The notes below the pieces were generated by a model. The model ran no database searches. It worked only from the letters and a program-made list of their open reading frames with translations, and was not told the origin of the DNA. Below are positions 1 through 64,000 of a stretch of 64,000 nucleotides of DNA, in pieces; position 1 is the stretch's first letter; the number at the start of each line of letters is the position of its first letter. The stretch spans positions 711,223 to 775,222 of the forward strand of contig NZ_JH947126.1 of the NCBI RefSeq assembly GCF_000302595.1, read 5' to 3'. Origin of the DNA: Pedobacter arcticus A12. Its GTDB lineage: Bacteria; Bacteroidota; Bacteroidia; Sphingobacteriales; Sphingobacteriaceae. Made by a program: the position numbers and the translations under genes.

Positions 1-21
1 TCTTTCTGCTGGGCTTTTCAT
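1..21 (-). CDS. Start of an unidentified gene leaving the window
   Basis: An ATG on the minus strand opens a frame reading MKSPAER up to the window edge. A purine-rich AAAGAGAAACC lies just before it. Only seven codons are visible, so no function can be given and the start itself is tentative. Confidence 0.25.
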
Positions 22-237
22 GGTTTCTCTTTTTAGTTTTGATAAATAGAATATAAATATGTTAAAACAAATATGTTGCCAAGGAGGATTAATGATGGAA
101 GGAGCTAATTAATTTTGAAGGATTGAATGATAGGATACTTTTCAAGTTTCTTAATAATGATTAAATTTTGAATGAGTGAAGGATTAAATGCTTTCGAGTT
201 TTTTAGCCTCTTGGTTCTTGGATATTGATTCTTACTT
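22..237. other. Intergenic spacer with degenerate repeats
   Basis: No gene is visible. The spacer holds degenerate copies of a GAATGAGTGAAGGATT-like word (about 115-190), also seen near 4981 and 11358. At 209-241 there is a TTGGTTCTTGG...TTGATTCTTACTTCTAA stretch that resembles the sub-motifs of the tandem array at 15 kb. These look like genome-specific intergenic low-complexity repeats. Confidence 0.4.
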
Positions 238-1380
238 CTAAGACAGACTTGCTTTCGCAAAAACCTCTTTTACTTTTTCTACCGTATAATCTATTTCTTC
301 TTTGGTATTAAACTTTGAGAAAGAAAACCGTATTGACGGATGACCTGGATTGCCACCAATTGCAGTCAACACGTGTGAACCAATGTTTGAACCGGATGAA
401 CAGGCACTCCCGCCCGATGCCGAAATCCCATTGATATCCAAATTAAATAAAAGCATATCTGCCATATCCATTTTTGGAAAACGGACATTCAACACGGTGT
501 ATAAACTTTTATCAGCATCTGTTTCTCCATTAAAATCTATCGTTGGAATTGCTTTTTGCAAAGCTTCTTTCATATAATTCTTTAAATCTTGGATGTGGTT
601 TTTATGTAAATCCATATCAGCGTAAGCTAATTCTAAAGCTTTTGCTAAACCAACAATGCCATAAACATTTTCTGTTCCGCCACGCATATTACGTTCCTGT
701 GCGCCACCGTATAGCAATGGTTTTATCTTAACAGCTGGATTTACAAATAAAAAACCTACACCTTTTGGCCCATGCAATTTATGAGCAGAGCAAACCACAA
801 AATGCGCTTTTAAGGTGCTTAAATCATGCGGATAATGCCCCATCGTTTGTACCGTATCTGTATGAAAAATAGCATTATATTTTTCGCAGACCTCACCCAC
901 ACTTTCAATATCTGTTAGCGTTCCAAGTTCGTTATTAGCATGCATTAAAGAAACCAAACTCCGTTCATTTGCAGTCAATAATTCTTCCAGATGTGCATAA
1001 TCGATATTACCTTTTTCATCAACATTAACATAACTCAATTTTATAACTCCAGTATTTTCAAGCATCTCTAAGGTATGCAAAACAGCATGATGCTCTATTT
1101 TTGAAGTGATGGCATGAGTTAGTTCGAAATCTCGGACAGCAGACCGAATTGCAGTATTATCCGCTTCTGTTCCGCCAGAAGTGAAAAAGATATTTGATGG
1201 TGCAGTTTTCAACAACGTAGCAACAGACTTACGGGCTTTTTCTACCAAGGTCCGTACTTCTCGCCCATGCGAATGAATAGATGATGGATTGCCATAATAG
1301 TTATCCATCACCTCTACCATCACTTTTAATACTTCTTTATCAATGGGCGTTGTTGCTGCGTTATCGAGGTAAATTTTCAT
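238..1380 (-). CDS. Cysteine desulfurase (IscS/NifS-like)
   Basis: Pyridoxal-phosphate enzyme that removes sulfur from L-cysteine, giving alanine and an enzyme persulfide for iron-sulfur cluster or thio-cofactor synthesis in the cytoplasm. The 380-residue protein is full length for the class V aminotransferase fold. It starts MKIYLDNAATTP. The PLP lysine lies in SAHKLHGPKG (K201) and the catalytic cysteine in SGGSACSSGS (C327), the IscS-type loop. No scaffold gene (iscU or sufU) is adjacent, so its sulfur acceptor cannot be read from context. About 60 bp downstream of glmM on the same strand; a shared transcript is possible. The family call is firm; the subtype is inferred. Confidence 0.93.
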   Translation of the reverse strand: MKIYLDNAATTPIDKEVLKVMVEVMDNYYGNPSSIHSHGREVRTLVEKARKSVATLLKTAPSNIFFTSGGTEADNTAIRSAVRDFELTHAITSKIEHHAVLHTLEMLENTGVIKLSYVNVDEKGNIDYAHLEELLTANERSLVSLMHANNELGTLTDIESVGEVCEKYNAIFHTDTVQTMGHYPHDLSTLKAHFVVCSAHKLHGPKGVGFLFVNPAVKIKPLLYGGAQERNMRGGTENVYGIVGLAKALELAYADMDLHKNHIQDLKNYMKEALQKAIPTIDFNGETDADKSLYTVLNVRFPKMDMADMLLFNLDINGISASGGSACSSGSNIGSHVLTAIGGNPGHPSIRFSFSKFNTKEEIDYTVEKVKEVFAKASLS

Positions 1381-1441
1381 GGTTTTAATAATGATAGAAT
1401 TTTGAAGTGAAGAGCGTTAAAATCTTTCTACTTTTCACTTT

Positions 1442-2833
1442 CTACTTTTGACTTTTTAAAATCTCTTTTATATCCGCAATTATCTTATTCGCCAAACTCT
1501 CCGCGGCCGTTTCGGAACTTGCCTCAGAATAAATTCTGATAATAGGTTCTGTGTTTGATCTTCTTAAATGCACCCACTGTTTATCAAATTCAATTTTTAA
1601 ACCATCAATAGTACTGTGTGGTTGCGCTTTATATTTCTCTTCCACCTTCAACAACAAATTATCGATATCCATTTCTGGCGTTAATGTGATTTTGTTCTTA
1701 GAGATAAAATATGATGGATAACTAGCTCTCAATTTAGAAATTGTACCGCCAAATTTAGCCAAATGCGTTAAAAATAAAGCAATCCCTACCAAAGCATCTC
1801 TTCCGTAATGCAATTCTGGATAAATTACCCCACCATTTCCTTCACCACCAATTACAGCATTTTTTGCTTTCATTAGGTTTACTACGTTCACCTCTCCTAC
1901 TGCAGAAGCGTGATATTCGCCACCAGCCTTTTCGGTAACATCGCGTAGCGCTCTTGTAGATGAAAGGTTAGAAACCGTATTTCCCTTTTTATTTTTTAGG
2001 ATATAATCCGCCACAGCCACCAAAGTATATTCCTCGCCAAAAACGTTTCCATCTTCGCACACAAAGCAAAGTCGGTCTACATCTGGGTCAACGGCAATAC
2101 CTAAATCAGCATTTTTTGCAGTTACCTCTTTTGCTAAAGCCGTCAAATTTTCTGGTAAAGGTTCTGGGTTGTGCGGAAAATCCCCGTCTGGCTTGCAGTA
2201 CAACTCGAAGATAGTTTTTACACCTAAAGCTTTCAGTAAAGCAGGGACAAATATACCTCCAGATGAATTTACGCAATCAATGGCTACTTTAAAATCAGCA
2301 TTTTTGATGGCTTCAACATCCACCAAAGGCAAAGCCAAAATCTGGTCGATGTGTTTTTGCATATAAGTTTCATCTTGCCTCACTTTCCCTAAATCATCCA
2401 CTTCGGCAAAAGTAATATCCGTATCTTCTGCAATTTCTAAAACCTTTTTACCGTCTTCATCATTAATAAATTCGCCATTATGGTTTAGTAATTTTAAAGC
2501 GTTCCATTGTTTTGGATTATGACTAGCGGTAATGATAATTCCACCACCAGCGTTTTCTAAAGGAACAGCAATCTCAACCGTTGGCGTGGTAGACAAACCC
2601 ACATCAACCACATCAATGCCTATTCCCTGTAATGTGCCCACTACTAAATTGCGCACCATTTCGCCCGAAATACGAGCATCACGACCTACTACGATTTTCT
2701 TTTTTCCAGTTTGTGCCATTACCCATATACCAAAAGCCGTGGTAAATTTCACAATATCCGTTGGTGTTAAAGCGTCGCCTGCTTTACCGCCAATTGTTCC
2801 TCTTATTCCAGAGATTGATTTTATTAAAGTCAC
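1442..2833 (-). CDS. glmM: Phosphoglucosamine mutase (phosphohexomutase family)
   Basis: Interconverts glucosamine-6-phosphate and glucosamine-1-phosphate on the way to UDP-GlcNAc for the cell wall. All alpha-D-phosphohexomutase hallmarks are present in the 463 residues: the phosphoserine loop TASHNP (S104), the metal loop DPDVDR, the sugar loop GEGNGG, and the C-terminal phosphate loop RRSNTEPIIRIYSEA. The sugar loop differs from the GEQSGH of E. coli-type GlmM and resembles archaeal-type mutases, so phosphomannomutase or phosphoglucomutase activity cannot be excluded. Divergent from the methyltransferase gene, with a 124-bp spacer carrying both promoters. Confidence 0.88.
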   Translation of the reverse strand: MTLIKSISGIRGTIGGKAGDALTPTDIVKFTTAFGIWVMAQTGKKKIVVGRDARISGEMVRNLVVGTLQGIGIDVVDVGLSTTPTVEIAVPLENAGGGIIITASHNPKQWNALKLLNHNGEFINDEDGKKVLEIAEDTDITFAEVDDLGKVRQDETYMQKHIDQILALPLVDVEAIKNADFKVAIDCVNSSGGIFVPALLKALGVKTIFELYCKPDGDFPHNPEPLPENLTALAKEVTAKNADLGIAVDPDVDRLCFVCEDGNVFGEEYTLVAVADYILKNKKGNTVSNLSSTRALRDVTEKAGGEYHASAVGEVNVVNLMKAKNAVIGGEGNGGVIYPELHYGRDALVGIALFLTHLAKFGGTISKLRASYPSYFISKNKITLTPEMDIDNLLLKVEEKYKAQPHSTIDGLKIEFDKQWVHLRRSNTEPIIRIYSEASSETAAESLANKIIADIKEILKSQK

Positions 2834-2957
2834 TTTGTCGTCGTTAATTTTCGAATGTGGTAAAATTAAAAATATAAAATGGGTTAATTCATCTTATTTT
2901 AAACAACACCTTAAAAAGGTAATTTATATATTTGCACATCATTGTTAGATAAAGCTC

Positions 2958-3695
2958 ATGCCTAAAAAATGGTTCCAAAATTGGTTTAATTCTCCTTATT
3001 ATCACATTCTTTACAAAAAAAGAGACGATGAGGAAGCTGAGCTTTTCATAGATAATTTATGTGGTTTTTTAAAGCCTAAAGCTGGTAGCCGAATGTTGGA
3101 TATCGCTTGTGGAAGGGGTCGACATGCAATTTATTTAAACAAAAAAGGTTTCGAGGTTACTGGTATAGACCTCTCTTTTAGCAGCATTAAGTTTGCACAA
3201 CAGTTTGAGAATAAAAACCTCCATTTCTATGTGCATGACATGCGCCAGCCTTTCTATATCCGCTATTTTGATTTCGTTTTTAACATTTTTACCAGTTTCG
3301 GTTACTTTGAAACAGATAAAGACCATATAAACGCCCTAAAATCATTTAAAAAAGCTTTGAAAAAAGATGGATTGTTAGTTTTTGACTATATGAACAGTCA
3401 GAAAATAATTAACCATTTAGTCACCAAAGAAACAAAGGAAGTTGACGGCATTGAGTTCCATATCAGCAGACAGGTTATTGGTGGTAATATCGTGAAAACC
3501 ATTGATTTTGAGCACCGTAATAAACATTTCGCTTTTAAAGAAGAAGTGAAAGATTTTAAAACTCCGGATTTTGAGCGACTTTTCAGTGCCGCCGGTTTAC
3601 AGATTATCCATACTTTTGGGGATTATAACTTAAATACTTTCGACATCAACAAATCAGATCGATTAATTTTTATTTGTAAAAAAACAGATGCTTGA
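2958..3695 (+). CDS. Class I SAM-dependent methyltransferase
   Basis: Cytosolic methyltransferase of 245 residues with unknown substrate. SAM-binding motif I is MLDIACGRGRHA (about residues 46-57), followed by an acidic strand end (TGIDLS). The middle YFDFVFNIFTSFGYF is typical of the UbiE-like fold. A TATATTTG box at about 2929-2936 fits a Bacteroidota -7 element. It overlaps the next gene by 8 bp, so the two are probably co-transcribed. No signal peptide or membrane segment. The fold assignment is solid and the role is unknown. Confidence 0.82.
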   Translation: MPKKWFQNWFNSPYYHILYKKRDDEEAELFIDNLCGFLKPKAGSRMLDIACGRGRHAIYLNKKGFEVTGIDLSFSSIKFAQQFENKNLHFYVHDMRQPFYIRYFDFVFNIFTSFGYFETDKDHINALKSFKKALKKDGLLVFDYMNSQKIINHLVTKETKEVDGIEFHISRQVIGGNIVKTIDFEHRNKHFAFKEEVKDFKTPDFERLFSAAGLQIIHTFGDYNLNTFDINKSDRLIFICKKTDA

Positions 3696-4254
3696 AGAAA
3701 TCATCAGGCTTGACCATCAGCTATTTCAAGCCATAAACACAGGGTTAGGTAATGCTTTTTTTGATTGGTTGATGCCTATCATGCGTAATAAATATACTTG
3801 GATTCCTCTATATATCGGTATCATATTTTTTGCGATAAAAGCTTATAAAGTCAAAGGTTTATATTTCGTTATATTTTTAGCGGCTACTGTTGGCATTGCC
3901 GATTTTGGTAGCGCCAGCATTATAAAACCCATTTTTAAACGAGACAGACCCTGTAATGAAGTTGCTTTTCAGCCAGTTGTGCTATCGCGAGTGCCTTGTG
4001 GTTCGGGAAAAAGTTTCCCGTCTACACATGCTTCAGACCATTTTTCTATTGCCATATTTTTGGTTGTTATTTTCCGGAAGAAATGGAAATACATCACAGC
4101 CATCGCCATTTTTTGGGCCGCTATTATATGCTTTGCACAAGTTTATGTGGGTGTGCATTTCCCAATCGACGTTATGGTTGGCGCCTTATTTGGCTCGGCT
4201 ATAGGCTATCTAGTAGCAAAAATATTTTTAAAATACGTTCCTTTTAAAGCATAA
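3688..4254 (+). CDS. PAP2-family membrane phosphatase
   Basis: Membrane phosphatase of the phosphatidic acid phosphatase type 2 family, probably acting on a lipid phosphate such as undecaprenyl pyrophosphate or phosphatidylglycerophosphate at the outer face of the inner membrane. The three motifs are in order: KPIFKRDRP, PSTHASDHFS and VYVGVHFPIDV, supplying the acid/base histidines. The 188 residues form about five hydrophobic helices. It overlaps the methyltransferase end and sits 1 bp before the ZIP gene, indicating a three-gene operon. The exact substrate is not shown by sequence. Confidence 0.88.
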   Translation: MLEEIIRLDHQLFQAINTGLGNAFFDWLMPIMRNKYTWIPLYIGIIFFAIKAYKVKGLYFVIFLAATVGIADFGSASIIKPIFKRDRPCNEVAFQPVVLSRVPCGSGKSFPSTHASDHFSIAIFLVVIFRKKWKYITAIAIFWAAIICFAQVYVGVHFPIDVMVGALFGSAIGYLVAKIFLKYVPFKA

Positions 4255-4255
4255 A

Positions 4256-4975
4256 ATGAGTTACTTCATTATATCATTATTGAGCCTTTGCGCATTACTA
4301 GGCGGTTTTGCGATTTTTGTAGTTAAAAAAAACAGCAACAATGCGCTTAAACTTATATTATCTTTTAGTGGTGCATTTCTTTTTGCCATTACGGTTCTAC
4401 ATTTATTACCCGATGTTTACGAGAGCGATCATACGCATTTAATTGGCTTATTTATTTTAGGAGGATTTGTGTTGCAGATTCTTTTAGAGCAGTTTTCGCA
4501 AGGCATTGAACACGGACATATCCATGTACATAGTCACCAAAAGAGCTTTCCTTGGGGTATTATGCTAAGCTTATGTTTACACGCATTTTTAGAGGGGATG
4601 CCGCTAACAGCAAAACATAACGAACAACTGGTTTACGGAATTGCCATTCACCATATCCCCGCTGCCTTTGCTTTAGGAAGCGTATTATTGGCAAGCCATA
4701 TCAAAAAAAGTTCTGTTTCGGTCTTACTGATCGTTTTCGCAGCTATGTCGCCTTTGGGTTACATTTTTAGCTATGCATTAAGCAAAGGAGATGTGCAGAG
4801 TTTAGGAAGTTACTATCCTTACATTATGGGAATTGTGATTGGTATTTTCTTACATATCTCAACCACTATTTTATTTGAATCTAGCGTTGACCATAAGTTT
4901 TCTGTTAAAAAAACCATTGCTGTTTTATTAGGGATGAGCATTGCCTTGGCCGGATTCTTTTGGGGAGGGCATTAG
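4256..4975 (+). CDS. ZIP-family divalent metal transporter
   Basis: Inner-membrane transporter of 239 residues with about eight hydrophobic helices, expected to import zinc or another divalent metal. A histidine-rich loop EHGHIHVHSHQK (about residues 83-94) follows the third helix. The helix IV/V metal-site motifs are visible as LHAFLEG (HxxxEG) and IHHIPAAFALG. Last gene of the three-gene run beginning at 2958. The family assignment is clear and metal preference is inferred only. Confidence 0.87.
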   Translation: MSYFIISLLSLCALLGGFAIFVVKKNSNNALKLILSFSGAFLFAITVLHLLPDVYESDHTHLIGLFILGGFVLQILLEQFSQGIEHGHIHVHSHQKSFPWGIMLSLCLHAFLEGMPLTAKHNEQLVYGIAIHHIPAAFALGSVLLASHIKKSSVSVLLIVFAAMSPLGYIFSYALSKGDVQSLGSYYPYIMGIVIGIFLHISTTILFESSVDHKFSVKKTIAVLLGMSIALAGFFWGGH

Positions 4976-5035
4976 TTTTAATGAGAGAAGGATTGAATTT
5001 GAAGGAGTGAGTAAATATTAAAATATGTCCTCTTC

Positions 5036-6199
5036 TTAATCGTTTCTTAATACTATGTACCAAGGAGCGTGTAAATAACCCTGCTTCAGTCTCACCGTTA
5101 CAAAATCTCCAGTATATATATTGTTAAACATTCTACGGGAAACCTTTTCATTATTTATTTTTTGTTGTGGTCCCCATTTATTTAATTGCAGATAATGGCT
5201 TGTACTTTTACCCCGCGTAACATGTTTATCTAAAACAGCAACCTTAAAAAGTGACTGTTCTGACTTATCCAATACACAATTAACGGTTCTAATACAGCCA
5301 AAGCCATAAACAATTACCACAATTAACATGATTACAGATTGGCCTAGTACAGATGGGACTGATCTATTTATACCTCTAAAATAAAGTAGAAAAAACACCA
5401 AACTACAAAAAACTATTAACGGTATCCAAAGCTCATCATAATTTAATAAATTAAAATCAGTTGTTTTAATAAGCAACATAGTACACGGCAAAGCAAAGCC
5501 AATCAATATTTGCGGGTAAATACTCCGCTTATTATTTGATAAAAATTTAATCAAGTCGAAACAGTATAATAAGACAATGCCTAATAATGGAAAAATCAAT
5601 AACGCTACATATGCAAATTGCTGTTTAAAAAAAAGCAAAATAAACCCAAAAACTCCTCCCCAAATATTATAGGCGAGTGCCAACTCCTTAGCCGTTTTAA
5701 GTTTTGCTTTTAGCCCATCTTCTAATAAACCATAAGTTTCATCTTTTAAAAAATTTTGAATTCCCATCTCCAAATCCAAGGCATCTAAATCTCGAAAATT
5801 TTCGTTTAACCAATTTACAATCAAACTACCTTGACTAAACTCAAAATAAGATAAAATAGTCATCGTAGAGCCTTGGTAAGGAACTACTTTTATCATCTTA
5901 GGAAACAACCGATATCCTTTAATATCAGCAATTAAAAATTATCTACTCGAAAATAGACCTTTATATAAAATACTGTCTTCGCTTATAATAACCTTTCTGA
6001 TTTGAAAAGATACTACAAGTAAAACGCCTATTAAAACACCACATACTGGCAACAACCACATATAAGTACCACTTACGGCTACTCCATTAACGATACTTAA
6101 TCCCGAAAAGGTAAATAATACAAAAGCAAAAAATCCGTAGATAATCTTAGATATAATTGAAACTCCAAAACGTTGTTCCCCGACTTGTGAGCTACTCAT
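5036..6199 (-). pseudogene. Polytopic membrane protein split by an in-frame TAA
   Basis: Two open segments (6199-5942 and 5938-5036) lie in the same frame, separated only by TAA at 5939-5941. Read through, they form one protein of about 387 codons starting MSSSQVGEQRFG. It has two N-terminal membrane helices, then a stretch reading ILYKGLFSSR-stop-FLIADIKGYR, a pattern I associate with PH-like membrane proteins. About five further helices follow, then a soluble C-terminal domain of about 75 residues. GAA to TAA is the simplest origin of the stop. Either it is a recent pseudogene, a sequencing error, or two separate products with the second starting at TTG 5908. The family is not recognised with confidence. 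Confidence 0.6.
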
Positions 6200-6411
6200 T
6201 TGTAGATTTAATTTATTCGATAAAAATAAATTTTTTTCCAATTTTATTTCAACAAACCAAATAAAAAATCGTTTTTCTATCGTAAAAGAATATATGGTAT
6301 TATAAACAATAGTGTGATACTCTAGCAACCTCGTAGCTTAACAAACTAAAAAAATAAGATAATTTAAACCGATAACTATTTATCATTATATTTGCCACAC
6401 AAAATAATGAT

Positions 6412-6633
6412 ATGAAAAAAAATATTGGTACCCTTATCCTAATTATTGGAGTTTTAATAGTAGTAGGTTCAGTAGTTTTAACTAATGCACACTCTTTCAA
6501 TCCGGCAGATTCTGACGCAGGAACACACGCAGCCGCTGCGATATTTTTTGGAGGGTTAGCTGTTGGTGGCGTTGGTATTGTATTACTTGCTAACTCAATG
6601 CCAGATTACAGAGAAAAATCTAAGCGCTCATAA
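6412..6633 (+). CDS. Small two-helix membrane protein
   Basis: A 73-residue protein with an N-terminal hydrophobic helix (about residues 5-25), a short polar loop NAHSFNPADSDAGTHA and a second Gly/Ala-rich helix (about 40-60), ending in a basic tail YREKSKRS. I do not recognise the family. A TATATTTG box just upstream (about 6386-6393) fits a Bacteroidota promoter -7 element, and a clear terminator lies 70 bp downstream, so it is probably a single-gene transcript. Divergent from the broken membrane gene. Confidence 0.6.
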   Translation: MKKNIGTLILIIGVLIVVGSVVLTNAHSFNPADSDAGTHAAAAIFFGGLAVGGVGIVLLANSMPDYREKSKRS

Positions 6634-6706
6634 GATCAAACTCAAAAGACTAACAGCATTTATTAAATAAAATATCCGCCAGTTCGGTTTATAAAATACG
6701 ATAGAA

Positions 6707-6737
6707 AATCCTTCCAACTTTGGTAGGATTTTTTTTT
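6707..6737. terminator. Intrinsic terminator between convergent genes
   Basis: AATCCTTCC and GGTAGGATT form a stem with one mismatch, followed by eight T residues on the plus strand. A short A run on the other side gives a weaker T tract for the minus-strand gene ending at 6739. Confidence 0.75.
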
Positions 6738-6738
6738 G

Positions 6739-7251
6739 TTAGATATCGTAATCTAAAAATTGGGCTACTGGCTTTATAGCAGCATAACAGGCTGTAAAAA
6801 CTAGAAAATCGAAATCAGACTTTTTATTACTTTTTAAAAGCGAAGAAATATTGATAATTGGTAAATGTTTCTTTTGCTTAGCAATGCCCAAATCAGCGCC
6901 ATGGAAATCATGTGCAACAACCTTTGTAAAATAAGTAAGTTCTTCGTCTCCAATGGAAAGTATCATTTGCACATTTTCCTTTTTCCCCAACTCAATAGCA
7001 CTGTTGATATCCTCACTAGTATAATTATTACCGGCGCACTCGTAGGTTATATGCTCAATACCATTAATATTTAGCAGTGAAACAACCCTTGCGTACAAAC
7101 CCGACTGTTTAATTGCATTCTCTGAAAAAACCACGAGCACCTTATTTCCAAAAAACAAACACTCATCACAAAGATTCTCCAAAACATTGCTGCCTTTTAA
7201 AATCTTTGTCTCATAATGATAGTTTGTATTGTCCATAATTATTATAACCAT
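6739..7251 (-). CDS. Half-length iron-alcohol-dehydrogenase-like protein
   Basis: A 170-residue protein resembling only the N-terminal nucleotide-binding half of iron-containing alcohol dehydrogenases (usually about 380 residues). NYHYETKILKGSNVLENL matches the start of that family, GNKVLVVFSENAIKQSGLY the first Rossmann strand, and KKENVQMILSIGDEE the place where active enzymes carry a glycine-rich GGGS loop. That loop is degenerate, and the metal-binding C-terminal domain is absent with no remnant downstream. The open frame is intact. Probably not a working dehydrogenase; it may be a binding or regulatory relic. Inferred from remembered family patterns. Confidence 0.55.
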   Translation of the reverse strand: MVIIIMDNTNYHYETKILKGSNVLENLCDECLFFGNKVLVVFSENAIKQSGLYARVVSLLNINGIEHITYECAGNNYTSEDINSAIELGKKENVQMILSIGDEELTYFTKVVAHDFHGADLGIAKQKKHLPIINISSLLKSNKKSDFDFLVFTACYAAIKPVAQFLDYDI

Positions 7252-7433
7252 AAAACCTTTAAAATGTTTTCGGTAAAAAGTACGAAATTAAAGAGCTTTC
7301 CGATTTTTTACAACGCAATCATAACAAGCTGACTTACCGTTAATGCAGTTAACTTACCACCCAATCTTTTACTTAAAAAAACCAATTACAGTTAAGCATA
7401 AAATTTTAACTTAGTTTCCTCAAACATTAAAAA

Positions 7434-8648
7434 ATGAACCCAAGAAAGAATATCATTCTATTAATCATTGTGGCATCCTTAGGTTACTTTGTCGACATCT
7501 ACGATTTGGTTTTATTCTCTGTAATTAGGGTCCAAAGCCTTAAAAGCATCGGTGTTGCCGAAGCTGATTTGTTAAGTGTAGGCGTAAAATTGATGAACGC
7601 TCAAATGATTGGGATGTTGATTGGTGGTATAATATGGGGGATCTTAGGTGATAAACTCGGACGGTTAAAGGTTCTTTTTGGGTCGATACTAATGTATTCC
7701 CTAGCCAATATCGCTAACGGATTTGTAACGGATATAAATACCTACGCAGTGGTCAGATTTATTGCTGGCGTGGGTTTAGCTGGCGAGTTAGGTGCTGGTA
7801 TTACGCTAGTTGCAGAAACAATGAGCACAAAAAACAGAGGCTACGGAACTATGATTGTTGCAGCAGTGGGTTTAATGGGAGCTGTTGTTGCAGGTTTAGT
7901 GGGAGATAAATTTGCTTGGCATACTGCTTATTTTATTGGTGGCGGAATGGGTTTGGTACTTTTAGTGCTGAGATTAGGCGTTATGGAATCGGGACTTTAT
8001 CAAAACATGGAACATAAAAACATTTCCAAAGGAAATATTCTCATGTTGTTCAACAACTGGGGAAGGTTTAAAAAGTATGTTAACTGTACCCTGATTGCCT
8101 TGCCAACATGGTTTGTAGTGGGTATTTTAATCACTTTTGCACCTGAGTTTGGTAAGGCTTTAGGCGCTACGGAAAAACTATCAGCAGGGGAAGGTATTCT
8201 ATTCACCTATTTGGGAATTTCCATTGGCGATTTAATTACAGGCTTTTTAAGTCAGATTTTCAAAACAAGAAAAAAAATCGTAGTCATTTTTCTGTTTGCT
8301 ACCTTATGCAGTATTCTACTTTTCCTATTCTCAACCGGGATGGATATTAAAACATACCGCATCATCTGCGTTCTTTTAGGGATTTCTACTGGTTTTTGGG
8401 TTATTTTTGTTACTATTGCAGCAGAGCAATTTGGAACCAATTTGCGTTCCACGGTTACTACCACTGTACCCAATTTCATTAGAGGATCTTTGGTATTGAT
8501 CACGCTCAGTTTCGAGTGGCTTAAATCTCCGTTCGGCATCATTAATTCGGCATTAATTGTAGGTATTTCTACGCTTATCATAGCTTTTTTAGCGGTTTAT
8601 AATCTCGAGGAAACTTATGGCAAGGATTTAAATTATGTAGAGGAATAA
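7434..8648 (+). CDS. MFS transporter
   Basis: Inner-membrane permease of 404 residues with 12 predicted helices. MFS motif A appears as GDKLGRLKVLFG after helix 2 (about residue 73), and RFIAGVGLAGELGAG matches helix 4 of the sugar/metabolite-type MFS group. Substrate unknown. It lies 8 bp before a ClC gene, which overlaps hemF, so the three probably share a transcript. The first residues are followed directly by helix 1, and a weakly AT-rich leader precedes the ATG. Confidence 0.8.
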   Translation: MNPRKNIILLIIVASLGYFVDIYDLVLFSVIRVQSLKSIGVAEADLLSVGVKLMNAQMIGMLIGGIIWGILGDKLGRLKVLFGSILMYSLANIANGFVTDINTYAVVRFIAGVGLAGELGAGITLVAETMSTKNRGYGTMIVAAVGLMGAVVAGLVGDKFAWHTAYFIGGGMGLVLLVLRLGVMESGLYQNMEHKNISKGNILMLFNNWGRFKKYVNCTLIALPTWFVVGILITFAPEFGKALGATEKLSAGEGILFTYLGISIGDLITGFLSQIFKTRKKIVVIFLFATLCSILLFLFSTGMDIKTYRIICVLLGISTGFWVIFVTIAAEQFGTNLRSTVTTTVPNFIRGSLVLITLSFEWLKSPFGIINSALIVGISTLIIAFLAVYNLEETYGKDLNYVEE

Positions 8649-8656
8649 TATAAAGA

Positions 8657-10435
8657 ATGAAATATTTCAGGCATCACCAGCTTGTATTAAAATTTGTTTA
8701 TAGTCATTTAAGCAGAAGTCAGTTTTTAATTTTATCGGGAGTTTTAGTTGGATTGTCTGCCGGATTAGCTGCCGTTTTCTTAAAGATTGTTGTCCACAAT
8801 ATCCACTTGCTGATAGATCATCAGCTTGAAGTTTTCGAATACCCTTTTCTTAACCTTTTTTTACCTGCTATTGGTATTTTACTCACTGTTTGGGTGGTCA
8901 AAACTTTTCTACACGGTAGAGATGGAAAGGGCGTTTCAAAAATCCTGACCGATATTTCTCAAAGATCCGGTGTAGCGGCCCGCTCAAAAATGTATTCGCA
9001 AATGATTGCCAGCGGACTTACTGTTGGTTTTGGTGGTTCGGCCGGGTTAGAAGGACCAATTGCGGTAACCGGCGCAGCTATCGGTTCAAACTTTGCCCGT
9101 ACTTATCGGCTTAGCTACCGCGAAAGGATTCTTTTACTAGCTTGTGGCGCCGCAGCGGGTATAGCAGCAGTTTTTGATGCACCTATTACAGGGGTAATGT
9201 TTGCCATTGAAGTAATTTTAGTTGGCGTAGTTTTTTCTGATTTTATTCCCCTTATTGTAGCTGCCGTTTGCGGTGCGCTCATCTCCAAAATAATTTTAAA
9301 CGATGAGATCCTCATCAACTTTAACAGTTTACAAGAATTCAATCACGCAAACGTCCCCTATTACCTGGTACTCGGTGTTTTTTGTGGTTTAGTTTCTGTG
9401 TATTACGCCAAGTGCACCAACAGGGTCGAACATTTTTTCTCCCACCAATTAAAATGGAATAACTATTCAAAAGCGCTATTAGGTGGTTTAATCATCGCCG
9501 TTTTATGTTTCGCCTTCCCTCCTCTTTTTGGCGAAGGCTACGGAAGCGTAAAATCATTAGCATCGGCACACCCCGAAGAGATATTGAAAGGGAGTTTTTT
9601 TAATATAGATGGCTATGGCGATTGGCCCATGATTATTTTTGTAGGCCTTATTTTTTTAACAAAAGTATTTGCAACTTCCATTACCTTAGCCAGTGGCGGC
9701 AGTGGCGGCAATTTTGCGCCATCTTTATTTAATGGTGCGTTCTTAGGGTTCTTTTTCGCCAGTATCCTCAATAAACTGAAGTTTGTTAATTTGCCTGTCA
9801 GCAACTTTACTTTAGTGGGCATGTGCGGTATTTTAAGTGGCGTAATGTACGCACCTCTAACAGGGATTTTCCTCATTGCCGAAGCCACAGGCGGTTATAA
9901 CCTGATGATTCCTTTGATGCTCGTTTCTTGCACCTCATACGCCATTGCAAAGGTTTTTGAGCCTTATTCCATGGACTTAAAGCACTTAGCTGCCGAAAAG
10001 AAAATTTTTACCGAAGATTACGACCAAAATATTTTAGGTTTAATTAAGTCTCACGAGGTGGTAGATAAAGACTACGAAACAATTTACGACGACAGCAGTT
10101 TAACCGAACTTATTATGGTTTTAAGGCAGTCTACGCGTAATATCATTGTTTGTAAAGATAGAGAAGAGAAATACCAAGGATTTATAGTTTTTGATAAAGT
10201 ACGCAAAGTGCTTCTAGATCCTGAACTGCAACAAACACTTACTGTAAAGGAATTGATTTTGACTACCAAGTACCGGGTAAACATGGATGAAGGTGTTGAT
10301 GAGATTATTGCCAAATTCGACGCGGCCGATTTATGGAATTTGCCTGCTTTTGAGAATGGAATTTTCATCGGTTTCATCTCAAAAACGAAATTACTAACCG
10401 CTTACAGAGATAAATTAAAGTTAACGACCAGCTAA
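8657..10435 (+). CDS. ClC-family chloride channel or antiporter with CBS-like tail
   Basis: Membrane protein of 592 residues of the ClC fold. Selectivity-filter signatures are visible: GSAGLEGP (about residues 128-135, equivalent to GxEGP) and GGSGGNFAPSLF (about 346, the GxFxP motif). The intracellular C-terminal part (about 450-592) looks like a CBS pair for nucleotide or redox sensing. The first filter motif, normally GSGIP, reads GKGVSK, as in many bacterial ClC relatives. Whether it is a channel or a proton antiporter cannot be read safely. Its TAA overlaps the hemF ATG. Confidence 0.87.
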   Translation: MKYFRHHQLVLKFVYSHLSRSQFLILSGVLVGLSAGLAAVFLKIVVHNIHLLIDHQLEVFEYPFLNLFLPAIGILLTVWVVKTFLHGRDGKGVSKILTDISQRSGVAARSKMYSQMIASGLTVGFGGSAGLEGPIAVTGAAIGSNFARTYRLSYRERILLLACGAAAGIAAVFDAPITGVMFAIEVILVGVVFSDFIPLIVAAVCGALISKIILNDEILINFNSLQEFNHANVPYYLVLGVFCGLVSVYYAKCTNRVEHFFSHQLKWNNYSKALLGGLIIAVLCFAFPPLFGEGYGSVKSLASAHPEEILKGSFFNIDGYGDWPMIIFVGLIFLTKVFATSITLASGGSGGNFAPSLFNGAFLGFFFASILNKLKFVNLPVSNFTLVGMCGILSGVMYAPLTGIFLIAEATGGYNLMIPLMLVSCTSYAIAKVFEPYSMDLKHLAAEKKIFTEDYDQNILGLIKSHEVVDKDYETIYDDSSLTELIMVLRQSTRNIIVCKDREEKYQGFIVFDKVRKVLLDPELQQTLTVKELILTTKYRVNMDEGVDEIIAKFDAADLWNLPAFENGIFIGFISKTKLLTAYRDKLKLTTS

Positions 10436-11349
10436 TGCTTGATAAAAACACAATCGCAAACGACTTCAAAGCTATCCAACACGATATTGTAGAAAAACTC
10501 ACTGCTTTAGATGGCGGAGCACTTTTCGAAACTGAAATTTGGGAACGCCCGGGTGGTGGCGGTGGTGAAAGTAAAGTTATCCAGAATGGTGCGCTGATTG
10601 AAAAAGGTGGTGTAAACTTCTCTGCAGTGTATGGGAAATTACCGGACGCGGTAAAAAAATCCTTTAAAACAGATCAAGAAGATTTCTTTGCAACCGGAGT
10701 TTCTATTGTTTTACATCCGCATAACCCTTGGGTGCCTATTATTCACATGAACATCCGTTATTTTGAAATGCAAGGCAACGGAAACGAAACGCTCCGTTGG
10801 TTTGGTGGCGGTATAGATGTTACACCGCACTACGTTATTGAGGATGATGCAAAAGGATTTCATCAGTTTATCAAAAACACTTGCGATCGCTCTGACCCAA
10901 ATTTTTACCCAAAATTCAAAACCTGGGCAGATGACTATTTTTATATCAAACACAGAGAGGAAACTCGTGGTATCGGCGGTATATTTTATGATCGTTTAAC
11001 ACCAGAATCAACCGGCATCAGCTGGGAGCAAATTTTTGAATTTTCTAAAAACGTTGGCAACTCTTTTGTGCCCATTTACACCCAGCTTGTCAAAAACACT
11101 CGCGAAAAGCATTTTACTTTAGAAGAAAAGCAATGGCAGTTTCAGCGCAGAAGCCGTTATGCAGAATTTAATTTGGTTTACGATTCTGGTACAAAATTCG
11201 GTTTACAAACCGATGGACGCATCGAATCTATTCTAATGAGTATGCCACCAATGGCTTCTTGGGTCTATGATTATAAAGCGTTGCCAGACAGCGCCGAAGC
11301 TAAAACTATGGCATTGTTAAAAAAGGGAATCGACTGGACTGGGAGTTAA
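10435..11349 (+). CDS. hemF: Oxygen-dependent coproporphyrinogen III oxidase
   Basis: Converts coproporphyrinogen III to protoporphyrinogen IX in haem synthesis, using oxygen, in the cytoplasm. The 304 residues match the family length. Conserved blocks visible are GGGGGESKVIQNGALIEKGG near the N terminus, FGGGIDVTPHYV in the middle and RRSRYAEFNLVYDSGTKFGL near the C terminus. The start codon overlaps the ClC stop, indicating translational coupling. Its presence implies an aerobic haem-making organism. Confidence 0.95.
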   Translation: MLDKNTIANDFKAIQHDIVEKLTALDGGALFETEIWERPGGGGGESKVIQNGALIEKGGVNFSAVYGKLPDAVKKSFKTDQEDFFATGVSIVLHPHNPWVPIIHMNIRYFEMQGNGNETLRWFGGGIDVTPHYVIEDDAKGFHQFIKNTCDRSDPNFYPKFKTWADDYFYIKHREETRGIGGIFYDRLTPESTGISWEQIFEFSKNVGNSFVPIYTQLVKNTREKHFTLEEKQWQFQRRSRYAEFNLVYDSGTKFGLQTDGRIESILMSMPPMASWVYDYKALPDSAEAKTMALLKKGIDWTGS

Positions 11350-11368
11350 GTTTAATAGAGTGAATGAA

Positions 11369-11400
11369 GGATAGACTTCCCTCTCGTGAACTGTCTATCC
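11369..11400 (+). terminator. Hairpin downstream of hemF
   Basis: GGATAGAC and GTCTATCC form an 8-bp perfect stem with a 16-base loop, followed by a modest T-containing tract. Probable terminator for the MFS-ClC-hemF run; the T tract is weak. Confidence 0.45.
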
Positions 11401-11574
11401 ATTTGCTGTTTTAATTTACGATTATAGATTTCCATTCGTATTTACGCCGGTACTTAGACTGAGGGAGCGCCCAGTTTTGAAATGAGTATACACCAAATCA
11501 TACATCTTTTTATCGAAATCCTGTAAGAATGCGGGTGACTGTCTGCCCTATCTTTGTATAACAAACAAAGCGAA

Positions 11575-13809
11575 ATGGACAAAACAGAAAATATAGAAAC
11601 GATCTCCATCCCTGTATTAGGCATGACATGTGCTGCCTGTGCAAGCAGCGTAGAAAGTATGATCGGTTCACAAAGTGGTGTTGATAAAGCATCAGTGAAC
11701 TACGCCACCCAATCCGTTAAAGTTTCTTACCATCCCGACCAAATACAGCCATCCGATTTTCAAAAAGTGCTTCAGGGTATTGGTTATGATTTGATATTGG
11801 ATACAGAAAGCGGTAAAGAAAAACAGGAAGAAGTACAACGCAACAATTACCAGACACTCAAAAAACGCATCATCGCAGCAGCGATTTTAACTTTACCCGT
11901 AGTCATCATAGGTATGTTTTTCATGGATATGAAGTGGGGGAACTATTATATGTGGGCTTTAACCACGCCTGTTTTGTTTGTTTTTGGGAAAAGCTTTTTT
12001 ATTGGTGCGTTTAAGCAAGCCCGTCACGGAAGAGCCAATATGGACACTTTAGTTGCTTTGAGTACGGGGATTGCCTATTTATTCAGTGTGTTTAATACTT
12101 TAAACCCTGAATTTTGGCATCGCCGTGGTTTGCATCCACATGTTTATTTTGAAGCTGCCGCCGTGGTAATCGTTTTTATTATGCTGGGCAAGCTATTGGA
12201 AGAGCGGGCAAAATCCAACACCTCTTCTGCCATCAAAAAACTGATCGGCCTGCAACCTAAAACAGTGCTTATAATTACTGAAGCTGGCGAAAAAGAAATA
12301 CCGATTTCGGATGTTCATATCAATGATCAGCTATTGGTACGCTCCGGAGAAAAAATCCCCGTTGACGGGGAAGTTTATCAGGGAAGTTCTTACGTGGACG
12401 AAAGCATGATTTCCGGAGAACCTGTGGCGGTCGCGAAAAATAAAGGCGACAAAGTTTTTGCAGGCACCATCAATCAAAAAGGAAGCTTCCGTTTTACCGC
12501 CGAAAAAGTGGGTGGAGAAACAATGCTGGCGCAGATTATTAAAATGGTGCAGGATGCGCAAGGCTCAAAAGCGCCGGTACAAAAACTGGTAGATAAAATT
12601 GCTGGAATATTTGTACCTGTAGTAATGGCGATTGCTTTGCTTACGCTGTTGACTTGGGTGCTAGTTGGTAGTGAAAATGCTTTTACCCATGGCATGTTAG
12701 CAATGGTAACCGTGTTAGTAATTGCCTGCCCATGTGCCTTAGGACTTGCAACACCTACCGCAATTATGGTAGGTATTGGTAAAGGTGCAGAAAACGGGAT
12801 CCTAATTAAAGATGCGGAAGCATTGGAATCGGGGCATAAAGTAAATGCAGTGGTGCTGGATAAAACAGGAACACTTACCAAAGGTACGCCCGAAGTAACA
12901 GAACTGATCTGGTTGGGAGATTCGCAAAATAACCAGCAAATGCTGAAAAAGATATTTTTCAGCTTGGAACAGCAATCCGAACATCCGCTTGCGGAAGCTA
13001 TTGTTAAACATTTGAAAGCTGAAAGCAATGCTACGCTACAAGTAAGCGAGTTCGAAAGTTTGACTGGCAAAGGTGTGAAAGCCGCTTACGATGGTCAAAC
13101 TTATTGGGCGGGCAGTCATAAAATTTTGAAAGACCTGCAAATTGTTGTACCCGAGGATCTACAAAACAAAGTAAATGCTTTACAGCAACAGGCTAAAACG
13201 GTTATCTACTTTACAAATCAAACCCAAGTGATCTCCATTGTTGCCATTGCTGATCAAATTAAGGAAGGTTCTGCAAAAGCTGTACAAGAACTATTACACC
13301 AAGGCATTGCGGTGTATATGCTTACCGGCGACAATCAGCAAACTGCAGCTGCGGTTGCTAAGCAAGTTGGAATTACCAATTTCAAAGCAGAAGTATTGCC
13401 ATCTGACAAGGCAGATTTTGTTCAAGAGCTACAAAAGCAAGGTAAAGTAGTCGCCATGATTGGCGACGGAATTAATGACAGCCAGGCGTTGGCACAGGCT
13501 GATGTTTCCATTGCGATGGGAAAAGGTTCTGATATAGCGATTGACGTTGCAAAAATCACATTGGTATCTTCAGATTTGATGCAGGTGCCAAAAGCAATAC
13601 GCTTATCGCGACTGACAGTGCGTACCATCAGGCAAAACTTATTTTGGGCATTCATTTATAACTTAATCGGTATCCCTATTGCAGCGGGAATTTTGTATCC
13701 GATAAATGGATTTTTATTGAACCCGATGATTGCCGGAGCGGCGATGGCGCTAAGTTCTGTATCTGTAGTGAGCAACAGTCTGAGATTAAAATTTTCTAAA
13801 TTAATTTAA
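11575..13809 (+). CDS. copA: Copper-translocating P1B-type ATPase
   Basis: Pumps cuprous ion (or silver) out of the cytoplasm with ATP. Domains in order: one N-terminal HMA domain with GMTCAAC (C19 and C22), transmembrane helices, the CPC ion site in CPCALGLATP (about C385), the phosphorylated aspartate in DKTGTLTKG (about D429), the HP locus SEHPLAEAI and the hinge GDGINDS. The second ATG (11575) is chosen because the HMA domain begins there; the upstream seven codons look unnatural. Starts a copper island with an HMA chaperone and an AraC regulator downstream. The CPC motif and YN in the last helices support Cu(I). Confidence 0.93.
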   Translation: MDKTENIETISIPVLGMTCAACASSVESMIGSQSGVDKASVNYATQSVKVSYHPDQIQPSDFQKVLQGIGYDLILDTESGKEKQEEVQRNNYQTLKKRIIAAAILTLPVVIIGMFFMDMKWGNYYMWALTTPVLFVFGKSFFIGAFKQARHGRANMDTLVALSTGIAYLFSVFNTLNPEFWHRRGLHPHVYFEAAAVVIVFIMLGKLLEERAKSNTSSAIKKLIGLQPKTVLIITEAGEKEIPISDVHINDQLLVRSGEKIPVDGEVYQGSSYVDESMISGEPVAVAKNKGDKVFAGTINQKGSFRFTAEKVGGETMLAQIIKMVQDAQGSKAPVQKLVDKIAGIFVPVVMAIALLTLLTWVLVGSENAFTHGMLAMVTVLVIACPCALGLATPTAIMVGIGKGAENGILIKDAEALESGHKVNAVVLDKTGTLTKGTPEVTELIWLGDSQNNQQMLKKIFFSLEQQSEHPLAEAIVKHLKAESNATLQVSEFESLTGKGVKAAYDGQTYWAGSHKILKDLQIVVPEDLQNKVNALQQQAKTVIYFTNQTQVISIVAIADQIKEGSAKAVQELLHQGIAVYMLTGDNQQTAAAVAKQVGITNFKAEVLPSDKADFVQELQKQGKVVAMIGDGINDSQALAQADVSIAMGKGSDIAIDVAKITLVSSDLMQVPKAIRLSRLTVRTIRQNLFWAFIYNLIGIPIAAGILYPINGFLLNPMIAGAAMALSSVSVVSNSLRLKFSKLI

Positions 13810-13830
13810 CAATCAATAAAACAAAAAATC

Positions 13831-14043
13831 ATGGAAACATTAAAATTTAAAACCAATATTAAATGTGGCGGATGTATAAATGCGGTAACTCCTCACTTAA
13901 ACAACTTATCAGGCGTTGATAAATGGGAAGTTGACACGCAAAATCCAGATAAGGTATTAACTGTAGAGAGTGGAACCGGGCTAGAAAGTCAAAAAGTTAT
14001 TGACACCCTTAAAGACGCGGGCTACACGGCAGAAACGCTATAG
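13831..14043 (+). CDS. Copper-chaperone-like HMA protein
   Basis: A 70-residue single heavy-metal-associated domain, presumably carrying Cu(I) to the ATPase encoded 21 bp upstream. The metal site is CGGC in TNIKCGGCINAV, the usual beta-alpha-beta loop. The C-terminal strand DTLKDAGYTAETL closes the ferredoxin-like fold. No signal peptide, so it is cytoplasmic. Ends just before a strong terminator, implying a two-gene copA-chaperone transcript. Confidence 0.88.
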   Translation: METLKFKTNIKCGGCINAVTPHLNNLSGVDKWEVDTQNPDKVLTVESGTGLESQKVIDTLKDAGYTAETL

Positions 14044-14059
14044 TTAAACCCAATTTTTC

Positions 14060-14102
14060 AGCAAACATCATGTCGGCATTCGGCTTGATGTTTGCTTTGT
14101 TT
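14060..14102 (+). terminator. Strong terminator after the copper genes
   Basis: AGCAAACATCA and TGATGTTTGCT form an 11-bp perfect stem, followed by TTGTTT. Confidence 0.8.
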
Positions 14103-14216
14103 AAACGATTTTCCTGTAAATTAGATTATGCTTACGAACGATTCGTTTCCGCCATAACAAATTGATTAGGTTGTTTTTATCATTGCTTATTTCACGCTAA
14201 TTATCTTAAAAATAAA

Positions 14217-14780
14217 ATGTTATTAAATATAAAAAACATGGTTTGTGATCGTTGCATTCTTGTTGTTAAGCAACAATTAGAGCACATGGATTTACAAGTC
14301 GCGGAAATTTCTTTGGGTACGGCAGTTGTTTCTCCTGATCCTTCAGAAAGTAAGTTAAGTGAAATTGCTTCTTCGCTCAATATACTCGGATTTGAGTTGA
14401 TGGAAAAGGATAAAGACAAACTGATTGAGCGTATGCGTAATGTAATTATAGAACTTATACACCATACAGATTTGCCAGAGTTACATGTCAACTTTAGCCA
14501 AGCACTTACCGAGCGTTTGCATAAAGATTACAGCTATTTAAGTCGTTTGTTTTCGGATAGTGAAGGCATTACCGTAGAAAAGTTTATCATCCAACAAAAA
14601 ATTGAGAAAGTAAAAGAACTGCTTCAATACGGAGAACTCAACCTTAATGAAATTGCTTGGAAAATGGGCTACAGCAGTAATTCGCACCTTTCTAATCAGT
14701 TTAAAGCAGTTACCGGGCAATCCCCTAGGGAGTTTAAGGCAGTGGAGTCAAACGAGCGAAAACCTCTGGATAAGATATAA
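14217..14780 (+). CDS. AraC-family regulator with HMA-like N-terminal domain
   Basis: A 187-residue protein with two parts. Residues 1-65 resemble an HMA fold, with a CxxC in NMVCDRC, predicted strands and the ending GFELMEKD. Residues about 90-180 form the AraC double helix-turn-helix: SYLSRLF, QQKIEKVKELL, LNEIAWKMGYSSNSHLSNQFK, ending TGQSPREF. The likely job is copper-dependent control of the neighbouring copA/chaperone pair or of the lost multicopper oxidase downstream. Metal sensing by the CxxC is inferred, not shown. Confidence 0.8.
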   Translation: MLLNIKNMVCDRCILVVKQQLEHMDLQVAEISLGTAVVSPDPSESKLSEIASSLNILGFELMEKDKDKLIERMRNVIIELIHHTDLPELHVNFSQALTERLHKDYSYLSRLFSDSEGITVEKFIIQQKIEKVKELLQYGELNLNEIAWKMGYSSNSHLSNQFKAVTGQSPREFKAVESNERKPLDKI

Positions 14781-14829
14781 GTCTTTATTCTATAATCTGG
14801 GAAATATTAAGAAAAATGATAAAAAAGAT

Positions 14830-14996
14830 AATTACAGGAATGATTTATATGTTCCAGATACCACAGTAACTTATGGCGGTAAATCAAAAAGAGCCATAGT
14901 CGCTAACCGTAGCATTCCGATGCCTACTTTAACCTTTACCTAGGGTGATACTGCCTTGATTTATGTCCACAACAATTTAAAAGAAGAGACGTCTTT
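14830..14996 (+). pseudogene. Remnant of a multicopper oxidase N terminus
   Basis: One frame reads NDLYVPDTTVTYGGKSKRA, then NRSIPMPTLTFT, a TAG stop at 14941-14943, then GDTALIYVHNNLKEETSL. This matches the first cupredoxin block of CopA-type multicopper oxidases, where TFxEGDxxxxxVHN and ETSLHWHG are expected. Sequence identity ends exactly before the copper-ligand HWHG, where the tandem repeat array begins. The start, most of the body and all copper sites are missing, so it is non-functional. It lies right after the copper regulator, consistent with a once-larger copper resistance locus. Confidence 0.65.
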
Positions 14997-15745
14997 AAAT
15001 AAGAACAATTTATCTTGATTCTTGTGCCTTGACTCTTTCTTCTAATATAGAAAATTTTGGAGCTGAGAAGAATTGAAAGTTGAATGCTTTGCAAATTGTT
15101 TAATCATAGAAAATCAATTTTAATACTAAGATCAGGTTGTCTTGGCTCTTATGTCTTGGCTCTTGATTCTAAATAAGAACAAATTATCTTAATTCTTGTG
15201 CATTGACTCGTTCTTCTAATATAGAAAATTTTGGAGCTGAGAAGAATTGAAAGTTGAATGCTTTGCAAATTGTTTAATCATAGAAAATCAATTTTAATAC
15301 TAAGATCAGGTTGTCTTGGCTCTTATGTCTTGGCTCTTGATTCTAAATAAGAACAAATTATCTTAATTCTTGTGCATTGACTCGTTCTTCTAATATAGAA
15401 AATTTTGGAGCTGAGAAGAATTGAAAGTTGAATGCTTTGCAAATTGTTTAATCATAGAAAATCAATTTTAATACTAAGATCAGGTTGTCTTGGCTCTTAT
15501 GTCTTGGCTCTTGATTCTAAATAAGAACAAATTATCTTAATTCTTGTGCATTGACTCGTTCTTCTAATATAGAAAATTTTGGAGCTGAGAAGAATTGAAA
15601 GTTGAATGCTTTGCAAATTGTTTAATCATAGAAAATCAATTTTAATACTAAGATCAGGTTGTCTTGGCTCTTATATCTTGGCTCTTGATTCTAATTAAGA
15701 ACAATTTATCTTGATTCTTGTGTCTTGACTCTTTATTCTAATTAG
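14997..15745. repeat. Tandem array, 174-bp unit, about 4.3 copies
   Basis: Four consecutive units of 174 bp start at 15000, 15174, 15348 and 15522, with a partial fifth at 15696-15745. Inner units are nearly identical; the outer edges diverge. Each unit contains shorter sub-repeats such as CTTGGCTCTTATGTCTTGG. No open frame runs through it and no spacers alternate, so it is not a CRISPR. It fills the gap between the oxidase remnant and the aconitase gene. The rest of the gap (15746-15849) is AT-rich leader. Confidence 0.9.
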
Positions 15746-15849
15746 AAACCTTCCAAATTATTGTCCTATTACATAAAACTAACATACATAAACACAATTT
15801 TTTATAAATTAGCATCCGAATTTAAGATACAAGAAAACCAATTCAGAAA

Positions 15850-18117
15850 ATGGCATTTGACATAGACATGATTGAAAAGGTATACGCAAATTTTGCAAGC
15901 CGTGTAGAAGCAGCTCGTAAAGTTGTTGGCAAACCTTTAACCCTTACAGAAAAAATATTATACGCTCACCTTTGGGACGGCGAAGCAACACAAACCTACG
16001 AAAGAGGAAACTCTTACGTTGATTTTGCGCCAGACCGCGTAGCTATGCAAGATGCAACTGCACAAATGGCTTTATTGCAGTTTATGCAAGCTGGTAGGTC
16101 TAAAGTTGCTGTGCCTTCAACAGCACATTGCGATCACTTAATTCAAGCTAAAGTTGGTGCAGAAACAGATTTAAACAAAGCAAATACAGAAAGTAAAGAA
16201 GTTTTTGATTTCTTAGGTTCTGTTTCAAATAAATACGGTATCGGTTTTTGGAAACCAGGTGCTGGTATTATTCACCAAGTAGTTTTAGAAAACTACGCAT
16301 TCCCAGGCGGAATGATGATTGGTACAGATTCTCACACGGTTAACGCCGGTGGTTTAGGTATGTTAGCAATTGGTGTAGGTGGTGCAGATGCTTGTGATGT
16401 AATGGCAGGCTTACCTTGGGAGCTAAAATTCCCAAAACTAATTGGCATCAAATTAACTGGAAAACTTAGCGGCTGGACAGCTCCAAAAGATGTGATTTTA
16501 AAAGTTGCAGGTATTTTAACTGTAAAAGGTGGAACCGGAGCAATTGTTGAATATTTTGGTGAAGGTGCAACTTCCATGTCATGTACTGGAAAAGGAACCA
16601 TTTGTAACATGGGTGCAGAAATTGGCGCAACCACTTCAACTTTCGGTTACGATGAGTCAATGGAGCGTTATTTACGTTCAACTGGACGTAATGATGTTGC
16701 TGATGCTGCAAACAGAGTTAAAGAACATTTAACCGCCGATGCAGAAGTTTATGCAAATCCGGAACAATATTTTGACGAAGTAATTGAAATTAATCTTTCA
16801 ACATTAGAACCACATTTAAACGGTCCGTTTACACCAGATTTGGCAACACCAGTTTCTAAAATGAAAGACGCGGCTGCAGCTAACGATTGGCCTTTAACAG
16901 TTGAGTGGGGATTAATTGGTTCTTGTACAAACTCATCTTACGAAGATTTATCAAGAGCAGCTTCAATCGCCCGTCAGGCTATTGAAAAACAATTAGGCAC
17001 TAAATCTTCTTTCGGGATTAACCCAGGCTCTGAGCAGGTACGCTACACAGCACACAGAGATGGTCTATTACAAACTTTCGAAGAATTAGACGCTACAATT
17101 TTCACCAACGCCTGCGGTCCATGTATTGGTATGTGGGACAGAGTTGGTGCTGAAAGGCAAGAAAGAAACACCATTGTTCACTCTTTCAATAGAAACTTTG
17201 CTAAAAGAGCAGATGGAAATCCAAACACTTGTGCATTTGTAGCTTCTCCAGAAATGGTTGCAGCAATCGCAATTTCAGGACGTTTAGATTTTAATCCACT
17301 AACAGATACTTTAACCAACGCAAAAGGCGAACAAGTAATGTTAGATGCACCTTACGGCGATGAATTACCTACAAAAGGTTTCGCGGTAGAAGATGCAGGC
17401 TACCAAGCTCCAGCAGCAGACGGCTCAGGCGTTGAGGTGATTGTATCTCCTACTTCACATCGTTTACAATTGCTAGAGCCTTTCAAAGAATGGGAAGGTA
17501 CAGACCTTAAAGGTTTAAAACTGTTGATCAAAGCAAAAGGAAAATGTACTACTGACCATATTTCTATGGCAGGTCCTTGGTTAAAATTCCGTGGTCACTT
17601 AGATAACATTTCAAACAACATGTTAATTGGTGCTATCAATTTCTATAACGAGAAAACAGACAACGTTAAAAACCAATTAACCGGCGAATACGGACCAGTT
17701 CCAGCTACACAACGAGAATACAAAGCAGCAGGGATTGGAAGTATTGTAGTGGGCGATGAAAATTACGGCGAAGGTTCTTCCAGAGAACACGCTGCAATGG
17801 AGCCACGTTTCTTAGGTGTTAGAGCGGTATTGGTAAAATCATTTGCTCGTATCCACGAAACAAACCTAAAGAAACAAGGAATGTTAGGTTTAACTTTTGT
17901 TGACACTGCAGATTACGATAAAATCCAAGAAGATGACAACATCGACATCAATGGCTTAACCACATTTACTCCGGGCAAACCTTTGGAAATTGTATTGAAC
18001 CATGCTGATGGAAGTGTTGATAAATTTAATGTAAACCACACTTACAACGCTCAGCAAATTGAGTGGTTTAAAGCAGGTGCCGCACTTAATATCATCCGTA
18101 AAAACATCATAGCTTAA
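15850..18117 (+). CDS. Aconitate hydratase, mitochondrial-type
   Basis: TCA-cycle enzyme interconverting citrate and isocitrate with a 4Fe-4S cluster. The 755 residues match the mitochondrial aconitase class. Cluster cysteines are C359 in GSCTNSS and C422 and C425 in ACGPCIGM. The substrate-binding block [11 protein letters not shown] and the swivelling C-terminal domain with [13 protein letters not shown] are present. A terminator follows 30 bp downstream. A second, larger aconitase of a different subfamily lies 6.8 kb away. This one is a strong candidate for the main respiratory enzyme; that is inference. Confidence 0.93.
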
Positions 18118-18145
18118 TAATAAATATATTATTACAATCACTCAA

Positions 18146-18184
18146 ATAAGCAGTCCTTTAACCCAAAAAGACTGCTTATTTTGA
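18146..18184 (+). terminator. Terminator after aconitase
   Basis: ATAAGCAGTC and GACTGCTTAT form a 10-bp stem, followed by TTTGATTTT. Confidence 0.8.
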
Positions 18185-18203
18185 TTTTGAACAATTTCAA
18201 TTC

Positions 18204-19115
18204 ATGAAAAATAATTACACGCTCGGCGTATTATTTACAAGTTTCTTAGCTTTCACGTCATTACAAGTTGCAGCTCAAGATCAACCACAACAAGCGGTAG
18301 CAAACACTCCCGCAAAAAGTATCTTCAAATTAAACAATACCAGAAACTACAGTAACAAAGGCAAAATATATGTGCATTGGGGCTACAACTTTTCTTGGTA
18401 TGGCAACAGCGATATTCGATTCTACGGGCCCAACTACGATTTTACGTTAAAAGATGTTGTTGCAAAACACCGACCTACAAAACTTGATTTAACTTATATC
18501 AACCCTTTAGAAATCACCATTCCACAGTTCAATTTTCACTTTGGTTATTATTTTAAAGATAATTATACCGTGTCCATCGGTTGGGACCACATGAAATACG
18601 TTGCACAAATCCCCCAAACTGTAAAAGTTGATGGCTATATTGGTGCGTCCATTTCCGATCCGGCAAATCCTATTATTGTACCGGCAAAATATGTGGGCGT
18701 TTATAACAACGATGATTTAGCAGTAGATACCGACATGCTTACTTATGAACACACAGATGGTTTCAATTATGTAAGTGCCGAAATTGAACGCTACGACGAT
18801 GTTTGGGTGGCAAAAAACCACAAACAATCATTTAATATAGAAACAGGCCTTGGCGCAGGTTTTCATATTCCACGTACAGATGCACATTTGTTTGGAGTTG
18901 GCGCAAACCACTTTTGGAATTTTGCAGGCTATGGCGTATCTGCAAAAGTAGGTGGTAAATTTTTCTTTAACCGTCACCTGTTTTTTCAAGGTAGTTTAAA
19001 GGCTGGCTGGGCTAACCTTACCAAAATTCACACAACAGGCAGAAACAGCTTTGATAACGCTAAACAAAAAATCAGCTCTTTAGAAAACTATTACGTTTTA
19101 GGGTATCGATTTTAA
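18204..19115 (+). CDS. Predicted outer-membrane beta-barrel protein
   Basis: A 303-residue protein with a signal peptide (MKNNYTLGV...LQVAAQ, cut about residue 24). Alternating aromatic beta strands follow throughout, for example YVHWGYNFSWYG and FNFHFGYYF, with a terminal aromatic strand YYVLGYRF as in outer-membrane barrels. Function unknown. Single gene between two terminators. Confidence 0.65.
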   Translation: MKNNYTLGVLFTSFLAFTSLQVAAQDQPQQAVANTPAKSIFKLNNTRNYSNKGKIYVHWGYNFSWYGNSDIRFYGPNYDFTLKDVVAKHRPTKLDLTYINPLEITIPQFNFHFGYYFKDNYTVSIGWDHMKYVAQIPQTVKVDGYIGASISDPANPIIVPAKYVGVYNNDDLAVDTDMLTYEHTDGFNYVSAEIERYDDVWVAKNHKQSFNIETGLGAGFHIPRTDAHLFGVGANHFWNFAGYGVSAKVGGKFFFNRHLFFQGSLKAGWANLTKIHTTGRNSFDNAKQKISSLENYYVLGYRF

Positions 19116-19136
19116 ACCCAAAATATTTCCATGCTT

Positions 19137-19180
19137 AAGCCTGAGTTTTTTATTAGAAAGAACTCAGGCTTTTCTGTTTT
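19137..19180 (+). terminator. Strong intrinsic terminator
   Basis: AAGCCTGAGTT and AACTCAGGCTT form an 11-bp perfect stem, followed by TTCTGTTTT. Ends the barrel-protein transcript. Confidence 0.85.
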
Positions 19181-19183
19181 ATA

Positions 19184-19276
19184 AAGCCTGTCCCGGCTAT
19201 TCACTGCAAATCCTCGCTTCGTTTCACTCGCTGTGGGTTTTCCGTTGCTATCCGGCTTAGGGACACTGGGCTTGTG
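19184..19276. repeat. Extragenic imperfect palindromic repeat
   Basis: A block bounded by TGTCCCGGCTATT and TATCCGGCTTAGGGACA, with TGTCCC/GGGACA as outer inverted repeat and TTCCGTTGC inside. It has the layout of extragenic palindromic elements I associate with Sphingobacteriaceae genomes, and resembles in layout the block at 32987-33080. Confidence 0.45.
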
Positions 19277-19641
19277 CTTATCATTTAATTTCAACAGCGA
19301 ATTAAAATTTGAGTTTAAATAAATGTCCTTATAAACCAAAAAGCGATTCAGTTGCTATTATGCAACAAATGATTATTATAAATAAAATGCTAAACTTTGC
19401 GCTAAGTCGCCAAATCACTGATTAAAACTGGTAAGAGGTCGCTTTTTAGCGGTCTCATAAATCTTTACAGGCAAACAGAGGACTGTGCCAGGAATTAAAA
19501 AAATGATGTAAATTACCGTGTCAGCTGACTTTACAGATAAATTAAAATAATAAAAAAGATAACAACCCAGATTAAAGTAGAATTCTTAAATTGAGTTGGA
19601 TTAAAACATTCTGAACAATCCATAACGATTTAATAAGGAAC
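19277..19641. other. Intergenic spacer upstream of the YjdF-like gene
   Basis: No coding frame is supported. It contains a GAGGTCGCT/AGCGGTCTC imperfect hairpin (about 19435-19457) and the first copy of a dispersed repeat at 19478-19545. The last 100 bp are AT-rich leader. Confidence 0.5.
19478..19545. repeat. Dispersed repeat, copy A
   Basis: Shares GGACTgTGcCaGGaATTAAAAAA and CTTtACAGATAAATTA, in the same order and spacing, with copy B at 20856-20932. No open frame. Confidence 0.55.
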
Positions 19642-20256
19642 ATGAAAAAACACTATATTCTCATCATCTTCTTTTTTGTAGGGCTTTTAAGTTCCGCAAT
19701 AAACCCTCATGTTTATCTCACTTGGCTGATGGAAGTATTTCCGGCCATAATTGGTCTAGTGATCCTAATTTTTACATTTAAAAGCTTCCAATTTTCTTAC
19801 TTAACCTATGTTTTCATATTAATACACTGCTATATTCTATTTATAGGCGGGCATTACACGTACGCTAAAGTCCCTTTATTCGACTGGATTAAAGAAGCAC
19901 TTGATCAAAACAGAAACAACTACGACAAAGTAGGGCATTTTATACAAGGGTTTGTGCCAGCTATGATTGCTCGAGAATTATTTATTAGGAAACACATCGT
20001 TAAGGAAAGATCTTGGTTAGCTTTTTTCACAATTTGTACCTGCGTTACAATAAGTGTTTTGTATGAATTTTTAGAATGGCTTATTGCTATTGTATCTGGC
20101 GAGTCGGCAGAGTCATTCCTCGGCACTCAAGGTTATGTTTGGGATACGCAATCTGACATGCTTTACGCAATGATTGGCGCAATATGCATGGTATTGTTTT
20201 TAGCGAAACTGCAAGATAAGCAACTCATGAAAATAAAAGCAAAACCAATTTCCTAG
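19642..20256 (+). CDS. DUF2238 (YjdF-like) membrane protein
   Basis: A 204-residue inner-membrane protein with about six helices. The conserved blocks of the DUF2238/YjdF family are clear: GGHYTYAKVPLFDW, YDKVGHFIQGF, YEFLEWLIA and FLGTQGYVWDTQSDM. Polar and charged residues inside these blocks suggest a catalytic or ion-binding site, but no biochemical role is established that I can rely on. Stands alone at the edge of the decayed accessory zone. Confidence 0.8.
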   Translation: MKKHYILIIFFFVGLLSSAINPHVYLTWLMEVFPAIIGLVILIFTFKSFQFSYLTYVFILIHCYILFIGGHYTYAKVPLFDWIKEALDQNRNNYDKVGHFIQGFVPAMIARELFIRKHIVKERSWLAFFTICTCVTISVLYEFLEWLIAIVSGESAESFLGTQGYVWDTQSDMLYAMIGAICMVLFLAKLQDKQLMKIKAKPIS

Positions 20257-20302
20257 CTGTATTTGATTATATTCATTGAATCTTCCAATAAATTCAAAAA
20301 CG

Positions 20303-20758
20303 ATGAGAGCGTATTTAATATTAATAATAGCTAGTTTTTTGATGGCTTCCGCCTGCAAAACAGTTCAAACAGAACAGACTGATAATTCTGATCTGGTGAT
20401 TAAAACAGGATTCATTTGCGGTTGGGGTTCCGGGCAAGATTCTATGGAAGTAACGCAAAAAGCTGTAAAGTATATTTATTACGTCCCAAGGAAATCTTCA
20501 CAAGCTCAAATCACTAAAACAAGAGCAATTTCAGATGCTGAATGGACCGAAATATCAAGCGCCGTAAATATGGCTGACTTTGTAAAGCTCGATTATAAAA
20601 CATGCAACGTTTGTGTTGACGGTTGTGATGAATGGATATCAATAGAAAAAGGAAAACTATCGCATCAAATCACATTCAACAAAGGGGAAAAGATTAATTC
20701 TATAGGTAAACTACAAATTCAATTAGCCAAATTGAGAGCAGAATTTAATCCAAATTAA
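20303..20758 (+). CDS. Predicted lipoprotein
   Basis: A 151-residue secreted protein starting MRAYLILIIASFLMASACKT, a lipoprotein signal with C18 as the acylated residue. The start at 20303 is chosen because an upstream in-frame extension from 20276 would put polar residues before the signal. The mature part contains CNVCVDGCDEW, four closely spaced cysteine/aspartate residues that could form a disulfide or bind metal. Family not recognised. Confidence 0.6.
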   Translation: MRAYLILIIASFLMASACKTVQTEQTDNSDLVIKTGFICGWGSGQDSMEVTQKAVKYIYYVPRKSSQAQITKTRAISDAEWTEISSAVNMADFVKLDYKTCNVCVDGCDEWISIEKGKLSHQITFNKGEKINSIGKLQIQLAKLRAEFNPN

Positions 20759-20788
20759 ATTTAAGATTTCTTTGAACATGCTCCAGCT

Positions 20789-20819
20789 GTTCGACATGTT
20801 AGCGTAGCGTATGTCGAAC
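20789..20819. repeat. Hairpin-forming inverted repeat
   Basis: GTTCGACAT and ATGTCGAAC form a 9-bp perfect stem around a GTTAGCGTAGCGT loop. No T tract follows, so it is an extragenic palindrome and probably not a terminator. Confidence 0.5.
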
Positions 20820-20855
20820 TTATATATAAAATGGATGCAATACACTGTTAAAAAA

Positions 20856-20932
20856 AGAGGACTTTGTCCGGCATTAAAAAACAATATAAATCCCCTCATA
20901 AACCGAACTTAACAGATAAATTACACCTCAAT
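20856..20932. repeat. Dispersed repeat, copy B
   Basis: Matches copy A (19478-19545) across both ends: GGACTtTGtCcGGcATTAAAAAA and CTTaACAGATAAATTA. Lies directly upstream of the Bro-N pseudogene. Confidence 0.55.
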
Positions 20933-20954
20933 TCAAATTAATAATGCCTACCCA

Positions 20955-22006
20955 ATGGAAAAAGAAAACACCATAAAAATATTTGAAGAAAAAAAAGTTC
21001 GCTCATTATGGGATAACGAGAAAGAGAAATGGCACATATCAATTGTGGATGTAGTAGGTATTTTAACGGATAGCCCCAATCCGAATAATTATTGGAAAGT
21101 TTTATAAAACCGATTAAAGAGAGATGGAAGTCAGTTGGTTACAAACTGTAACCAACTGAAAATGCAATCTACCGATGGGAAGTTTTATAAAACTGACTTG
21201 CAGGCACTGAATAACTTTTCCGCCTCATTCAGTCAATTCCATCACCCAAAGCAGAGCCTTTTAAACTTTGGTTGTCACAAGTGGCTTCCGAAAGATTGGA
21301 CGAAATGCAAGATCCAGAACTAGGCATTGACAGGGCTTTGGAACAATACTTACAACTGGGCTATTCGGAAAGCTGGATTAACCAAAGACTTAAAAGTATT
21401 GAAATACGAAAAGAATTGACCGACGAATGGAAAAAGAGAGGTTTAAAAGAAGGCGTTCAGTTTGCAACGCTTACAGACATTATAACCAAATCTTGGAGCG
21501 ATAAAAGCACAAAAGAATACAAAGTATTGAAAGGTTTGAAGAAAGAAAATCTAAGAAGCTGTCTAAAATTATATTGCAATTTCTTTTATAGGTTTCGTTT
21601 TGAGGAAAAGAGCGCCCACCACAGTTCATGTTGAACGGAGTGAAACATCTCACTCGAAAGACTTATACGCATCGCATGGCAACCTGAATGTGAGATGTCT
21701 CGTTGCCTCGACACGAAAATTCTTAATATATATTATTGAGTCGTTTTTAGACAGCTTCTAAGAGACAATATGACTAATACCGAGCTGATTTTAAATATGC
21801 TTGCAGAAGCTTCTACCAAAGACATTTCAGTGGCGATAAATCCAGAAACATTTGAAGATAGTAAAAAAGTAGCCAAGCAAGGTGGAAACGTAGCCAAAGT
21901 TGCAAGAAAGGAGTTGGAAGCAAGAACAGGAAAAAAAGTAGTTTCTTCGTTAAATGCTAAATCTGCATTACAGTTAAAAAATAAAAAAGGAGAAGAGCCA
22001 AATTAA
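20955..22006 (+). pseudogene. Bro-N domain protein, decayed
   Basis: The gene resembles chromosomal Bro-N (phage antirepressor-like) proteins. It reads KVRSLWDNEKEKWHISIVDV, a TAA at 21105-21107, then DGSQLVTNCNQLKM. A one-base loss near 21195-21212 (with a further in-frame TAA at 21212) shifts to RLIQSIPSPKAEPFKLWL and GYSESWINQRLKSIEIRKEL. At 21555 a 204-bp MITE-like insert interrupts KENLR|DNMTNTELIL, and the tail continues to 22006 in the same frame. Two stops, one frameshift and one insertion make it non-functional. The intact ancestor would have about 280 residues. Confidence 0.82.
21555..21758. mobile_element. MITE-like insertion in the Bro-N pseudogene
   Basis: A 204-bp non-coding element bounded by inverted repeats GAAGCTGTCTAAAA (left) and TTTTTAGACAGCTTC (right), flanked by a direct TAA duplication (21552-21554 and 21759-21761). 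Removing the element plus one TAA rejoins the host codons in frame. Inside, CATCTCAC and GTGAGATG form a second inverted pair. No transposase is encoded, so movement would need one in trans. The termini and 3-bp TNA target recall IS5-group elements; this is inference. Confidence 0.8.
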
Positions 22007-22827
22007 TATACCACCAAAAATAATTTAGGTTATAACGTTCTCAACCGAATAACGAGCTGTTTTGGATAAATATAACATGGAATATGATGAACTATAAGTT
22101 GGGATTAGATGAAATTCACCCCAACGGTCAGTCATGTTCCGCAGGGCATGTCCAACTCAAAAATAAATTGGATTTGCAATCCACCTAAAAACCAGCCCAC
22201 GGTTTCAATTATCTTTCGTTATCCATAATATACAAAACACCGGCAATAGCTGATACAAGCTCCATTAGCATCAATAAAAAAACAAAAAATAAGACGATTT
22301 ATCAGTAACGTTTAATAAATCGTGTGCGTATACGTATCTTCGCAATCCTAATCAAACACAATTAAAAAAATTAAAAAAACAACCTCTTGCTCTTGACCAT
22401 AAGATAGTTTTTCTAATTAATCATGCTAAAAAGTGTACCTACACCATTAACTAATTTATTATGAAATCATCCCATTTGAAAAATTTATTGCAAGTACCTT
22501 TAGGTTTATTTTATAACCTCTCACTTTGCGAAAGCAAAATTATTTACAGCTTCATCACCAAGCTTCTCACTCTTCCTCCGTTTGACTGCATAAGTAGAAA
22601 CAATTGCAACCATCCCTTGATCAAAGTTAATATTTACGCATTTTACAAACACTTTTACTTCGCAGGACTTGGTGTAAATACCAATTCCGCTTAACCTCGA
22701 AATATAAGGCTACTTAGTTCTACGCATTACAGAACACGGCCTATCTCTTTTAAATACAATACAATAAAACCAACTAACATTCAAATAGCAGATCAATTCA
22801 TTTATTAGCTTAATCAACCATCAAACC
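22007..22827. other. Non-coding stretch before the discoidin pseudogene
   Basis: No reliable gene is visible. Structure seen: a small TGGATT/AATCCA hairpin (22169-22183), an ACGATTTAT/ATAAATCGT stem (22294-22323), a CGTGTGCGTATACG palindrome-like site (22321-22334) and an adjoining TATCTTCG box (22335-22342) that could be a -7 element. A 77-codon frame at 22461 has no recognisable features. The stretch probably holds the promoter of the pseudogene at 22828. Confidence 0.5.
22311..22342 (+). promoter_or_regulatory. Candidate promoter with operator-like palindrome
   Basis: TTT at 22311 and TATCTTCG at 22335-22342 are spaced about 21 bp, as in Bacteroidota promoters. CGTGTGCGTATACG between them matches 10 of 14 positions of the repeated site at 60650 and 60760. 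It could be a LacI-type operator; this is by inspection only. Confidence 0.35.
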
Positions 22828-24618
22828 ATGAAAAAAAACAACCACCTACAAACTACATTGCTCAACATCAAAAAGACAGCGAAGTCTCAAATCGGTAAGT
22901 CTAGATTGTCAAAAACTTTAAAGAAAGCTTTTTTAACCTTCACGATTTTTGCATCGTCTTTTTTCCTACCCTCACTTGCGATGTTTCTTATCACCAACCT
23001 AGCGCTATAGACACCAGCTACGAGCGATAGCGTTTTATCTGGCTCCTACCCTGCAGCAAACGGAAATGATGGAAGTATTTCCACGCTCTGGTATAGTCAA
23101 GACGGAGCCCCTTTCCCGAGGTGGTATGCGGTGGACCTAGGCGTAGCAACCTCTTTTAATAGGTGGATAGTAAAATCTAGCTTTCCCCGCAACGCCGATT
23201 ATGAATTGCAAACAAGTACCAATGGTGTAACCTACACAACCATTGCTTATCCAGAGGCTAAAGTAATTAACAACTTAGGAAATCAGTCATCTATGACACT
23301 AACGGGTAATGTTACGGCCAGGTATGTCCGTGTATTGTTCACAAAAAACATAGAGAATGACAACAACTCATCAAGCCAAGTTGCTGAATTTGAATTAAAG
23401 CTAATACCAACATATCCTCCAACACTAATTACCAACGTTCCAACATTAATAGCTACTACCAGTGTTACACTTGGTGGCCAAGTAACCGATGATGGTGAAA
23501 CTTTAGTGACTGAACGAGGTATTGTTTATGCAACAGGCATCAATCCAACAACTGCAAATACAAAAGTCAAAATTGGCGACAACCTTGGTTCGTTTTCAAA
23601 AAGTATAACTGGATTAACTCCTAACACCACGTATTACACTAGGGCTTACGCAATTAATAACCAAGGAACGGCTTACGGCACCAACGAGATCAAAACAGTG
23701 GTAAAAACCCAAGACGGTACAACTACCAAAACCTACACAGTTATTGTAAATAGAGCGCCAAGTAGCGATGCAAATCTATCAGCATTGACAATTAGCTCAG
23801 GAACATTGAGTCCAACTTTCGGTTCCTCAACTACTTCGTATTCTGCAAATGTACCGAATGAGGTAAGTGGCATTAAGGTAAACCCGACTGTATCACAATC
23901 TGATGCCCTGATAGAAGCAAGAGTAAACGGCGGTACATATACCATTTTAACAAGTGGTGCATCTTCCAGCTCGTTGCCATTGAACGTAGGTTCAAATACC
24001 ATAGAAGTGAACGTTACTGCCCAAGACGGTGGCACTCTAAAAACGTACACGGTTAGCGTAACCAGAGCAGATATTTTGTCGGTAGCGTTGAATAATTATA
24101 CCGCAAAACTACAGTCAAACGGAACAGTACTTTTAAACTGGGATACCTTTTCTGAAACAAAAAATGATTACTTCGAAGTTTTACGCTCAGTAGATGGACT
24201 AAGTTTTATTGTTTTAGAAACGATAAAAGGAAACGGAACGAGCAATCAACGCAACCAATACAGCTTCTTAGACAAATACCCCCAAGCTGGAAATAATTAC
24301 TATAAGCTGGTTCAATCAGATTTAGATGGAACAAGAAAAGAGCTTGGCATCAGAACAGTTAAGGCAAGCCTGTCTTCCGAAACTGAAATAGCTGTTTACC
24401 CAAACCCAACTAATGATGTGGTAAAAATAAGCTTTGCTAAAGGGAAATTTACTACTGCTAGTTTGGTCGATTTATCCGGAAAAACGCTTCGGAAGAAGAC
24501 CATAAACCACCTGCAAGGCGATCTAGAATTTGACATGAGCAATTTAGCAAGTGCTATTTATATGCTAAAACTAGAAGGTCAGGAAAAAACAGTAAGTAAA
24601 CAAATCATTAAAAACTAG
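22828..24618 (+). pseudogene. Secreted discoidin/T9SS protein with in-frame TAG
   Basis: One frame of about 596 codons is broken by TAG at 23008-23010. Before the stop lie an N-terminal basic leader and hydrophobic signal (AFLTFTIFASSFFLPSLA). The sequence NLAL-stop-TPATSDSVLSGSYPAANG then matches the start of an F5/8 type C (discoidin) domain, so AAG to TAG is likely. Next come an Fn3-like block with a GIVYATGINPTT motif, a cadherin-like block (KTYTVIVNRAPSSDANLSAL), a domain shared with the protein at 36488, and a T9SS type A sorting tail ending SKQIIKN. It would have been exported across the outer membrane. The downstream 495 codons lack a signal. Confidence 0.75.
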
Positions 24619-24634
24619 CAATCACTAAAAAAAT

Positions 24635-24670
24635 ATGGCTCGAACAGATGATGTTCGAGCCATTTTGTAT
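24635..24670 (+). terminator. Terminator after the discoidin pseudogene
   Basis: ATGGCTCGAAC and GTTCGAGCCAT form an 11-bp stem, followed by TTTGTATTTT. The following 250 bp up to the second aconitase show no supported gene. Confidence 0.85.
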
Positions 24671-24919
24671 TTTAAAATTTCTGGCTTCCTGTACGAAAAT
24701 CTTGGTAAACTTTAAAGGCGATGATCAACAATCCAGAGAATTCCTCTGTAAAGCCATTTCCAATTCTCTATTCTCTTAACTTTTCGCCCAAAATTTGGTA
24801 TCTTGAGTGACGCATGCTGATCTGCTAAGCAATTTCAAAAATTTCTGTTTTGGCATCATCCATGTGCGTTTTGATAAATTCCTTCATCAACGGATTACCC
24901 AATCCTTAAAAATAGCATT

Positions 24920-27715
24920 ATGGCAACAGATATCTTCAACATTAAAAAAAACCTAAACATTAACGGTAAAGAAGTGGGCTATTACAGTTTGCCTGAACTT
25001 CAAAAACAAGGATTTAATATTGAAAAACTCCCTTTCTCTATCCGAATACTGTTAGAAAACGCTTTACGAAATTTTGATGATTTTGCTGTTACCAAAGAAA
25101 ACATAGAAACCATTTTACACTGGAAACCCGAAGGCTCTGACAAGGATATTCCGTTTAAACCCGCCCGTGTTTTAATGCAGGACTTTACAGGCGTTCCGGC
25201 GGTGGTAGATATTGCAGCTTTACGTGAAGAGGTAGCCAGAAAAGGGAAAGACCCAAATACCATTAACCCATTAGTACCCGTAGATTTGGTCATCGATCAT
25301 TCTGTACAGGTGGATTATTTCGGGACAGAATATGCTTACGAACGCAATATTGATAAAGAGTACGGCAGAAACCAAGAGCGGTATCAGTTTTTAAAATGGG
25401 CTCAAAACTCGTTTGATAACTTCAGCGTTGTGCCTCCCGGCATGGGAATCTGCCACCAAGTAAACCTCGAGTATCTTTCAAAAGGCGTAATTGAACGTAA
25501 TGGAGAAGTTTTTCCAGATACTTTGGTGGGGACAGATAGCCACACACCAATGGTCAATGGAATTGGTGTGGTTGCCTGGGGTGTTGGCGGTATTGAAGCC
25601 GAAGCGGCTATTCTTGGTCAGCCTTTGTATTTCATCATGCCAGAAGTGATTGGGTTAAAACTAACTGGTAAACTTCCTTTAGGGTCAACCGCTACGGATT
25701 TAGTGTTGACCATTGCCAATTTATTAAGGAAGTTGGGTGTAGTTGGAAAGTTTGTAGAAGTATTTGGTTCGGGCGTAGCTAACCTTTCTGTACCAGACAG
25801 GGCAACTATCGGCAACATGTCGCCAGAGTTTGGAAGCACCATCACTTACTTCCCTATTGATGATAAAACTTTGGAGTATATGCGTAAAAGCAACCGTTCT
25901 GCCGAACAAATTAATTTGGTAGAAACCTATTGCAAAACCAATATGCTATGGAGAGAAAACGAAGATAAAATCGTTTACACGGATGTGCTGGAGCTAGACC
26001 TATCCACAATAGAACCCACCGTTGCAGGACCAAAAAGACCGCAAGATAAAATCCTGTTAAAGGACTTTAAAAATAAATTCATCGATTTATTGGCAGAATC
26101 TTTTGATCGCCAATACATCTCTCAAAAAGACAGAGACATCGAAAAATCTATCATTAGGTTTGATAATGAAGGTGGCGATTTACCAGTTTCCAAAACTAAA
26201 AAATCCGTAGGAATCGAAGACACAGAGATGGAAACCAAAGAAAAAGATGGATTAAAAACCGTTTGGATCACACGAGGCGATGAAAAGTTTATGCTTTCGG
26301 ATGGCGCTGTCGCCATTGCCGCCATAACATCTTGTACTAACACTTCCAACCCATTTGTAATGGTTGGCGCCGGCATGGTCGCTAAAAAAGCTCGTGAAAA
26401 AGGAATTGACGTAAAACCTTGGGTAAAAACATCACTCGCTCCGGGTTCAAAAGTGGTTACAGATTATTTAGAAAAAGCAGATTTATTGAAGGATTTGGAA
26501 GCATTGCAGTTCCACTTGGTGGGTTATGGCTGTACTTCCTGCATTGGCAACTCCGGACCTTTGCCACCACATATCGCGAAAGCGGTAGAAGATGAAAACT
26601 TAATTGTTGCTTCCGTATTATCTGGAAACCGGAATTTCGAAGCGAGGATTCATCCACAGGTAAAAATGAATTTTTTAATGTCGCCAATGTTGGTAGTTGC
26701 TTATGCCCTTGCCGGGCGAGTTGACATCGACTTGATCAACGAACCACTTAGCTTTGATTCCAATTTGGAACCTGTGTTTCTAAAGGATATTTGGCCCAGC
26801 GATGATGAGATTAATGAGGTTTTGAGCCGAGTGCTCTCCCCTACCGATTTTGCAAAAAACTACGATACCATTTTCGAGGGAAATGAAATTTGGAGAAATC
26901 TGGAAGTGCCAAAAGGTAAATTATACGATTGGAATTCGGATTCTACGTATATAAAAGAGATCCCTTTTTTCCATGGTATTTCCGAAGAGCCGGAGCAGCT
27001 CAGCGATATTAAAAACGCAAACGCTTTACTGGTATTAGGCGATAGCGTAACTACCGACCATATCTCTCCCGCTGGCGCATTTAGTGAAACATCTGCTTCT
27101 GGGAAATATTTACTATCAAAAGGAGTTTCTCAAGAAAACTTTAATTCGTATGGTTCACGCCGTGGAAACGATGAAGTGATGGTTCGTGGAACTTTCGCCA
27201 ACGTCCGCATTAAAAATAAGTTAGCCAATAATGAAGGTGGATTCACCAAGTTTCTACCTACCGGAGAAGAACTTGGCGTTTATGATGCTGCACAGAAATA
27301 TAAAGAAGCGCAAATTCCGTTAATGGTATTGGCTGGCAAAGAATACGGAAGCGGCTCATCCAGAGACTGGGCAGCAAAAGGAACCTTTTTACTGGGGATA
27401 AAAGCTGTATTAGCCGAAAGTTACGAACGCATACACCGGAGCAATTTGGTAGGCTTAGGTGTTTTGCCACTTCAATACAAAGCTGGTGAAACAGCCAGCA
27501 CTCTCGGTTTAACCGGAAAAGAAACTTTTACCATCACAGGAATTGCAAACGATATTAAACCGCTTAAAGAACTGGAAATTGTTGCCACCGATAACAATGG
27601 AAAAGAACTCAAATTTTCTGCGATTGCCAGGCTAGATTCAAACATAGAAATTGAATATTACCGCAACGGAGGTATTTTGCAATATGTGTTGCGCCAGTTT
27701 TTACAGAAAGCTTAA
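24920..27715 (+). CDS. acnA: Aconitate hydratase, AcnA/IRP1-type
   Basis: Second citrate/isocitrate isomerase, 931 residues, of the AcnA/IRP1 class. Cluster cysteines are C472 in TSCTNTS and C538 and C541 in GCTSCIG. Other family blocks seen are GTDSHTPMVNGIGVVAWGVGG, read here as GTDSHTPMVNG plus WGVGG, and GSGSSRDWAAKG near the C terminus. It is longer than the 755-residue enzyme at 15850. In other bacteria AcnA is often the stress-stable form and can bind RNA without its cluster; neither is shown here. Not adjacent to citrate synthase or isocitrate dehydrogenase. Confidence 0.94.
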   Translation: MATDIFNIKKNLNINGKEVGYYSLPELQKQGFNIEKLPFSIRILLENALRNFDDFAVTKENIETILHWKPEGSDKDIPFKPARVLMQDFTGVPAVVDIAALREEVARKGKDPNTINPLVPVDLVIDHSVQVDYFGTEYAYERNIDKEYGRNQERYQFLKWAQNSFDNFSVVPPGMGICHQVNLEYLSKGVIERNGEVFPDTLVGTDSHTPMVNGIGVVAWGVGGIEAEAAILGQPLYFIMPEVIGLKLTGKLPLGSTATDLVLTIANLLRKLGVVGKFVEVFGSGVANLSVPDRATIGNMSPEFGSTITYFPIDDKTLEYMRKSNRSAEQINLVETYCKTNMLWRENEDKIVYTDVLELDLSTIEPTVAGPKRPQDKILLKDFKNKFIDLLAESFDRQYISQKDRDIEKSIIRFDNEGGDLPVSKTKKSVGIEDTEMETKEKDGLKTVWITRGDEKFMLSDGAVAIAAITSCTNTSNPFVMVGAGMVAKKAREKGIDVKPWVKTSLAPGSKVVTDYLEKADLLKDLEALQFHLVGYGCTSCIGNSGPLPPHIAKAVEDENLIVASVLSGNRNFEARIHPQVKMNFLMSPMLVVAYALAGRVDIDLINEPLSFDSNLEPVFLKDIWPSDDEINEVLSRVLSPTDFAKNYDTIFEGNEIWRNLEVPKGKLYDWNSDSTYIKEIPFFHGISEEPEQLSDIKNANALLVLGDSVTTDHISPAGAFSETSASGKYLLSKGVSQENFNSYGSRRGNDEVMVRGTFANVRIKNKLANNEGGFTKFLPTGEELGVYDAAQKYKEAQIPLMVLAGKEYGSGSSRDWAAKGTFLLGIKAVLAESYERIHRSNLVGLGVLPLQYKAGETASTLGLTGKETFTITGIANDIKPLKELEIVATDNNGKELKFSAIARLDSNIEIEYYRNGGILQYVLRQFLQKA

Positions 27716-27834
27716 CCGGAAGCTTTTTTAGTATTTGAGGGAGACTTATTTTAATCTCGATTTATTTTAGGTACACTATTCGCATAGTTTTTCATTTATT
27801 AACGAGAAACAATGCGAACCCGAAAAATTTAATC

Positions 27835-28341
27835 ATGAGCAGAGGATTTGTAAAAGAAGATGATCAAGAAGAGATTCCAATCGTTCCACCTCGGGCGGAT
27901 TTGCCAAACGGAATCACCAATTACGTAACGCCAAATGGCTTAACAGAACTTTTAGCAGAAAAAGAAAAATTAACCAACGAGCGAAGTAAGCTAACAAATG
28001 AAAACGAAAATGAACTTCGAATAGCTGGCAACTACCTAAACGCAAAACTAAATTTGCTGAGCAATAGAATAATGACAGCAAAGGTTATTGATCTAGCGGA
28101 GCAACCACAAGATAAAATACGGTTTGGAGCTACTGTCACTTTGAAAGTAAATGATGAAAAGAAACCACAAACCTACCAGATTGTTGGTGTGGATGAAGCT
28201 GATATTGCAAAAGGAAAAATCTCATTTATCTCTCCCGTTGCCAGAATACTGATTGATAAAAAAGTGGGCGAAGAAGCTGTTCTTAAATTACACAATCGGG
28301 ATAGGGTATTCAAAATATTAGACATCGTTTATTTTACGTAA
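27835..28341 (+). CDS. GreA/GreB-family factor lacking the acidic tip
   Basis: A 168-residue cytosolic protein that should bind the RNA polymerase secondary channel. The start MSRGFVKEDDQEE and NYVTPNGLTELL match the GreB-like group, residues about 45-90 form a coiled coil, and VARILIDKKVGEEAVLKL matches the globular C-terminal domain. The tip motif that drives transcript cleavage (GDLSENAEY in GreA) is replaced by TNENENELRIAGNYL, with no aligned acidic pair. It may therefore act as a channel binder without full cleavage activity; this is inference. Confidence 0.78.
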   Translation: MSRGFVKEDDQEEIPIVPPRADLPNGITNYVTPNGLTELLAEKEKLTNERSKLTNENENELRIAGNYLNAKLNLLSNRIMTAKVIDLAEQPQDKIRFGATVTLKVNDEKKPQTYQIVGVDEADIAKGKISFISPVARILIDKKVGEEAVLKLHNRDRVFKILDIVYFT

Positions 28342-28404
28342 AATTTGATCAGCATCATTCTTCTTTCCAAATCATTATCGTAATATTGCAATAACACTAT
28401 TGAT

Positions 28405-28734
28405 ATGGGGGCAACAAAAACGGAACACTTTACAGAAAAACAGAACGAAATTGCAAAAATTGCGAAAGCGTTGGGCCATCCTGCAAGGGTGGCAATAGTA
28501 GAATATTTAATAAAAGTGGATACCTGCATTTGTGGTGATATTGTAAACGAACTGCCACTTGCGCAACCTACGGTTTCTCAACATTTAAAGGAACTCAAAA
28601 ACGCTGGACTCATCAAAGGAAGTATCGAAGGAAATTCAATTTGTTACTGTATCGAAGAAAAAACGATAGAAAAATTGCAAGATTATTTTGCACAAATCTC
28701 CATAAACCTAGAACGTAAAAACAATTGCTGTTAA
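28405..28734 (+). CDS. ArsR-family metalloregulator
   Basis: Winged-helix repressor of 109 residues that probably controls the arsenite methyltransferase 74 bp downstream. [14 protein letters not shown] and the recognition helix [16 protein letters not shown] are typical. The pair CICGD occupies the position of the arsenic-sensing ELCVCDL motif, and the C-terminal NNCC adds two cysteines that could complete a thiolate site. Binding arsenite is inferred from these cysteines and the neighbour. Confidence 0.88.
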
Positions 28735-28807
28735 TTGCAGAAAGCTGATGGCTTAAGACTGTGAAAATTAAACTAGTATACAACATAGCACACTAAATAA
28801 CCATAAA

Positions 28808-29650
28808 ATGGAAAATTCAGATAAAATAAAAGAACTGGTAAAGCAGAAGTACAGTGAAATTGCTTTACAAGACAAGGAAGCAAACCAATCATCATGTTGT
28901 GGTGCTGGTGGTTGCTCAACAGAGGTTTATAATATCATGAGTGAAGAATATACCGACTTAGGAGGCTATAATCCTGATGCCGATTTAGGCTTAGGTTGTG
29001 GCTTACCCACTCAGTTTGCTAAAATTAAACTTGGCGATACGGTAATTGATTTAGGGAGTGGTGCAGGAAATGATTGCTTTGTGGCAAGAGAACAGACTGG
29101 TGAAGACGGACGTGTAATTGGAATTGACTTTACGCCAGCTATGCTTGAAAAAGCGAAAGCAAATGCCGTGAAACTAGGGTTTTCAAATGTTGAATTTAGG
29201 CAAGGCGATATCGAAAATATTCCTGTTTCAGCAAATGTTGCTGATGTAATTGTGAGTAATTGTGTTTTGAATCTGGTTCCAAATAAAGACGGTGTATTTA
29301 AAGATATGTTCCGGGTATTAAAACCTGGGGGGCACTTCAGTATTTCGGATGTGGTGTTGGTAGGCAATTTACCTGATGCTCTGAAGAACGATGCAGAAAT
29401 GTACGCGGGTTGTATCTCAGGAGCAATTCAAAAAGCTACTTATTTAGAATTAATTAAAAACAATGGCTTTTCAAATATTGTCATCCAAAAAGAAAAAGCT
29501 ATTGAGATTCCGAATGACATTTTGAAAAACTACCTTAACGAAGAAGAATTAAATAATTTCAAATCAGGTAACACGGGAATTTTCAGCATCACAGTTTATG
29601 CGGAAAAACCTCAACCTTCTTCTTGCGGTTGTGGACCAGAGGGTTGTTAA
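28808..29650 (+). CDS. arsM: Arsenite methyltransferase
   Basis: Cytosolic SAM enzyme (280 residues) that methylates As(III). Motif I is VIDLGSGAGNDCFVA. The conserved arsenic-binding cysteines are visible in LGLGCGLP, VSNCVLNL and MYAGCISGA, with cysteine-rich ends SSCCGAGGCS and SSCGCGPEGC. Immediately downstream of an ArsR regulator with no arsB, acr3 or arsC in the window, so this is a two-gene detoxification unit. Methylated arsenic would leave by diffusion or another exporter. The assignment is strong. Confidence 0.92.
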   Translation: MENSDKIKELVKQKYSEIALQDKEANQSSCCGAGGCSTEVYNIMSEEYTDLGGYNPDADLGLGCGLPTQFAKIKLGDTVIDLGSGAGNDCFVAREQTGEDGRVIGIDFTPAMLEKAKANAVKLGFSNVEFRQGDIENIPVSANVADVIVSNCVLNLVPNKDGVFKDMFRVLKPGGHFSISDVVLVGNLPDALKNDAEMYAGCISGAIQKATYLELIKNNGFSNIVIQKEKAIEIPNDILKNYLNEEELNNFKSGNTGIFSITVYAEKPQPSSCGCGPEGC

Positions 29651-29675
29651 CAGTTTAAAATCACATATCTAATCA

Positions 29676-29708
29676 AACCTTACGAAGTTTAAAAGCTTCG
29701 TGAGGTTT
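29676..29708 (+). terminator. Hairpin after arsM
   Basis: AACCTTACGAAG and CTTCGTGAGGTT form a 12-bp stem with one G-T pair. The T tract is short, so termination is likely but not certain. Confidence 0.5.
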
Positions 29709-29885
29709 ACAAAATCTCTCCCTTCTTTCAAAAATACTTTGAGACCTACCTCACGTGGATTTGATAATTAAAACCAGACAATGGCCAAGCCCTAAACCTC
29801 GCAATTGTTCCGAAATTTCCATAAAAAAACAAGATATTAAAATATACAAATCTTAGCTTTGTATAGAATAACTTAAACCCTCCAC

Positions 29886-30560
29886 ATGACATTAGTTTGG
29901 TCCGAAATATTGATTCGTTTATTCCTAGCTTCTCTTTTTGGAGCACTGATTGGCTTAGAAAGAGAGCGAAAAGACTGGGCCGCAGGAATGCGAACGCACA
30001 TGATGGTTTGCGTAGGTTCATGTTTGATTATGATGGTTTCGGCATTTGGCTTTTCTGATGTTTTAGGAACTCCCCATGTGGAGTTAGACCCATCTAGGGT
30101 TGCGGCGCAGGTAATCAGCGGAATAGGCTTTATTGGAGCAGGAACAATTTTGTTTATCAAACAAGGAACAATTAGAGGTTTGACTACTGCATCTGGTTTA
30201 TGGACCGTTGCTGCGATTGGTTTGGCAACAGGTGGCGGAATGTATTTTGCTGCGGGCGCAACAACTTTCATCGCCCTAATTATTCTTTTTGTTTTGGCAC
30301 CTATAGAGCAGATTTACGCAAAAAGATTTAAACAGCGCACATTAAAAATAATAGCTGACGCCAAAACAGATAGTACAGAATTGTTGCATCATTTATTAAA
30401 CAATAAAGACTTAGAAATTAGAAACTTCAATTTCGAACGCGAGAACGATGATTTAGTTTTTACGCTCCAGCTAGATAATATCAGCGAAAGCGGTGTTGTA
30501 GAGATTATAAACGAACTCAAAAACCACAAAATTGTAAAGGATATTGCTTGGACGAAATAA
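29886..30560 (+). CDS. MgtC/SapB-family membrane protein
   Basis: A 224-residue protein with about five hydrophobic helices followed by a soluble C-terminal ACT-like segment (about 150-224). The MgtC signature is clear: GALIGLERERKDWAAGMRTH, then GIGFIGAGTILF and IRGLTTASGLW. Members are linked to magnesium homeostasis and ATP synthase control in some pathogens; the role here is unknown. Stands alone with its own spacers. Confidence 0.88.
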   Translation: MTLVWSEILIRLFLASLFGALIGLERERKDWAAGMRTHMMVCVGSCLIMMVSAFGFSDVLGTPHVELDPSRVAAQVISGIGFIGAGTILFIKQGTIRGLTTASGLWTVAAIGLATGGGMYFAAGATTFIALIILFVLAPIEQIYAKRFKQRTLKIIADAKTDSTELLHHLLNNKDLEIRNFNFERENDDLVFTLQLDNISESGVVEIINELKNHKIVKDIAWTK

Positions 30561-30703
30561 CACCAGCTTATCCTTTCACATCAAAAAAACAGCAATCTTT
30601 TATCTATTGCTTTCGACAAAAGACTATTTTCAAACACGGTATTTCTGCTACGGCGCAAAGTTTGCCCTATCCATAACATTATCAATCAATAAAATTTAAG
30701 ATT

Positions 30704-30916
30704 ATGGAAAGGTTAGAACTAGAATCAATTATGAAAATTATTGAGCAGCAACAACATTCGTCTATTTTAGGAGGAATGCAAGCCGAATACGAAGAACTAG
30801 AACGTTTGGGCTATGTGAAAATAAATTGGGATGAAAGTAAAATTACCGCCACCATCACTCCAGCAGGTAGAGCTTTCGTGGCTTCCCTAACATCCGCTAA
30901 TAATAAATCATTATAA
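30704..30916 (+). CDS. Small protein, possibly winged-helix
   Basis: A 70-residue protein rich in Glu and Gln at the start (IMKIIEQQQHSSILGG), followed by YEELERLGYVKINWDESKITATITPAGRAF. This has the helix-then-beta-hairpin layout of a wing motif. Cytosolic and acidic. I do not recognise the family. An ATG in good context and an AT-rich leader support a real gene. Confidence 0.5.
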   Translation: MERLELESIMKIIEQQQHSSILGGMQAEYEELERLGYVKINWDESKITATITPAGRAFVASLTSANNKSL

Positions 30917-31100
30917 TACTGAACTGTAAAGACTGCAACTGTATATGTTTGCATACAATATTCCAAAATAAAAAACATTACGAAGTCAGTTTAAATACCT
31001 TGTATAAAACACTGCATTGCAAGCGCTTACTACCTCAAACATTACGAATAATCTTTTTGGTCTGTTCATTGAACAAGGCATAAAAACAATTAAAAAAATT

Positions 31101-31754
31101 ATGAAAAGATTATTCTTAGTAGCTGCAGCCTTGGTATTTGGTGGCGCTACGTTTGCACAAACAACCAATACAGCAACAACAACACGTTTTGGATTAAAAG
31201 GTGGCGTAAATCTACCGAAGTATAAGTATGTAAATGATGACCAAAACACATCTACAGAAACAAAAACGACGGTTAACTTCAATTTAACAGGTTATGCAGA
31301 TATTCCTGTAGGATCGTATTTCTCTGTTCAACCAGGCTTATCCTTACAAGGAAAAGGCGCTAAGTATTATGAGAATGGTGATGATAAAATAGAAGATAAT
31401 GTATTAGCAATTGAGGTTCCGGTTAACTTATTGGTAAACCTACCCGCTGGTCCTGGTCATTTCTATTTAGGTGGCGGACCGTACGCAGGTTTTAATATTG
31501 CAGGACAAAAGAAATCCACAATTTTGGGTGTTGAATCTGAAAATGATTTAAAATTTGGTAACGATTCAGGAGACGATCTTAAAGCTTTAGATTTTGGTTT
31601 TAACGTATTAGCTGGATACCAATTAAGCTCTGGCTTAAACTTTGGAGCGGGTTACGGATTTGGTTTAACCAACCTAACACCAACAAGCACAAGCAATACT
31701 AATATCGAAAAGAACAACAGACTTTGGTCTTTCACGGTAGGTTACGCATTTTAA
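31101..31754 (+). CDS. Porin-like outer-membrane beta-barrel protein
   Basis: A 217-residue protein with signal peptide MKRLFLVAAALVFGGATFAQ, cut after residue 20. The mature barrel starts RFGLKGGVNLPK and contains alternating strands such as YFSVQPGLSLQGKG and FYLGGGPYAGFN, ending SFTVGYAF. This is the common Bacteroidota outer-membrane beta-barrel (PorT-like) family; ligand unknown. The start at 31101 is chosen over 31017 because it opens the signal peptide directly. Confidence 0.8.
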   Translation: MKRLFLVAAALVFGGATFAQTTNTATTTRFGLKGGVNLPKYKYVNDDQNTSTETKTTVNFNLTGYADIPVGSYFSVQPGLSLQGKGAKYYENGDDKIEDNVLAIEVPVNLLVNLPAGPGHFYLGGGPYAGFNIAGQKKSTILGVESENDLKFGNDSGDDLKALDFGFNVLAGYQLSSGLNFGAGYGFGLTNLTPTSTSNTNIEKNNRLWSFTVGYAF

Positions 31755-31776
31755 GCTAAATCAAAAAACACAATAG

Positions 31777-31811
31777 AAGACTGCTTTCAATACGAAGGCA
31801 GTCTTTTTTTG
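31777..31811 (+). terminator. Terminator after the porin gene
   Basis: AAGACTGC and GCAGTCTT form an 8-bp stem (with extra pairing TTC/GAA), followed by seven T residues. Confidence 0.85.
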
Positions 31812-31867
31812 TCCAAAATTTTAGTGGGATATTAATTGCACACTTCCTATTCAGATATTTTTAGCTA

Positions 31868-31899
31868 CAAAAAAGGCCGGAATTAAATTCCAGCCTTTC
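31868..31899 (-). terminator. Terminator after sucD
   Basis: On the minus strand AAAGGCTGGAATT and AATTCCGGCCTTT pair with one mismatch, followed by a T tract. Ends the sucD transcript, back to back with the porin terminator. Confidence 0.8.
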
Positions 31900-31919
31900 T
31901 AATTCTATAATAGAAAACC

Positions 31920-32792
31920 TTATTTCTTCATCAATTTCGCCATTGCAGCGCCAATTTCGGCAGGAGATTCTACAACAGTAATTCCACACTCTCTCATGAT
32001 TTTCATTTTAGCTGCAGCAGTATCATCAGCACCACCAACAATTGCACCTGCATGACCCATTCTACGTCCCGGAGGCGCAGTTTGGCCAGCAATAAAGCCA
32101 ACAACTGGCTTAGTACCATGTTCCTTAATCCACATAGCAGCTTCTGCTTCCATGCTACCACCAATCTCACCAATCATAATAATTCCATGAGTTTCAGGGT
32201 CGTTCATTAACAATTCAACAGCTTCTTTAGTCGGTGTTCCAATAATTGGGTCACCACCAATACCAATTGCAGTAGTAATTCCCATACCAGCTTTAACAAC
32301 TTGGTCAACCGCTTCGTAAGTTAAAGTTCCAGATTTTGAAACCACACCAATATTACCTTTTTTGAAGATGAAACCTGGCATAATACCAATTTTAGCTTCA
32401 TCTGCAGTTATAATTCCTGGGCAGTTAGGACCAATTAAACGGCAATCTCTGTCAGAAATATATTCTTTAACCTGAATCATATCCTTAGTTGGGATACCTT
32501 CAGTAATACAAACAATCACTTTAATACCAGCCTCAGCAGCTTCCATAATTGCATCAGCGGCAAACGCAGGGGGTACAAAAATAATGGAAACATTAGCACC
32601 GGCTTTCTGTACTGCTTCTGCAACAGTGTTAAAAACTGGTTTATCTAGATGAGTTTGACCACCTTTACCCGGCGTAACACCACCTACAACGTTGGTTCCG
32701 TACTCGATCATTTGGGTTGCATGATACGTACCCTCATTACCGGTGAAACCCTGAACTATAACTTTTGAATCTTTATTTACAAGTACACTCAT
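31920..32792 (-). CDS. sucD: Succinyl-CoA synthetase alpha subunit
   Basis: TCA-cycle enzyme subunit (290 residues) that forms succinate and ATP/GTP from succinyl-CoA with the beta subunit SucC. The CoA-binding Rossmann motif [12 protein letters not shown] (about residues 14-25) and the phosphohistidine loop GHAGAIVGG (H247) are present. sucC is not in the window, so the two subunits are encoded apart here, as is frequent in Bacteroidota. The 455-bp leader carries a palindromic repeat. Confidence 0.96.
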
Positions 32793-33248
32793 GGTTGTTT
32801 TTTATGTTAAGCAAAGCTAACAGAATCAACAAGAATCTCAAAGGATTGCGACAAAAAACCGCGATTTAATTTGGCTAATTTTAGTGTTATCGGCTATTTT
32901 TTACGCTTTTGTACGCTAAACAGGAAAGATTATTAACAATTGACTAGATAATTTTTGAAAAGGTGCTGCAATGCAATTAAAAAACGACAGTCCCGTCTTC
33001 CGCTAAATCTTTTTTGTACCGCCCACCCCATCGCCAAAGGACACAAAAAAGGATATCGTTTCAACCGGGTTTAGACACTTTGGTTTTCTGCTTTTTATTT
33101 CGATCTGTCCATATGGAATACCTCTGCATGTCCTGCTGAGCAGAACCGACCCCAGTTATGGTTGCAGTTCTCAATAGATATGAAACTTGAAGTTTATATG
33201 GTTCTATTTAAGATATGATGGTTTTAGATACGAATAAGCCGATTATTC
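32793..33248. other. Intergenic spacer with palindromic repeat
   Basis: No gene is supported. The part next to sucD carries its promoter region. The centre holds the extragenic repeat at 32987-33080; the remainder is featureless AT-rich sequence downstream of the ABC transporter stop. Confidence 0.5.
32987..33080. repeat. Extragenic palindromic repeat
   Basis: A block starting CAGTCCCGTCTTCCGCTAAA, with CTTTTTTGT (33009-33017) facing ACAAAAAAGG (33043-33052), and ending CGTTTCAACCGGGTTTAGACAC. I associate this layout with repetitive extragenic elements common in Pedobacter-like genomes. It is similar in design to 19184-19276. Confidence 0.55.
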
Positions 33249-35039
33249 CTACTCCGTTTTAATCCCAGCAGAGCTAAACTGCAGATCGTACAAACGTTTA
33301 TAGTAACCGTTCAATCGCAATAATTCTTGGTGCGTTCCCATTTCCATAATTTCTCCTTTATCTAAGACAATAATTTTATCGGCTTTTTGAATGGTAGATA
33401 AACGGTGAGCAATAACGATAGCGGTTCTTCCCTGCATCATTTTATCGATAGCTATTTGAATCAGGTGCTCGGTTTCTGTATCAACAGAAGAAGTTGCTTC
33501 ATCTAAAACCAAAATCTTTGGTTGATGCACCAGCGCCCTAATAAAAGAAACAAGTTGTGCTTGCCCTACTGATAATGTTGCACCACGTTCCTGCACATCG
33601 TACTGATAACCGCCAGGTAATCGCATAATAAAATCATGTGCACCAACATCTTTTGCTGCTGCTATAATCTGCTCTAACGTAATATCTGGATTATTTAAGC
33701 TGATGTTATGCGCTATCGTATCCGAAAAAAGAAAAACATCCTGTAAAACTGTTGCAATCTGCGAGCGAAGGTAATTCAAATCAAAGTCTTTGATATCAAT
33801 ACCATCAATGGTTACTTCTCCTTTACTTATTTCATAAAAACGGTTTAAAATATTGATTGTTGACGACTTACCAGCACCCGTTGCACCTACCAGTGCCAAT
33901 GTTTCTCCTTCTTTCAAACTAAAAGAAATATTTTTCAATATCCACTCTTCATCATTCGGCATTTCATCCGTCTGCTTGTAAGAAAACCAGACGTTCGAAA
34001 ATTTAATCTCACCTTTCATCGCTGGCAAAACAACTTTTCCGTTGTTTGTCGTTCTCTCATCGGTATCTAAAACATTAAAAATCCGATCGGCACCAACCAT
34101 GCCCATCTGTAGTGTGTTGAATTTATCGGCAAGTTCTCGAATTGGCCTAAACAACATGTTGATGTACATGATAAAAGAAACCACGACACCAGGTGATACC
34201 TGATTTGTTAAAATACTTTTTGAGCCATACCAAACCAACAATCCTAAAGAAAGGGCAACAATTAACTCGACTACGGGAAAAAATATTGAATAATGCCAAT
34301 TGGAACGGATATGCGCATCGCGGTGCTCTGCATTTATTTTGTAAAACTTATTGTACTCTTGGTCTTCCCTTGCAAAATACTGGATGATACTTACACCGCT
34401 GATATGTTCCTGTAAAAACGTGTTGAGGTTAGAAACCTGTGTCCGTACATCCTGAAAGGCAGATTTTATAGCTTCTTTAAAAATGTAGGTTGCTATCATT
34501 AAAAACGGCATTGGCAACAAAACAATCAGCGTTAAGCGCCAATCGGCATATAGCATAACTGCAATGATAGTAACTACCTGCAAGCTATCACCAATAATAG
34601 AAATCAAACCCTGACTAAAGATATCTGCAATGGTTTCCAAATCAGAAACTGTACGTGTAATCAACTGGCCAATAGGTGTTTTATCAAAATATTTTAAACG
34701 TAGTTTGGTGATGTGGTTAAAGATATCAATACGTAGATCTTTAATTACCGACTGCCCTAAAGTATTGGTGAGCAAAGTTTGAAAATATTGAACAAAGGTT
34801 TGCAAAAGTAGCAAGCCGATCATCAGCAAAGTCATGTTCAGCAAGCCCGTGGTATCGTTAAAAAAAACGTATTTATCTAAAGTGAGCTGTATAAGGTAAG
34901 GCCTAACCGGCGCCAAAGCGGCCAAAGCGAGGGTTAAAAATATGGACCAGAAAAACGTAGATTTATAGGGTGTTGCATAAGCGAAAACTCTTTTTAGCAG
35001 ACCCCAATCGTAAGTTTTTCCAGTAATGTTACTTGCCAT
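33249..35039 (-). CDS. ABC transporter, fused permease and ATPase
   Basis: Half-size exporter of 596 residues with six N-terminal helices (about 30-310) and a C-terminal ATPase domain. Walker A is GATGAGKSS, the signature is LSVGQAQ (consensus LSGGQ), Walker B is ILVLDEATSSVD and the H loop is IVIAHRLST. It would work as a homodimer or with a partner in lipid or drug export (MsbA/multidrug class). It lies 1 bp after truA on the same strand; truA, DUF4293 and such an exporter are often neighbours in this phylum. Substrate unknown. Confidence 0.9.
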   Translation of the reverse strand: MASNITGKTYDWGLLKRVFAYATPYKSTFFWSIFLTLALAALAPVRPYLIQLTLDKYVFFNDTTGLLNMTLLMIGLLLLQTFVQYFQTLLTNTLGQSVIKDLRIDIFNHITKLRLKYFDKTPIGQLITRTVSDLETIADIFSQGLISIIGDSLQVVTIIAVMLYADWRLTLIVLLPMPFLMIATYIFKEAIKSAFQDVRTQVSNLNTFLQEHISGVSIIQYFAREDQEYNKFYKINAEHRDAHIRSNWHYSIFFPVVELIVALSLGLLVWYGSKSILTNQVSPGVVVSFIMYINMLFRPIRELADKFNTLQMGMVGADRIFNVLDTDERTTNNGKVVLPAMKGEIKFSNVWFSYKQTDEMPNDEEWILKNISFSLKEGETLALVGATGAGKSSTINILNRFYEISKGEVTIDGIDIKDFDLNYLRSQIATVLQDVFLFSDTIAHNISLNNPDITLEQIIAAAKDVGAHDFIMRLPGGYQYDVQERGATLSVGQAQLVSFIRALVHQPKILVLDEATSSVDTETEHLIQIAIDKMMQGRTAIVIAHRLSTIQKADKIIVLDKGEIMEMGTHQELLRLNGYYKRLYDLQFSSAGIKTE

Positions 35040-35801
35040 TTATAAATTATTGAAATATGGATAATTAATTTGGGTCAAAAACAGACCACAGGCTGGCACA
35101 GAAGCACCAGCAACAGATCTATTTTGACTTTGAATGATTTGATGCATGGCATCTGCTGGGATTTTCCCTTTCCCCACATCTACCAAAGTGCCAACGATTG
35201 CCCGCACCATGTTCCGTAAAAATCGGTTTGCACTTACATGGTAAATTAAACCATTTTGAATTACTTCCCATTCCGATTTTTGGATATGGCAGATATTGGT
35301 AAAGTTATCTGCATTTGACTTACAGAAAGCACCGAAATCTTCGTACTCCTTAATAATCGACGCGGCTTTTTGCATCGCTGGCAAATCTAATTCATCTTTG
35401 ATCAACCAGCTGGTATCCGTTTTAAAAGGATTTTTTTTAAAATGAATATGATATTGATAAGCTCTTAAAGTAGCATCAAATCTTGCGTGAGAATCGTTTT
35501 TCACCTCAAATAATTCTGAAACTGCGATATCGCTTGGTAAAAGTGAATTGATGGATTTCAAAAACTTCTCTTGTACAATCTCTATTTCCGAAGGCAGGTC
35601 CAGGTGTGCGAAAAACTGGCTTGCATGCACACCACTGTCTGTTCTGCCACAGCCCAAAGTCTCTACGTCTGTCCTAAAAAACACTTTTAACGCTTTCTCT
35701 AATACTTCTTGTACTGCAAGTGCATTTGGCTGTGTTTGCCAACCGTGATACGCAGTACCTTTGTAGGATAAACTTATAAAATGTCTTTTTGTTTGTTGCA
35801 C
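35040..35801 (-). CDS. truA: tRNA pseudouridine(38-40) synthase
   Basis: Modifies uridines 38-40 in the anticodon stem of many tRNAs. The 253 residues match the family. The catalytic aspartate D55 lies in GCGRTDSGVHA, and RNFLRNMVR-type residues appear as NRFLRNMVRAIVGTL. It is followed immediately by the ABC exporter gene and diverges from the DUF4293 gene. Confidence 0.95.
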   Translation of the reverse strand: MQQTKRHFISLSYKGTAYHGWQTQPNALAVQEVLEKALKVFFRTDVETLGCGRTDSGVHASQFFAHLDLPSEIEIVQEKFLKSINSLLPSDIAVSELFEVKNDSHARFDATLRAYQYHIHFKKNPFKTDTSWLIKDELDLPAMQKAASIIKEYEDFGAFCKSNADNFTNICHIQKSEWEVIQNGLIYHVSANRFLRNMVRAIVGTLVDVGKGKIPADAMHQIIQSQNRSVAGASVPACGLFLTQINYPYFNNL

Positions 35802-35897
35802 CGCACAAATTTAACGCTTAAATAATTTATCAAAGAATAAGATTGTTGTTTTAACTTTGCTAATTACTTAACAGTGTTAAATCAAACCATAAACAAC

Positions 35898-36359
35898 ATG
35901 ATACAGAGAATTCAGACTATTTATCTTTTTTTAGCTTCACTAGCTATTTATGCTTTATTTCTTTTTCCGGTGGTGAATATTTTCTCGGCTTTTGGCGCTA
36001 AAAAAATAATGGTGAGTGGCGTTTATGAGCTTATCAACAACCAACTGGTACAAACAGAATCTTTTACTTTACTAACCATTGCTACCGCTATTTTAGGTGC
36101 TATACCTATTGTATTAATTTTCTTGTTTAAAAACCGTAAACGCCAAGCAACTTTGGTTTACCTAAACGTTTTTTTAGTAATAGGTTTTAGCTTTTGGTTA
36201 GCCCAAACGATTAAAGGTGCAGCCGGTAAAACATTAGAAATTAGCGATTATAGCATTGGCGCTGGCTTAACTTCTGTTGCTATTCTGTTTTTGGTTTTGG
36301 CAGGAAAAGGAATTTTAAGGGATGATAAATTGGTGAAATCTGCAGATAGATTAAGATAA
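35898..36359 (+). CDS. DUF4293 membrane protein
   Basis: A 153-residue protein with four hydrophobic helices, starting MIQRIQTIYLFLASLAIYAL as in the Bacteroidota-specific DUF4293 family. The ATG at 35898 is preferred over 35874 because the family begins MIQRIQT. A polar helix-2/3 loop FKNRKRQ and a C-terminal RDDKLVKSADRLR tail face the cytoplasm. Function unknown. Divergent from truA. Confidence 0.85.
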   Translation: MIQRIQTIYLFLASLAIYALFLFPVVNIFSAFGAKKIMVSGVYELINNQLVQTESFTLLTIATAILGAIPIVLIFLFKNRKRQATLVYLNVFLVIGFSFWLAQTIKGAAGKTLEISDYSIGAGLTSVAILFLVLAGKGILRDDKLVKSADRLR

Positions 36360-36487
36360 CGTTAAGCAATTTTTAAATTTAAAACCGCGTTATTAACCAC
36401 ATCGTAAATGTGATTAATTTACAGTAGTTTTTTTTTCATAAAGTACTATAATCAGTATATTTAGGTTTTAACTTTAAAAATTATCTT

Positions 36488-38095
36488 ATGAAAAAATTAT
36501 TACTATTGGGGATTGGGTTGTTTTGTTTCGCTGAGGCGAAGGCACAAACCACTATTTTCTCGCAAGACTTTAACAGTTCAAACACTGTTTCTAGTTATGT
36601 AAGTGCTAGTAGTCCAACGTCATCGCAATTTAATGCAATTAGTGCATCAGGCGGCGGGGTTACAATTAGCATAAACGCTGGTAAATTGAGATATGCGAGG
36701 ACTGCCAATTCAGGTTCTTTTTCTAGAACCGCTGATTTTAACCCTAGCCCAAAAGTTGTGGTTTATAAATTTGATATGGAGGTAGCTGGCAACAGCGCTG
36801 CAACAACTAACGTGGCGGTATTGCAAATTGGATCTGGCTTTGGTACTGCAAACAGTGCCGAGACTAATGGCGATGTACACTCTAGAATCGGGATAAACAT
36901 AAGCGCAACCACCGGCGAGTTTAGCCTTAGAGATATTGGAGGCGGAAACAATAGTAGTGCTTTTACAGGTAACCAAAATGTAACATGGGTAGTTAATAAT
37001 TCGGGCAACAGTTACACTTACACCCCACCAAGTGGCACAGGCACAGAAACCGTTGCTAACGATAGTTGGGACTTGTTTATTGGCACAACTAGGGTTTTAA
37101 ACGATGTAGCCGCCACAACACCAACGCAAACCCTAAGCGACTTAAAATTTGCATTTACTGGTGGTACCGCAACCATAGATTTTGACAATATCAACATACA
37201 ATCTATTGATGTTACACCTCCATTATTTACGGCAACTTACCCAAAGACCAGTAACATTGGCCTTAACAGTGTTGATTTATCAAGCAATTTAGATGAAATA
37301 GGCACAGGCTATTATGTAATTTTTCCTAGTGGCGCAACAGCACCTAACACGGCACAAGTTGTAGCGGGAACTGATGCTTCAGATGCAAATGTAACTTTAA
37401 AAGGCACAATTAACCATCCAACCGCAAATACAGATTACACCACCGATATCACAGGCTTAACTGCAGCAACCAATTACGATGTTTATTTGGTAGCCAAAGA
37501 TGCCACTAATAACTTTCAAACAGCGCCTGCTTTATTGAGCTTTGCCACCAATGGTACTTTGCCAATATCTCTAACATCATTCACCGCAAAACAGGTTGAT
37601 AAAACTATTTTGCTAAACTGGGCTACTGCATCAGAAAAAGAAAATCAAAAGTTTGAGGTCTTAAAATCTGCGGAAGGCAATAATTTTAAGGCAATAACTA
37701 AATTGGATGGCGCAGGAAATTCTGATAGAGAAAAATCTTATTCTTTTGTGGATGAAAATCCTTACGCCGGTGCAAACTATTACCAGTTGCAACAAACAGA
37801 CTTTAACGGCACTAAAACTGTTTCGAATGTAATTTCGGCTAATGCAAAAATTGAAGACATTAGATTATCCGCTTACGCTTCAAATAGTACGGTTACAATA
37901 AACATTAATTCTCCTAACCAAACTGATGGCGAAATTGCATTATTTGACATGAACGGCAGAAAGCTAGACAGTAAAATCTTAGCTTTAAACAAAGGCTACA
38001 ATGAAGTTGTTTTTAATAAGGCTTTAACCCCGGGCGCTTATTTTATTAACTTAAAAAGTGCAGGAAAATCAACCAGTTTAAAATTCATTAAATAG
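36488..38095 (+). CDS. Secreted protein with T9SS sorting tail
   Basis: A 535-residue exported protein with signal peptide MKKLLLLGIGLFCFAEAKAQ. A beta-rich, Thr/Asn/Ser-rich lectin-like domain (about 21-235) is followed by an Fn3-like segment (about 240-355), a domain LPISLTSFTAKQVDKTILLN shared with the pseudogene at 22828, and a C-terminal T9SS type A domain ending KSTSLKFIK. It should be exported by type IX secretion and anchored or released at the surface. Ligand unknown. Confidence 0.82.
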   Translation: MKKLLLLGIGLFCFAEAKAQTTIFSQDFNSSNTVSSYVSASSPTSSQFNAISASGGGVTISINAGKLRYARTANSGSFSRTADFNPSPKVVVYKFDMEVAGNSAATTNVAVLQIGSGFGTANSAETNGDVHSRIGINISATTGEFSLRDIGGGNNSSAFTGNQNVTWVVNNSGNSYTYTPPSGTGTETVANDSWDLFIGTTRVLNDVAATTPTQTLSDLKFAFTGGTATIDFDNINIQSIDVTPPLFTATYPKTSNIGLNSVDLSSNLDEIGTGYYVIFPSGATAPNTAQVVAGTDASDANVTLKGTINHPTANTDYTTDITGLTAATNYDVYLVAKDATNNFQTAPALLSFATNGTLPISLTSFTAKQVDKTILLNWATASEKENQKFEVLKSAEGNNFKAITKLDGAGNSDREKSYSFVDENPYAGANYYQLQQTDFNGTKTVSNVISANAKIEDIRLSAYASNSTVTININSPNQTDGEIALFDMNGRKLDSKILALNKGYNEVVFNKALTPGAYFINLKSAGKSTSLKFIK

Positions 38096-38113
38096 TGTAA
38101 AACAATTTTTATA

Positions 38114-38150
38114 AAAAATGGCCGAAACATCAGTTGCGGCCATTTTTGTT
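38114..38150. terminator. Bidirectional terminator
   Basis: AAAAATGGCCG and CGGCCATTTTT form an 11-bp perfect stem with T runs on both strands, serving the T9SS gene and the thioesterase gene. Confidence 0.9.
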
Positions 38151-38190
38151 AGATCTAAAATCTAATCTTCGTTCCAAAAACGGAATAGGA

Positions 38191-38580
38191 TTAGTCTAAT
38201 GCAATCTTCCTCTTGTTTTTGCTTTCATCAATCACCACTAATGTAAACTCTCCGATAACCGCTTTTTCTCTCCCTTCACTGTACATCTGCTCAATAAAAA
38301 TCTGTACCTGTACTTTCAAGCTCGTATTTCCAATATGAGAAACTCGCCCAATGAGCTCAACAATTGTACCTGCCGGAATAGGTTTTTTAAAGTCAATTTT
38401 ATCGCTACTTACGGTAACCAATTTCTGACGACAAAAACGTGTAGCTGTTATAAATGCAACCTCATCCATTAAAGCCATTGCGGTTCCGCCAAAAAGCGTA
38501 TCGTAATGGTTTGTGCTATTAGGGAATACTGCTTTGAATATTCTTGTTTCTGATTGCTGGATTTTTTCTTCTATGGTCAT
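38191..38580 (-). CDS. Acyl-CoA thioesterase (hotdog fold)
   Basis: A 129-residue cytosolic enzyme hydrolysing acyl-CoA. NHYDTLFGGTAMALMDEVAF carries the hotdog helix and the catalytic Asp/Glu region of the YciA/BACH-like group, and the strand VTVSSDKIDFKKPIPAGTIV follows. Chain-length preference is unknown. 12 bp downstream of the SLC13 permease gene on the same strand, probably the same transcript. Confidence 0.87.
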   Translation of the reverse strand: MTIEEKIQQSETRIFKAVFPNSTNHYDTLFGGTAMALMDEVAFITATRFCRQKLVTVSSDKIDFKKPIPAGTIVELIGRVSHIGNTSLKVQVQIFIEQMYSEGREKAVIGEFTLVVIDESKNKRKIALD

Positions 38581-38592
38581 GCTGGTAATCTG

Positions 38593-40356
38593 CTAGGCTT
38601 TAAAAGGGTAAAAATAAGGAATCACCATAACCAATATCACCATCATAATTATTGTTAAAATTCCTCCTACTTTTACGAAATCGAAAAATTTATATTTACC
38701 CGGGCCGTAAACCAATATACAAGAGGGTTCAAATGGCGTAAGCATCGACACTGATGCCGAAAGCATAATTCCAATGGCAAAAGTTAAAGGGTTTAAGTGT
38801 AACTGATGCGCAGTTTGCAGGCCAATCGGCAATACGACCAACGCAGCGGCCGCATTACTTAATGGTTGGGTTAGCAAAACAGTGAGAAACACAAAACCTC
38901 CTAACAACCCGTAAACTCCAAAAGGTTCAAATATCCTAACAATGTGTTCTGCCACAAATTTATCTGCTCCGGTTTTCGTCATTGCTACTCCAAAAGCGCT
39001 CATACCACCGATTAAAATCAATAAACGCCAATCAATATCATCATAGATCTCATCGGGGTTAATACACCTAAATGCCACGGTAAGCAATGCCCCAATTAAA
39101 AACCCTACCGAAAGTGGCACAATTCCAGTTGTACCCAAAAGAATAGAAAGCACAAAAAACAACAAGGTAAATACGCCTTTCCTTTTAAGGTTTAAATTAG
39201 GCTTGTAGTCCTCTAAAATGATAAAATCGTTCTCCTTGCTTCTTATCAGATCAATACTGTCTTTTTCACCTTGCACCAATAATAAATCACCAACCTTCAG
39301 TCTAATTTTACCAATTTTCTCTCGTATCGTTTTACCTTTTCGGTGTATTGCTAAAATACCTAAACCATAACGGGTTCTAAAATTGACACTTTCCACCGTA
39401 CCTTTCAAGGTATCAGAACCATCAATAACCATTAATTCTGCTAAATGCAGGTCAGTTTCTTCGTTATTTAAATCCAACAGATCTGCCTTAATATCGACAC
39501 CTTTTAAATCCTTAATCTTTAATAAATCATCTACGTTGCCTTTGATCAAAATCTCGTCTCCGGCCAATAATTTGGTAAAGCTAGTTGGGATAAAGTTGTA
39601 CCTATTTCGGATGATGGAAACAATGGTAAATCCCTGCTTCGAAATATCCGATTCAACCACCTTTTGCCCGATCAAATTAGAATCATCTGCAATTACAGCT
39701 TCGCTCAAATAACTTCTAACGGCATAATCATCTTCTAAAGTTTCTTTTGAGTTTACCGGTAATAATAACTGGCCTAAAGTCATCATATACAACATGCCAA
39801 CTCCTAACAGTATTAAACCGATGGGTAAAAAATCAAACATACCAATTCGGGGTAAGCCTTGCGCAACCAGATAGCCACTTACAGCCACATTTGTAGAAGT
39901 ACCGATAAGCGTACATGTACCTCCTAATATAGATGCAAAAGCAAGCGGCATTAGAATTTTTGAGGGTGCAATCCCCGATATCTTTGACAGGCCGATGGTT
40001 GGATTTAGCATCAGCGCCGTAATGGTAGTGTTATTCATAAACCCCGACGTTAAGGCGGAGAACATCATTACCAAAAACAAAATCAATTTTGGTGGCTGTT
40101 TTTTAATATTCACCAAGCGAGCTATAAACGTATCTATTACGCCGGTTTTTCTTAAAGCACCTACCATAACAAATATGGCCGCAAGAATAATGATAAAATC
40201 ACTAGAAAAGCCATCGAAAGCCTCTTTAGGTGTAATTATACTTGTTAAACAAAGTACAATTAATATAAAAATGGTAATAACGTCAACAGTAAAAATCTCT
40301 ATAGCAAACAATATGATTGCTAAAACTAATAACCCTAATACGATAGCGATAGTCAT
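38593..40356 (-). CDS. SLC13-family permease with two RCK_C-like domains
   Basis: Inner-membrane transporter of 587 residues. Hydrophobic N- and C-terminal halves (about 1-190 and 395-585) flank a soluble insert (about 205-380) that looks like two TrkA-C/RCK_C modules. Family blocks seen are SGFMNNTTITALMLNPTI (helix-loop of the first half) and GGMSAFGVAMTKTGA. The substrate is probably a dicarboxylate, sulfate or similar anion. In such fused proteins the RCK_C part may bind a ligand for control. Inferred by layout. Confidence 0.85.
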   Translation of the reverse strand: MTIAIVLGLLVLAIILFAIEIFTVDVITIFILIVLCLTSIITPKEAFDGFSSDFIIILAAIFVMVGALRKTGVIDTFIARLVNIKKQPPKLILFLVMMFSALTSGFMNNTTITALMLNPTIGLSKISGIAPSKILMPLAFASILGGTCTLIGTSTNVAVSGYLVAQGLPRIGMFDFLPIGLILLGVGMLYMMTLGQLLLPVNSKETLEDDYAVRSYLSEAVIADDSNLIGQKVVESDISKQGFTIVSIIRNRYNFIPTSFTKLLAGDEILIKGNVDDLLKIKDLKGVDIKADLLDLNNEETDLHLAELMVIDGSDTLKGTVESVNFRTRYGLGILAIHRKGKTIREKIGKIRLKVGDLLLVQGEKDSIDLIRSKENDFIILEDYKPNLNLKRKGVFTLLFFVLSILLGTTGIVPLSVGFLIGALLTVAFRCINPDEIYDDIDWRLLILIGGMSAFGVAMTKTGADKFVAEHIVRIFEPFGVYGLLGGFVFLTVLLTQPLSNAAAALVVLPIGLQTAHQLHLNPLTFAIGIMLSASVSMLTPFEPSCILVYGPGKYKFFDFVKVGGILTIIMMVILVMVIPYFYPFKA

Positions 40357-40585
40357 ATATCTAACAAGAACTGGAAAAATTCTCGAGTTTTGTTAATCAA
40401 TTTGAAATCCACAAAATCAGAAATGGCAAACAAAAAGCATAACACACTATAAATTAACATCTTATTCTATAACAGCGCAAAAAATAATTCCTTTTCAGGA
40501 AGCTAATTAGAATTAAAACTTAAAACAAATTGTCCCAAATAAGGGATATTCGCTATTGTAGATCAACGCAAAATAAATTTTACAT

Positions 40586-40593
40586 TACATTTG
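40586..40593 (+). promoter_or_regulatory. Candidate -7 promoter box of the OsmC gene
   Basis: TACATTTG matches the Bacteroidota TAnnTTTG consensus about 18 bp before the start codon. No convincing -33 TTTG was seen at the usual distance, so this is tentative. Confidence 0.3.
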
Positions 40594-40610
40594 AAACAAA
40601 AACGAATTTT

Positions 40611-41018
40611 ATGGCTACTTCTAAAGTATTATACAACGGTGGTTTAAGAACTACTGCAACACATTTACAATCATCAACCGATATTATTACAGATGCACCG
40701 ATTGATAACCAAGGAAAAGGTGAAGCTTTTTCTCCGACTGATTTAATGGCAACATCATTAGCAGCATGTATGTTTACAATTATGGGAATTGCTGCCGGTA
40801 CGCATGACATCAACATTGACGGCGCCAGTGCGGAGGTTACTAAAGTTATGGGGACAGAGCCACGTAGAATAACGGAAATACATGTAAAGTTTAATTTCCC
40901 GAATAAAGACAGTTATAGCGATAAGCAGAAGAAAATTTTAGAAAACGCAGCTTTAACTTGTCCGGTAAACCAAAGCTTGCACCCCGATATTAAAAAGCCA
41001 ATCGATTTTGGATGGTAA
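40611..41018 (+). CDS. OsmC-family peroxidase-like protein
   Basis: A 135-residue cytosolic protein expected to reduce organic hydroperoxides with two cysteines: C62-like in AACMFTIMG and the second in TCPVNQSL. GKGEAFSPTDLMATSLAAC is the conserved helix. The ATG at 40611 is chosen because the family starts shortly before the first strand. A TACATTTG box at 40586-40593 fits a -7 element about 18 bp before the ATG. An IS3-family element inserted 50 bp downstream, past the terminator, so the gene stays intact. Confidence 0.88.
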   Translation: MATSKVLYNGGLRTTATHLQSSTDIITDAPIDNQGKGEAFSPTDLMATSLAACMFTIMGIAAGTHDINIDGASAEVTKVMGTEPRRITEIHVKFNFPNKDSYSDKQKKILENAALTCPVNQSLHPDIKKPIDFGW

Positions 41019-41020
41019 AC

Positions 41021-41060
41021 AAAAAAGCTTCCCGACACATCTCGGGAAGCTTTTTTGTTT
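41021..41060 (+). terminator. Strong terminator after the OsmC gene
   Basis: AAAAAAGCTTCCCGA and TCGGGAAGCTTTTTT form a 15-bp perfect stem. It ends 8 bp before the IS left end. Confidence 0.95.
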
Positions 41061-41106
41061 TAGCTTTTGTCCCGTCCTGAAATAGCGTTACACAAAAAGT
41101 AATGTT

Positions 41107-41541
41107 ATGAAAGAAGAAGCAGAGAATGAACATGTTAGAAGAAGTTCGAAAGATTACAGTTTTTCTTTTAAGCTGAAGGTGATTGAGGAGATCGAACGTG
41201 GGCTTTTAGGGAAAAAGGAAGCTCAACGCAAATACGGTATTCAGGGAGATGCCACAATTAGTAATTGGCTGAGAAAACATGGTAACTTTGATTGGGAAAA
41301 CAGGACCCCTCAGACTATGTCAAAAAGCCCCGAACAGAAACTCCTAGAACTGGAGCAGAAAGTAAAACTGCTAGAGAAGCAGAAAGCCGAACTGGAGAAA
41401 AAGCTTGATTTCACGGATAAGAAAGCCATCTTCTTTGATATGATGATAGATATTGCGGAAGAAGAATTCAATATCCCCATCAGAAAAAAGTACTTACCCA
41501 AACAGTCCAGCGGTTCAAGTCAGAACAAAAAGAATCGTTGA
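41107..41541 (+). CDS. IS3-family transposase OrfA
   Basis: A 144-residue DNA-binding protein. A helix-turn-helix (FKLKVIEEIERGLLGKKEAQ to NWLRKHG) is followed by a leucine-zipper-like coiled coil LLELEQKVKLLEKQKAELEK. It ends CAG AAC AAA AAG AAT CGT TGA; the A5G run in front of the stop could allow a -1 slip into OrfB, giving the fusion transposase. Confidence 0.9.
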   Translation: MKEEAENEHVRRSSKDYSFSFKLKVIEEIERGLLGKKEAQRKYGIQGDATISNWLRKHGNFDWENRTPQTMSKSPEQKLLELEQKVKLLEKQKAELEKKLDFTDKKAIFFDMMIDIAEEEFNIPIRKKYLPKQSSGSSQNKKNR

Positions 41542-42407
41542 GCGGCGTCTGTAGATTGCTTGGGATGAACAGACAACTTTATTACCGGGCTATAAATTCA
41601 CTGAATAACAAAAGAACTGTTGCCCAAAAAGTAACAGCACTGGTGCTGGAAGTGCGCATGCGTATGCCCAGGCTAGGCACCCGGAAACTCTACCATATGC
41701 TTTGTCCAGAGTTACAGAACCTAGGAATCGGAAGGGATAAACTTTTCAGGATAATGAAAGCCAACCATCTGGACATTGTTCCCAAAAGGCAATATCACAT
41801 CACTACAGATTCCCATCACAGATTCCGTAAGCATAAAAATTTGGTTGAACATCTCAGGGTGGACAGACCCGAACAGGTCTGGGTATCAGACATTACCTAC
41901 ATCGGGACAAGAAAGAACCCGATGTACCTGTCCCTTGTAACAGATCTCTATTCCAAGAGGATTATGGGGCATGACGTTTCAGAAAGTCTTCATGCCACCG
42001 GAGCGGTCTGTGCAATTAAACACGCCCTGAAAAACCGCAGATTCAAAGATGAAGAGCTGATACATCACTCTGACAGGGGACTGCAATATTGCTGCGATGA
42101 GTATCAGGGACTATTGGCTGACAGCCGAATTCTGTGCAGCATGACGGAAAGATACGACCCCTATCAAAATGCAGCCGCTGAACGGATCAATGGGATACTG
42201 AAACAGGAATTTATTCGTGGAATTCAGATAACTGACATACAATTGATGAAAAAACTGATTGCCCAATCAATCGATATTTACAATGGGGAAAGACCACATT
42301 GGAGTTGTTTCATGAATACTCCAGATCAGATGCACAGACAAAGAACTGTTAGAATCAGAACGTATAAAACAAAAAATAGCATCGTGGAAAACCACAATGC
42401 TATTTAA
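41538..42407 (+). CDS. IS3-family transposase OrfB (DDE integrase)
   Basis: A 289-residue catalytic subunit in the -1 frame relative to OrfA, overlapping it by 4 bp. The DDE residues are visible: the first D in VWVSDITYIG, the second in IHHSDRGLQYC and E in NAAAERINGILKQEF. A TTG at 41538 is the possible independent start; frameshift fusion with OrfA is the usual route in this family. Confidence 0.92.
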   Translation: MSGVCRLLGMNRQLYYRAINSLNNKRTVAQKVTALVLEVRMRMPRLGTRKLYHMLCPELQNLGIGRDKLFRIMKANHLDIVPKRQYHITTDSHHRFRKHKNLVEHLRVDRPEQVWVSDITYIGTRKNPMYLSLVTDLYSKRIMGHDVSESLHATGAVCAIKHALKNRRFKDEELIHHSDRGLQYCCDEYQGLLADSRILCSMTERYDPYQNAAAERINGILKQEFIRGIQITDIQLMKKLIAQSIDIYNGERPHWSCFMNTPDQMHRQRTVRIRTYKTKNSIVENHNAI

Positions 42408-42492
42408 AATTATTATTCTTGTAAAAACTGTAACGCTATTTCAGGACGAGACATTTGAAATTTTTTAATTGCCACTTTTTCCGCTAAATGAA

Positions 42493-43218
42493 TCAAGAGC
42501 CTTTAAAATCTTCAAATTTATCCCAAAAACCATCTTTTGGAAGCGGTGCAAAAACCTTTACAGGTTCTTGTTTAACCGGATGTATAAACTCCAATTTCCT
42601 GGCGTGTAAACAGATAGATTTTTTACGGCTTCCGCGTGGATAACCGTATTTATTATCACCAACTATCGGACTTCCTAAAGTTGCCAACTGTGCCCTAATC
42701 TGGTGCGGACGACCAGTAATTGGATCAACCTCTATTAAATAATAATCGTTTAAAAAGCCTAAAACTTTAAAATTAAGCTCGGCTCTTTGGCTGCCTTTTA
42801 CCTCTGTATTGTAAGCAGTAGTAATGTTTTTCTTTGGGTTTTTGACCAACCAATGCACCAGATTACCTTCCATCATGCTGGGTTTTTGCCTTACAACAGC
42901 CCAATAGGTTTTGTGCATTTCCCGTTCTTTAAACATTTTGTTGATCCGGTCCAAAGCTTTCGAAGTTTTGGCGAATAAAATCACACCGCTCACTGGCCTA
43001 TCTAAACGATGAACCACGCCTAAAAATGCACCATTTGGCTTATTATATTTCTCGGCAATGTAGGTTTTTACCATTTCATCCAAAGATGGATCATTGGTAT
43101 CATCAACCTGTACAATCCAGCCAGCTTTTTTATAAACAGCAATCAAATGGTTATCCTCAAAAAGAATATCCTTATCGGTGACTTTATAAAAATTTGGATC
43201 AGGTTTTTCGTTATGCAT
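42493..43218 (-). CDS. RluA-family pseudouridine synthase
   Basis: Isomerises uridine in rRNA or tRNA. The 241 residues contain the catalytic HRLDRPVSG (D73) and the conserved GRPHQIRAQL block. The N-terminal S4 domain is lacking, as in short RluA-type enzymes. The target position is not readable. It ends 40 bp from the IS3 right end. Confidence 0.9.
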   Translation of the reverse strand: MHNEKPDPNFYKVTDKDILFEDNHLIAVYKKAGWIVQVDDTNDPSLDEMVKTYIAEKYNKPNGAFLGVVHRLDRPVSGVILFAKTSKALDRINKMFKEREMHKTYWAVVRQKPSMMEGNLVHWLVKNPKKNITTAYNTEVKGSQRAELNFKVLGFLNDYYLIEVDPITGRPHQIRAQLATLGSPIVGDNKYGYPRGSRKKSICLHARKLEFIHPVKQEPVKVFAPLPKDGFWDKFEDFKGS

Positions 43219-43248
43219 TTTTTAATTTTGAATGAAGCCTCACCCCAA

Positions 43249-43267
43249 CCCTCTCCGAAGGAGAGGG
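43249..43267. repeat. Short hairpin CCCTCTCC/GGAGAGGG
   Basis: 8-bp perfect stem with a GAA loop, in the 258-bp spacer upstream of the RluA-type gene. The nearby 43324-43372 stretch is degenerate CTATTGACTATTCACTATTG sequence. No T tract is seen, so it is a repeat-type palindrome. Confidence 0.45.
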
Positions 43268-43405
43268 AGCTACCTGCTACCGGGAATGACCAACGGACTC
43301 CTTTTAGTATATGATTAATATGATTCTGATTGCCTATTATTCCTATTGACTATTCACTATTGACTACGAACTCACTAAATTCTAAACAACAAACCACATA
43401 GCCAC

Positions 43406-44244
<839 letters not shown>

Positions 44245-44473
44245 ACGGGCGCAATTTAGCCAAAAACTCTGTCATTGGTTAAAAAAATCACATGGTTTTA
44301 CCAGAATCTGGGGTTTATTAACAACTCGCTTTTTTATCAACACGCCCTTCAAGCTCTATATAATAGTAAATATTTTATTGTACTCGAGTTTTTAAACATT
44401 AGCTGTTGATAATAAGCCTGATAAACCCTTGTAGCCGAGGTTGAAAAATCAAGTCTTAAAATTCTGTTTAAAA

Positions 44474-44509
44474 CTCTTGGAATTAGTCATCTTTTTTTGC
44501 ATATTTTTG
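44474..44509 (+). promoter_or_regulatory. Candidate dnaB promoter, nearly leaderless
   Basis: TTGG (about 44477-44480) and TATTTTTG (44502-44509) are spaced 21 bp, as in Bacteroidota promoters. The -7 box ends 5 bp before the dnaB ATG, so the transcript would begin at or next to the start codon. Confidence 0.45.
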
Positions 44510-44514
44510 TAGTT

Positions 44515-46077
44515 ATGAGTTCTGAAGTTGAAAACAAAAAAACCGGATTTTCTAAAGATAATAGAAGCAGACTAAGCAGTATGGTTTCTGGTTTAGGGAA
44601 ACTTCCGCCACAGGCTTTAGATTTAGAAGAAGCAGTTTTGGGTGCACTGATGTTAGAAAAAGATGCGCTTTCAACCGTTATTGATATTTTAAAGCCTGAG
44701 GTTTTTTATAAAGATGCTCACCAAAAGATTTTCCAGGCGATACAAACTTTGTTTACCGCATCGTCGCCAGTGGATATTTTAACAGTTTGTTCTCAGCTAC
44801 GCCAACAAGGTGAATTAGAAATTATTGGTGGCGCATTTTACATTACCGAATTAACAAACAGGGTTGCCTCGGCAGCCAATATAGAATTTCATGCCCGTAT
44901 CATATCTCAGAAATTTATTCAGAGAGAGCTGATCAGGATTTCAACCGACATCATCAATCAATCATACGAAGACAGTAGCGATGTTTTTGAGTTGCTGGAT
45001 TATGCAGAGAAAAACCTTTTTGATATTGCCCAAAACAATTTAAGGAGAGATTCTCGCAAGATGGATGATATTATAAAGGAATCCTTGAAAATACTGGAAT
45101 CTCTGCGAGGTAAAGATGATACGTTAACAGGTGTTCCATCTGGTTTTACTGCCTTAGACCGAGTAACAAATGGCTGGCAAAAATCTGATTTAATTATTAT
45201 TGCTGCCCGTCCGGCGATGGGAAAAACCGCTTTCGTTTTAACCTGTGCCAGAAATGCAGCTGTTCAGTTTAACAAACCGGTGGTGGTTTTCTCATTAGAG
45301 ATGTCATCCGTACAGTTAACCAATCGTTTAATTTCTGGTGAAGCCGAAATTGAGCAGGAAAAAATAAGAAAAGGTCAGTTAGAGCCTTGGGAATGGCAAC
45401 AGATGACTTCTAAAATTGGAAAATTAAGTGAAGCACCTTTAATTATTGATGATACGCCAGCGTTAAACGTTTTCGAGTTTAGGGCTAAATGCAGAAGACT
45501 AAAAGCACAATACGATATTCAGATGATCATTATCGATTATCTGCAGTTGATGCAAGGTAAGTCTGACGGAAAAGGTGGTGGCGGTGGTGGTAACCGTGAG
45601 CAGGAAATATCCAGTATTTCTAGAGCGCTAAAACAGGTTGCAAAAGAACTTAGCGTTCCGGTGATTGCACTTTCACAGTTGAGTAGAGCGGTAGAAAACC
45701 GTCCGGGTGGCTCAAAAAAACCAATGTTATCCGATTTAAGGGAATCTGGTGCGATTGAGCAGGATGCGGATATGGTGCTTTTCTTATACCGTCCAGAATA
45801 TTACGGGTTAGACCAAGATGAGAACGGAAACCCAACTGCTGGTGTGGGTGAAGTAATTATTGCAAAACACAGAAATGGTGAAACCTGTACCGTACCATTA
45901 AGATTTATTGGTAAGTACGTTAAATTTACCGATTTAGAAGATAATTTTGGTGGCATTAGTGCTTCGGAAAACTCAGGCGCAGATCCATTCTCAAGTTTAG
46001 CCCCTTCTACACAGTTTGAAAGCATTACGCTGAAACCAAAAAACTGGGATGTGGAAGATGACGAACCGCCTTTTTAA
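44515..46077 (+). CDS. dnaB: Replicative DNA helicase
   Basis: Hexameric helicase unwinding the replication fork (520 residues). The N-terminal collar PPQALDLEEAVLGALMLEKD is followed by the RecA-like C-terminal motor: Walker A AARPAMGKTAF, Walker B MIIIDYLQLM, and SDLRESGAIEQDADMVLFL. The ATG at 44515 is chosen because the family begins shortly before DLEEAVLG, and an upstream TTG at 44497 would read through the promoter box. No intein is seen. Confidence 0.95.
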   Translation: MSSEVENKKTGFSKDNRSRLSSMVSGLGKLPPQALDLEEAVLGALMLEKDALSTVIDILKPEVFYKDAHQKIFQAIQTLFTASSPVDILTVCSQLRQQGELEIIGGAFYITELTNRVASAANIEFHARIISQKFIQRELIRISTDIINQSYEDSSDVFELLDYAEKNLFDIAQNNLRRDSRKMDDIIKESLKILESLRGKDDTLTGVPSGFTALDRVTNGWQKSDLIIIAARPAMGKTAFVLTCARNAAVQFNKPVVVFSLEMSSVQLTNRLISGEAEIEQEKIRKGQLEPWEWQQMTSKIGKLSEAPLIIDDTPALNVFEFRAKCRRLKAQYDIQMIIIDYLQLMQGKSDGKGGGGGGNREQEISSISRALKQVAKELSVPVIALSQLSRAVENRPGGSKKPMLSDLRESGAIEQDADMVLFLYRPEYYGLDQDENGNPTAGVGEVIIAKHRNGETCTVPLRFIGKYVKFTDLEDNFGGISASENSGADPFSSLAPSTQFESITLKPKNWDVEDDEPPF

Positions 46078-46244
46078 ACCAGCAAAACAACTCTATATCC
46101 ATAAAGTTTATATTATTTTCTTTGACGCAACAAATGGCAAGGTTTTTGGTGTAAAGAAGGTTTAATAAGTACTGCTTAGTCAAAAGCATGCTATTTAGGT
46201 TTTTAATCTCGAACATTAGTTTATGATTACTAGAACTATACACA

Positions 46245-46967
46245 ATGCCAGAACCTTTACAAACATTCGATCCCGAAATTCAACAATCCCAAACTGCTAT
46301 TGACCCAGCTCAAGAAGCGCTGTTTGTAATGAAGCAGGCACAGGAATTAGCAAGCTTTGGAAATTGGGTATGGGATATTGCAACAAATAGCGTCACCTGG
46401 TCTAATACATTATACAAAATTTACGGGCGAAATCAGTTCCAGTTCAAAGCAACATTTGAAGGCTACCAAGAGATGCTACATCCGGAAGATCGAAGTAAAA
46501 TCGCTTCGATTATTGGTAATGCCTTAAAAACAAAAAAAGACGTGATTTTTGAAGAGCGCATTATCCGCCCTAGCGGAGAAATTAGATACCTAAGATCCTG
46601 GGGTTGCGTAAAATGCGATTTAAACGGAAATCCTCAAAAAATGATCGGTGCTTGTTTAGATATTACCGAAACCAAGCTTAAGGAGCAAAGTATCGTAAAC
46701 AACGAAATTGCGTTAAAAAAGCTGGTTGATCAACAATCAAAACACATAAAAACCATAGAAGAACAAAACAAAAAATTGAATGAGATTTCCTACATCCAGT
46801 CTCACGTAGTAAGGGCGCCGTTGGCGAAAATCATGGGTTTAACTGATTTATTTCTGAGCCACTCTGGATCACCAGAAGAGAAAGACGAGATATGCAAACA
46901 TCTTGAAAAGGTTGCTATCGAGTTTGATCAGATCATCACAGATATTATCAGAAAAACAGACACATAG
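46245..46967 (+). CDS. PAS protein with HisKA-like segment and no ATPase domain
   Basis: A 240-residue cytosolic protein. A PAS domain (about 30-140) with FGNWVWDIATNSVTWSNTLY and the PAC-type end GACLDITE is followed by a coiled-coil linker (about 140-185) and a dimerisation-helix pair with SHVVRAPLAKIMGLTDLF. This resembles the H box of histidine kinases, including its histidine. The protein ends after the second helix; no HATPase domain or remnant is seen downstream. It may act as a phosphotransfer or signal-dimerising partner. Ligand unknown. Confidence 0.7.
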   Translation: MPEPLQTFDPEIQQSQTAIDPAQEALFVMKQAQELASFGNWVWDIATNSVTWSNTLYKIYGRNQFQFKATFEGYQEMLHPEDRSKIASIIGNALKTKKDVIFEERIIRPSGEIRYLRSWGCVKCDLNGNPQKMIGACLDITETKLKEQSIVNNEIALKKLVDQQSKHIKTIEEQNKKLNEISYIQSHVVRAPLAKIMGLTDLFLSHSGSPEEKDEICKHLEKVAIEFDQIITDIIRKTDT

Positions 46968-47144
46968 AAACCAATTTACAACATCTTTTAACTTTGCTAA
47001 ATTCATTATTTTACTGAAAGACCTGAAAATTATCAGCAAGTCCCACACACTCGCAACTACCGTTACTCCTACGCCAATCAAAAAAATCAATTCCTACACT
47101 AGTGTTACCAAATTTTGCTATTTTTGCCCAAACCACACGAGCTG

Positions 47145-47690
47145 ATGCAAAATTTAACACTTCTTGACGGTCAGAAATTCCAAATCACCCTACAACGGCT
47201 TTGCCACCAATTGATAGAAAATCATAATGATTTTTCTAATTCAGTAATACTTGGCATACAGCCCAGAGGCATCTCTTTATCCAAAAGAATTGCGGGAGAA
47301 TTAAAACAGATTATCCCAAATGCGCATATCAAAAGCGGTATTTTAGACATCACGTTTTACCGCGATGATTTTAGACGTGGCGACCATCCATTGGTACCAA
47401 GCAGTACCGAAATCGATTTCATTATAGAAGGCAAAAAAGTAATTTTAATCGACGATGTTTTATGGACTGGCCGTACCATTAGAGCGGCAATGGATGCAAT
47501 TTTAGCTTTCGGCAGACCAGAAAAAGTAGAGCTTTTGGTTTTGGTAGATAGGCGCTATAGCAGACATTTACCCATTGAACCAAATTATATCGGCATTAAA
47601 GTAGACTCCATGTCGTCGCAAAAAGTAGTGGTAAGCTGGGAAGAAACAGACGGAGAAGACAAAATTGTTTTAGTATCTGAAAGCGTTTAA
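47145..47690 (+). CDS. pyrR: PyrR pyrimidine operon regulator
   Basis: PRTase-fold protein of 181 residues, bifunctional in many bacteria (RNA-binding attenuator and uracil phosphoribosyltransferase). The PRPP loop is VILIDDVLWTGRTIRAAMDA, and the N-terminal FSNSVILGIQPRG and FYRDDFRRGDHP loops fit PyrR. The ATG at 47145 is chosen over 47115 from family length. It lies 3 bp before pyrB, so the pair is one operon. Whether it uses RNA attenuation here is unknown; no clear anti-terminator was seen. Confidence 0.88.
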   Translation: MQNLTLLDGQKFQITLQRLCHQLIENHNDFSNSVILGIQPRGISLSKRIAGELKQIIPNAHIKSGILDITFYRDDFRRGDHPLVPSSTEIDFIIEGKKVILIDDVLWTGRTIRAAMDAILAFGRPEKVELLVLVDRRYSRHLPIEPNYIGIKVDSMSSQKVVVSWEETDGEDKIVLVSESV

Positions 47691-47693
47691 AAT

Positions 47694-48629
47694 ATGGCAG
47701 AAATAGCACAAAGATTAAGCAGTAAGCACCTTTTAGGGATTAAAGATTTAACCACTCAGGATATCAATCTGATTTTAGAAACTGCAGATACCTTTAAGGA
47801 TGTAATTAATCGCCCGATCAAAAAAGTACCTTCTTTAAGAGATATCACCATTGCCAACATATTTTTCGAAAACTCTACCCGTACCAAACTATCTTTTGAA
47901 CTGGCGCAGAAACGCCTTTCGGCAGATGTGGTAAATTTTGCTGCATCAAGTTCATCGGTGAGCAAAGGCGAAACCTTAATAGATACGGTAAATAATATTT
48001 TATCCATGAAAGTGGATATGGTGGTAATGAGACACCCCTACCCCGGAGCAGGTGTTTTCTTAAGTAAACATATTAATGCACAAATTGTGAATGCTGGAGA
48101 TGGCGCTCATGAACACCCCACCCAAGCCTTGTTAGATGCTTTTTCTATCAGAGAAAAACTGGGCGAAGTTGCAGGCAAAAAAGTGGTAATTGTGGGTGAT
48201 ATTTTACACTCAAGGGTTGCGCTATCAAATATTCTTTGCTTGCAAAAGCTAGGTGCAGAAGTAATGGTTTGTGGCCCAACTACATTAATCCCAAAATATA
48301 TACAAACGTTAGGTGTAAAAGTTGAACACGATCTGCGCAAAGCACTAAACTGGTGCGATGTTGCCAACATGTTAAGAATACAATTGGAAAGGCAGGACAT
48401 TAAATATTTCCCATCCTTACGGGAATATACCATGATGTACGGTTTGGATAAAAAGATTTTAGATTCTTTAGATAAGGAAATCATCGTGATGCACCCAGGC
48501 CCAATAAACCGTGGCGTAGAGATCAGTAGTGATGTTGCCGATAGCAAACAGTCCATTATTTTAAACCAAGTGGAGAACGGTGTTGCGGTTAGAATGGCAG
48601 TACTTTACCTGTTGGCGAGCCAAACATAA
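47694..48629 (+). CDS. pyrB: Aspartate carbamoyltransferase catalytic chain
   Basis: Second step of pyrimidine synthesis, in the cytoplasm. The carbamoyl-phosphate loop FENSTRTKLSFE (S61-T62-R63-T64) and the aspartate side HPTQALLD are both present. The 311 residues are standard for the catalytic subunit. No pyrI regulatory chain is adjacent, so control is probably through PyrR. Confidence 0.95.
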   Translation: MAEIAQRLSSKHLLGIKDLTTQDINLILETADTFKDVINRPIKKVPSLRDITIANIFFENSTRTKLSFELAQKRLSADVVNFAASSSSVSKGETLIDTVNNILSMKVDMVVMRHPYPGAGVFLSKHINAQIVNAGDGAHEHPTQALLDAFSIREKLGEVAGKKVVIVGDILHSRVALSNILCLQKLGAEVMVCGPTTLIPKYIQTLGVKVEHDLRKALNWCDVANMLRIQLERQDIKYFPSLREYTMMYGLDKKILDSLDKEIIVMHPGPINRGVEISSDVADSKQSIILNQVENGVAVRMAVLYLLASQT

Positions 48630-48778
48630 CACCATCAAAAACCCAAAAATTCAAATTTCACCATATTATTCATGGATAATTTGCGTTCTATTGTGGCCTT
48701 TATTAACACGTGTTGGTTAATAACTTAGCCGTTAAAGAATGTAAACGTTAAATTTATGAGATTCATTTTAAAGACATT

Positions 48779-51700
48779 ATGCGTAAAATAACACTTATAT
48801 TATTTCCATTGTTTTTTATTTCGGGTGTAATTTTCGCTCAATTGCCCGCCTATTTTCAGGTTAACGAAAAGTATAAAATGGCAATGGAGTTGCTTTCGCA
48901 AGAAAAGTATGCGGCAGCTTCTTCTGTTTTTTACGAGGTAGAAAAGACAAAAAATATTGAAACGCCACAATCCGTAAGAAATTCGGAAATAAGCAACTTG
49001 AAAATCAACAGCGAATATTATAGAGCGTATTGTGCTTTGGCATTAGATAATGATGATGCTGAACAACTTTTTAAGCGTTTCATTAAAAACCATCCGGAAA
49101 GCCCAAAAGCTAAACAAGCTTTTTTTCAGGTCGGTAAATATTATTTTAGCCAAGGTGCGTACCAAGAAGCTTTAGATTGGTTCACAAAAGTTAGTTCCAT
49201 AGATTTAACCGGTAAAGAAGATACCGAGTATAAATTTAAAACTGCTTATGCTTATTTCGAAACGAAAGATTACGCAAGCGCAAAACCACTCTTTGGTTTG
49301 GTAAAAGATGAGCAATCGAAATATTCGGAACAAGCCACCTATTATTATGCTTATATCGCTTATGTAGATAAAGAATACGCTCTGGCCTTAAAAAACTTCG
49401 AAAAATTAAAGAACTCGAAAGCTTACGAAGCCAGCTACCCTTATTATATCTCTGCAATTTATTTTTTAGATAAAAGGTATGAAGATGTTTTGGCCTATGC
49501 CGTTCCAATCGTGGAAAACACAAAGCAGTTAAAAGAAACTGAAATGTTGCGCATTATTGCTGCATCTTATTTTGCTAAAGCCGATTACCCGAATGCCTTA
49601 TCCTATTATGAGCGTTTCATGAAACAGGATTTGGGTAAAACACAGAACAACCAAGACAGCTACCAAATTGGCTACACTTACTATAAATTAAAAAAATACA
49701 ATCAAGCTGTTGAGCAGTTGGGTAAATTAATTAACGACAAAACCGCTTACAGTCAGGCCGGTTTATACACTTTAGGTGATGCTTATTTAACTACCAAAAA
49801 CAAACAAGGCGCAAGAAATGCTTTCCAGTTTAGCTCTAAACTGGATTTCGACAAACAAATTGAAGAGGAAGCTTTATTTAACTTCGCCAAACTGTCTTAT
49901 GAACTGCAGTTCCACACTATCGCTTTAGACGCTGCGCAAGAATATCTAAAAAAATATCCCCGCTCAAAACATCTAAATGAAGCAAAAACCTTATTAGCAA
50001 AAGTTTTACTTAGCACAAAAAACTACCGAGATGCAATTGATATTTTGGAAGGTATTGAAGATAAAACACCAGACGCCAAAGAGGCTTACCAAAAAGTAAC
50101 CTATTACAGAGCTTTAGAATTTTATAACGAACGGGCTTTTGAAAATTCTATAGGTTTATTTTTACGTTCAAATAATTACCCAATAGATAAAGAGGTTTAC
50201 GCATTATCTACTTATTGGTGTGCCGAAGCAATGTATGAGGTAAGAAAATATAGTGAGTCTGTAAGCTACTTCGAGACCTTTTTAGGGATGAATGCTTCTA
50301 AAAAGACAGATTTATATAATTACGCTAATTATGCCTTGGGTTACGCAGCTTTAGAAGGAGAAAATTATCCTAAAGCTGCAACATACCTTGCTCGCTTCTT
50401 AAACGGAAACGAGAAAGACCCTAAAACAATTAAAGATGCTACGTTAAGATTGGCTGACGCTTATTTTGGCTCTAAAAACTATGGCGCTGCTTTAGGTTAT
50501 TATAACCGCATAATTGAACAACGCGGAAGCAGCGAGGATTATGCCTTATTTCAACGTGGTATTATAGAAGGTTTACAAAATCAGCCAGAAGTTAAGATTG
50601 CGACCTTATACTCATTATTGGCAAAGTTCCCGAATTCAAACTATTCTGATGATGCAGGTTTTGAAATCCCTTATACTTATTTTTTAATTGGCCAGGGTGA
50701 TAAAGCGAAAACAGATTTAACTAGTTTTATCCAAAAGTATCCAAGAAGTTCTTATGTGCCACGGGCTTTGGTCACTATCGGTTTGGTGAACTACGACCAG
50801 AAAAACGACCAGGTTGCACTAGAAACATTTAAAAGAGTTATTAGCGAATATAAATCAACCGATGAAGCACAACAATCATTAAAAATTATCCAAAAGATAT
50901 ATTTGGATATGGGTAATGCTACAGACTTTATCAATTATGCAAACACCACTTCTATCGGAAACTACAGCACTTCAGAACAAGACAATATCATGTTCCAGGC
51001 GGCAAATACGCAATACTTAAAAGGAAACTGGGAAGCCGCTGTAGAATCAGTAAATGCATATTTTGATAAATTCCCGAAAGCAATCCAAGATAAACAAGCC
51101 AAATTTATTAGGGCAGAAAGTTTTAAAAACTTAGGAAAGTTTGCACCCGCGATTATAGACTACGAGTACATTTTAAACGACTGGACCAGCGAATATACCG
51201 AACGGGCGCTCATCAGTATTTCTAAAATTTATTTGAACAACAAGCAATACAATGAAGCTATTGTCCACCTAAAAAAACTGGAAATAGCATCTGAGTATAA
51301 AGCCAACTATAATTTCGCGATCAATAATTTAATGATTGCCTATGCCGGCATTAACGTACCAGATCAAACTTTACTATATGTTGATTTGGTAAAAAATTAC
51401 GAAAAATCATCAGAAGAAGACCGTAACAAAGCCGGATTATACGCAGGTAAAGCGCAATTATTACTTGCTGATACTGCAAAAGCAAAAAAAGAATTTGAAG
51501 GTGTTGTAAAAGCAACCAAGACTATTGCAGGTGCAGAGGCATTATACAATATTGCAGAGATTCAATACCTTAAGAAAGATTATAAAGCATCTCAAAAAAC
51601 CTGTTTCCAGTTAATTAACGATATGCCAAGTTATGATTACTGGGGCGCAAAAAGCTTTATTTTATTATCTGACAACTATACAGCTCTGAAAGATAAAGTA

Positions 51701-51802
51701 CAAGCAATTGCTACCTTAAAAAGTATCATCGAAAATTATGATGGTAAAGACGAAATTTTAGAAACGGCAAAGAAAAAATTAGACGCAATCAACAGCAAAT
51801 AA
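48779..51802 (+). CDS. Exported TPR repeat protein
   Basis: A 1007-residue protein with signal peptide MRKITLILFPLFFISGVIFA. The mature chain is a long series of TPR-like helix pairs, for example AKQAFFQVGKYYFSQGAYQE and EALFNFAKLSYELQFHTIAL, spanning almost the whole length. It should sit in the periplasm as a scaffold. It opens a plus-strand cluster with an outer-membrane receptor, HU/SPOR protein, ExbB, ExbD and a TonB-like protein; joint envelope assembly or energising is inferred. Confidence 0.8.
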   Translation: MRKITLILFPLFFISGVIFAQLPAYFQVNEKYKMAMELLSQEKYAAASSVFYEVEKTKNIETPQSVRNSEISNLKINSEYYRAYCALALDNDDAEQLFKRFIKNHPESPKAKQAFFQVGKYYFSQGAYQEALDWFTKVSSIDLTGKEDTEYKFKTAYAYFETKDYASAKPLFGLVKDEQSKYSEQATYYYAYIAYVDKEYALALKNFEKLKNSKAYEASYPYYISAIYFLDKRYEDVLAYAVPIVENTKQLKETEMLRIIAASYFAKADYPNALSYYERFMKQDLGKTQNNQDSYQIGYTYYKLKKYNQAVEQLGKLINDKTAYSQAGLYTLGDAYLTTKNKQGARNAFQFSSKLDFDKQIEEEALFNFAKLSYELQFHTIALDAAQEYLKKYPRSKHLNEAKTLLAKVLLSTKNYRDAIDILEGIEDKTPDAKEAYQKVTYYRALEFYNERAFENSIGLFLRSNNYPIDKEVYALSTYWCAEAMYEVRKYSESVSYFETFLGMNASKKTDLYNYANYALGYAALEGENYPKAATYLARFLNGNEKDPKTIKDATLRLADAYFGSKNYGAALGYYNRIIEQRGSSEDYALFQRGIIEGLQNQPEVKIATLYSLLAKFPNSNYSDDAGFEIPYTYFLIGQGDKAKTDLTSFIQKYPRSSYVPRALVTIGLVNYDQKNDQVALETFKRVISEYKSTDEAQQSLKIIQKIYLDMGNATDFINYANTTSIGNYSTSEQDNIMFQAANTQYLKGNWEAAVESVNAYFDKFPKAIQDKQAKFIRAESFKNLGKFAPAIIDYEYILNDWTSEYTERALISISKIYLNNKQYNEAIVHLKKLEIASEYKANYNFAINNLMIAYAGINVPDQTLLYVDLVKNYEKSSEEDRNKAGLYAGKAQLLLADTAKAKKEFEGVVKATKTIAGAEALYNIAEIQYLKKDYKASQKTCFQLINDMPSYDYWGAKSFILLSDNYTALKDKVQAIATLKSIIENYDGKDEILETAKKKLDAINSK

Positions 51803-51806
51803 AACC

Positions 51807-53552
51807 ATGAATAATAAAACACCCTATATCAGCGCTTTTGTTTTCTTCAGCTTATTTGCGATTAATGTATCCGCACAAACGCCAGATAAAACCAAAGAAC
51901 CGGCAAAACCGGTAGTCACAAAAGAGAAAGCAACTGAAACCACTAAACAGGATACCAGCAAAAGAAACGCAGTTACAGAAGAGGTTGAAGTAGTTCGGTC
52001 ATACAAACCTGTTTTGGCAGATGCCGTAAAGATTAGAAGAAGTCCTAATTTAAGTGATACAAAGCCTTTTAACCCACAAGTTAAATACGATTTAATAGAT
52101 AAACGTTTAGAACTCAACAGTGGCATTAGGGAGCTGGAAGCGCAAAAATTAGCTAAAGAAATCGCAGAGCAGCGTCAGAATAATTTCGCGAAATTAGCCT
52201 TTGGAAACCTTGGAACGGGGTTAGCGCAACTTAACTTGGCAACCGGACAAGATCCTGCTTTACAGGCTGGCTTTAACTTTAACCACTTATCTATGAGCGG
52301 TAAAGAAAATCAACAGAAAATAAGCAAGCAATCTTTAAGTGGCTACGGACGTAGTATTGGAGATGAAATGGTGCTGGAAGGTAAACTAGGTTATGATAGA
52401 TTAGGAACTTATTTTTACGGCACCGACCAAATGGGATCTTTTACAAACCTAAATCCTGCAAAGCAACGTTTCAATTATTTTAATGCCGAAGGTTTATTGT
52501 TTAACAGAACCGACGCGGATGACGAAACCAGCTTCAGCTATGCTGCAAAAGCGAGTGCGTATATTTTCAACAATGCTTTTAAAGCTAAAGAAAACGCAGT
52601 AATTATTTCTGGTGGCTTAGGTAAAGATTTAAACAAATTCCATGTAGGTACAAACGCCGTAGTTGATATCACCACCAGTAAAGACTCGGCCTACAGCTTC
52701 AACAACAATATATTTAAGCTAAATCCGTACATCAAAATACAAACGGAAGTTTTAAAATTAACGGGCGGAATTAATTATGTAAATGAGTTTGGTGGCAATC
52801 AACGTATCCATATTTTTCCAGCTGCTAGTTTAGATTTTATGTTGATCAAAAACTACCTAACCATCTTTGGTAATTTCGGTGGCAACGTAGAAAAAACCAC
52901 TTTAAAAGGTTTATCAGACGTAAATCCATACATCAATCAAAACGTATTGTTAAAAAACACGGTTGAAAAATTTTACGTCTCTGGTGGTATTAGAGGAACT
53001 TTTGCACCAAATATTGGTTATAAAGCAATGGTCAGCTATAAAACAATTGGCGATCTATCGTACTTTGTAAACGATAGTACCGAAAGAAACAAGTTTAACG
53101 TTGCATACATGACTGGCAACACCAAAGTTATTGGCTTTGATGGTGAATTGAACATCAGTTTCTCTGATGCTTTTAATTTAGATAGTAAAATTGCCATTAA
53201 GCAGTATGATAACAGCAAGGAAGACTACGCTTGGTTACGTCCGGGTTTCACATTACAATCTACCGCTTCGTTTAAAATTGTAGATAAAGTGAAGATTTCT
53301 GGAGATTTATTGTTCCAAGGCGAAACCAAAGCTAAAATTTTTGACATCCCAAGTAATTTCCCCAACCCTACTTACACCGCTAAAGCAATTAAAGCTTTCG
53401 CCGATATTAGCGTAGGTGCAGATTACCAATACAACAAACAGATTTCTGCGTTTTTTAGAGTAAATAACATTTTAGGAAACGAATACCAGCGCCTTCCCTA
53501 CTATAATAATTACGGGATAAATATATTGGGCGGAGTTAGCTATGGCTTTTAG
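51807..53552 (+). CDS. TonB-dependent receptor-like outer-membrane protein
   Basis: A 581-residue beta barrel with signal peptide MNNKTPYISAFVFFSLFAINVSA. It has a short lysine/threonine-rich N-terminal region with EEVEVVRSYKPVLADAVK, then barrel strands (LSGYGRSIGDEMVLEGKLGY and others) and a C-terminal strand NILGGVSYGF. The usual plug domain is small or absent, making it a reduced member of the family. Gap to the TPR gene is 4 bp; the two are surely co-transcribed. Confidence 0.72.
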   Translation: MNNKTPYISAFVFFSLFAINVSAQTPDKTKEPAKPVVTKEKATETTKQDTSKRNAVTEEVEVVRSYKPVLADAVKIRRSPNLSDTKPFNPQVKYDLIDKRLELNSGIRELEAQKLAKEIAEQRQNNFAKLAFGNLGTGLAQLNLATGQDPALQAGFNFNHLSMSGKENQQKISKQSLSGYGRSIGDEMVLEGKLGYDRLGTYFYGTDQMGSFTNLNPAKQRFNYFNAEGLLFNRTDADDETSFSYAAKASAYIFNNAFKAKENAVIISGGLGKDLNKFHVGTNAVVDITTSKDSAYSFNNNIFKLNPYIKIQTEVLKLTGGINYVNEFGGNQRIHIFPAASLDFMLIKNYLTIFGNFGGNVEKTTLKGLSDVNPYINQNVLLKNTVEKFYVSGGIRGTFAPNIGYKAMVSYKTIGDLSYFVNDSTERNKFNVAYMTGNTKVIGFDGELNISFSDAFNLDSKIAIKQYDNSKEDYAWLRPGFTLQSTASFKIVDKVKISGDLLFQGETKAKIFDIPSNFPNPTYTAKAIKAFADISVGADYQYNKQISAFFRVNNILGNEYQRLPYYNNYGINILGGVSYGF

Positions 53553-53597
53553 AATTTTTTAGGTGACTACACTTAAAAAAACTACTTTTACAAATTG

Positions 53598-54659
53598 ATG
53601 GAGATTTCAAACTATTTAGTAGAACTTATAACAGACAAAGATCAGGTTACCGTACCTGGTTTGGGCAAGTTTTTAAAAAAACGCAAGCCCGGCTATTATG
53701 ACGACGCTACTAAAACATACTTTCCGCCAAGTGGAGAAGTTGTTTATACTGCTGATTACATGCATGACGATAAGTTGGTGCACCTCATCAGTCAGCGCAA
53801 AGAAACTTCATTGACTGCCGCCTATGCAATTTTAGACGAATATATCAGAGAAATAAAACTTGCACTCAAAAATAACGAGGTTAACCTGAAAGGCATTGGT
53901 ATTTTAAAAGATAACGGCGGGCAAATTAGCCTAACATCAGAAACAGAAACAAACCTAAACAAAGCATTTTTTGGTTTACCGGCGGTTGACACCTTATCGG
54001 CTAAATTAGTTGGCGTAGAAACCGAGACCTATAGTTTGGCGCAACAAGCGTTAAACACCTCAATACCAGATGAACTTTTTGAACAAGAGCCACGCCGAGG
54101 CGTTGTTGCCATTACAATGGGTATTATTGCGGTAGTAATATTAGCTGGCGTAATTGCTTTATACTTTGCAAAGCCAGATATTTATAAGAAATTAGTTACG
54201 CAGATTCAGAATTACACTATCTCAAAGCCCAGTGCTACGCCAATAGCGCCGGTCGAGCCACAAAAGGAAAGTTCGGGCGCCATCGCGTTACAAAAAGCAG
54301 ATTCGATTTACCATGGTGATGATATTGAATCAAAACTCAAAGCAGAAGGTTTTGAGGTTGAAAAAGTTAAAGATTCTACCAATGTTTCGGTAAAACCTAA
54401 GTTTTTGCCGAAAAAAGGAGATATTAAGTACGAAATTATTATCGGATTATACACAAGACGCGAAGATGCCGTTAAAAGAGTGAGCCAGTTAAAGGCAAAT
54501 GGAATTGATGCACACATTGTGGAGGACGCAGACGGACCAATGATTAAGATTAGTTGTGCAACATTATACAATGAGGCCGATGCAATAAAAGAAGAAGCAA
54601 GAGTAAGAGAAGAGTTAAACCCAGAAGCATTTAAAAAAGCGATTAAAATATTAAAATAA
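53598..54659 (+). CDS. HU-CCDC81-like and SPOR domain protein
   Basis: A 353-residue protein with three parts. The N-terminal half (about 1-150) starts MEISNYLVELITDKDQVTV and matches the bacterial HU-CCDC81 double domain. A membrane helix (about 170-192, VVAITMGIIAVVILAGVIAL) follows. The C-terminal SPOR domain (about 270-345, KYEIIIGLYTRREDAVKRVS) binds denuded peptidoglycan in known relatives. It may link cytoplasmic DNA or filaments to the wall at division sites. The ATG at 53598 is preferred over the TTG at 53595. Confidence 0.82.
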   Translation: MEISNYLVELITDKDQVTVPGLGKFLKKRKPGYYDDATKTYFPPSGEVVYTADYMHDDKLVHLISQRKETSLTAAYAILDEYIREIKLALKNNEVNLKGIGILKDNGGQISLTSETETNLNKAFFGLPAVDTLSAKLVGVETETYSLAQQALNTSIPDELFEQEPRRGVVAITMGIIAVVILAGVIALYFAKPDIYKKLVTQIQNYTISKPSATPIAPVEPQKESSGAIALQKADSIYHGDDIESKLKAEGFEVEKVKDSTNVSVKPKFLPKKGDIKYEIIIGLYTRREDAVKRVSQLKANGIDAHIVEDADGPMIKISCATLYNEADAIKEEARVREELNPEAFKKAIKILK

Positions 54660-54662
54660 AAT

Positions 54663-55361
54663 ATGTTTTTACAAGACACCCTACAACCATTAACAGACAC
54701 CGCAACAAACGCTGTTTCTGCATTACAAGCTAGCCCCAACCAAGAATTAAGTTTATTTGAATTGCTAACAAAAGGTGGCTGGGTAATGATACCGCTGGCA
54801 ATTTTGGCATTATTAGGCTTAGTTATTTTCTTTGAACGTTACTTAACCATTAGAAAAGCAAATAGAGACGAATCGCAATTAACAATGCAGGTACGTTCAA
54901 GTATCAAAACAGGTAATTTAGATTCGGCAATAGCGATTTGTAAAAGTAGCAACACCCCACTTGGGCGTATGTTACAAAAAGGTTTGTTAAGAATTGGTCG
55001 CCCTATTAAAGATATTGAAGGCGCTATCGAAAACATTGGTCGTTTGGAGGTTTCCAAACTGGAGAAAAACTTAGGGATTTTAGGTGTTATTGCTGGTATT
55101 GCTCCTATGTTAGGTTTCGTGGGAACAATTATTGGGGTAATTACTATTTTTCATGATGTATCTGTAAAAGGCGTGATTGAAATTGGAACCATTTCTGGTG
55201 GATTATACGTGAAAATGATTTCTTCTGCCACCGGATTAATCATCGGTATCATTGCTTACGTTTTGTACAATATTTTAGTGGCAATGGTTGATAAAGTGGT
55301 ATTAAAAATGGAAACAGATTCTATCGAATTTATTGATTTATTAGAAGAGCCAGGCCGATGA
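54663..55361 (+). CDS. exbB: ExbB/TolQ/MotA-type proton channel
   Basis: A 232-residue inner-membrane protein with three helices. IPLAILALLGLVIFFERYL opens it, and GIAPMLGFVGTIIGVITIF and SSATGLIIGIIAYVLYN are the conserved pore segments. With the downstream ExbD and TonB-like protein it forms a proton-driven energy unit. It overlaps exbD by 4 bp (ATGA). Confidence 0.9.
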   Translation: MFLQDTLQPLTDTATNAVSALQASPNQELSLFELLTKGGWVMIPLAILALLGLVIFFERYLTIRKANRDESQLTMQVRSSIKTGNLDSAIAICKSSNTPLGRMLQKGLLRIGRPIKDIEGAIENIGRLEVSKLEKNLGILGVIAGIAPMLGFVGTIIGVITIFHDVSVKGVIEIGTISGGLYVKMISSATGLIIGIIAYVLYNILVAMVDKVVLKMETDSIEFIDLLEEPGR

Positions 55362-55756
55362 ATCTAAGAAAAAGACAAAGACCACACGTAGAAGTTCATA
55401 CTTCTGCGTTGAACGATATTATGTTTTTTTTATTGCTGTTTTTCCTTTTGGCATCCGCAGTGGTAAATCCAAATGTGGTAAAATTATTTTTGCCCCGCTC
55501 TAGCTCTGGACAAGCTTCGCCACAAAAAACAATCAACGTATCTATCACCAAAGATTTACAATATTTTGTAGAAAAAGAGCAAGTTCCTTTTGCAGGATTA
55601 GAGCAAAAAATAGCAACTTTTCAACAAGCGAATCCCGATTTAACCGTTATACTTTATGCGGATAACAGCATTGCGATACAAAATGTAGTAAGCCTTACAG
55701 ATATTGCAAATAAGCTTAAAATTAAACTGGTGCTAGCCACTGAGCCACAAAAATGA
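55358..55756 (+). CDS. exbD: ExbD-type biopolymer transport protein
   Basis: A 132-residue protein with one N-terminal membrane helix carrying the proton-path aspartate (HTSALNDIMFFLLLFFLLAS) and a periplasmic C-terminal domain. Partner of the ExbB encoded upstream and the TonB-like protein downstream; both junctions overlap by 4 bp. Confidence 0.9.
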   Translation: MNLRKRQRPHVEVHTSALNDIMFFLLLFFLLASAVVNPNVVKLFLPRSSSGQASPQKTINVSITKDLQYFVEKEQVPFAGLEQKIATFQQANPDLTVILYADNSIAIQNVVSLTDIANKLKIKLVLATEPQK

Positions 55757-56583
55757 TATCCATATTAAAGAACACTCCCGACAATAATTACCCGAAAGCT
55801 ATCGCTATTTCTGTTGGCTTATTGGTGGTTTTTTTATTGTTGAGCATCTTTTATATTGTGAGTAAGGCGCAAGCGCCAGAAGAAGTTGGTATCGGTGGTA
55901 TTATTGTAAACTACGGAACTTCTGACGAAGGTATGGGCAATGATTACATGAGTGTTGAAGAACCTTCTGTTGACCCAAATGCAAATGGCAAAGCTCCTGA
56001 TAAAATTACCCCAGATGAAACGGTTACTCAAAACACAAATTCGGCCAACACAGACAATAATATTGTAACGGATGACAACTCTGATGCTGTGAGTTTAAAC
56101 ACCAAAACTAACACTACAAAGACTGCTCCCACTCAAAAAACGGAAGACAAACCGGCAACTCCTGTAATTAATCAAAACGCCCTTTATAAAGGCAATAAAA
56201 ATAAAGGAACGGGAACTGGCGATGGAACAGGAAATGTTGCAGGTAACCAAGGAAAGCCTGAGGGCGATCCTTTAGCAAGTAATTATGATGGTACCGGTTC
56301 TGGAAATGGCGGTGTTGCTTTAGATTTGAAAAGTCGGAGGTTTGTTAGTCGTCCTGCTATCGATGATTCAGGTCAACAACGAGGCTTTATCGTTATCGAT
56401 ATTGTTGTAGATAGAAACGGCATTGTAATAAGTGCAACTGGCCCTGGAAGAGGTAGTTCATTAACGACCCCATCTCTTGTAGAGAAATGTGAGAAAGCCG
56501 CTTTGGGTTCTCGGTTTAACACTTTAGACAAAGCTCCAGAGAATCAAAACGGAACAATCGTTTTTAACTTTAAAGTGAAATAA
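55753..56583 (+). CDS. TonB-like energy transducer
   Basis: A 276-residue protein with one N-terminal membrane helix (about 15-37), a long Asn/Thr/Gly-rich periplasmic linker (for example NQGKPEGDPLASNYDGTGSG) and a C-terminal TonB_C-like domain (IVIDIVVDRNGIVISATG to GTIVFNFKVK). It should pass ExbBD force to outer-membrane receptors, perhaps the one encoded at 51807. The usual Pro-rich spacer is replaced by the Asn/Thr-rich linker. Confidence 0.8.
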   Translation: MISILKNTPDNNYPKAIAISVGLLVVFLLLSIFYIVSKAQAPEEVGIGGIIVNYGTSDEGMGNDYMSVEEPSVDPNANGKAPDKITPDETVTQNTNSANTDNNIVTDDNSDAVSLNTKTNTTKTAPTQKTEDKPATPVINQNALYKGNKNKGTGTGDGTGNVAGNQGKPEGDPLASNYDGTGSGNGGVALDLKSRRFVSRPAIDDSGQQRGFIVIDIVVDRNGIVISATGPGRGSSLTTPSLVEKCEKAALGSRFNTLDKAPENQNGTIVFNFKVK

Positions 56584-56688
56584 GGTTTTGGATGTGCAGA
56601 GTGGCTAAGTCGGAAGTCCGCTGTCCGCAAATATTCTTGCTCTCATTAAAGATTTTCTCATCTATTCAAAATTAAATCATTTCCCAAA

Positions 56689-57969
56689 ATGAATTACCAC
56701 CAAACGCTTGATTACCTTTACGCTAAACTTCCCATGTTTACAAGAGTTGGTGCGATTGCATACAAAGCGGATTTAGACAATACCATTGCATTCTGCAAAC
56801 ATCTAAAAAATCCAGAAAAAAAGTTTAAAACTATACATATTGCCGGTACTAACGGAAAAGGTTCAACATCGCACATGTTAGCAGCTATTCTGCAAAAAGC
56901 AGGTTATAAAACTGGCTTATATACTTCGCCACATTTAAAAGATTTTAGGGAGCGCATTAAAATTAACGGCGAGATGATTTCTGAAAACGAAGTAACCGAC
57001 TTTGTGAAATCAAACCAAGACTTTATTGAAGCACTTTCACCATCGTTTTTTGAAGCAACAGTAGCAATGGCTTTTGAGCATTTTGCCAAACATAAAGTTG
57101 ATATTGCAGTAATAGAGGTTGGTTTAGGCGGAAGACTAGACTCCACCAATGTTATTTCACCACTACTTTCTGTAATTACCAATATCGGTTTCGACCATAT
57201 GAATTTGCTAGGAAATACTTTAACAGAGATTGCTGGCGAAAAAGCTGGTATTATTAAACCAGCAACACCTGTAATTGTAGGAGAACATCAGCCAGAAATA
57301 GCGATGGTGTTTGAAAACAAAGCGAAGGAAAACAACTCGTCCCTAACTTTTGCCAGCAATGAGTGGTGTTATGATGATAGTGAGCTAATTGATGGAAAAA
57401 GAGAAATCACCGTTCATGGTAAAGAAGATAGTTTCGACCTAAAATTAGATTTAACCGGCACTTACCAGGTTAAAAATGTAAAAACCGTACTATCAGCAGT
57501 TCAGGCGCTTAAAAGACAAGGTTTTGATATTTCCAATAACACGTTGATCTCCGCTTTAAGCGAAGTAAAAAACCTTACCGGCTTAATGGGAAGATGGCAA
57601 ACCTTACAAGAAAACCCTTTGGTTATTTGTGATACAGGCCATAATGAAGACGGTATCAAAGAAGTACTGTATAATATATCTTTAACCTCGCATAAACAGT
57701 TGCGGATTGTTATTGGAATGGTAAAGGACAAGGAAATTTCTAAAATATTGGAGCTTTTACCAAAAAATGCTATCTATTATTTCTGTTCGCCAAAAATTGA
57801 AAGAGCAAAATCTACAGAGGAATTAAAAAAAGAAGCTTCTCAATTTGGTTTAAACGGAGAAGCTTTTCCTGATATTGATACGGCCTTATCAAAAGCTAAA
57901 GCCGATGCCCAACGTGATGATTTAATATTTGTGGGCGGAAGCACATTTGTAGTTGCAGAAGTAGTTTAA
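56689..57969 (+). CDS. folC: Bifunctional folylpolyglutamate/dihydrofolate synthase
   Basis: Adds glutamate to folates and makes dihydrofolate. The 426 residues carry the P-loop AGTNGKGSTSHML and the Mur-ligase-like blocks VIEVGLGGRLDSTNV and ICDTGHNEDGIKE. The last gene of the plus-strand cluster, with a 105-bp gap after the TonB-like gene. No functional tie to its neighbours is obvious. Confidence 0.93.
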   Translation: MNYHQTLDYLYAKLPMFTRVGAIAYKADLDNTIAFCKHLKNPEKKFKTIHIAGTNGKGSTSHMLAAILQKAGYKTGLYTSPHLKDFRERIKINGEMISENEVTDFVKSNQDFIEALSPSFFEATVAMAFEHFAKHKVDIAVIEVGLGGRLDSTNVISPLLSVITNIGFDHMNLLGNTLTEIAGEKAGIIKPATPVIVGEHQPEIAMVFENKAKENNSSLTFASNEWCYDDSELIDGKREITVHGKEDSFDLKLDLTGTYQVKNVKTVLSAVQALKRQGFDISNNTLISALSEVKNLTGLMGRWQTLQENPLVICDTGHNEDGIKEVLYNISLTSHKQLRIVIGMVKDKEISKILELLPKNAIYYFCSPKIERAKSTEELKKEASQFGLNGEAFPDIDTALSKAKADAQRDDLIFVGGSTFVVAEVV

Positions 57970-57974
57970 GCTTC

Positions 57975-58481
57975 TTAATTATGCTTAAGCCTCGCTATTC
58001 GGTAGTTTAGAATTATCACACCCAATTTACTTTGATAACCCATTACCGGCGCAACCAGTCTAGCTGTTGAATCGCTTAAAGTAAGTACTTCTACACTATC
58101 TGTTTTTAAATAGCTCATGTATACATCTTGTGCCATAGTTCCTTCTAGTTTTTTATCAGTAGAATTTATAATCTTCCCAACAGCATTTAACAAGGTTACT
58201 TCCATTACGTTTTTTTCTTTCACCAAATCGGTATTAAAAACGTTGATCTCATCTAAGTTATTTCGCAGCATCTCACTTCTAACTGCCCAAACTAAAGGTT
58301 TGGCGCTCATTTTCAACATCGCTCTATTTTGATTTACCAAGGCAGAATCGGCCTCTATAATTAAATACTTCTTAACCTGCCCTAAGCGATATTGCTGGTA
58401 AAAATACGTACCTACACCAACCACCAATAAAATCAGGATAATTATCCACCTGTAATCGATTCTTTTCTTTGCTGCTTCCAT
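57975..58481 (-). CDS. Single-pass membrane protein with extracytoplasmic domain
   Basis: A 168-residue protein: a short basic cytoplasmic start (MEAAKKRIDYR), one helix WIIILILLVVGVGTYFY and an extracytoplasmic domain of about 135 residues with a helix-then-sheet pattern (NVMEVTLLNAVGKIINSTDK, ARLVAPVMG) reminiscent of a sensor fold. It lacks a signalling partner. Convergent with folC, 6 bp apart. Upstream MscS on the same strand may share its transcript. Function unknown. Confidence 0.6.
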   Translation of the reverse strand: MEAAKKRIDYRWIIILILLVVGVGTYFYQQYRLGQVKKYLIIEADSALVNQNRAMLKMSAKPLVWAVRSEMLRNNLDEINVFNTDLVKEKNVMEVTLLNAVGKIINSTDKKLEGTMAQDVYMSYLKTDSVEVLTLSDSTARLVAPVMGYQSKLGVIILNYRIARLKHN

Positions 58482-58517
58482 TTTCTATTTTCCAAATTTA
58501 TGACAAAAACCGAACCG

Positions 58518-60398
58518 CTAATCAGTTTTGCCTTGCCCCTGTATTTTCACATTGAAAGGTGGCGCCTGATAATCTTTAGGCAAATAGCTTTCTGGTATTG
58601 TGGTAGTGCTTCCATCCCTCGCTGCTCTGTAATGTGGCGACATAATCTCAATACCAGCCTCGTTACATGCATCTTGTATGTTTTGATGAAGGCTTGAATA
58701 AATGAGCGCTTGTTTGCTGGCATGTTTAGTATAGGCATTAATCTGATAAGCAACGTAAAAATCTTCTAAACCTGTTTGCAATACAAATGGACTAGGTGTT
58801 TGTTCTACCAAATCTGTTTTCAGTGCTGCTTTAATCAAAACTTCATAAAGTGTTTTCCAAGGTACATCATAACCAATGGTAATGGTGGTATGAACAATTA
58901 AACCGGGTGATGCCTCTTTGTTACAATTTGCCGAATAATTAATGGTACTGCCCGAAAGCACTGCCGAATTAGGAACGGTAATATCCTCGTTTTTAATGGT
59001 TTTTATTCGAGTTACTAGCATGGTTTTCTCTACAACATCTCCAACATGTTCGCCTATTTTAACCCTATCCCCTATTTTAAATGGGCGCATGTAAGTTATT
59101 ACCAAACCTGCTACCATATTGGTAATGGCGCTTGATGATCCTAAAGAAATAAGAATACCCAAAAAAACGGAAACCCCCTGAAAAGCTGCAGAATCTGAAC
59201 CTGGCAAATACGGCCAGATGATTACTAACATAAAAGCATAGAGTACAACTTTTAAAATATTAAAAGTTGGATTGGCCCAATCCTGATGAAAACCGGAAAT
59301 CTGAATATTGCCTCTACTAATCTCTACCACAAAGTATCGAAGGGCTTTAATAGCATATTTAAATATAAAATAGATAACAATGATGGTAATTAGATTTGGT
59401 AAAAAACCAACGATAGCATTTAAAGAAGTAAATAATGGCGTTAAAATCCATTGAATAAGCTGGCCGGTTAAGTTTTTTGTTTGTGGAAAAATACTAAACA
59501 GTAAGGGCAGAGAGAGGTAGATTATCAAAATCACCACCAAAATGCGCACCGTATTATAAGCTTTTAAAATAAACGACTTGATTTGGTCTGGCGAAAAGAT
59601 TTTGATTTGCTTACTGGTCAAAAACTCAAAAAGCTGTTGGTTCTTAATTTCGAAATAATTCTCTCCTTTTTTAAATAGTTTATTGACGATACTAATTAAT
59701 AAAGTCAGCCCTAAAATTATGGCCAAAGCAATTGCAATCTTCTTAACCCAATTGATAACACTGTTTTCCTTTTTCTTTAAAACGATTTGGCTTTTAATTG
59801 TGTTTAGGTATTCCGTGGCCACTATTAAAGGTGTTTTATCAAACCAAAGCGCATCTAAATCACTGATAGACATTACAACCAGCTCTTTATTATAAATGAT
59901 ATCAACGCTTTCTTCGTTCTGAAGTACTTTTAACGAATCAGCTTTAAAAAACGGATCCTGATAAAGGGTTTCTATTTTTTTTGAAATAGATTCTGCCCGG
60001 TCTTTAGCCTTAAAAGAGCCTACCCGTACAAAAACATTAAACAAAGTATCATTAAGCAAAACCACTGGGTAGCCCTTATTATCCTTTTTTAATTCATCAA
60101 TTTTTTTCTTCTGCTGTAAGCGTCTTACAGAATCGGCCTTATTAATAGCTATAAGCCTTGCTCTTAGCTCTTCTGTTTTTGCCTGATTGCCTACCACACC
60201 TTTCAACTCCTCCTGTATTTGAAGTTTCAGTAAAGAATCTAAATGCCCCTGTTGTTGCTGCCGTATTAAAATACTCTCAGTAACATGAATAGAGTCATTA
60301 TGTAAAGAATCTGTCTCTTGTGCCTTTTGTTGCGCTAAGGCTACTGAAGCAGAAAAAACAAAGATGTATAAGAAAATGCCTTTTAAGTACCTATTCAT
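58518..60398 (-). CDS. MscS-family mechanosensitive channel
   Basis: A 626-residue channel with signal peptide MNRYLKGIFLYIFVFSASVALAQ and a periplasmic part rich in Gln/Lys coiled coil (about 25-115). About five helices follow (about 205-440), then the MscS core SSAITNMVAGLVITYMRPFK and the beta-domain KIGDRVKIGEHVGDV. The C-terminal domain ends near 600. Expected to release osmolytes under membrane tension. The long periplasmic head makes it larger than E. coli MscS (286 residues), like the MscK/YbdG-type variants. Confidence 0.88.
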   Translation of the reverse strand: MNRYLKGIFLYIFVFSASVALAQQKAQETDSLHNDSIHVTESILIRQQQQGHLDSLLKLQIQEELKGVVGNQAKTEELRARLIAINKADSVRRLQQKKKIDELKKDNKGYPVVLLNDTLFNVFVRVGSFKAKDRAESISKKIETLYQDPFFKADSLKVLQNEESVDIIYNKELVVMSISDLDALWFDKTPLIVATEYLNTIKSQIVLKKKENSVINWVKKIAIALAIILGLTLLISIVNKLFKKGENYFEIKNQQLFEFLTSKQIKIFSPDQIKSFILKAYNTVRILVVILIIYLSLPLLFSIFPQTKNLTGQLIQWILTPLFTSLNAIVGFLPNLITIIVIYFIFKYAIKALRYFVVEISRGNIQISGFHQDWANPTFNILKVVLYAFMLVIIWPYLPGSDSAAFQGVSVFLGILISLGSSSAITNMVAGLVITYMRPFKIGDRVKIGEHVGDVVEKTMLVTRIKTIKNEDITVPNSAVLSGSTINYSANCNKEASPGLIVHTTITIGYDVPWKTLYEVLIKAALKTDLVEQTPSPFVLQTGLEDFYVAYQINAYTKHASKQALIYSSLHQNIQDACNEAGIEIMSPHYRAARDGSTTTIPESYLPKDYQAPPFNVKIQGQGKTD

Positions 60399-60622
60399 AA
60401 GCTAACCATTGAAAAATTAAATATAATCAAAGCTTTGTGTATTTGACCAAACCAAAAACGCCTTCTTTAAATTAATCAATTTTTAAACCTATAAAATAAC
60501 TTTTCACCATTATAATCTATTCTCAAAACAAAGTAGGCTAACGCCATTCAACAACGCGACAGCTATTGCTCCCAATTTTGATCAAGTGTATTGCACTGAT
60601 AAAAAAATAATCACAAAAAAAA

Positions 60623-60663
60623 TTGTTTTGAATGAAAAATTCATATATTCGTGTACGCTCACG
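60623..60663 (+). promoter_or_regulatory. Promoter and operator O1 of the sugar transporter
   Basis: TTG (60623) and TATATTCG (60644-60651) are spaced 18 bp and overlap CGTGTACGCTCACG (60650-60663). Symmetry of 10 of 14 positions about a central CG is typical of LacI-type operators; a bound repressor would block the start point. Confidence 0.5.
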
Positions 60664-60759
60664 GTCAAGACGTGAAATAAAAGACCTAGTTATAACCTTA
60701 TTACTTAACAACCTTTAATGCCACTTAAGAAAGCTACAGATACAATTTCAACTTATTTA

Positions 60760-60773
60760 CGTGTACGCTCACG
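60760..60773 (+). promoter_or_regulatory. Operator-like site O2
   Basis: Exact second copy of CGTGTACGCTCACG, 110 bp after O1 and 40 bp before the transporter ATG. Two identical sites at this distance suit repression by looping or by a tetrameric LacI-type protein. Confidence 0.5.
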
Positions 60774-60812
60774 AAGCATTTCTATTTACATTAAACACAT
60801 ATATTCATAGGT

Positions 60813-62168
60813 ATGCTAAAAGACAAAAACAAAGCACAAATCAACTCAGTACACGTAAATTCGCTTAGTTCTAGAGAAACAACAATCTCCATGTTTATCT
60901 TGGGTGGGCTGTTTTTTGTATTTGGTTTCATCACCTGGATCAATGCCATCCTCATCCCCTATTTTAAAATAGCTTGTGAGCTAACTAACTTTCAATCATA
61001 CTTAGTTGCCTTCGCTTTTTACATTTCCTATTTCGTGGTATCATTTCCTTCATCCTACTTACTAAAAAAAGTGGGTTTTAAAAAAGGGATTATGTACGGT
61101 TTGTGGCTAATGGCAGTTGGGGTATTTATTTTTATACCGGCAGCCTTAACCAGAACTTATGAGATATTTTTAATAGGCTTATTTACTATTGGTTCTGGCT
61201 TGGCCATACTACAAACTGCAGCTAATCCCTATATCACAATTCTAGGTGCGCCAGAAAAAGCCGCCAAACGCATTAGTTTCATGGGTATCTGTAATAAGGG
61301 AGCAGGTATTTTGGCACCTCTAATATTTGCATCAGTTATTTTTAAAGTCAGCGATAACGAAATGTTAAAGCAACTGCCCTTGATGACTGAGATTGAGCGG
61401 AGCGGTGTTTTAGACGAACTGATTAGACGTGTAATTGTTCCTTATGGAGTATTAGGGGTGGTTCTGACTATCCTTGGCTCATTGGTGCGTTTTTCGCCCC
61501 TGCCTGAAATTGATACCGAGCAAGAAACAGAAGAGCTATCTACTTTAAATCTTGATAAGAAAAATGCTTTCCAATTCCCCTACTTAGTATTAGGTGTGCT
61601 AGCCATATTTTTTCATGTGGGCACCCAGGTAATCGCGATTGATACAGTTATAGGTTACGCAAATAGCATGGGCATGCCCATTATGGAAGCTAAAGTTTTC
61701 CCATCGTATGCATTGTTCGCAACAATTATGGGTTATGGCTTAGGTATCGTATTAATGCCTAAATACATCTCTCAGGTTAACATATTAAGAATATGTACCC
61801 TTTTAGGCCTGGCGCTTACGCTCTGCATTATCTATATACACGGCGACTACACCATTTTAGGACATCGCATTGATATTTCTATCTGGTTTATCGTGGCGCT
61901 TGGCTTAGCTAATTCATTGGTATGGGCCGGCATATGGCCATTGGCACTCAATAATTTAGGCCGATTTACAAAAGTTGGTGCTTCTATGCTCATCATGGCA
62001 CTTTGTGGAAGTGCAATTTTCCCGCTGATTTACGGATACGTTGCTGACCTATATGATGTAAGAACCGCCTATTGGATTTTGTTTCCATGCTACCTGTATT
62101 TAATTTTTTACGCCTTTTATGGTCATTTAATTAAAAATTGGCTACCAACATTAAAAGTCAAAAACTGA
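60813..62168 (+). CDS. Sugar MFS transporter (FucP/GluP family)
   Basis: Proton-linked sugar importer of 451 residues and 12 helices. Family-typical blocks are GGLFFVFGFITWINAILIPY in helix 1, FYISYFVVSFPSSYLLKKVG, and LQTAANPYITILG in helix 4-5. A cytoplasmic loop EIDTEQETEELSTLNL divides the halves. Substrate: fucose, galactose or glucose by family, not resolved. Followed at 220 bp by a SusC receptor on the same strand, suggesting one sugar-use locus. Confidence 0.88.
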   Translation: MLKDKNKAQINSVHVNSLSSRETTISMFILGGLFFVFGFITWINAILIPYFKIACELTNFQSYLVAFAFYISYFVVSFPSSYLLKKVGFKKGIMYGLWLMAVGVFIFIPAALTRTYEIFLIGLFTIGSGLAILQTAANPYITILGAPEKAAKRISFMGICNKGAGILAPLIFASVIFKVSDNEMLKQLPLMTEIERSGVLDELIRRVIVPYGVLGVVLTILGSLVRFSPLPEIDTEQETEELSTLNLDKKNAFQFPYLVLGVLAIFFHVGTQVIAIDTVIGYANSMGMPIMEAKVFPSYALFATIMGYGLGIVLMPKYISQVNILRICTLLGLALTLCIIYIHGDYTILGHRIDISIWFIVALGLANSLVWAGIWPLALNNLGRFTKVGASMLIMALCGSAIFPLIYGYVADLYDVRTAYWILFPCYLYLIFYAFYGHLIKNWLPTLKVKN

Positions 62169-62388
62169 CAATGTAACTCAATAGCGAAACACATTAATAA
62201 ACGGGAGGAAAATTAAGAATAACCAACATAACCATTACAAACTAAAAACTAACGATTACATGAATTCTAAAAAAACTTAAAATTACCAGAAAGATAAAAA
62301 AGCCTAGGGCATCTTTTATCCACTCTTTAAATGTTAACTCAGGAATTAACAATTCCTGCAAATCATTAAAAATTTTAAACGCAAAAGA
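62169..62388. other. Spacer between sugar transporter and susC
   Basis: Contains a GATAAAA/TTTTATC hairpin-like pair (62293-62320) and a CAGGAATT/AATTCCTG palindrome (62340-62358). These could attenuate or stabilise the susC message. No coding frame. Confidence 0.35.
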
Positions 62389-64000
62389 ATGAAAAAAAAA
62401 CTATCACAAAGTACATCTTCTTTTTTGAGCTTTTACCGGGCTATTAATCCAAAGCACACCCTATTATGTGCTTCTGTATTAATGTTTTCGTCTAATGTAG
62501 ATGCTGCTACAGAGAAATTTGTCAAAGCAACAAAAACCAACAGTATTGAGGTTAACTCAGGTTTTAGTATTACAGCTAGTAAAACTTTTTTAGCTAAGGA
62601 TGTAGTAATTAAAGGAAAAGTAACTGGCGACGGTGGCGGTGCACTTCAAGGTGTTTCTGTTACGGTTAAGGGCAGCAAAACCAGTGCTGGAACTAATATG
62701 TCTGGAGACTTCCAAATCACTGCACCAGAGGGGTCTACATTGGTATTCACTTATGTAGGATACATTTCTCAAAGCATTAATATCAGCAATAAGTCTGTAA
62801 TTAATGTTACCATGGCAATGGATTTTGATAAATACAAAATTGATGAAGTAGTGGTTGTAGGTTATGGCACTCAGAAGAAGAGAGACGTAACCGGAGCTGT
62901 TGGGTCAGTATCTATGAAAGATATAGAAAACGTACCTGTTACCAGAGCTGATCAAATTTTACAAGGAAGGATGAGTGGTGTACAAGTAACTCAGACTAAC
63001 TCAGAACCCGGTGGAAATGTTTCTATCCGTATTAGAGGAACAAACTCCATTACTGCTGGTAACGAACCGTTATTTGTAATAGATGGTTTCCCAGGTGCTG
63101 GAGATCTTAACTCAATCAACCCAAACGACATTGAGTCTATCGATGTTTTAAAAGATGCATCTGCTACAGCTATTTATGGTAGTAGAGGTGCAAATGGAGT
63201 TGTTATTGTAACCACAAAAAAAGGAAAAGCTGGACAAACAAACATCAATTTTGAGGCTTATCATGGTGTACAGGGAGTAAGTAAAACTTACGACATGATG
63301 AATGCTACCGAATATGCAACATATTTAAATGAGGTAGTTAGGTTGAATAATGCAGAAACAGGCAGTACAACAGCGCCAGCTTATACAACTGCCCAAATTG
63401 CAGCTTTGGGCACTGGAACAGATTGGCAAGATGCACTTTTACGCTCAGCACCAATTAGTAATTATCAGCTGAGCATTTCGGGCGGAAATACCGATACGCA
63501 ACAGAGCTTAAGCCTTAATTACATGAACCAAGAGGGTGTAGTACTTAACTCTGGTTTTAAAAGAGCAACCGTAAGGTATAGCTTAGATAAAAAAATCAGT
63601 AACAAGATTAAAATGGGATTTAATACCCAAACTTCTCGTACTGATGAAGACAGAGCTTTGGTAAATACTCCTGGCGGTAGTGCAGGTAGTGTGATTTTAG
63701 ATGCCTTAAGATCTAATCCGGCAATACCAGTTATTGACCCCGTTACAGGTCAATACACTTTTCAAAACGGCCCAGCTCCTTATGCAGATAACAATATAGG
63801 TAACCCCGTTGCTTACGCACAAAGAGTAAACAATAAATTCGCAACGCTAAGAAGTTTAATGAATGCTTTTGGCGAGTATGAATTTATAAAAGGCTTGAAA
63901 TTAAGAGTGAATGGTGGTGTTGATTTAGCTTACAACACACGTGACTTCTATTTACCAACTGATCTTTTCTTAGCGTCGGGACAGGGAACTGCTACTAGAG
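62389..64000 (+). CDS. SusC/RagA TonB-linked receptor, 3' end outside window
   Basis: Outer-membrane glycan importer, 537 codons visible, cut by the window end. A long signal region MKKKLSQSTSSFLSFYRA to NVDAA is followed by the carboxypeptidase-like domain DVVIKGKVTGDGGGALQGVS, then the TonB box region DEVVVVGYGTQKKRDVTG. The plug domain contains RADQILQGRMSGVQVTQT and NDIESIDVLKDASATAIYGS, and the barrel starts before the edge. A SusD partner should lie just downstream. Probably under the same operator control as the transporter upstream. Confidence 0.95.
   Translation, partial: MKKKLSQSTSSFLSFYRAINPKHTLLCASVLMFSSNVDAATEKFVKATKTNSIEVNSGFSITASKTFLAKDVVIKGKVTGDGGGALQGVSVTVKGSKTSAGTNMSGDFQITAPEGSTLVFTYVGYISQSINISNKSVINVTMAMDFDKYKIDEVVVVGYGTQKKRDVTGAVGSVSMKDIENVPVTRADQILQGRMSGVQVTQTNSEPGGNVSIRIRGTNSITAGNEPLFVIDGFPGAGDLNSINPNDIESIDVLKDASATAIYGSRGANGVVIVTTKKGKAGQTNINFEAYHGVQGVSKTYDMMNATEYATYLNEVVRLNNAETGSTTAPAYTTAQIAALGTGTDWQDALLRSAPISNYQLSISGGNTDTQQSLSLNYMNQEGVVLNSGFKRATVRYSLDKKISNKIKMGFNTQTSRTDEDRALVNTPGGSAGSVILDALRSNPAIPVIDPVTGQYTFQNGPAPYADNNIGNPVAYAQRVNNKFATLRSLMNAFGEYEFIKGLKLRVNGGVDLAYNTRDFYLPTDLFLASGQGTATR

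Follow-up and report, generated by a model that had tools for sequence, protein, structure and literature searches.

In the 64,000-nucleotide stretch of the Pedobacter arcticus A12 genome analysed here (the window), six adjoining genes combine a TPR solenoid, a plug-less outer-membrane barrel, a protein with HU and SPOR domains and an ExbB-ExbD-TonB-like motor, and the parts of this cluster are near-universal in the sampled Bacteroidia, usually as single copies. The cluster is possibly a stand-in for Tol-Pal. The reading that we favour, tentatively and at a little under an even chance, is a dedicated, proton-driven trans-envelope machine that does the job of Tol-Pal at wall or division sites. 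Bacteroidetes are described as having no identifiable tol-pal loci, with other such systems yet to be revealed (PMC12204202). A literature search over titles and abstract openings, with most subscription papers outside its scope, found no description of the cluster.

Table 1. Features of the cluster and its recurrent neighbour (window positions)
Feature	Position	Strand	Description
TPR solenoid	48779..51802	+	1007 aa; NCBIfam YbgF-type TPR model
Plug-less outer-membrane barrel	51807..53552	+	581 aa; predicted TonB-dependent-transporter type (AlphaFold2, Foldseek, VIA-align)
Barrel N-terminal tail, aa 58-123	51978..52175	+	low pLDDT but conserved; occupies plug position
HU/SPOR	53598..54659	+	tandem CCDC81-type HU domains, membrane helix, C-terminal SPOR
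HU/SPOR membrane helix (single)	about 54102-54158	+	
SPOR domain of HU/SPOR	54411-54521	+	Pfam match
ExbB1, cluster-type proton channel	54663..55361	+	MotA_ExbB 78.7 bits; tree
ExbD	55358..55756	+	ExbD profile 87.8 bits
TonB-like protein	55753..56583	+	AlphaFold2: helix aa 13-38, disordered 44-188, predicted C-terminal fold ~187-276
folC (folylpolyglutamate synthase)	56689..57969	+	recurrent neighbour of ExbB-ExbD-TonB

All six ORFs were recovered at the positions of Table 1, in the order TPR solenoid, barrel, HU/SPOR, ExbB, ExbD and TonB-like. The TPR and barrel genes are separated by a gap of 4 bp and HU/SPOR and ExbB by 3 bp, while ExbB/ExbD and ExbD/TonB-like each overlap by 4 bp. The gap between barrel and HU/SPOR is 42 bp to the TTG in the ORF list and 45 bp to an ATG three bases on, which matches the starts of relatives. 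ORFs, profiles and predicted folds thus bear out the original prediction of six adjoining genes with short gaps or overlaps and of the part types it described. Searches for transcription signals gave 33 sigma-70-type sites against 35.1 expected in the promoter scan, 13 terminator-like sites against 10.0 in the terminator scan and one Bacteroidota-type promoter motif against 4.6 in the motif scan.

Within the window's own bacterial family, the five-gene order from TPR to ExbD is kept in 66 of 69 eligible named loci, which is far from chance, and the full run through folC in 58 of them. Beyond that family, the cluster often lies in two or three separate blocks. The tightest pair is that of TPR and barrel, neighbours in 49 of 55 families; HU/SPOR lies immediately 3' of the barrel in only 14 of 55. 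A HU/SPOR-ExbB-ExbD run is also found outside Bacteroidia (loci L054, L056, L058 and L059), and at four loci HU/SPOR adjoins ExbB where the barrel is absent (L208, L214, L237 and L238). In loci picked around ExbB1 and searched with a loose TonB profile, ExbB-ExbD-TonB-like is separate from TPR-barrel in 30 of 40; folC comes next in 17, and we do not think it part of the machine. The original prediction had named scattering of the genes in relatives as evidence against it, and half of this was found: the TPR-barrel pair stays joined, while the other genes are often split off and HU/SPOR rarely follows the barrel directly.

The distribution of the parts was assessed in 119 Bacteroidia genomes. 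Matches to the TPR profile were present in 112, the barrel in 111 (with only weak partial matches in three genomes of family f77), the ExbB1 type in 112 (206-357 bits) and HU/SPOR in 111, the last by a whole-protein profile whose matches include SPOR-only ones; PF18174 alone undercounts HU/SPOR, at 37 of 49 Bacteroidia (E 0.01). All three genomes of family f74 lack TPR, barrel and ExbB1 together, and all three retain HU/SPOR and a second ExbB in an ExbB-ExbD-ExbD operon. Each f74 assembly consists of 170-400 contigs; this fragmentation, like the retention of HU/SPOR, speaks against the machine that we propose. TPR and ExbB1 were both present in 109 genomes and both absent in four, with three lacking only the one and three only the other (p 1.4e-4, a value that ignores kinship, the double absences being the three f74 genomes and one 0.5-Mb genome); all six one-sided absences fall in fragmented or incomplete assemblies. 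This near-universal, usually single-copy occurrence and the loss of ExbB1 along with TPR and barrel in f74, where the second ExbB remains, lend good support to the claim that the cluster is a dedicated, energised machine.

In a sample of 198 genomes from the phylum, 143 carry TPR, 43 carry full TolB and Pal, none carries both and 12 carry neither. All 43 belong to one family, so that the Tol-Pal side of the exclusion rests on a single family, a point against our main reading; the two 'neither' genomes that were tested are FMO-positive, as is the TolB-Pal family. In the P. arcticus genome, no full-length TolB was found, the best match to the model TIGR02800 (E 4.2e-20) not passing its cut-off; PF04052 gave no match, although this control model also matched in Bacteroides ihuae; and the best Pal match scores 93.4 bits against a cut-off of 125.35. 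Weaker OmpA-like matches of that Pal-model kind occur in 187 of the 198 genomes.

The TPR protein scores 167 bits with the NCBIfam YbgF-type TPR model (cut-off 90), and a signal-like hydrophobic stretch at aa 4-22 suggests that it is periplasmic. At locus L266, a natural fusion joins a barrel N-terminal peptide (67% identity over 45 aa) to the TPR repeats (55% over 773) in a single 868-aa frame. Several other identities were considered for it. A part of type IX secretion was rejected, as the protein is present in 49 of 49 sampled Bacteroidia genomes and type IX secretion is given as occurring in some species only (PMC5445135). The match to PorW/SprE (46.9) is far under the NCBIfam cut-off of 250, and Porphyromonas gingivalis TprA was compared by description alone. 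A BAM part was rejected by description: the subunits in Flavobacterium johnsoniae are BamA, D, G, H, M and P, and the available part of that text has no 'TPR' (PMC12611786).

The barrel's only Pfam match is weak and under the cut-off (Bact_transglu_N_2, E 0.0097). Its AlphaFold2 model (mean pLDDT 72.6) has about 22 strands from aa 127 on and aligns with BtuB at Z 21.3 (422 aligned, rmsd 3.6; VIA-align); Foldseek likewise matches the TonB-dependent-transporter type, so that in these models the protein appears to be a TonB-receptor barrel of TonB-receptor size. Pfam gave no plug match, and aa 17-123 are predicted to be disordered in the whole-protein model (pLDDT under 50). By occupancy-weighted information over 65 sequences and the window's own, the tail of aa 58-123 is as conserved as the barrel itself: aa 58-78 have 1.49 per column and aa 79-123 have 1.23, while the barrel reaches 1.42 and the gappy aa 25-55 only 0.27. 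The tail includes a conserved stretch at aa 58-64, which we take to resemble a TonB box.

The surroundings of the TPR-barrel pair bear on its function. Directly upstream of TPR, an ftsE-like gene lies head to head in 16 families, which makes a division role slightly likelier. This ftsE-like cluster holds 19 short ABC ATPases, 18 of which match FtsE best among the NCBIfam models, at 222-251 bits and in every case under the cut-off of 264.85; the remaining one matches LolD best. In the same neighbourhoods, gyrB occurs in 14 families and murB in five, so that these resemble a housekeeping region. At most five genes away from TPR or barrel, glycosyltransferase-like genes recur in 11 families for gene cluster c10, whose example scores below the Pfam cut-off, and in eight for c12, whose example scores above it. 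These genes, and the fact that no ftsE-like gene adjoins the P. arcticus cluster, count against the main reading. The glycosyltransferase-like genes suit instead a machine for outer-membrane export or assembly, in which TPR would feed surface lipoproteins, polysaccharide or LPS-like material to the wide barrel as exit pore, ExbBD-TonB would power the export, and HU/SPOR would not belong to the machine, although often encoded in its operon. The exporters PgaA, BcsC and AlgK/AlgE have this TPR plus barrel layout; a receptor-sized barrel with no predicted plug fits it too, as do the tightness of the TPR-barrel pair and the persistence of HU/SPOR without it in f74. The housekeeping surroundings speak against export, which also does not predict that no sampled TPR genome has full TolB and Pal, and we consider it unlikely, if the most serious alternative.

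The motor was compared with known ExbB and TolQ proteins. The best NCBIfam model for ExbB1 is TolQ, at 70.4 bits far under the cut-off of 221. In a tree rooted arbitrarily on Escherichia coli ExbB, Bacteroidota ExbB proteins all cluster together (support 100), separate from the TolQ of family f16 (n=3) and from E. coli TolQ/ExbB, and ExbB1 falls with the second Bacteroidota ExbB rather than with TolQ, which is at odds with our main reading; second-type sequences from two of 14 loci (L261 and L263) are placed beside ExbB1. A diverged tol-pal operon was rejected on this tree and on the missing TolB and Pal. The TonB-like protein has no Pfam match at E 0.05. Its C-terminal region is modelled with a TonB C-terminal fold: such domains are the best VIA-align rows for the model (Z 8.6, 78 aligned, rmsd 2.4) and the top Foldseek rows (best E only 1.5e-3); its relative at L056 matches PF03544. 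The membrane-helix His of TonB is called essential for motor contact (PMC12204202). In the alignment it is absent at the motor position from 28 of 28 Sphingobacteriaceae-type rows, which again tells against the main reading, and present in six of nine rows from other families; of 67 TonB-like proteins scanned, 15 have a His close to the helix, but in the alignment none stands at the motor position.

The TonB-type fold, the receptor-type barrel and the frequent separation of ExbB-ExbD-TonB-like from TPR-barrel, next to folC, are what an ordinary second nutrient Ton system would show, with TPR, barrel and HU/SPOR as mere neighbours. Yet exactly two MotA_ExbB proteins occur in 102 of 119 Bacteroidia genomes, the second in an ExbB-ExbD-ExbD operon at all 14 loci retrieved, and this second ExbB stays in f74. 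As the linked receptor also lacks a recognised plug, we regard a nutrient system as improbable; the f74 pattern and the missing plug support the original claim of a role other than nutrient uptake while stopping short of proof.

HU/SPOR is the weakest link of the proposed machine. HU-CCDC81_bac_1 scores above its cut-off (38.3 bits; 26), HU-CCDC81_bac_2 below (29.1; 35) and SPOR exactly on it (21.0; 21). SPOR domains recognise denuded septal glycan (PMC6895207), and the SPOR family profile weakly matches the SPOR of FtsN (E 0.0036) and a sporulation amidase (E 1.9e-4). Because HU/SPOR is kept in f74 and seldom directly follows the barrel, it may be a protein apart from the machine. The HU fold is one that binds DNA and has no obvious fit to outer-membrane constriction, which sits poorly with the main reading. 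A chromosome-envelope coupler, in which HU would bind DNA near the septum, SPOR grip the wall and motor and barrel serve as anchor, would suit the tandem HU-like domains (weak matches to HU and IHF structures, best E 0.0039), the single membrane helix and the SPOR matches, but is very improbable given that HU/SPOR is separable from the motor and that this HU clade is only a putative DNA binder.

In the machine that we favour, ExbB1 and ExbD would convert proton motive force into movement of the TonB-like protein, whose C-terminal domain would extend to the outer membrane and engage the unfolded tail of the barrel as a handle. The long periplasmic solenoid would hold the barrel in a physical complex. 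HU/SPOR, with its HU domains presumably cytoplasmic and SPOR periplasmic, would bring the assembly to division sites, where peptidoglycan is denuded, and the pull on the barrel would tether or constrict the outer membrane, as Tol-Pal does elsewhere. The predicted placement at division or wall sites is suggested by SPOR, the ftsE-like neighbour and the zero overlap of TPR with TolB-Pal. The machine as such is also favoured by the near-universal parts, the TPR-barrel pair, their joint absence with ExbB1 in f74, the loci where HU/SPOR adjoins ExbB, the L266 fusion and the conserved tail. That Bacteroidota and their near kin replaced Tol-Pal by an independently evolved Ton-type septal puller, in step with FtsE-type wall control, is conceivable though doubtful. 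For constriction and tethering in Bacteroidota without Tol-Pal, the cluster offers a near-universal, motor-driven candidate with named parts; if the reading is true, a nutrient-receptor barrel was put to mechanical use as a handle after losing its plug.

Compared with Tol-Pal (TolQRA-TolB-Pal-CpoB), the cluster likewise has an ExbB/TolQ-type motor, a TPR protein, a peptidoglycan link and a transducer with a predicted TonB/TolA-type C-terminal fold. It differs in that ExbB1 does not group with TolQ and in that P. arcticus, without full TolB or above-cut-off Pal, has the barrel and HU/SPOR instead. In PMC12204202, PorE, a single multi-domain lipoprotein with CpoB(TPR), TolB, carboxypeptidase and Pal parts and a link to type IX secretion, is proposed as a CpoB-TolB-Pal fusion of Bacteroidetes with a tethering role; this existing proposal stands against our main reading. 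PorE would thus fill the same absent role in the same phylum, but TPR is the only kind of part that it has in common with the cluster. ExbBD-TonB systems with TonB-dependent transporters share the motor family, the TonB C-terminal fold and the transporter-type barrel. Unlike them, the cluster has a barrel in which no plug is recognised and the disordered tail is conserved, sets it in a standing partnership with a single TPR protein, and coexists with the second ExbB operon in most genomes. Finally, HU/SPOR has the Pfam HU-CCDC81 and SPOR domains of CCDC81-type HU and SPOR proteins, but here its gene lies in an operon that also encodes a barrel and a proton motor.

The six genes of the cluster encode, in order, a TPR protein, a barrel of the TonB-receptor type, an HU/SPOR protein, the cluster-type ExbB (ExbB1), ExbD and a TonB-like protein. 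They are separated by gaps of 3–45 bases or overlap by 4, with pyrR and pyrB upstream and folC downstream. The cluster is a real, near-universal machine, with a motor of a known kind and a new output side; a septal function is what we infer for it, and is testable. The TPR, HU, SPOR, ExbB and ExbD assignments were backed by Pfam and NCBIfam, the SPOR score being at the cut-off.

Coordinates of the cluster and of related features in other loci
Feature	Locus	Positions	Strand	Description
Six-gene cluster	window	48779-56583	+	TPR to TonB-like protein
Second copy in G002	L266	6326-8932	-	barrel-tail-to-TPR-repeat fusion, 868 aa, one open frame
DUF4294 gene (cluster c48)	L119	7757-8332		directly 3' of barrel

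Gene order was counted in the best 80 of 566 relatives, 69 of which had enough downstream sequence; the nearest named loci among these 80 belong to Pelobium manganitolerans, whose TPR is 88% identical, and to Pedobacter psychrophilus, which puts the window in or close to Sphingobacteriaceae. The full run from TPR to folC was present in 58 of the 69 loci, while seven lacked folC only, one extended up to ExbD and three held TPR-barrel only. When one or two loci were surveyed in each of 55 families, the barrel was directly 3' of TPR in 49 families and HU/SPOR directly 3' of the barrel in 14 (by a weak match in f82). Among 40 additional ExbB1-centred loci, a hand-picked, non-random set, the ExbB-ExbD-TonB-like order was found in 30, counting TonB scores down to 26 bits, with folC next in 17; HU/SPOR lay directly 5' of ExbB in four (L208, L214, L237 and L238), selected because an HU match adjoined ExbB. 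HU/SPOR-ExbB-ExbD was also found in four loci outside Bacteroidia, retrieved via weak HU matches (L054, L056, L058 and L059). TPR lies upstream in L054, L058 and L059, the TonB of L056 matches PF03544, and the barrel profile gave no match to the ORF at the barrel position (c28) in L058 and L059. Since TPR-barrel and (HU/SPOR)-ExbB-ExbD-TonB-folC also recur apart, the cluster is a union of separately recurring blocks. Genome G206 (family f48) carries two full TPR-barrel pairs (L072 and L073), G246 has two matches each for TPR and barrel, and a DUF4294 gene directly follows the barrel in three families (L119, L096 and L117).

Across 119 Bacteroidia genomes, TPR was present in 112, the barrel in 111 (three weak), a match to the HU/SPOR profile in 111 and ExbB1 in 112, with one ExbB1 per genome at 206–357 bits and the next paralogues at 180 or less among the matches listed. 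MotA_ExbB proteins numbered two in 102 of these genomes, one in eight, three in eight and none in one. The second ExbB belongs to an ExbB-ExbD-ExbD operon in all 14 fetched loci, including that of the window's own genome, and a small ORF interrupts the operon in two. In all three genomes of family f74, TPR, barrel and ExbB1 are absent together, which ties the ExbB1 motor to TPR-barrel; the same genomes retain the second ExbB and HU/SPOR (L254, L255 and L256), so HU/SPOR leads a life apart from the machine. Two other genes lie beside HU/SPOR in four f4 loci (L043, L044, L045 and L053), which we take to be dprA-like and acyl-CoA-thioesterase-like. The f3 HU/SPOR relatives (L041 and L042), at 251–258 aa, have a seemingly short SPOR end.

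A short ABC ATPase gene lies immediately upstream of TPR, on the opposite strand, in 16 families; beside the window's own cluster there is no ftsE-like neighbour. FtsE was the top NCBIfam model for 18 of the 19 short ABC ATPases of that gene cluster (222–251 bits; next-best model 189 or less), none of the 18 reaching the cut-off of 264.85, and the remaining one (L080) is LolD-like and located elsewhere. Within five genes, gyrB occurs in 14 families, murB in five and glycosyltransferase-like genes in 11 and eight. The 16 families may share one ancestral neighbourhood and are, therefore, not countable as 16 independent events. In E. coli, FtsEX is described as coupling septal wall synthesis with hydrolysis (PMC7343993).

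The AlphaFold2 model of the barrel, built with 28 sequences, has an N-terminal helix, a stretch with pLDDT below 50 (aa 17–123) and strands from aa 127 to 580. Its closest folds in Foldseek and VIA-align were those of TonB-dependent transporters (for BtuB, Z 21.3 and rmsd 3.6 with 422 aligned), and no plug domain was recognised in it. The tail (aa 58–123) carries 1.49 and 1.23 bits of information per column, close to the 1.42 of the barrel; being conserved though predicted to be disordered, it points to a binding partner. A clearly diverged second copy in G002, of the window's family, joins barrel tail and TPR in one chain, albeit as a single case (tail 67% identical over 45 aa to its own genome's barrel, TPR repeats 55% over 773). 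In the TonB-like protein, a single membrane helix is followed by a disordered middle part and then by a C-terminal domain with the TonB fold (VIA-align Z 8.6, 78 aligned, rmsd 2.4; Foldseek best E 1.5e-3), with a mean pLDDT of 59.8 overall and about 90 within the C-terminal domain. By hydropathy, exactly one HU/SPOR membrane helix was found in 70 of 71 Sphingobacteriaceae-type sequences (start aa 161–438); among 35 from elsewhere, 29 have one (before aa 40 in one of these), two have two and four have none. This single helix predicts a cytoplasmic location for HU and a periplasmic one for SPOR. In the mechanism we propose, the TPR solenoid would hold the barrel tail, the TonB-like protein would pull it and SPOR would localise the whole assembly. 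The membrane His of the TonB-like protein is absent in Sphingobacteriaceae-type sequences, so motor coupling there, judged from the alignment, must differ.

Tol-pal loci are stated in one study not to be identifiable in Bacteroidetes, with PorE proposed in their stead (PMC12204202), and another lists Chlorobi among tol-pal holders (PMC7391070). Of the phylum's 198 genomes surveyed, 43 have a full-length TolB at over 330 bits, 41 of them above the cut-off and two just below, the next best match being partial at 171 bits; Pal was above its cut-off in 43, and all these genomes belong to family f16. Partial matches to the TolB and Pal models are near-ubiquitous (189 and 187 genomes). We take f16 for Chlorobi because the BChl A protein family PF02327 was present in all 12 of its genomes tested. 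TPR was present in 143 of the 198 genomes, 49/49 Bacteroidia among them; the 43 TolB-Pal genomes all lack it, a pattern that fits replacement, the Tol-Pal side being a single family. Twelve genomes have neither, and two of five tested (f14 and f27) were PF02327-positive, so some Chlorobi would lack both. The narrower model PF04052, whose control also matched in Bacteroides ihuae, was matched in six genomes: five of f16 and G135 (f28), which has TPR, the match inside a 1037-aa frame and no full TolB.

In the tree, ExbB1 (55 sequences, one longer variant inside; support 72) joins the second Bacteroidota ExbB with support 100, and this Bacteroidota group is separate from three f16 TolQ, E. coli TolQ and E. 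coli ExbB. From this position, ExbB1 is not a Tol motor that has diverged, and any likeness in role could be by analogy only.
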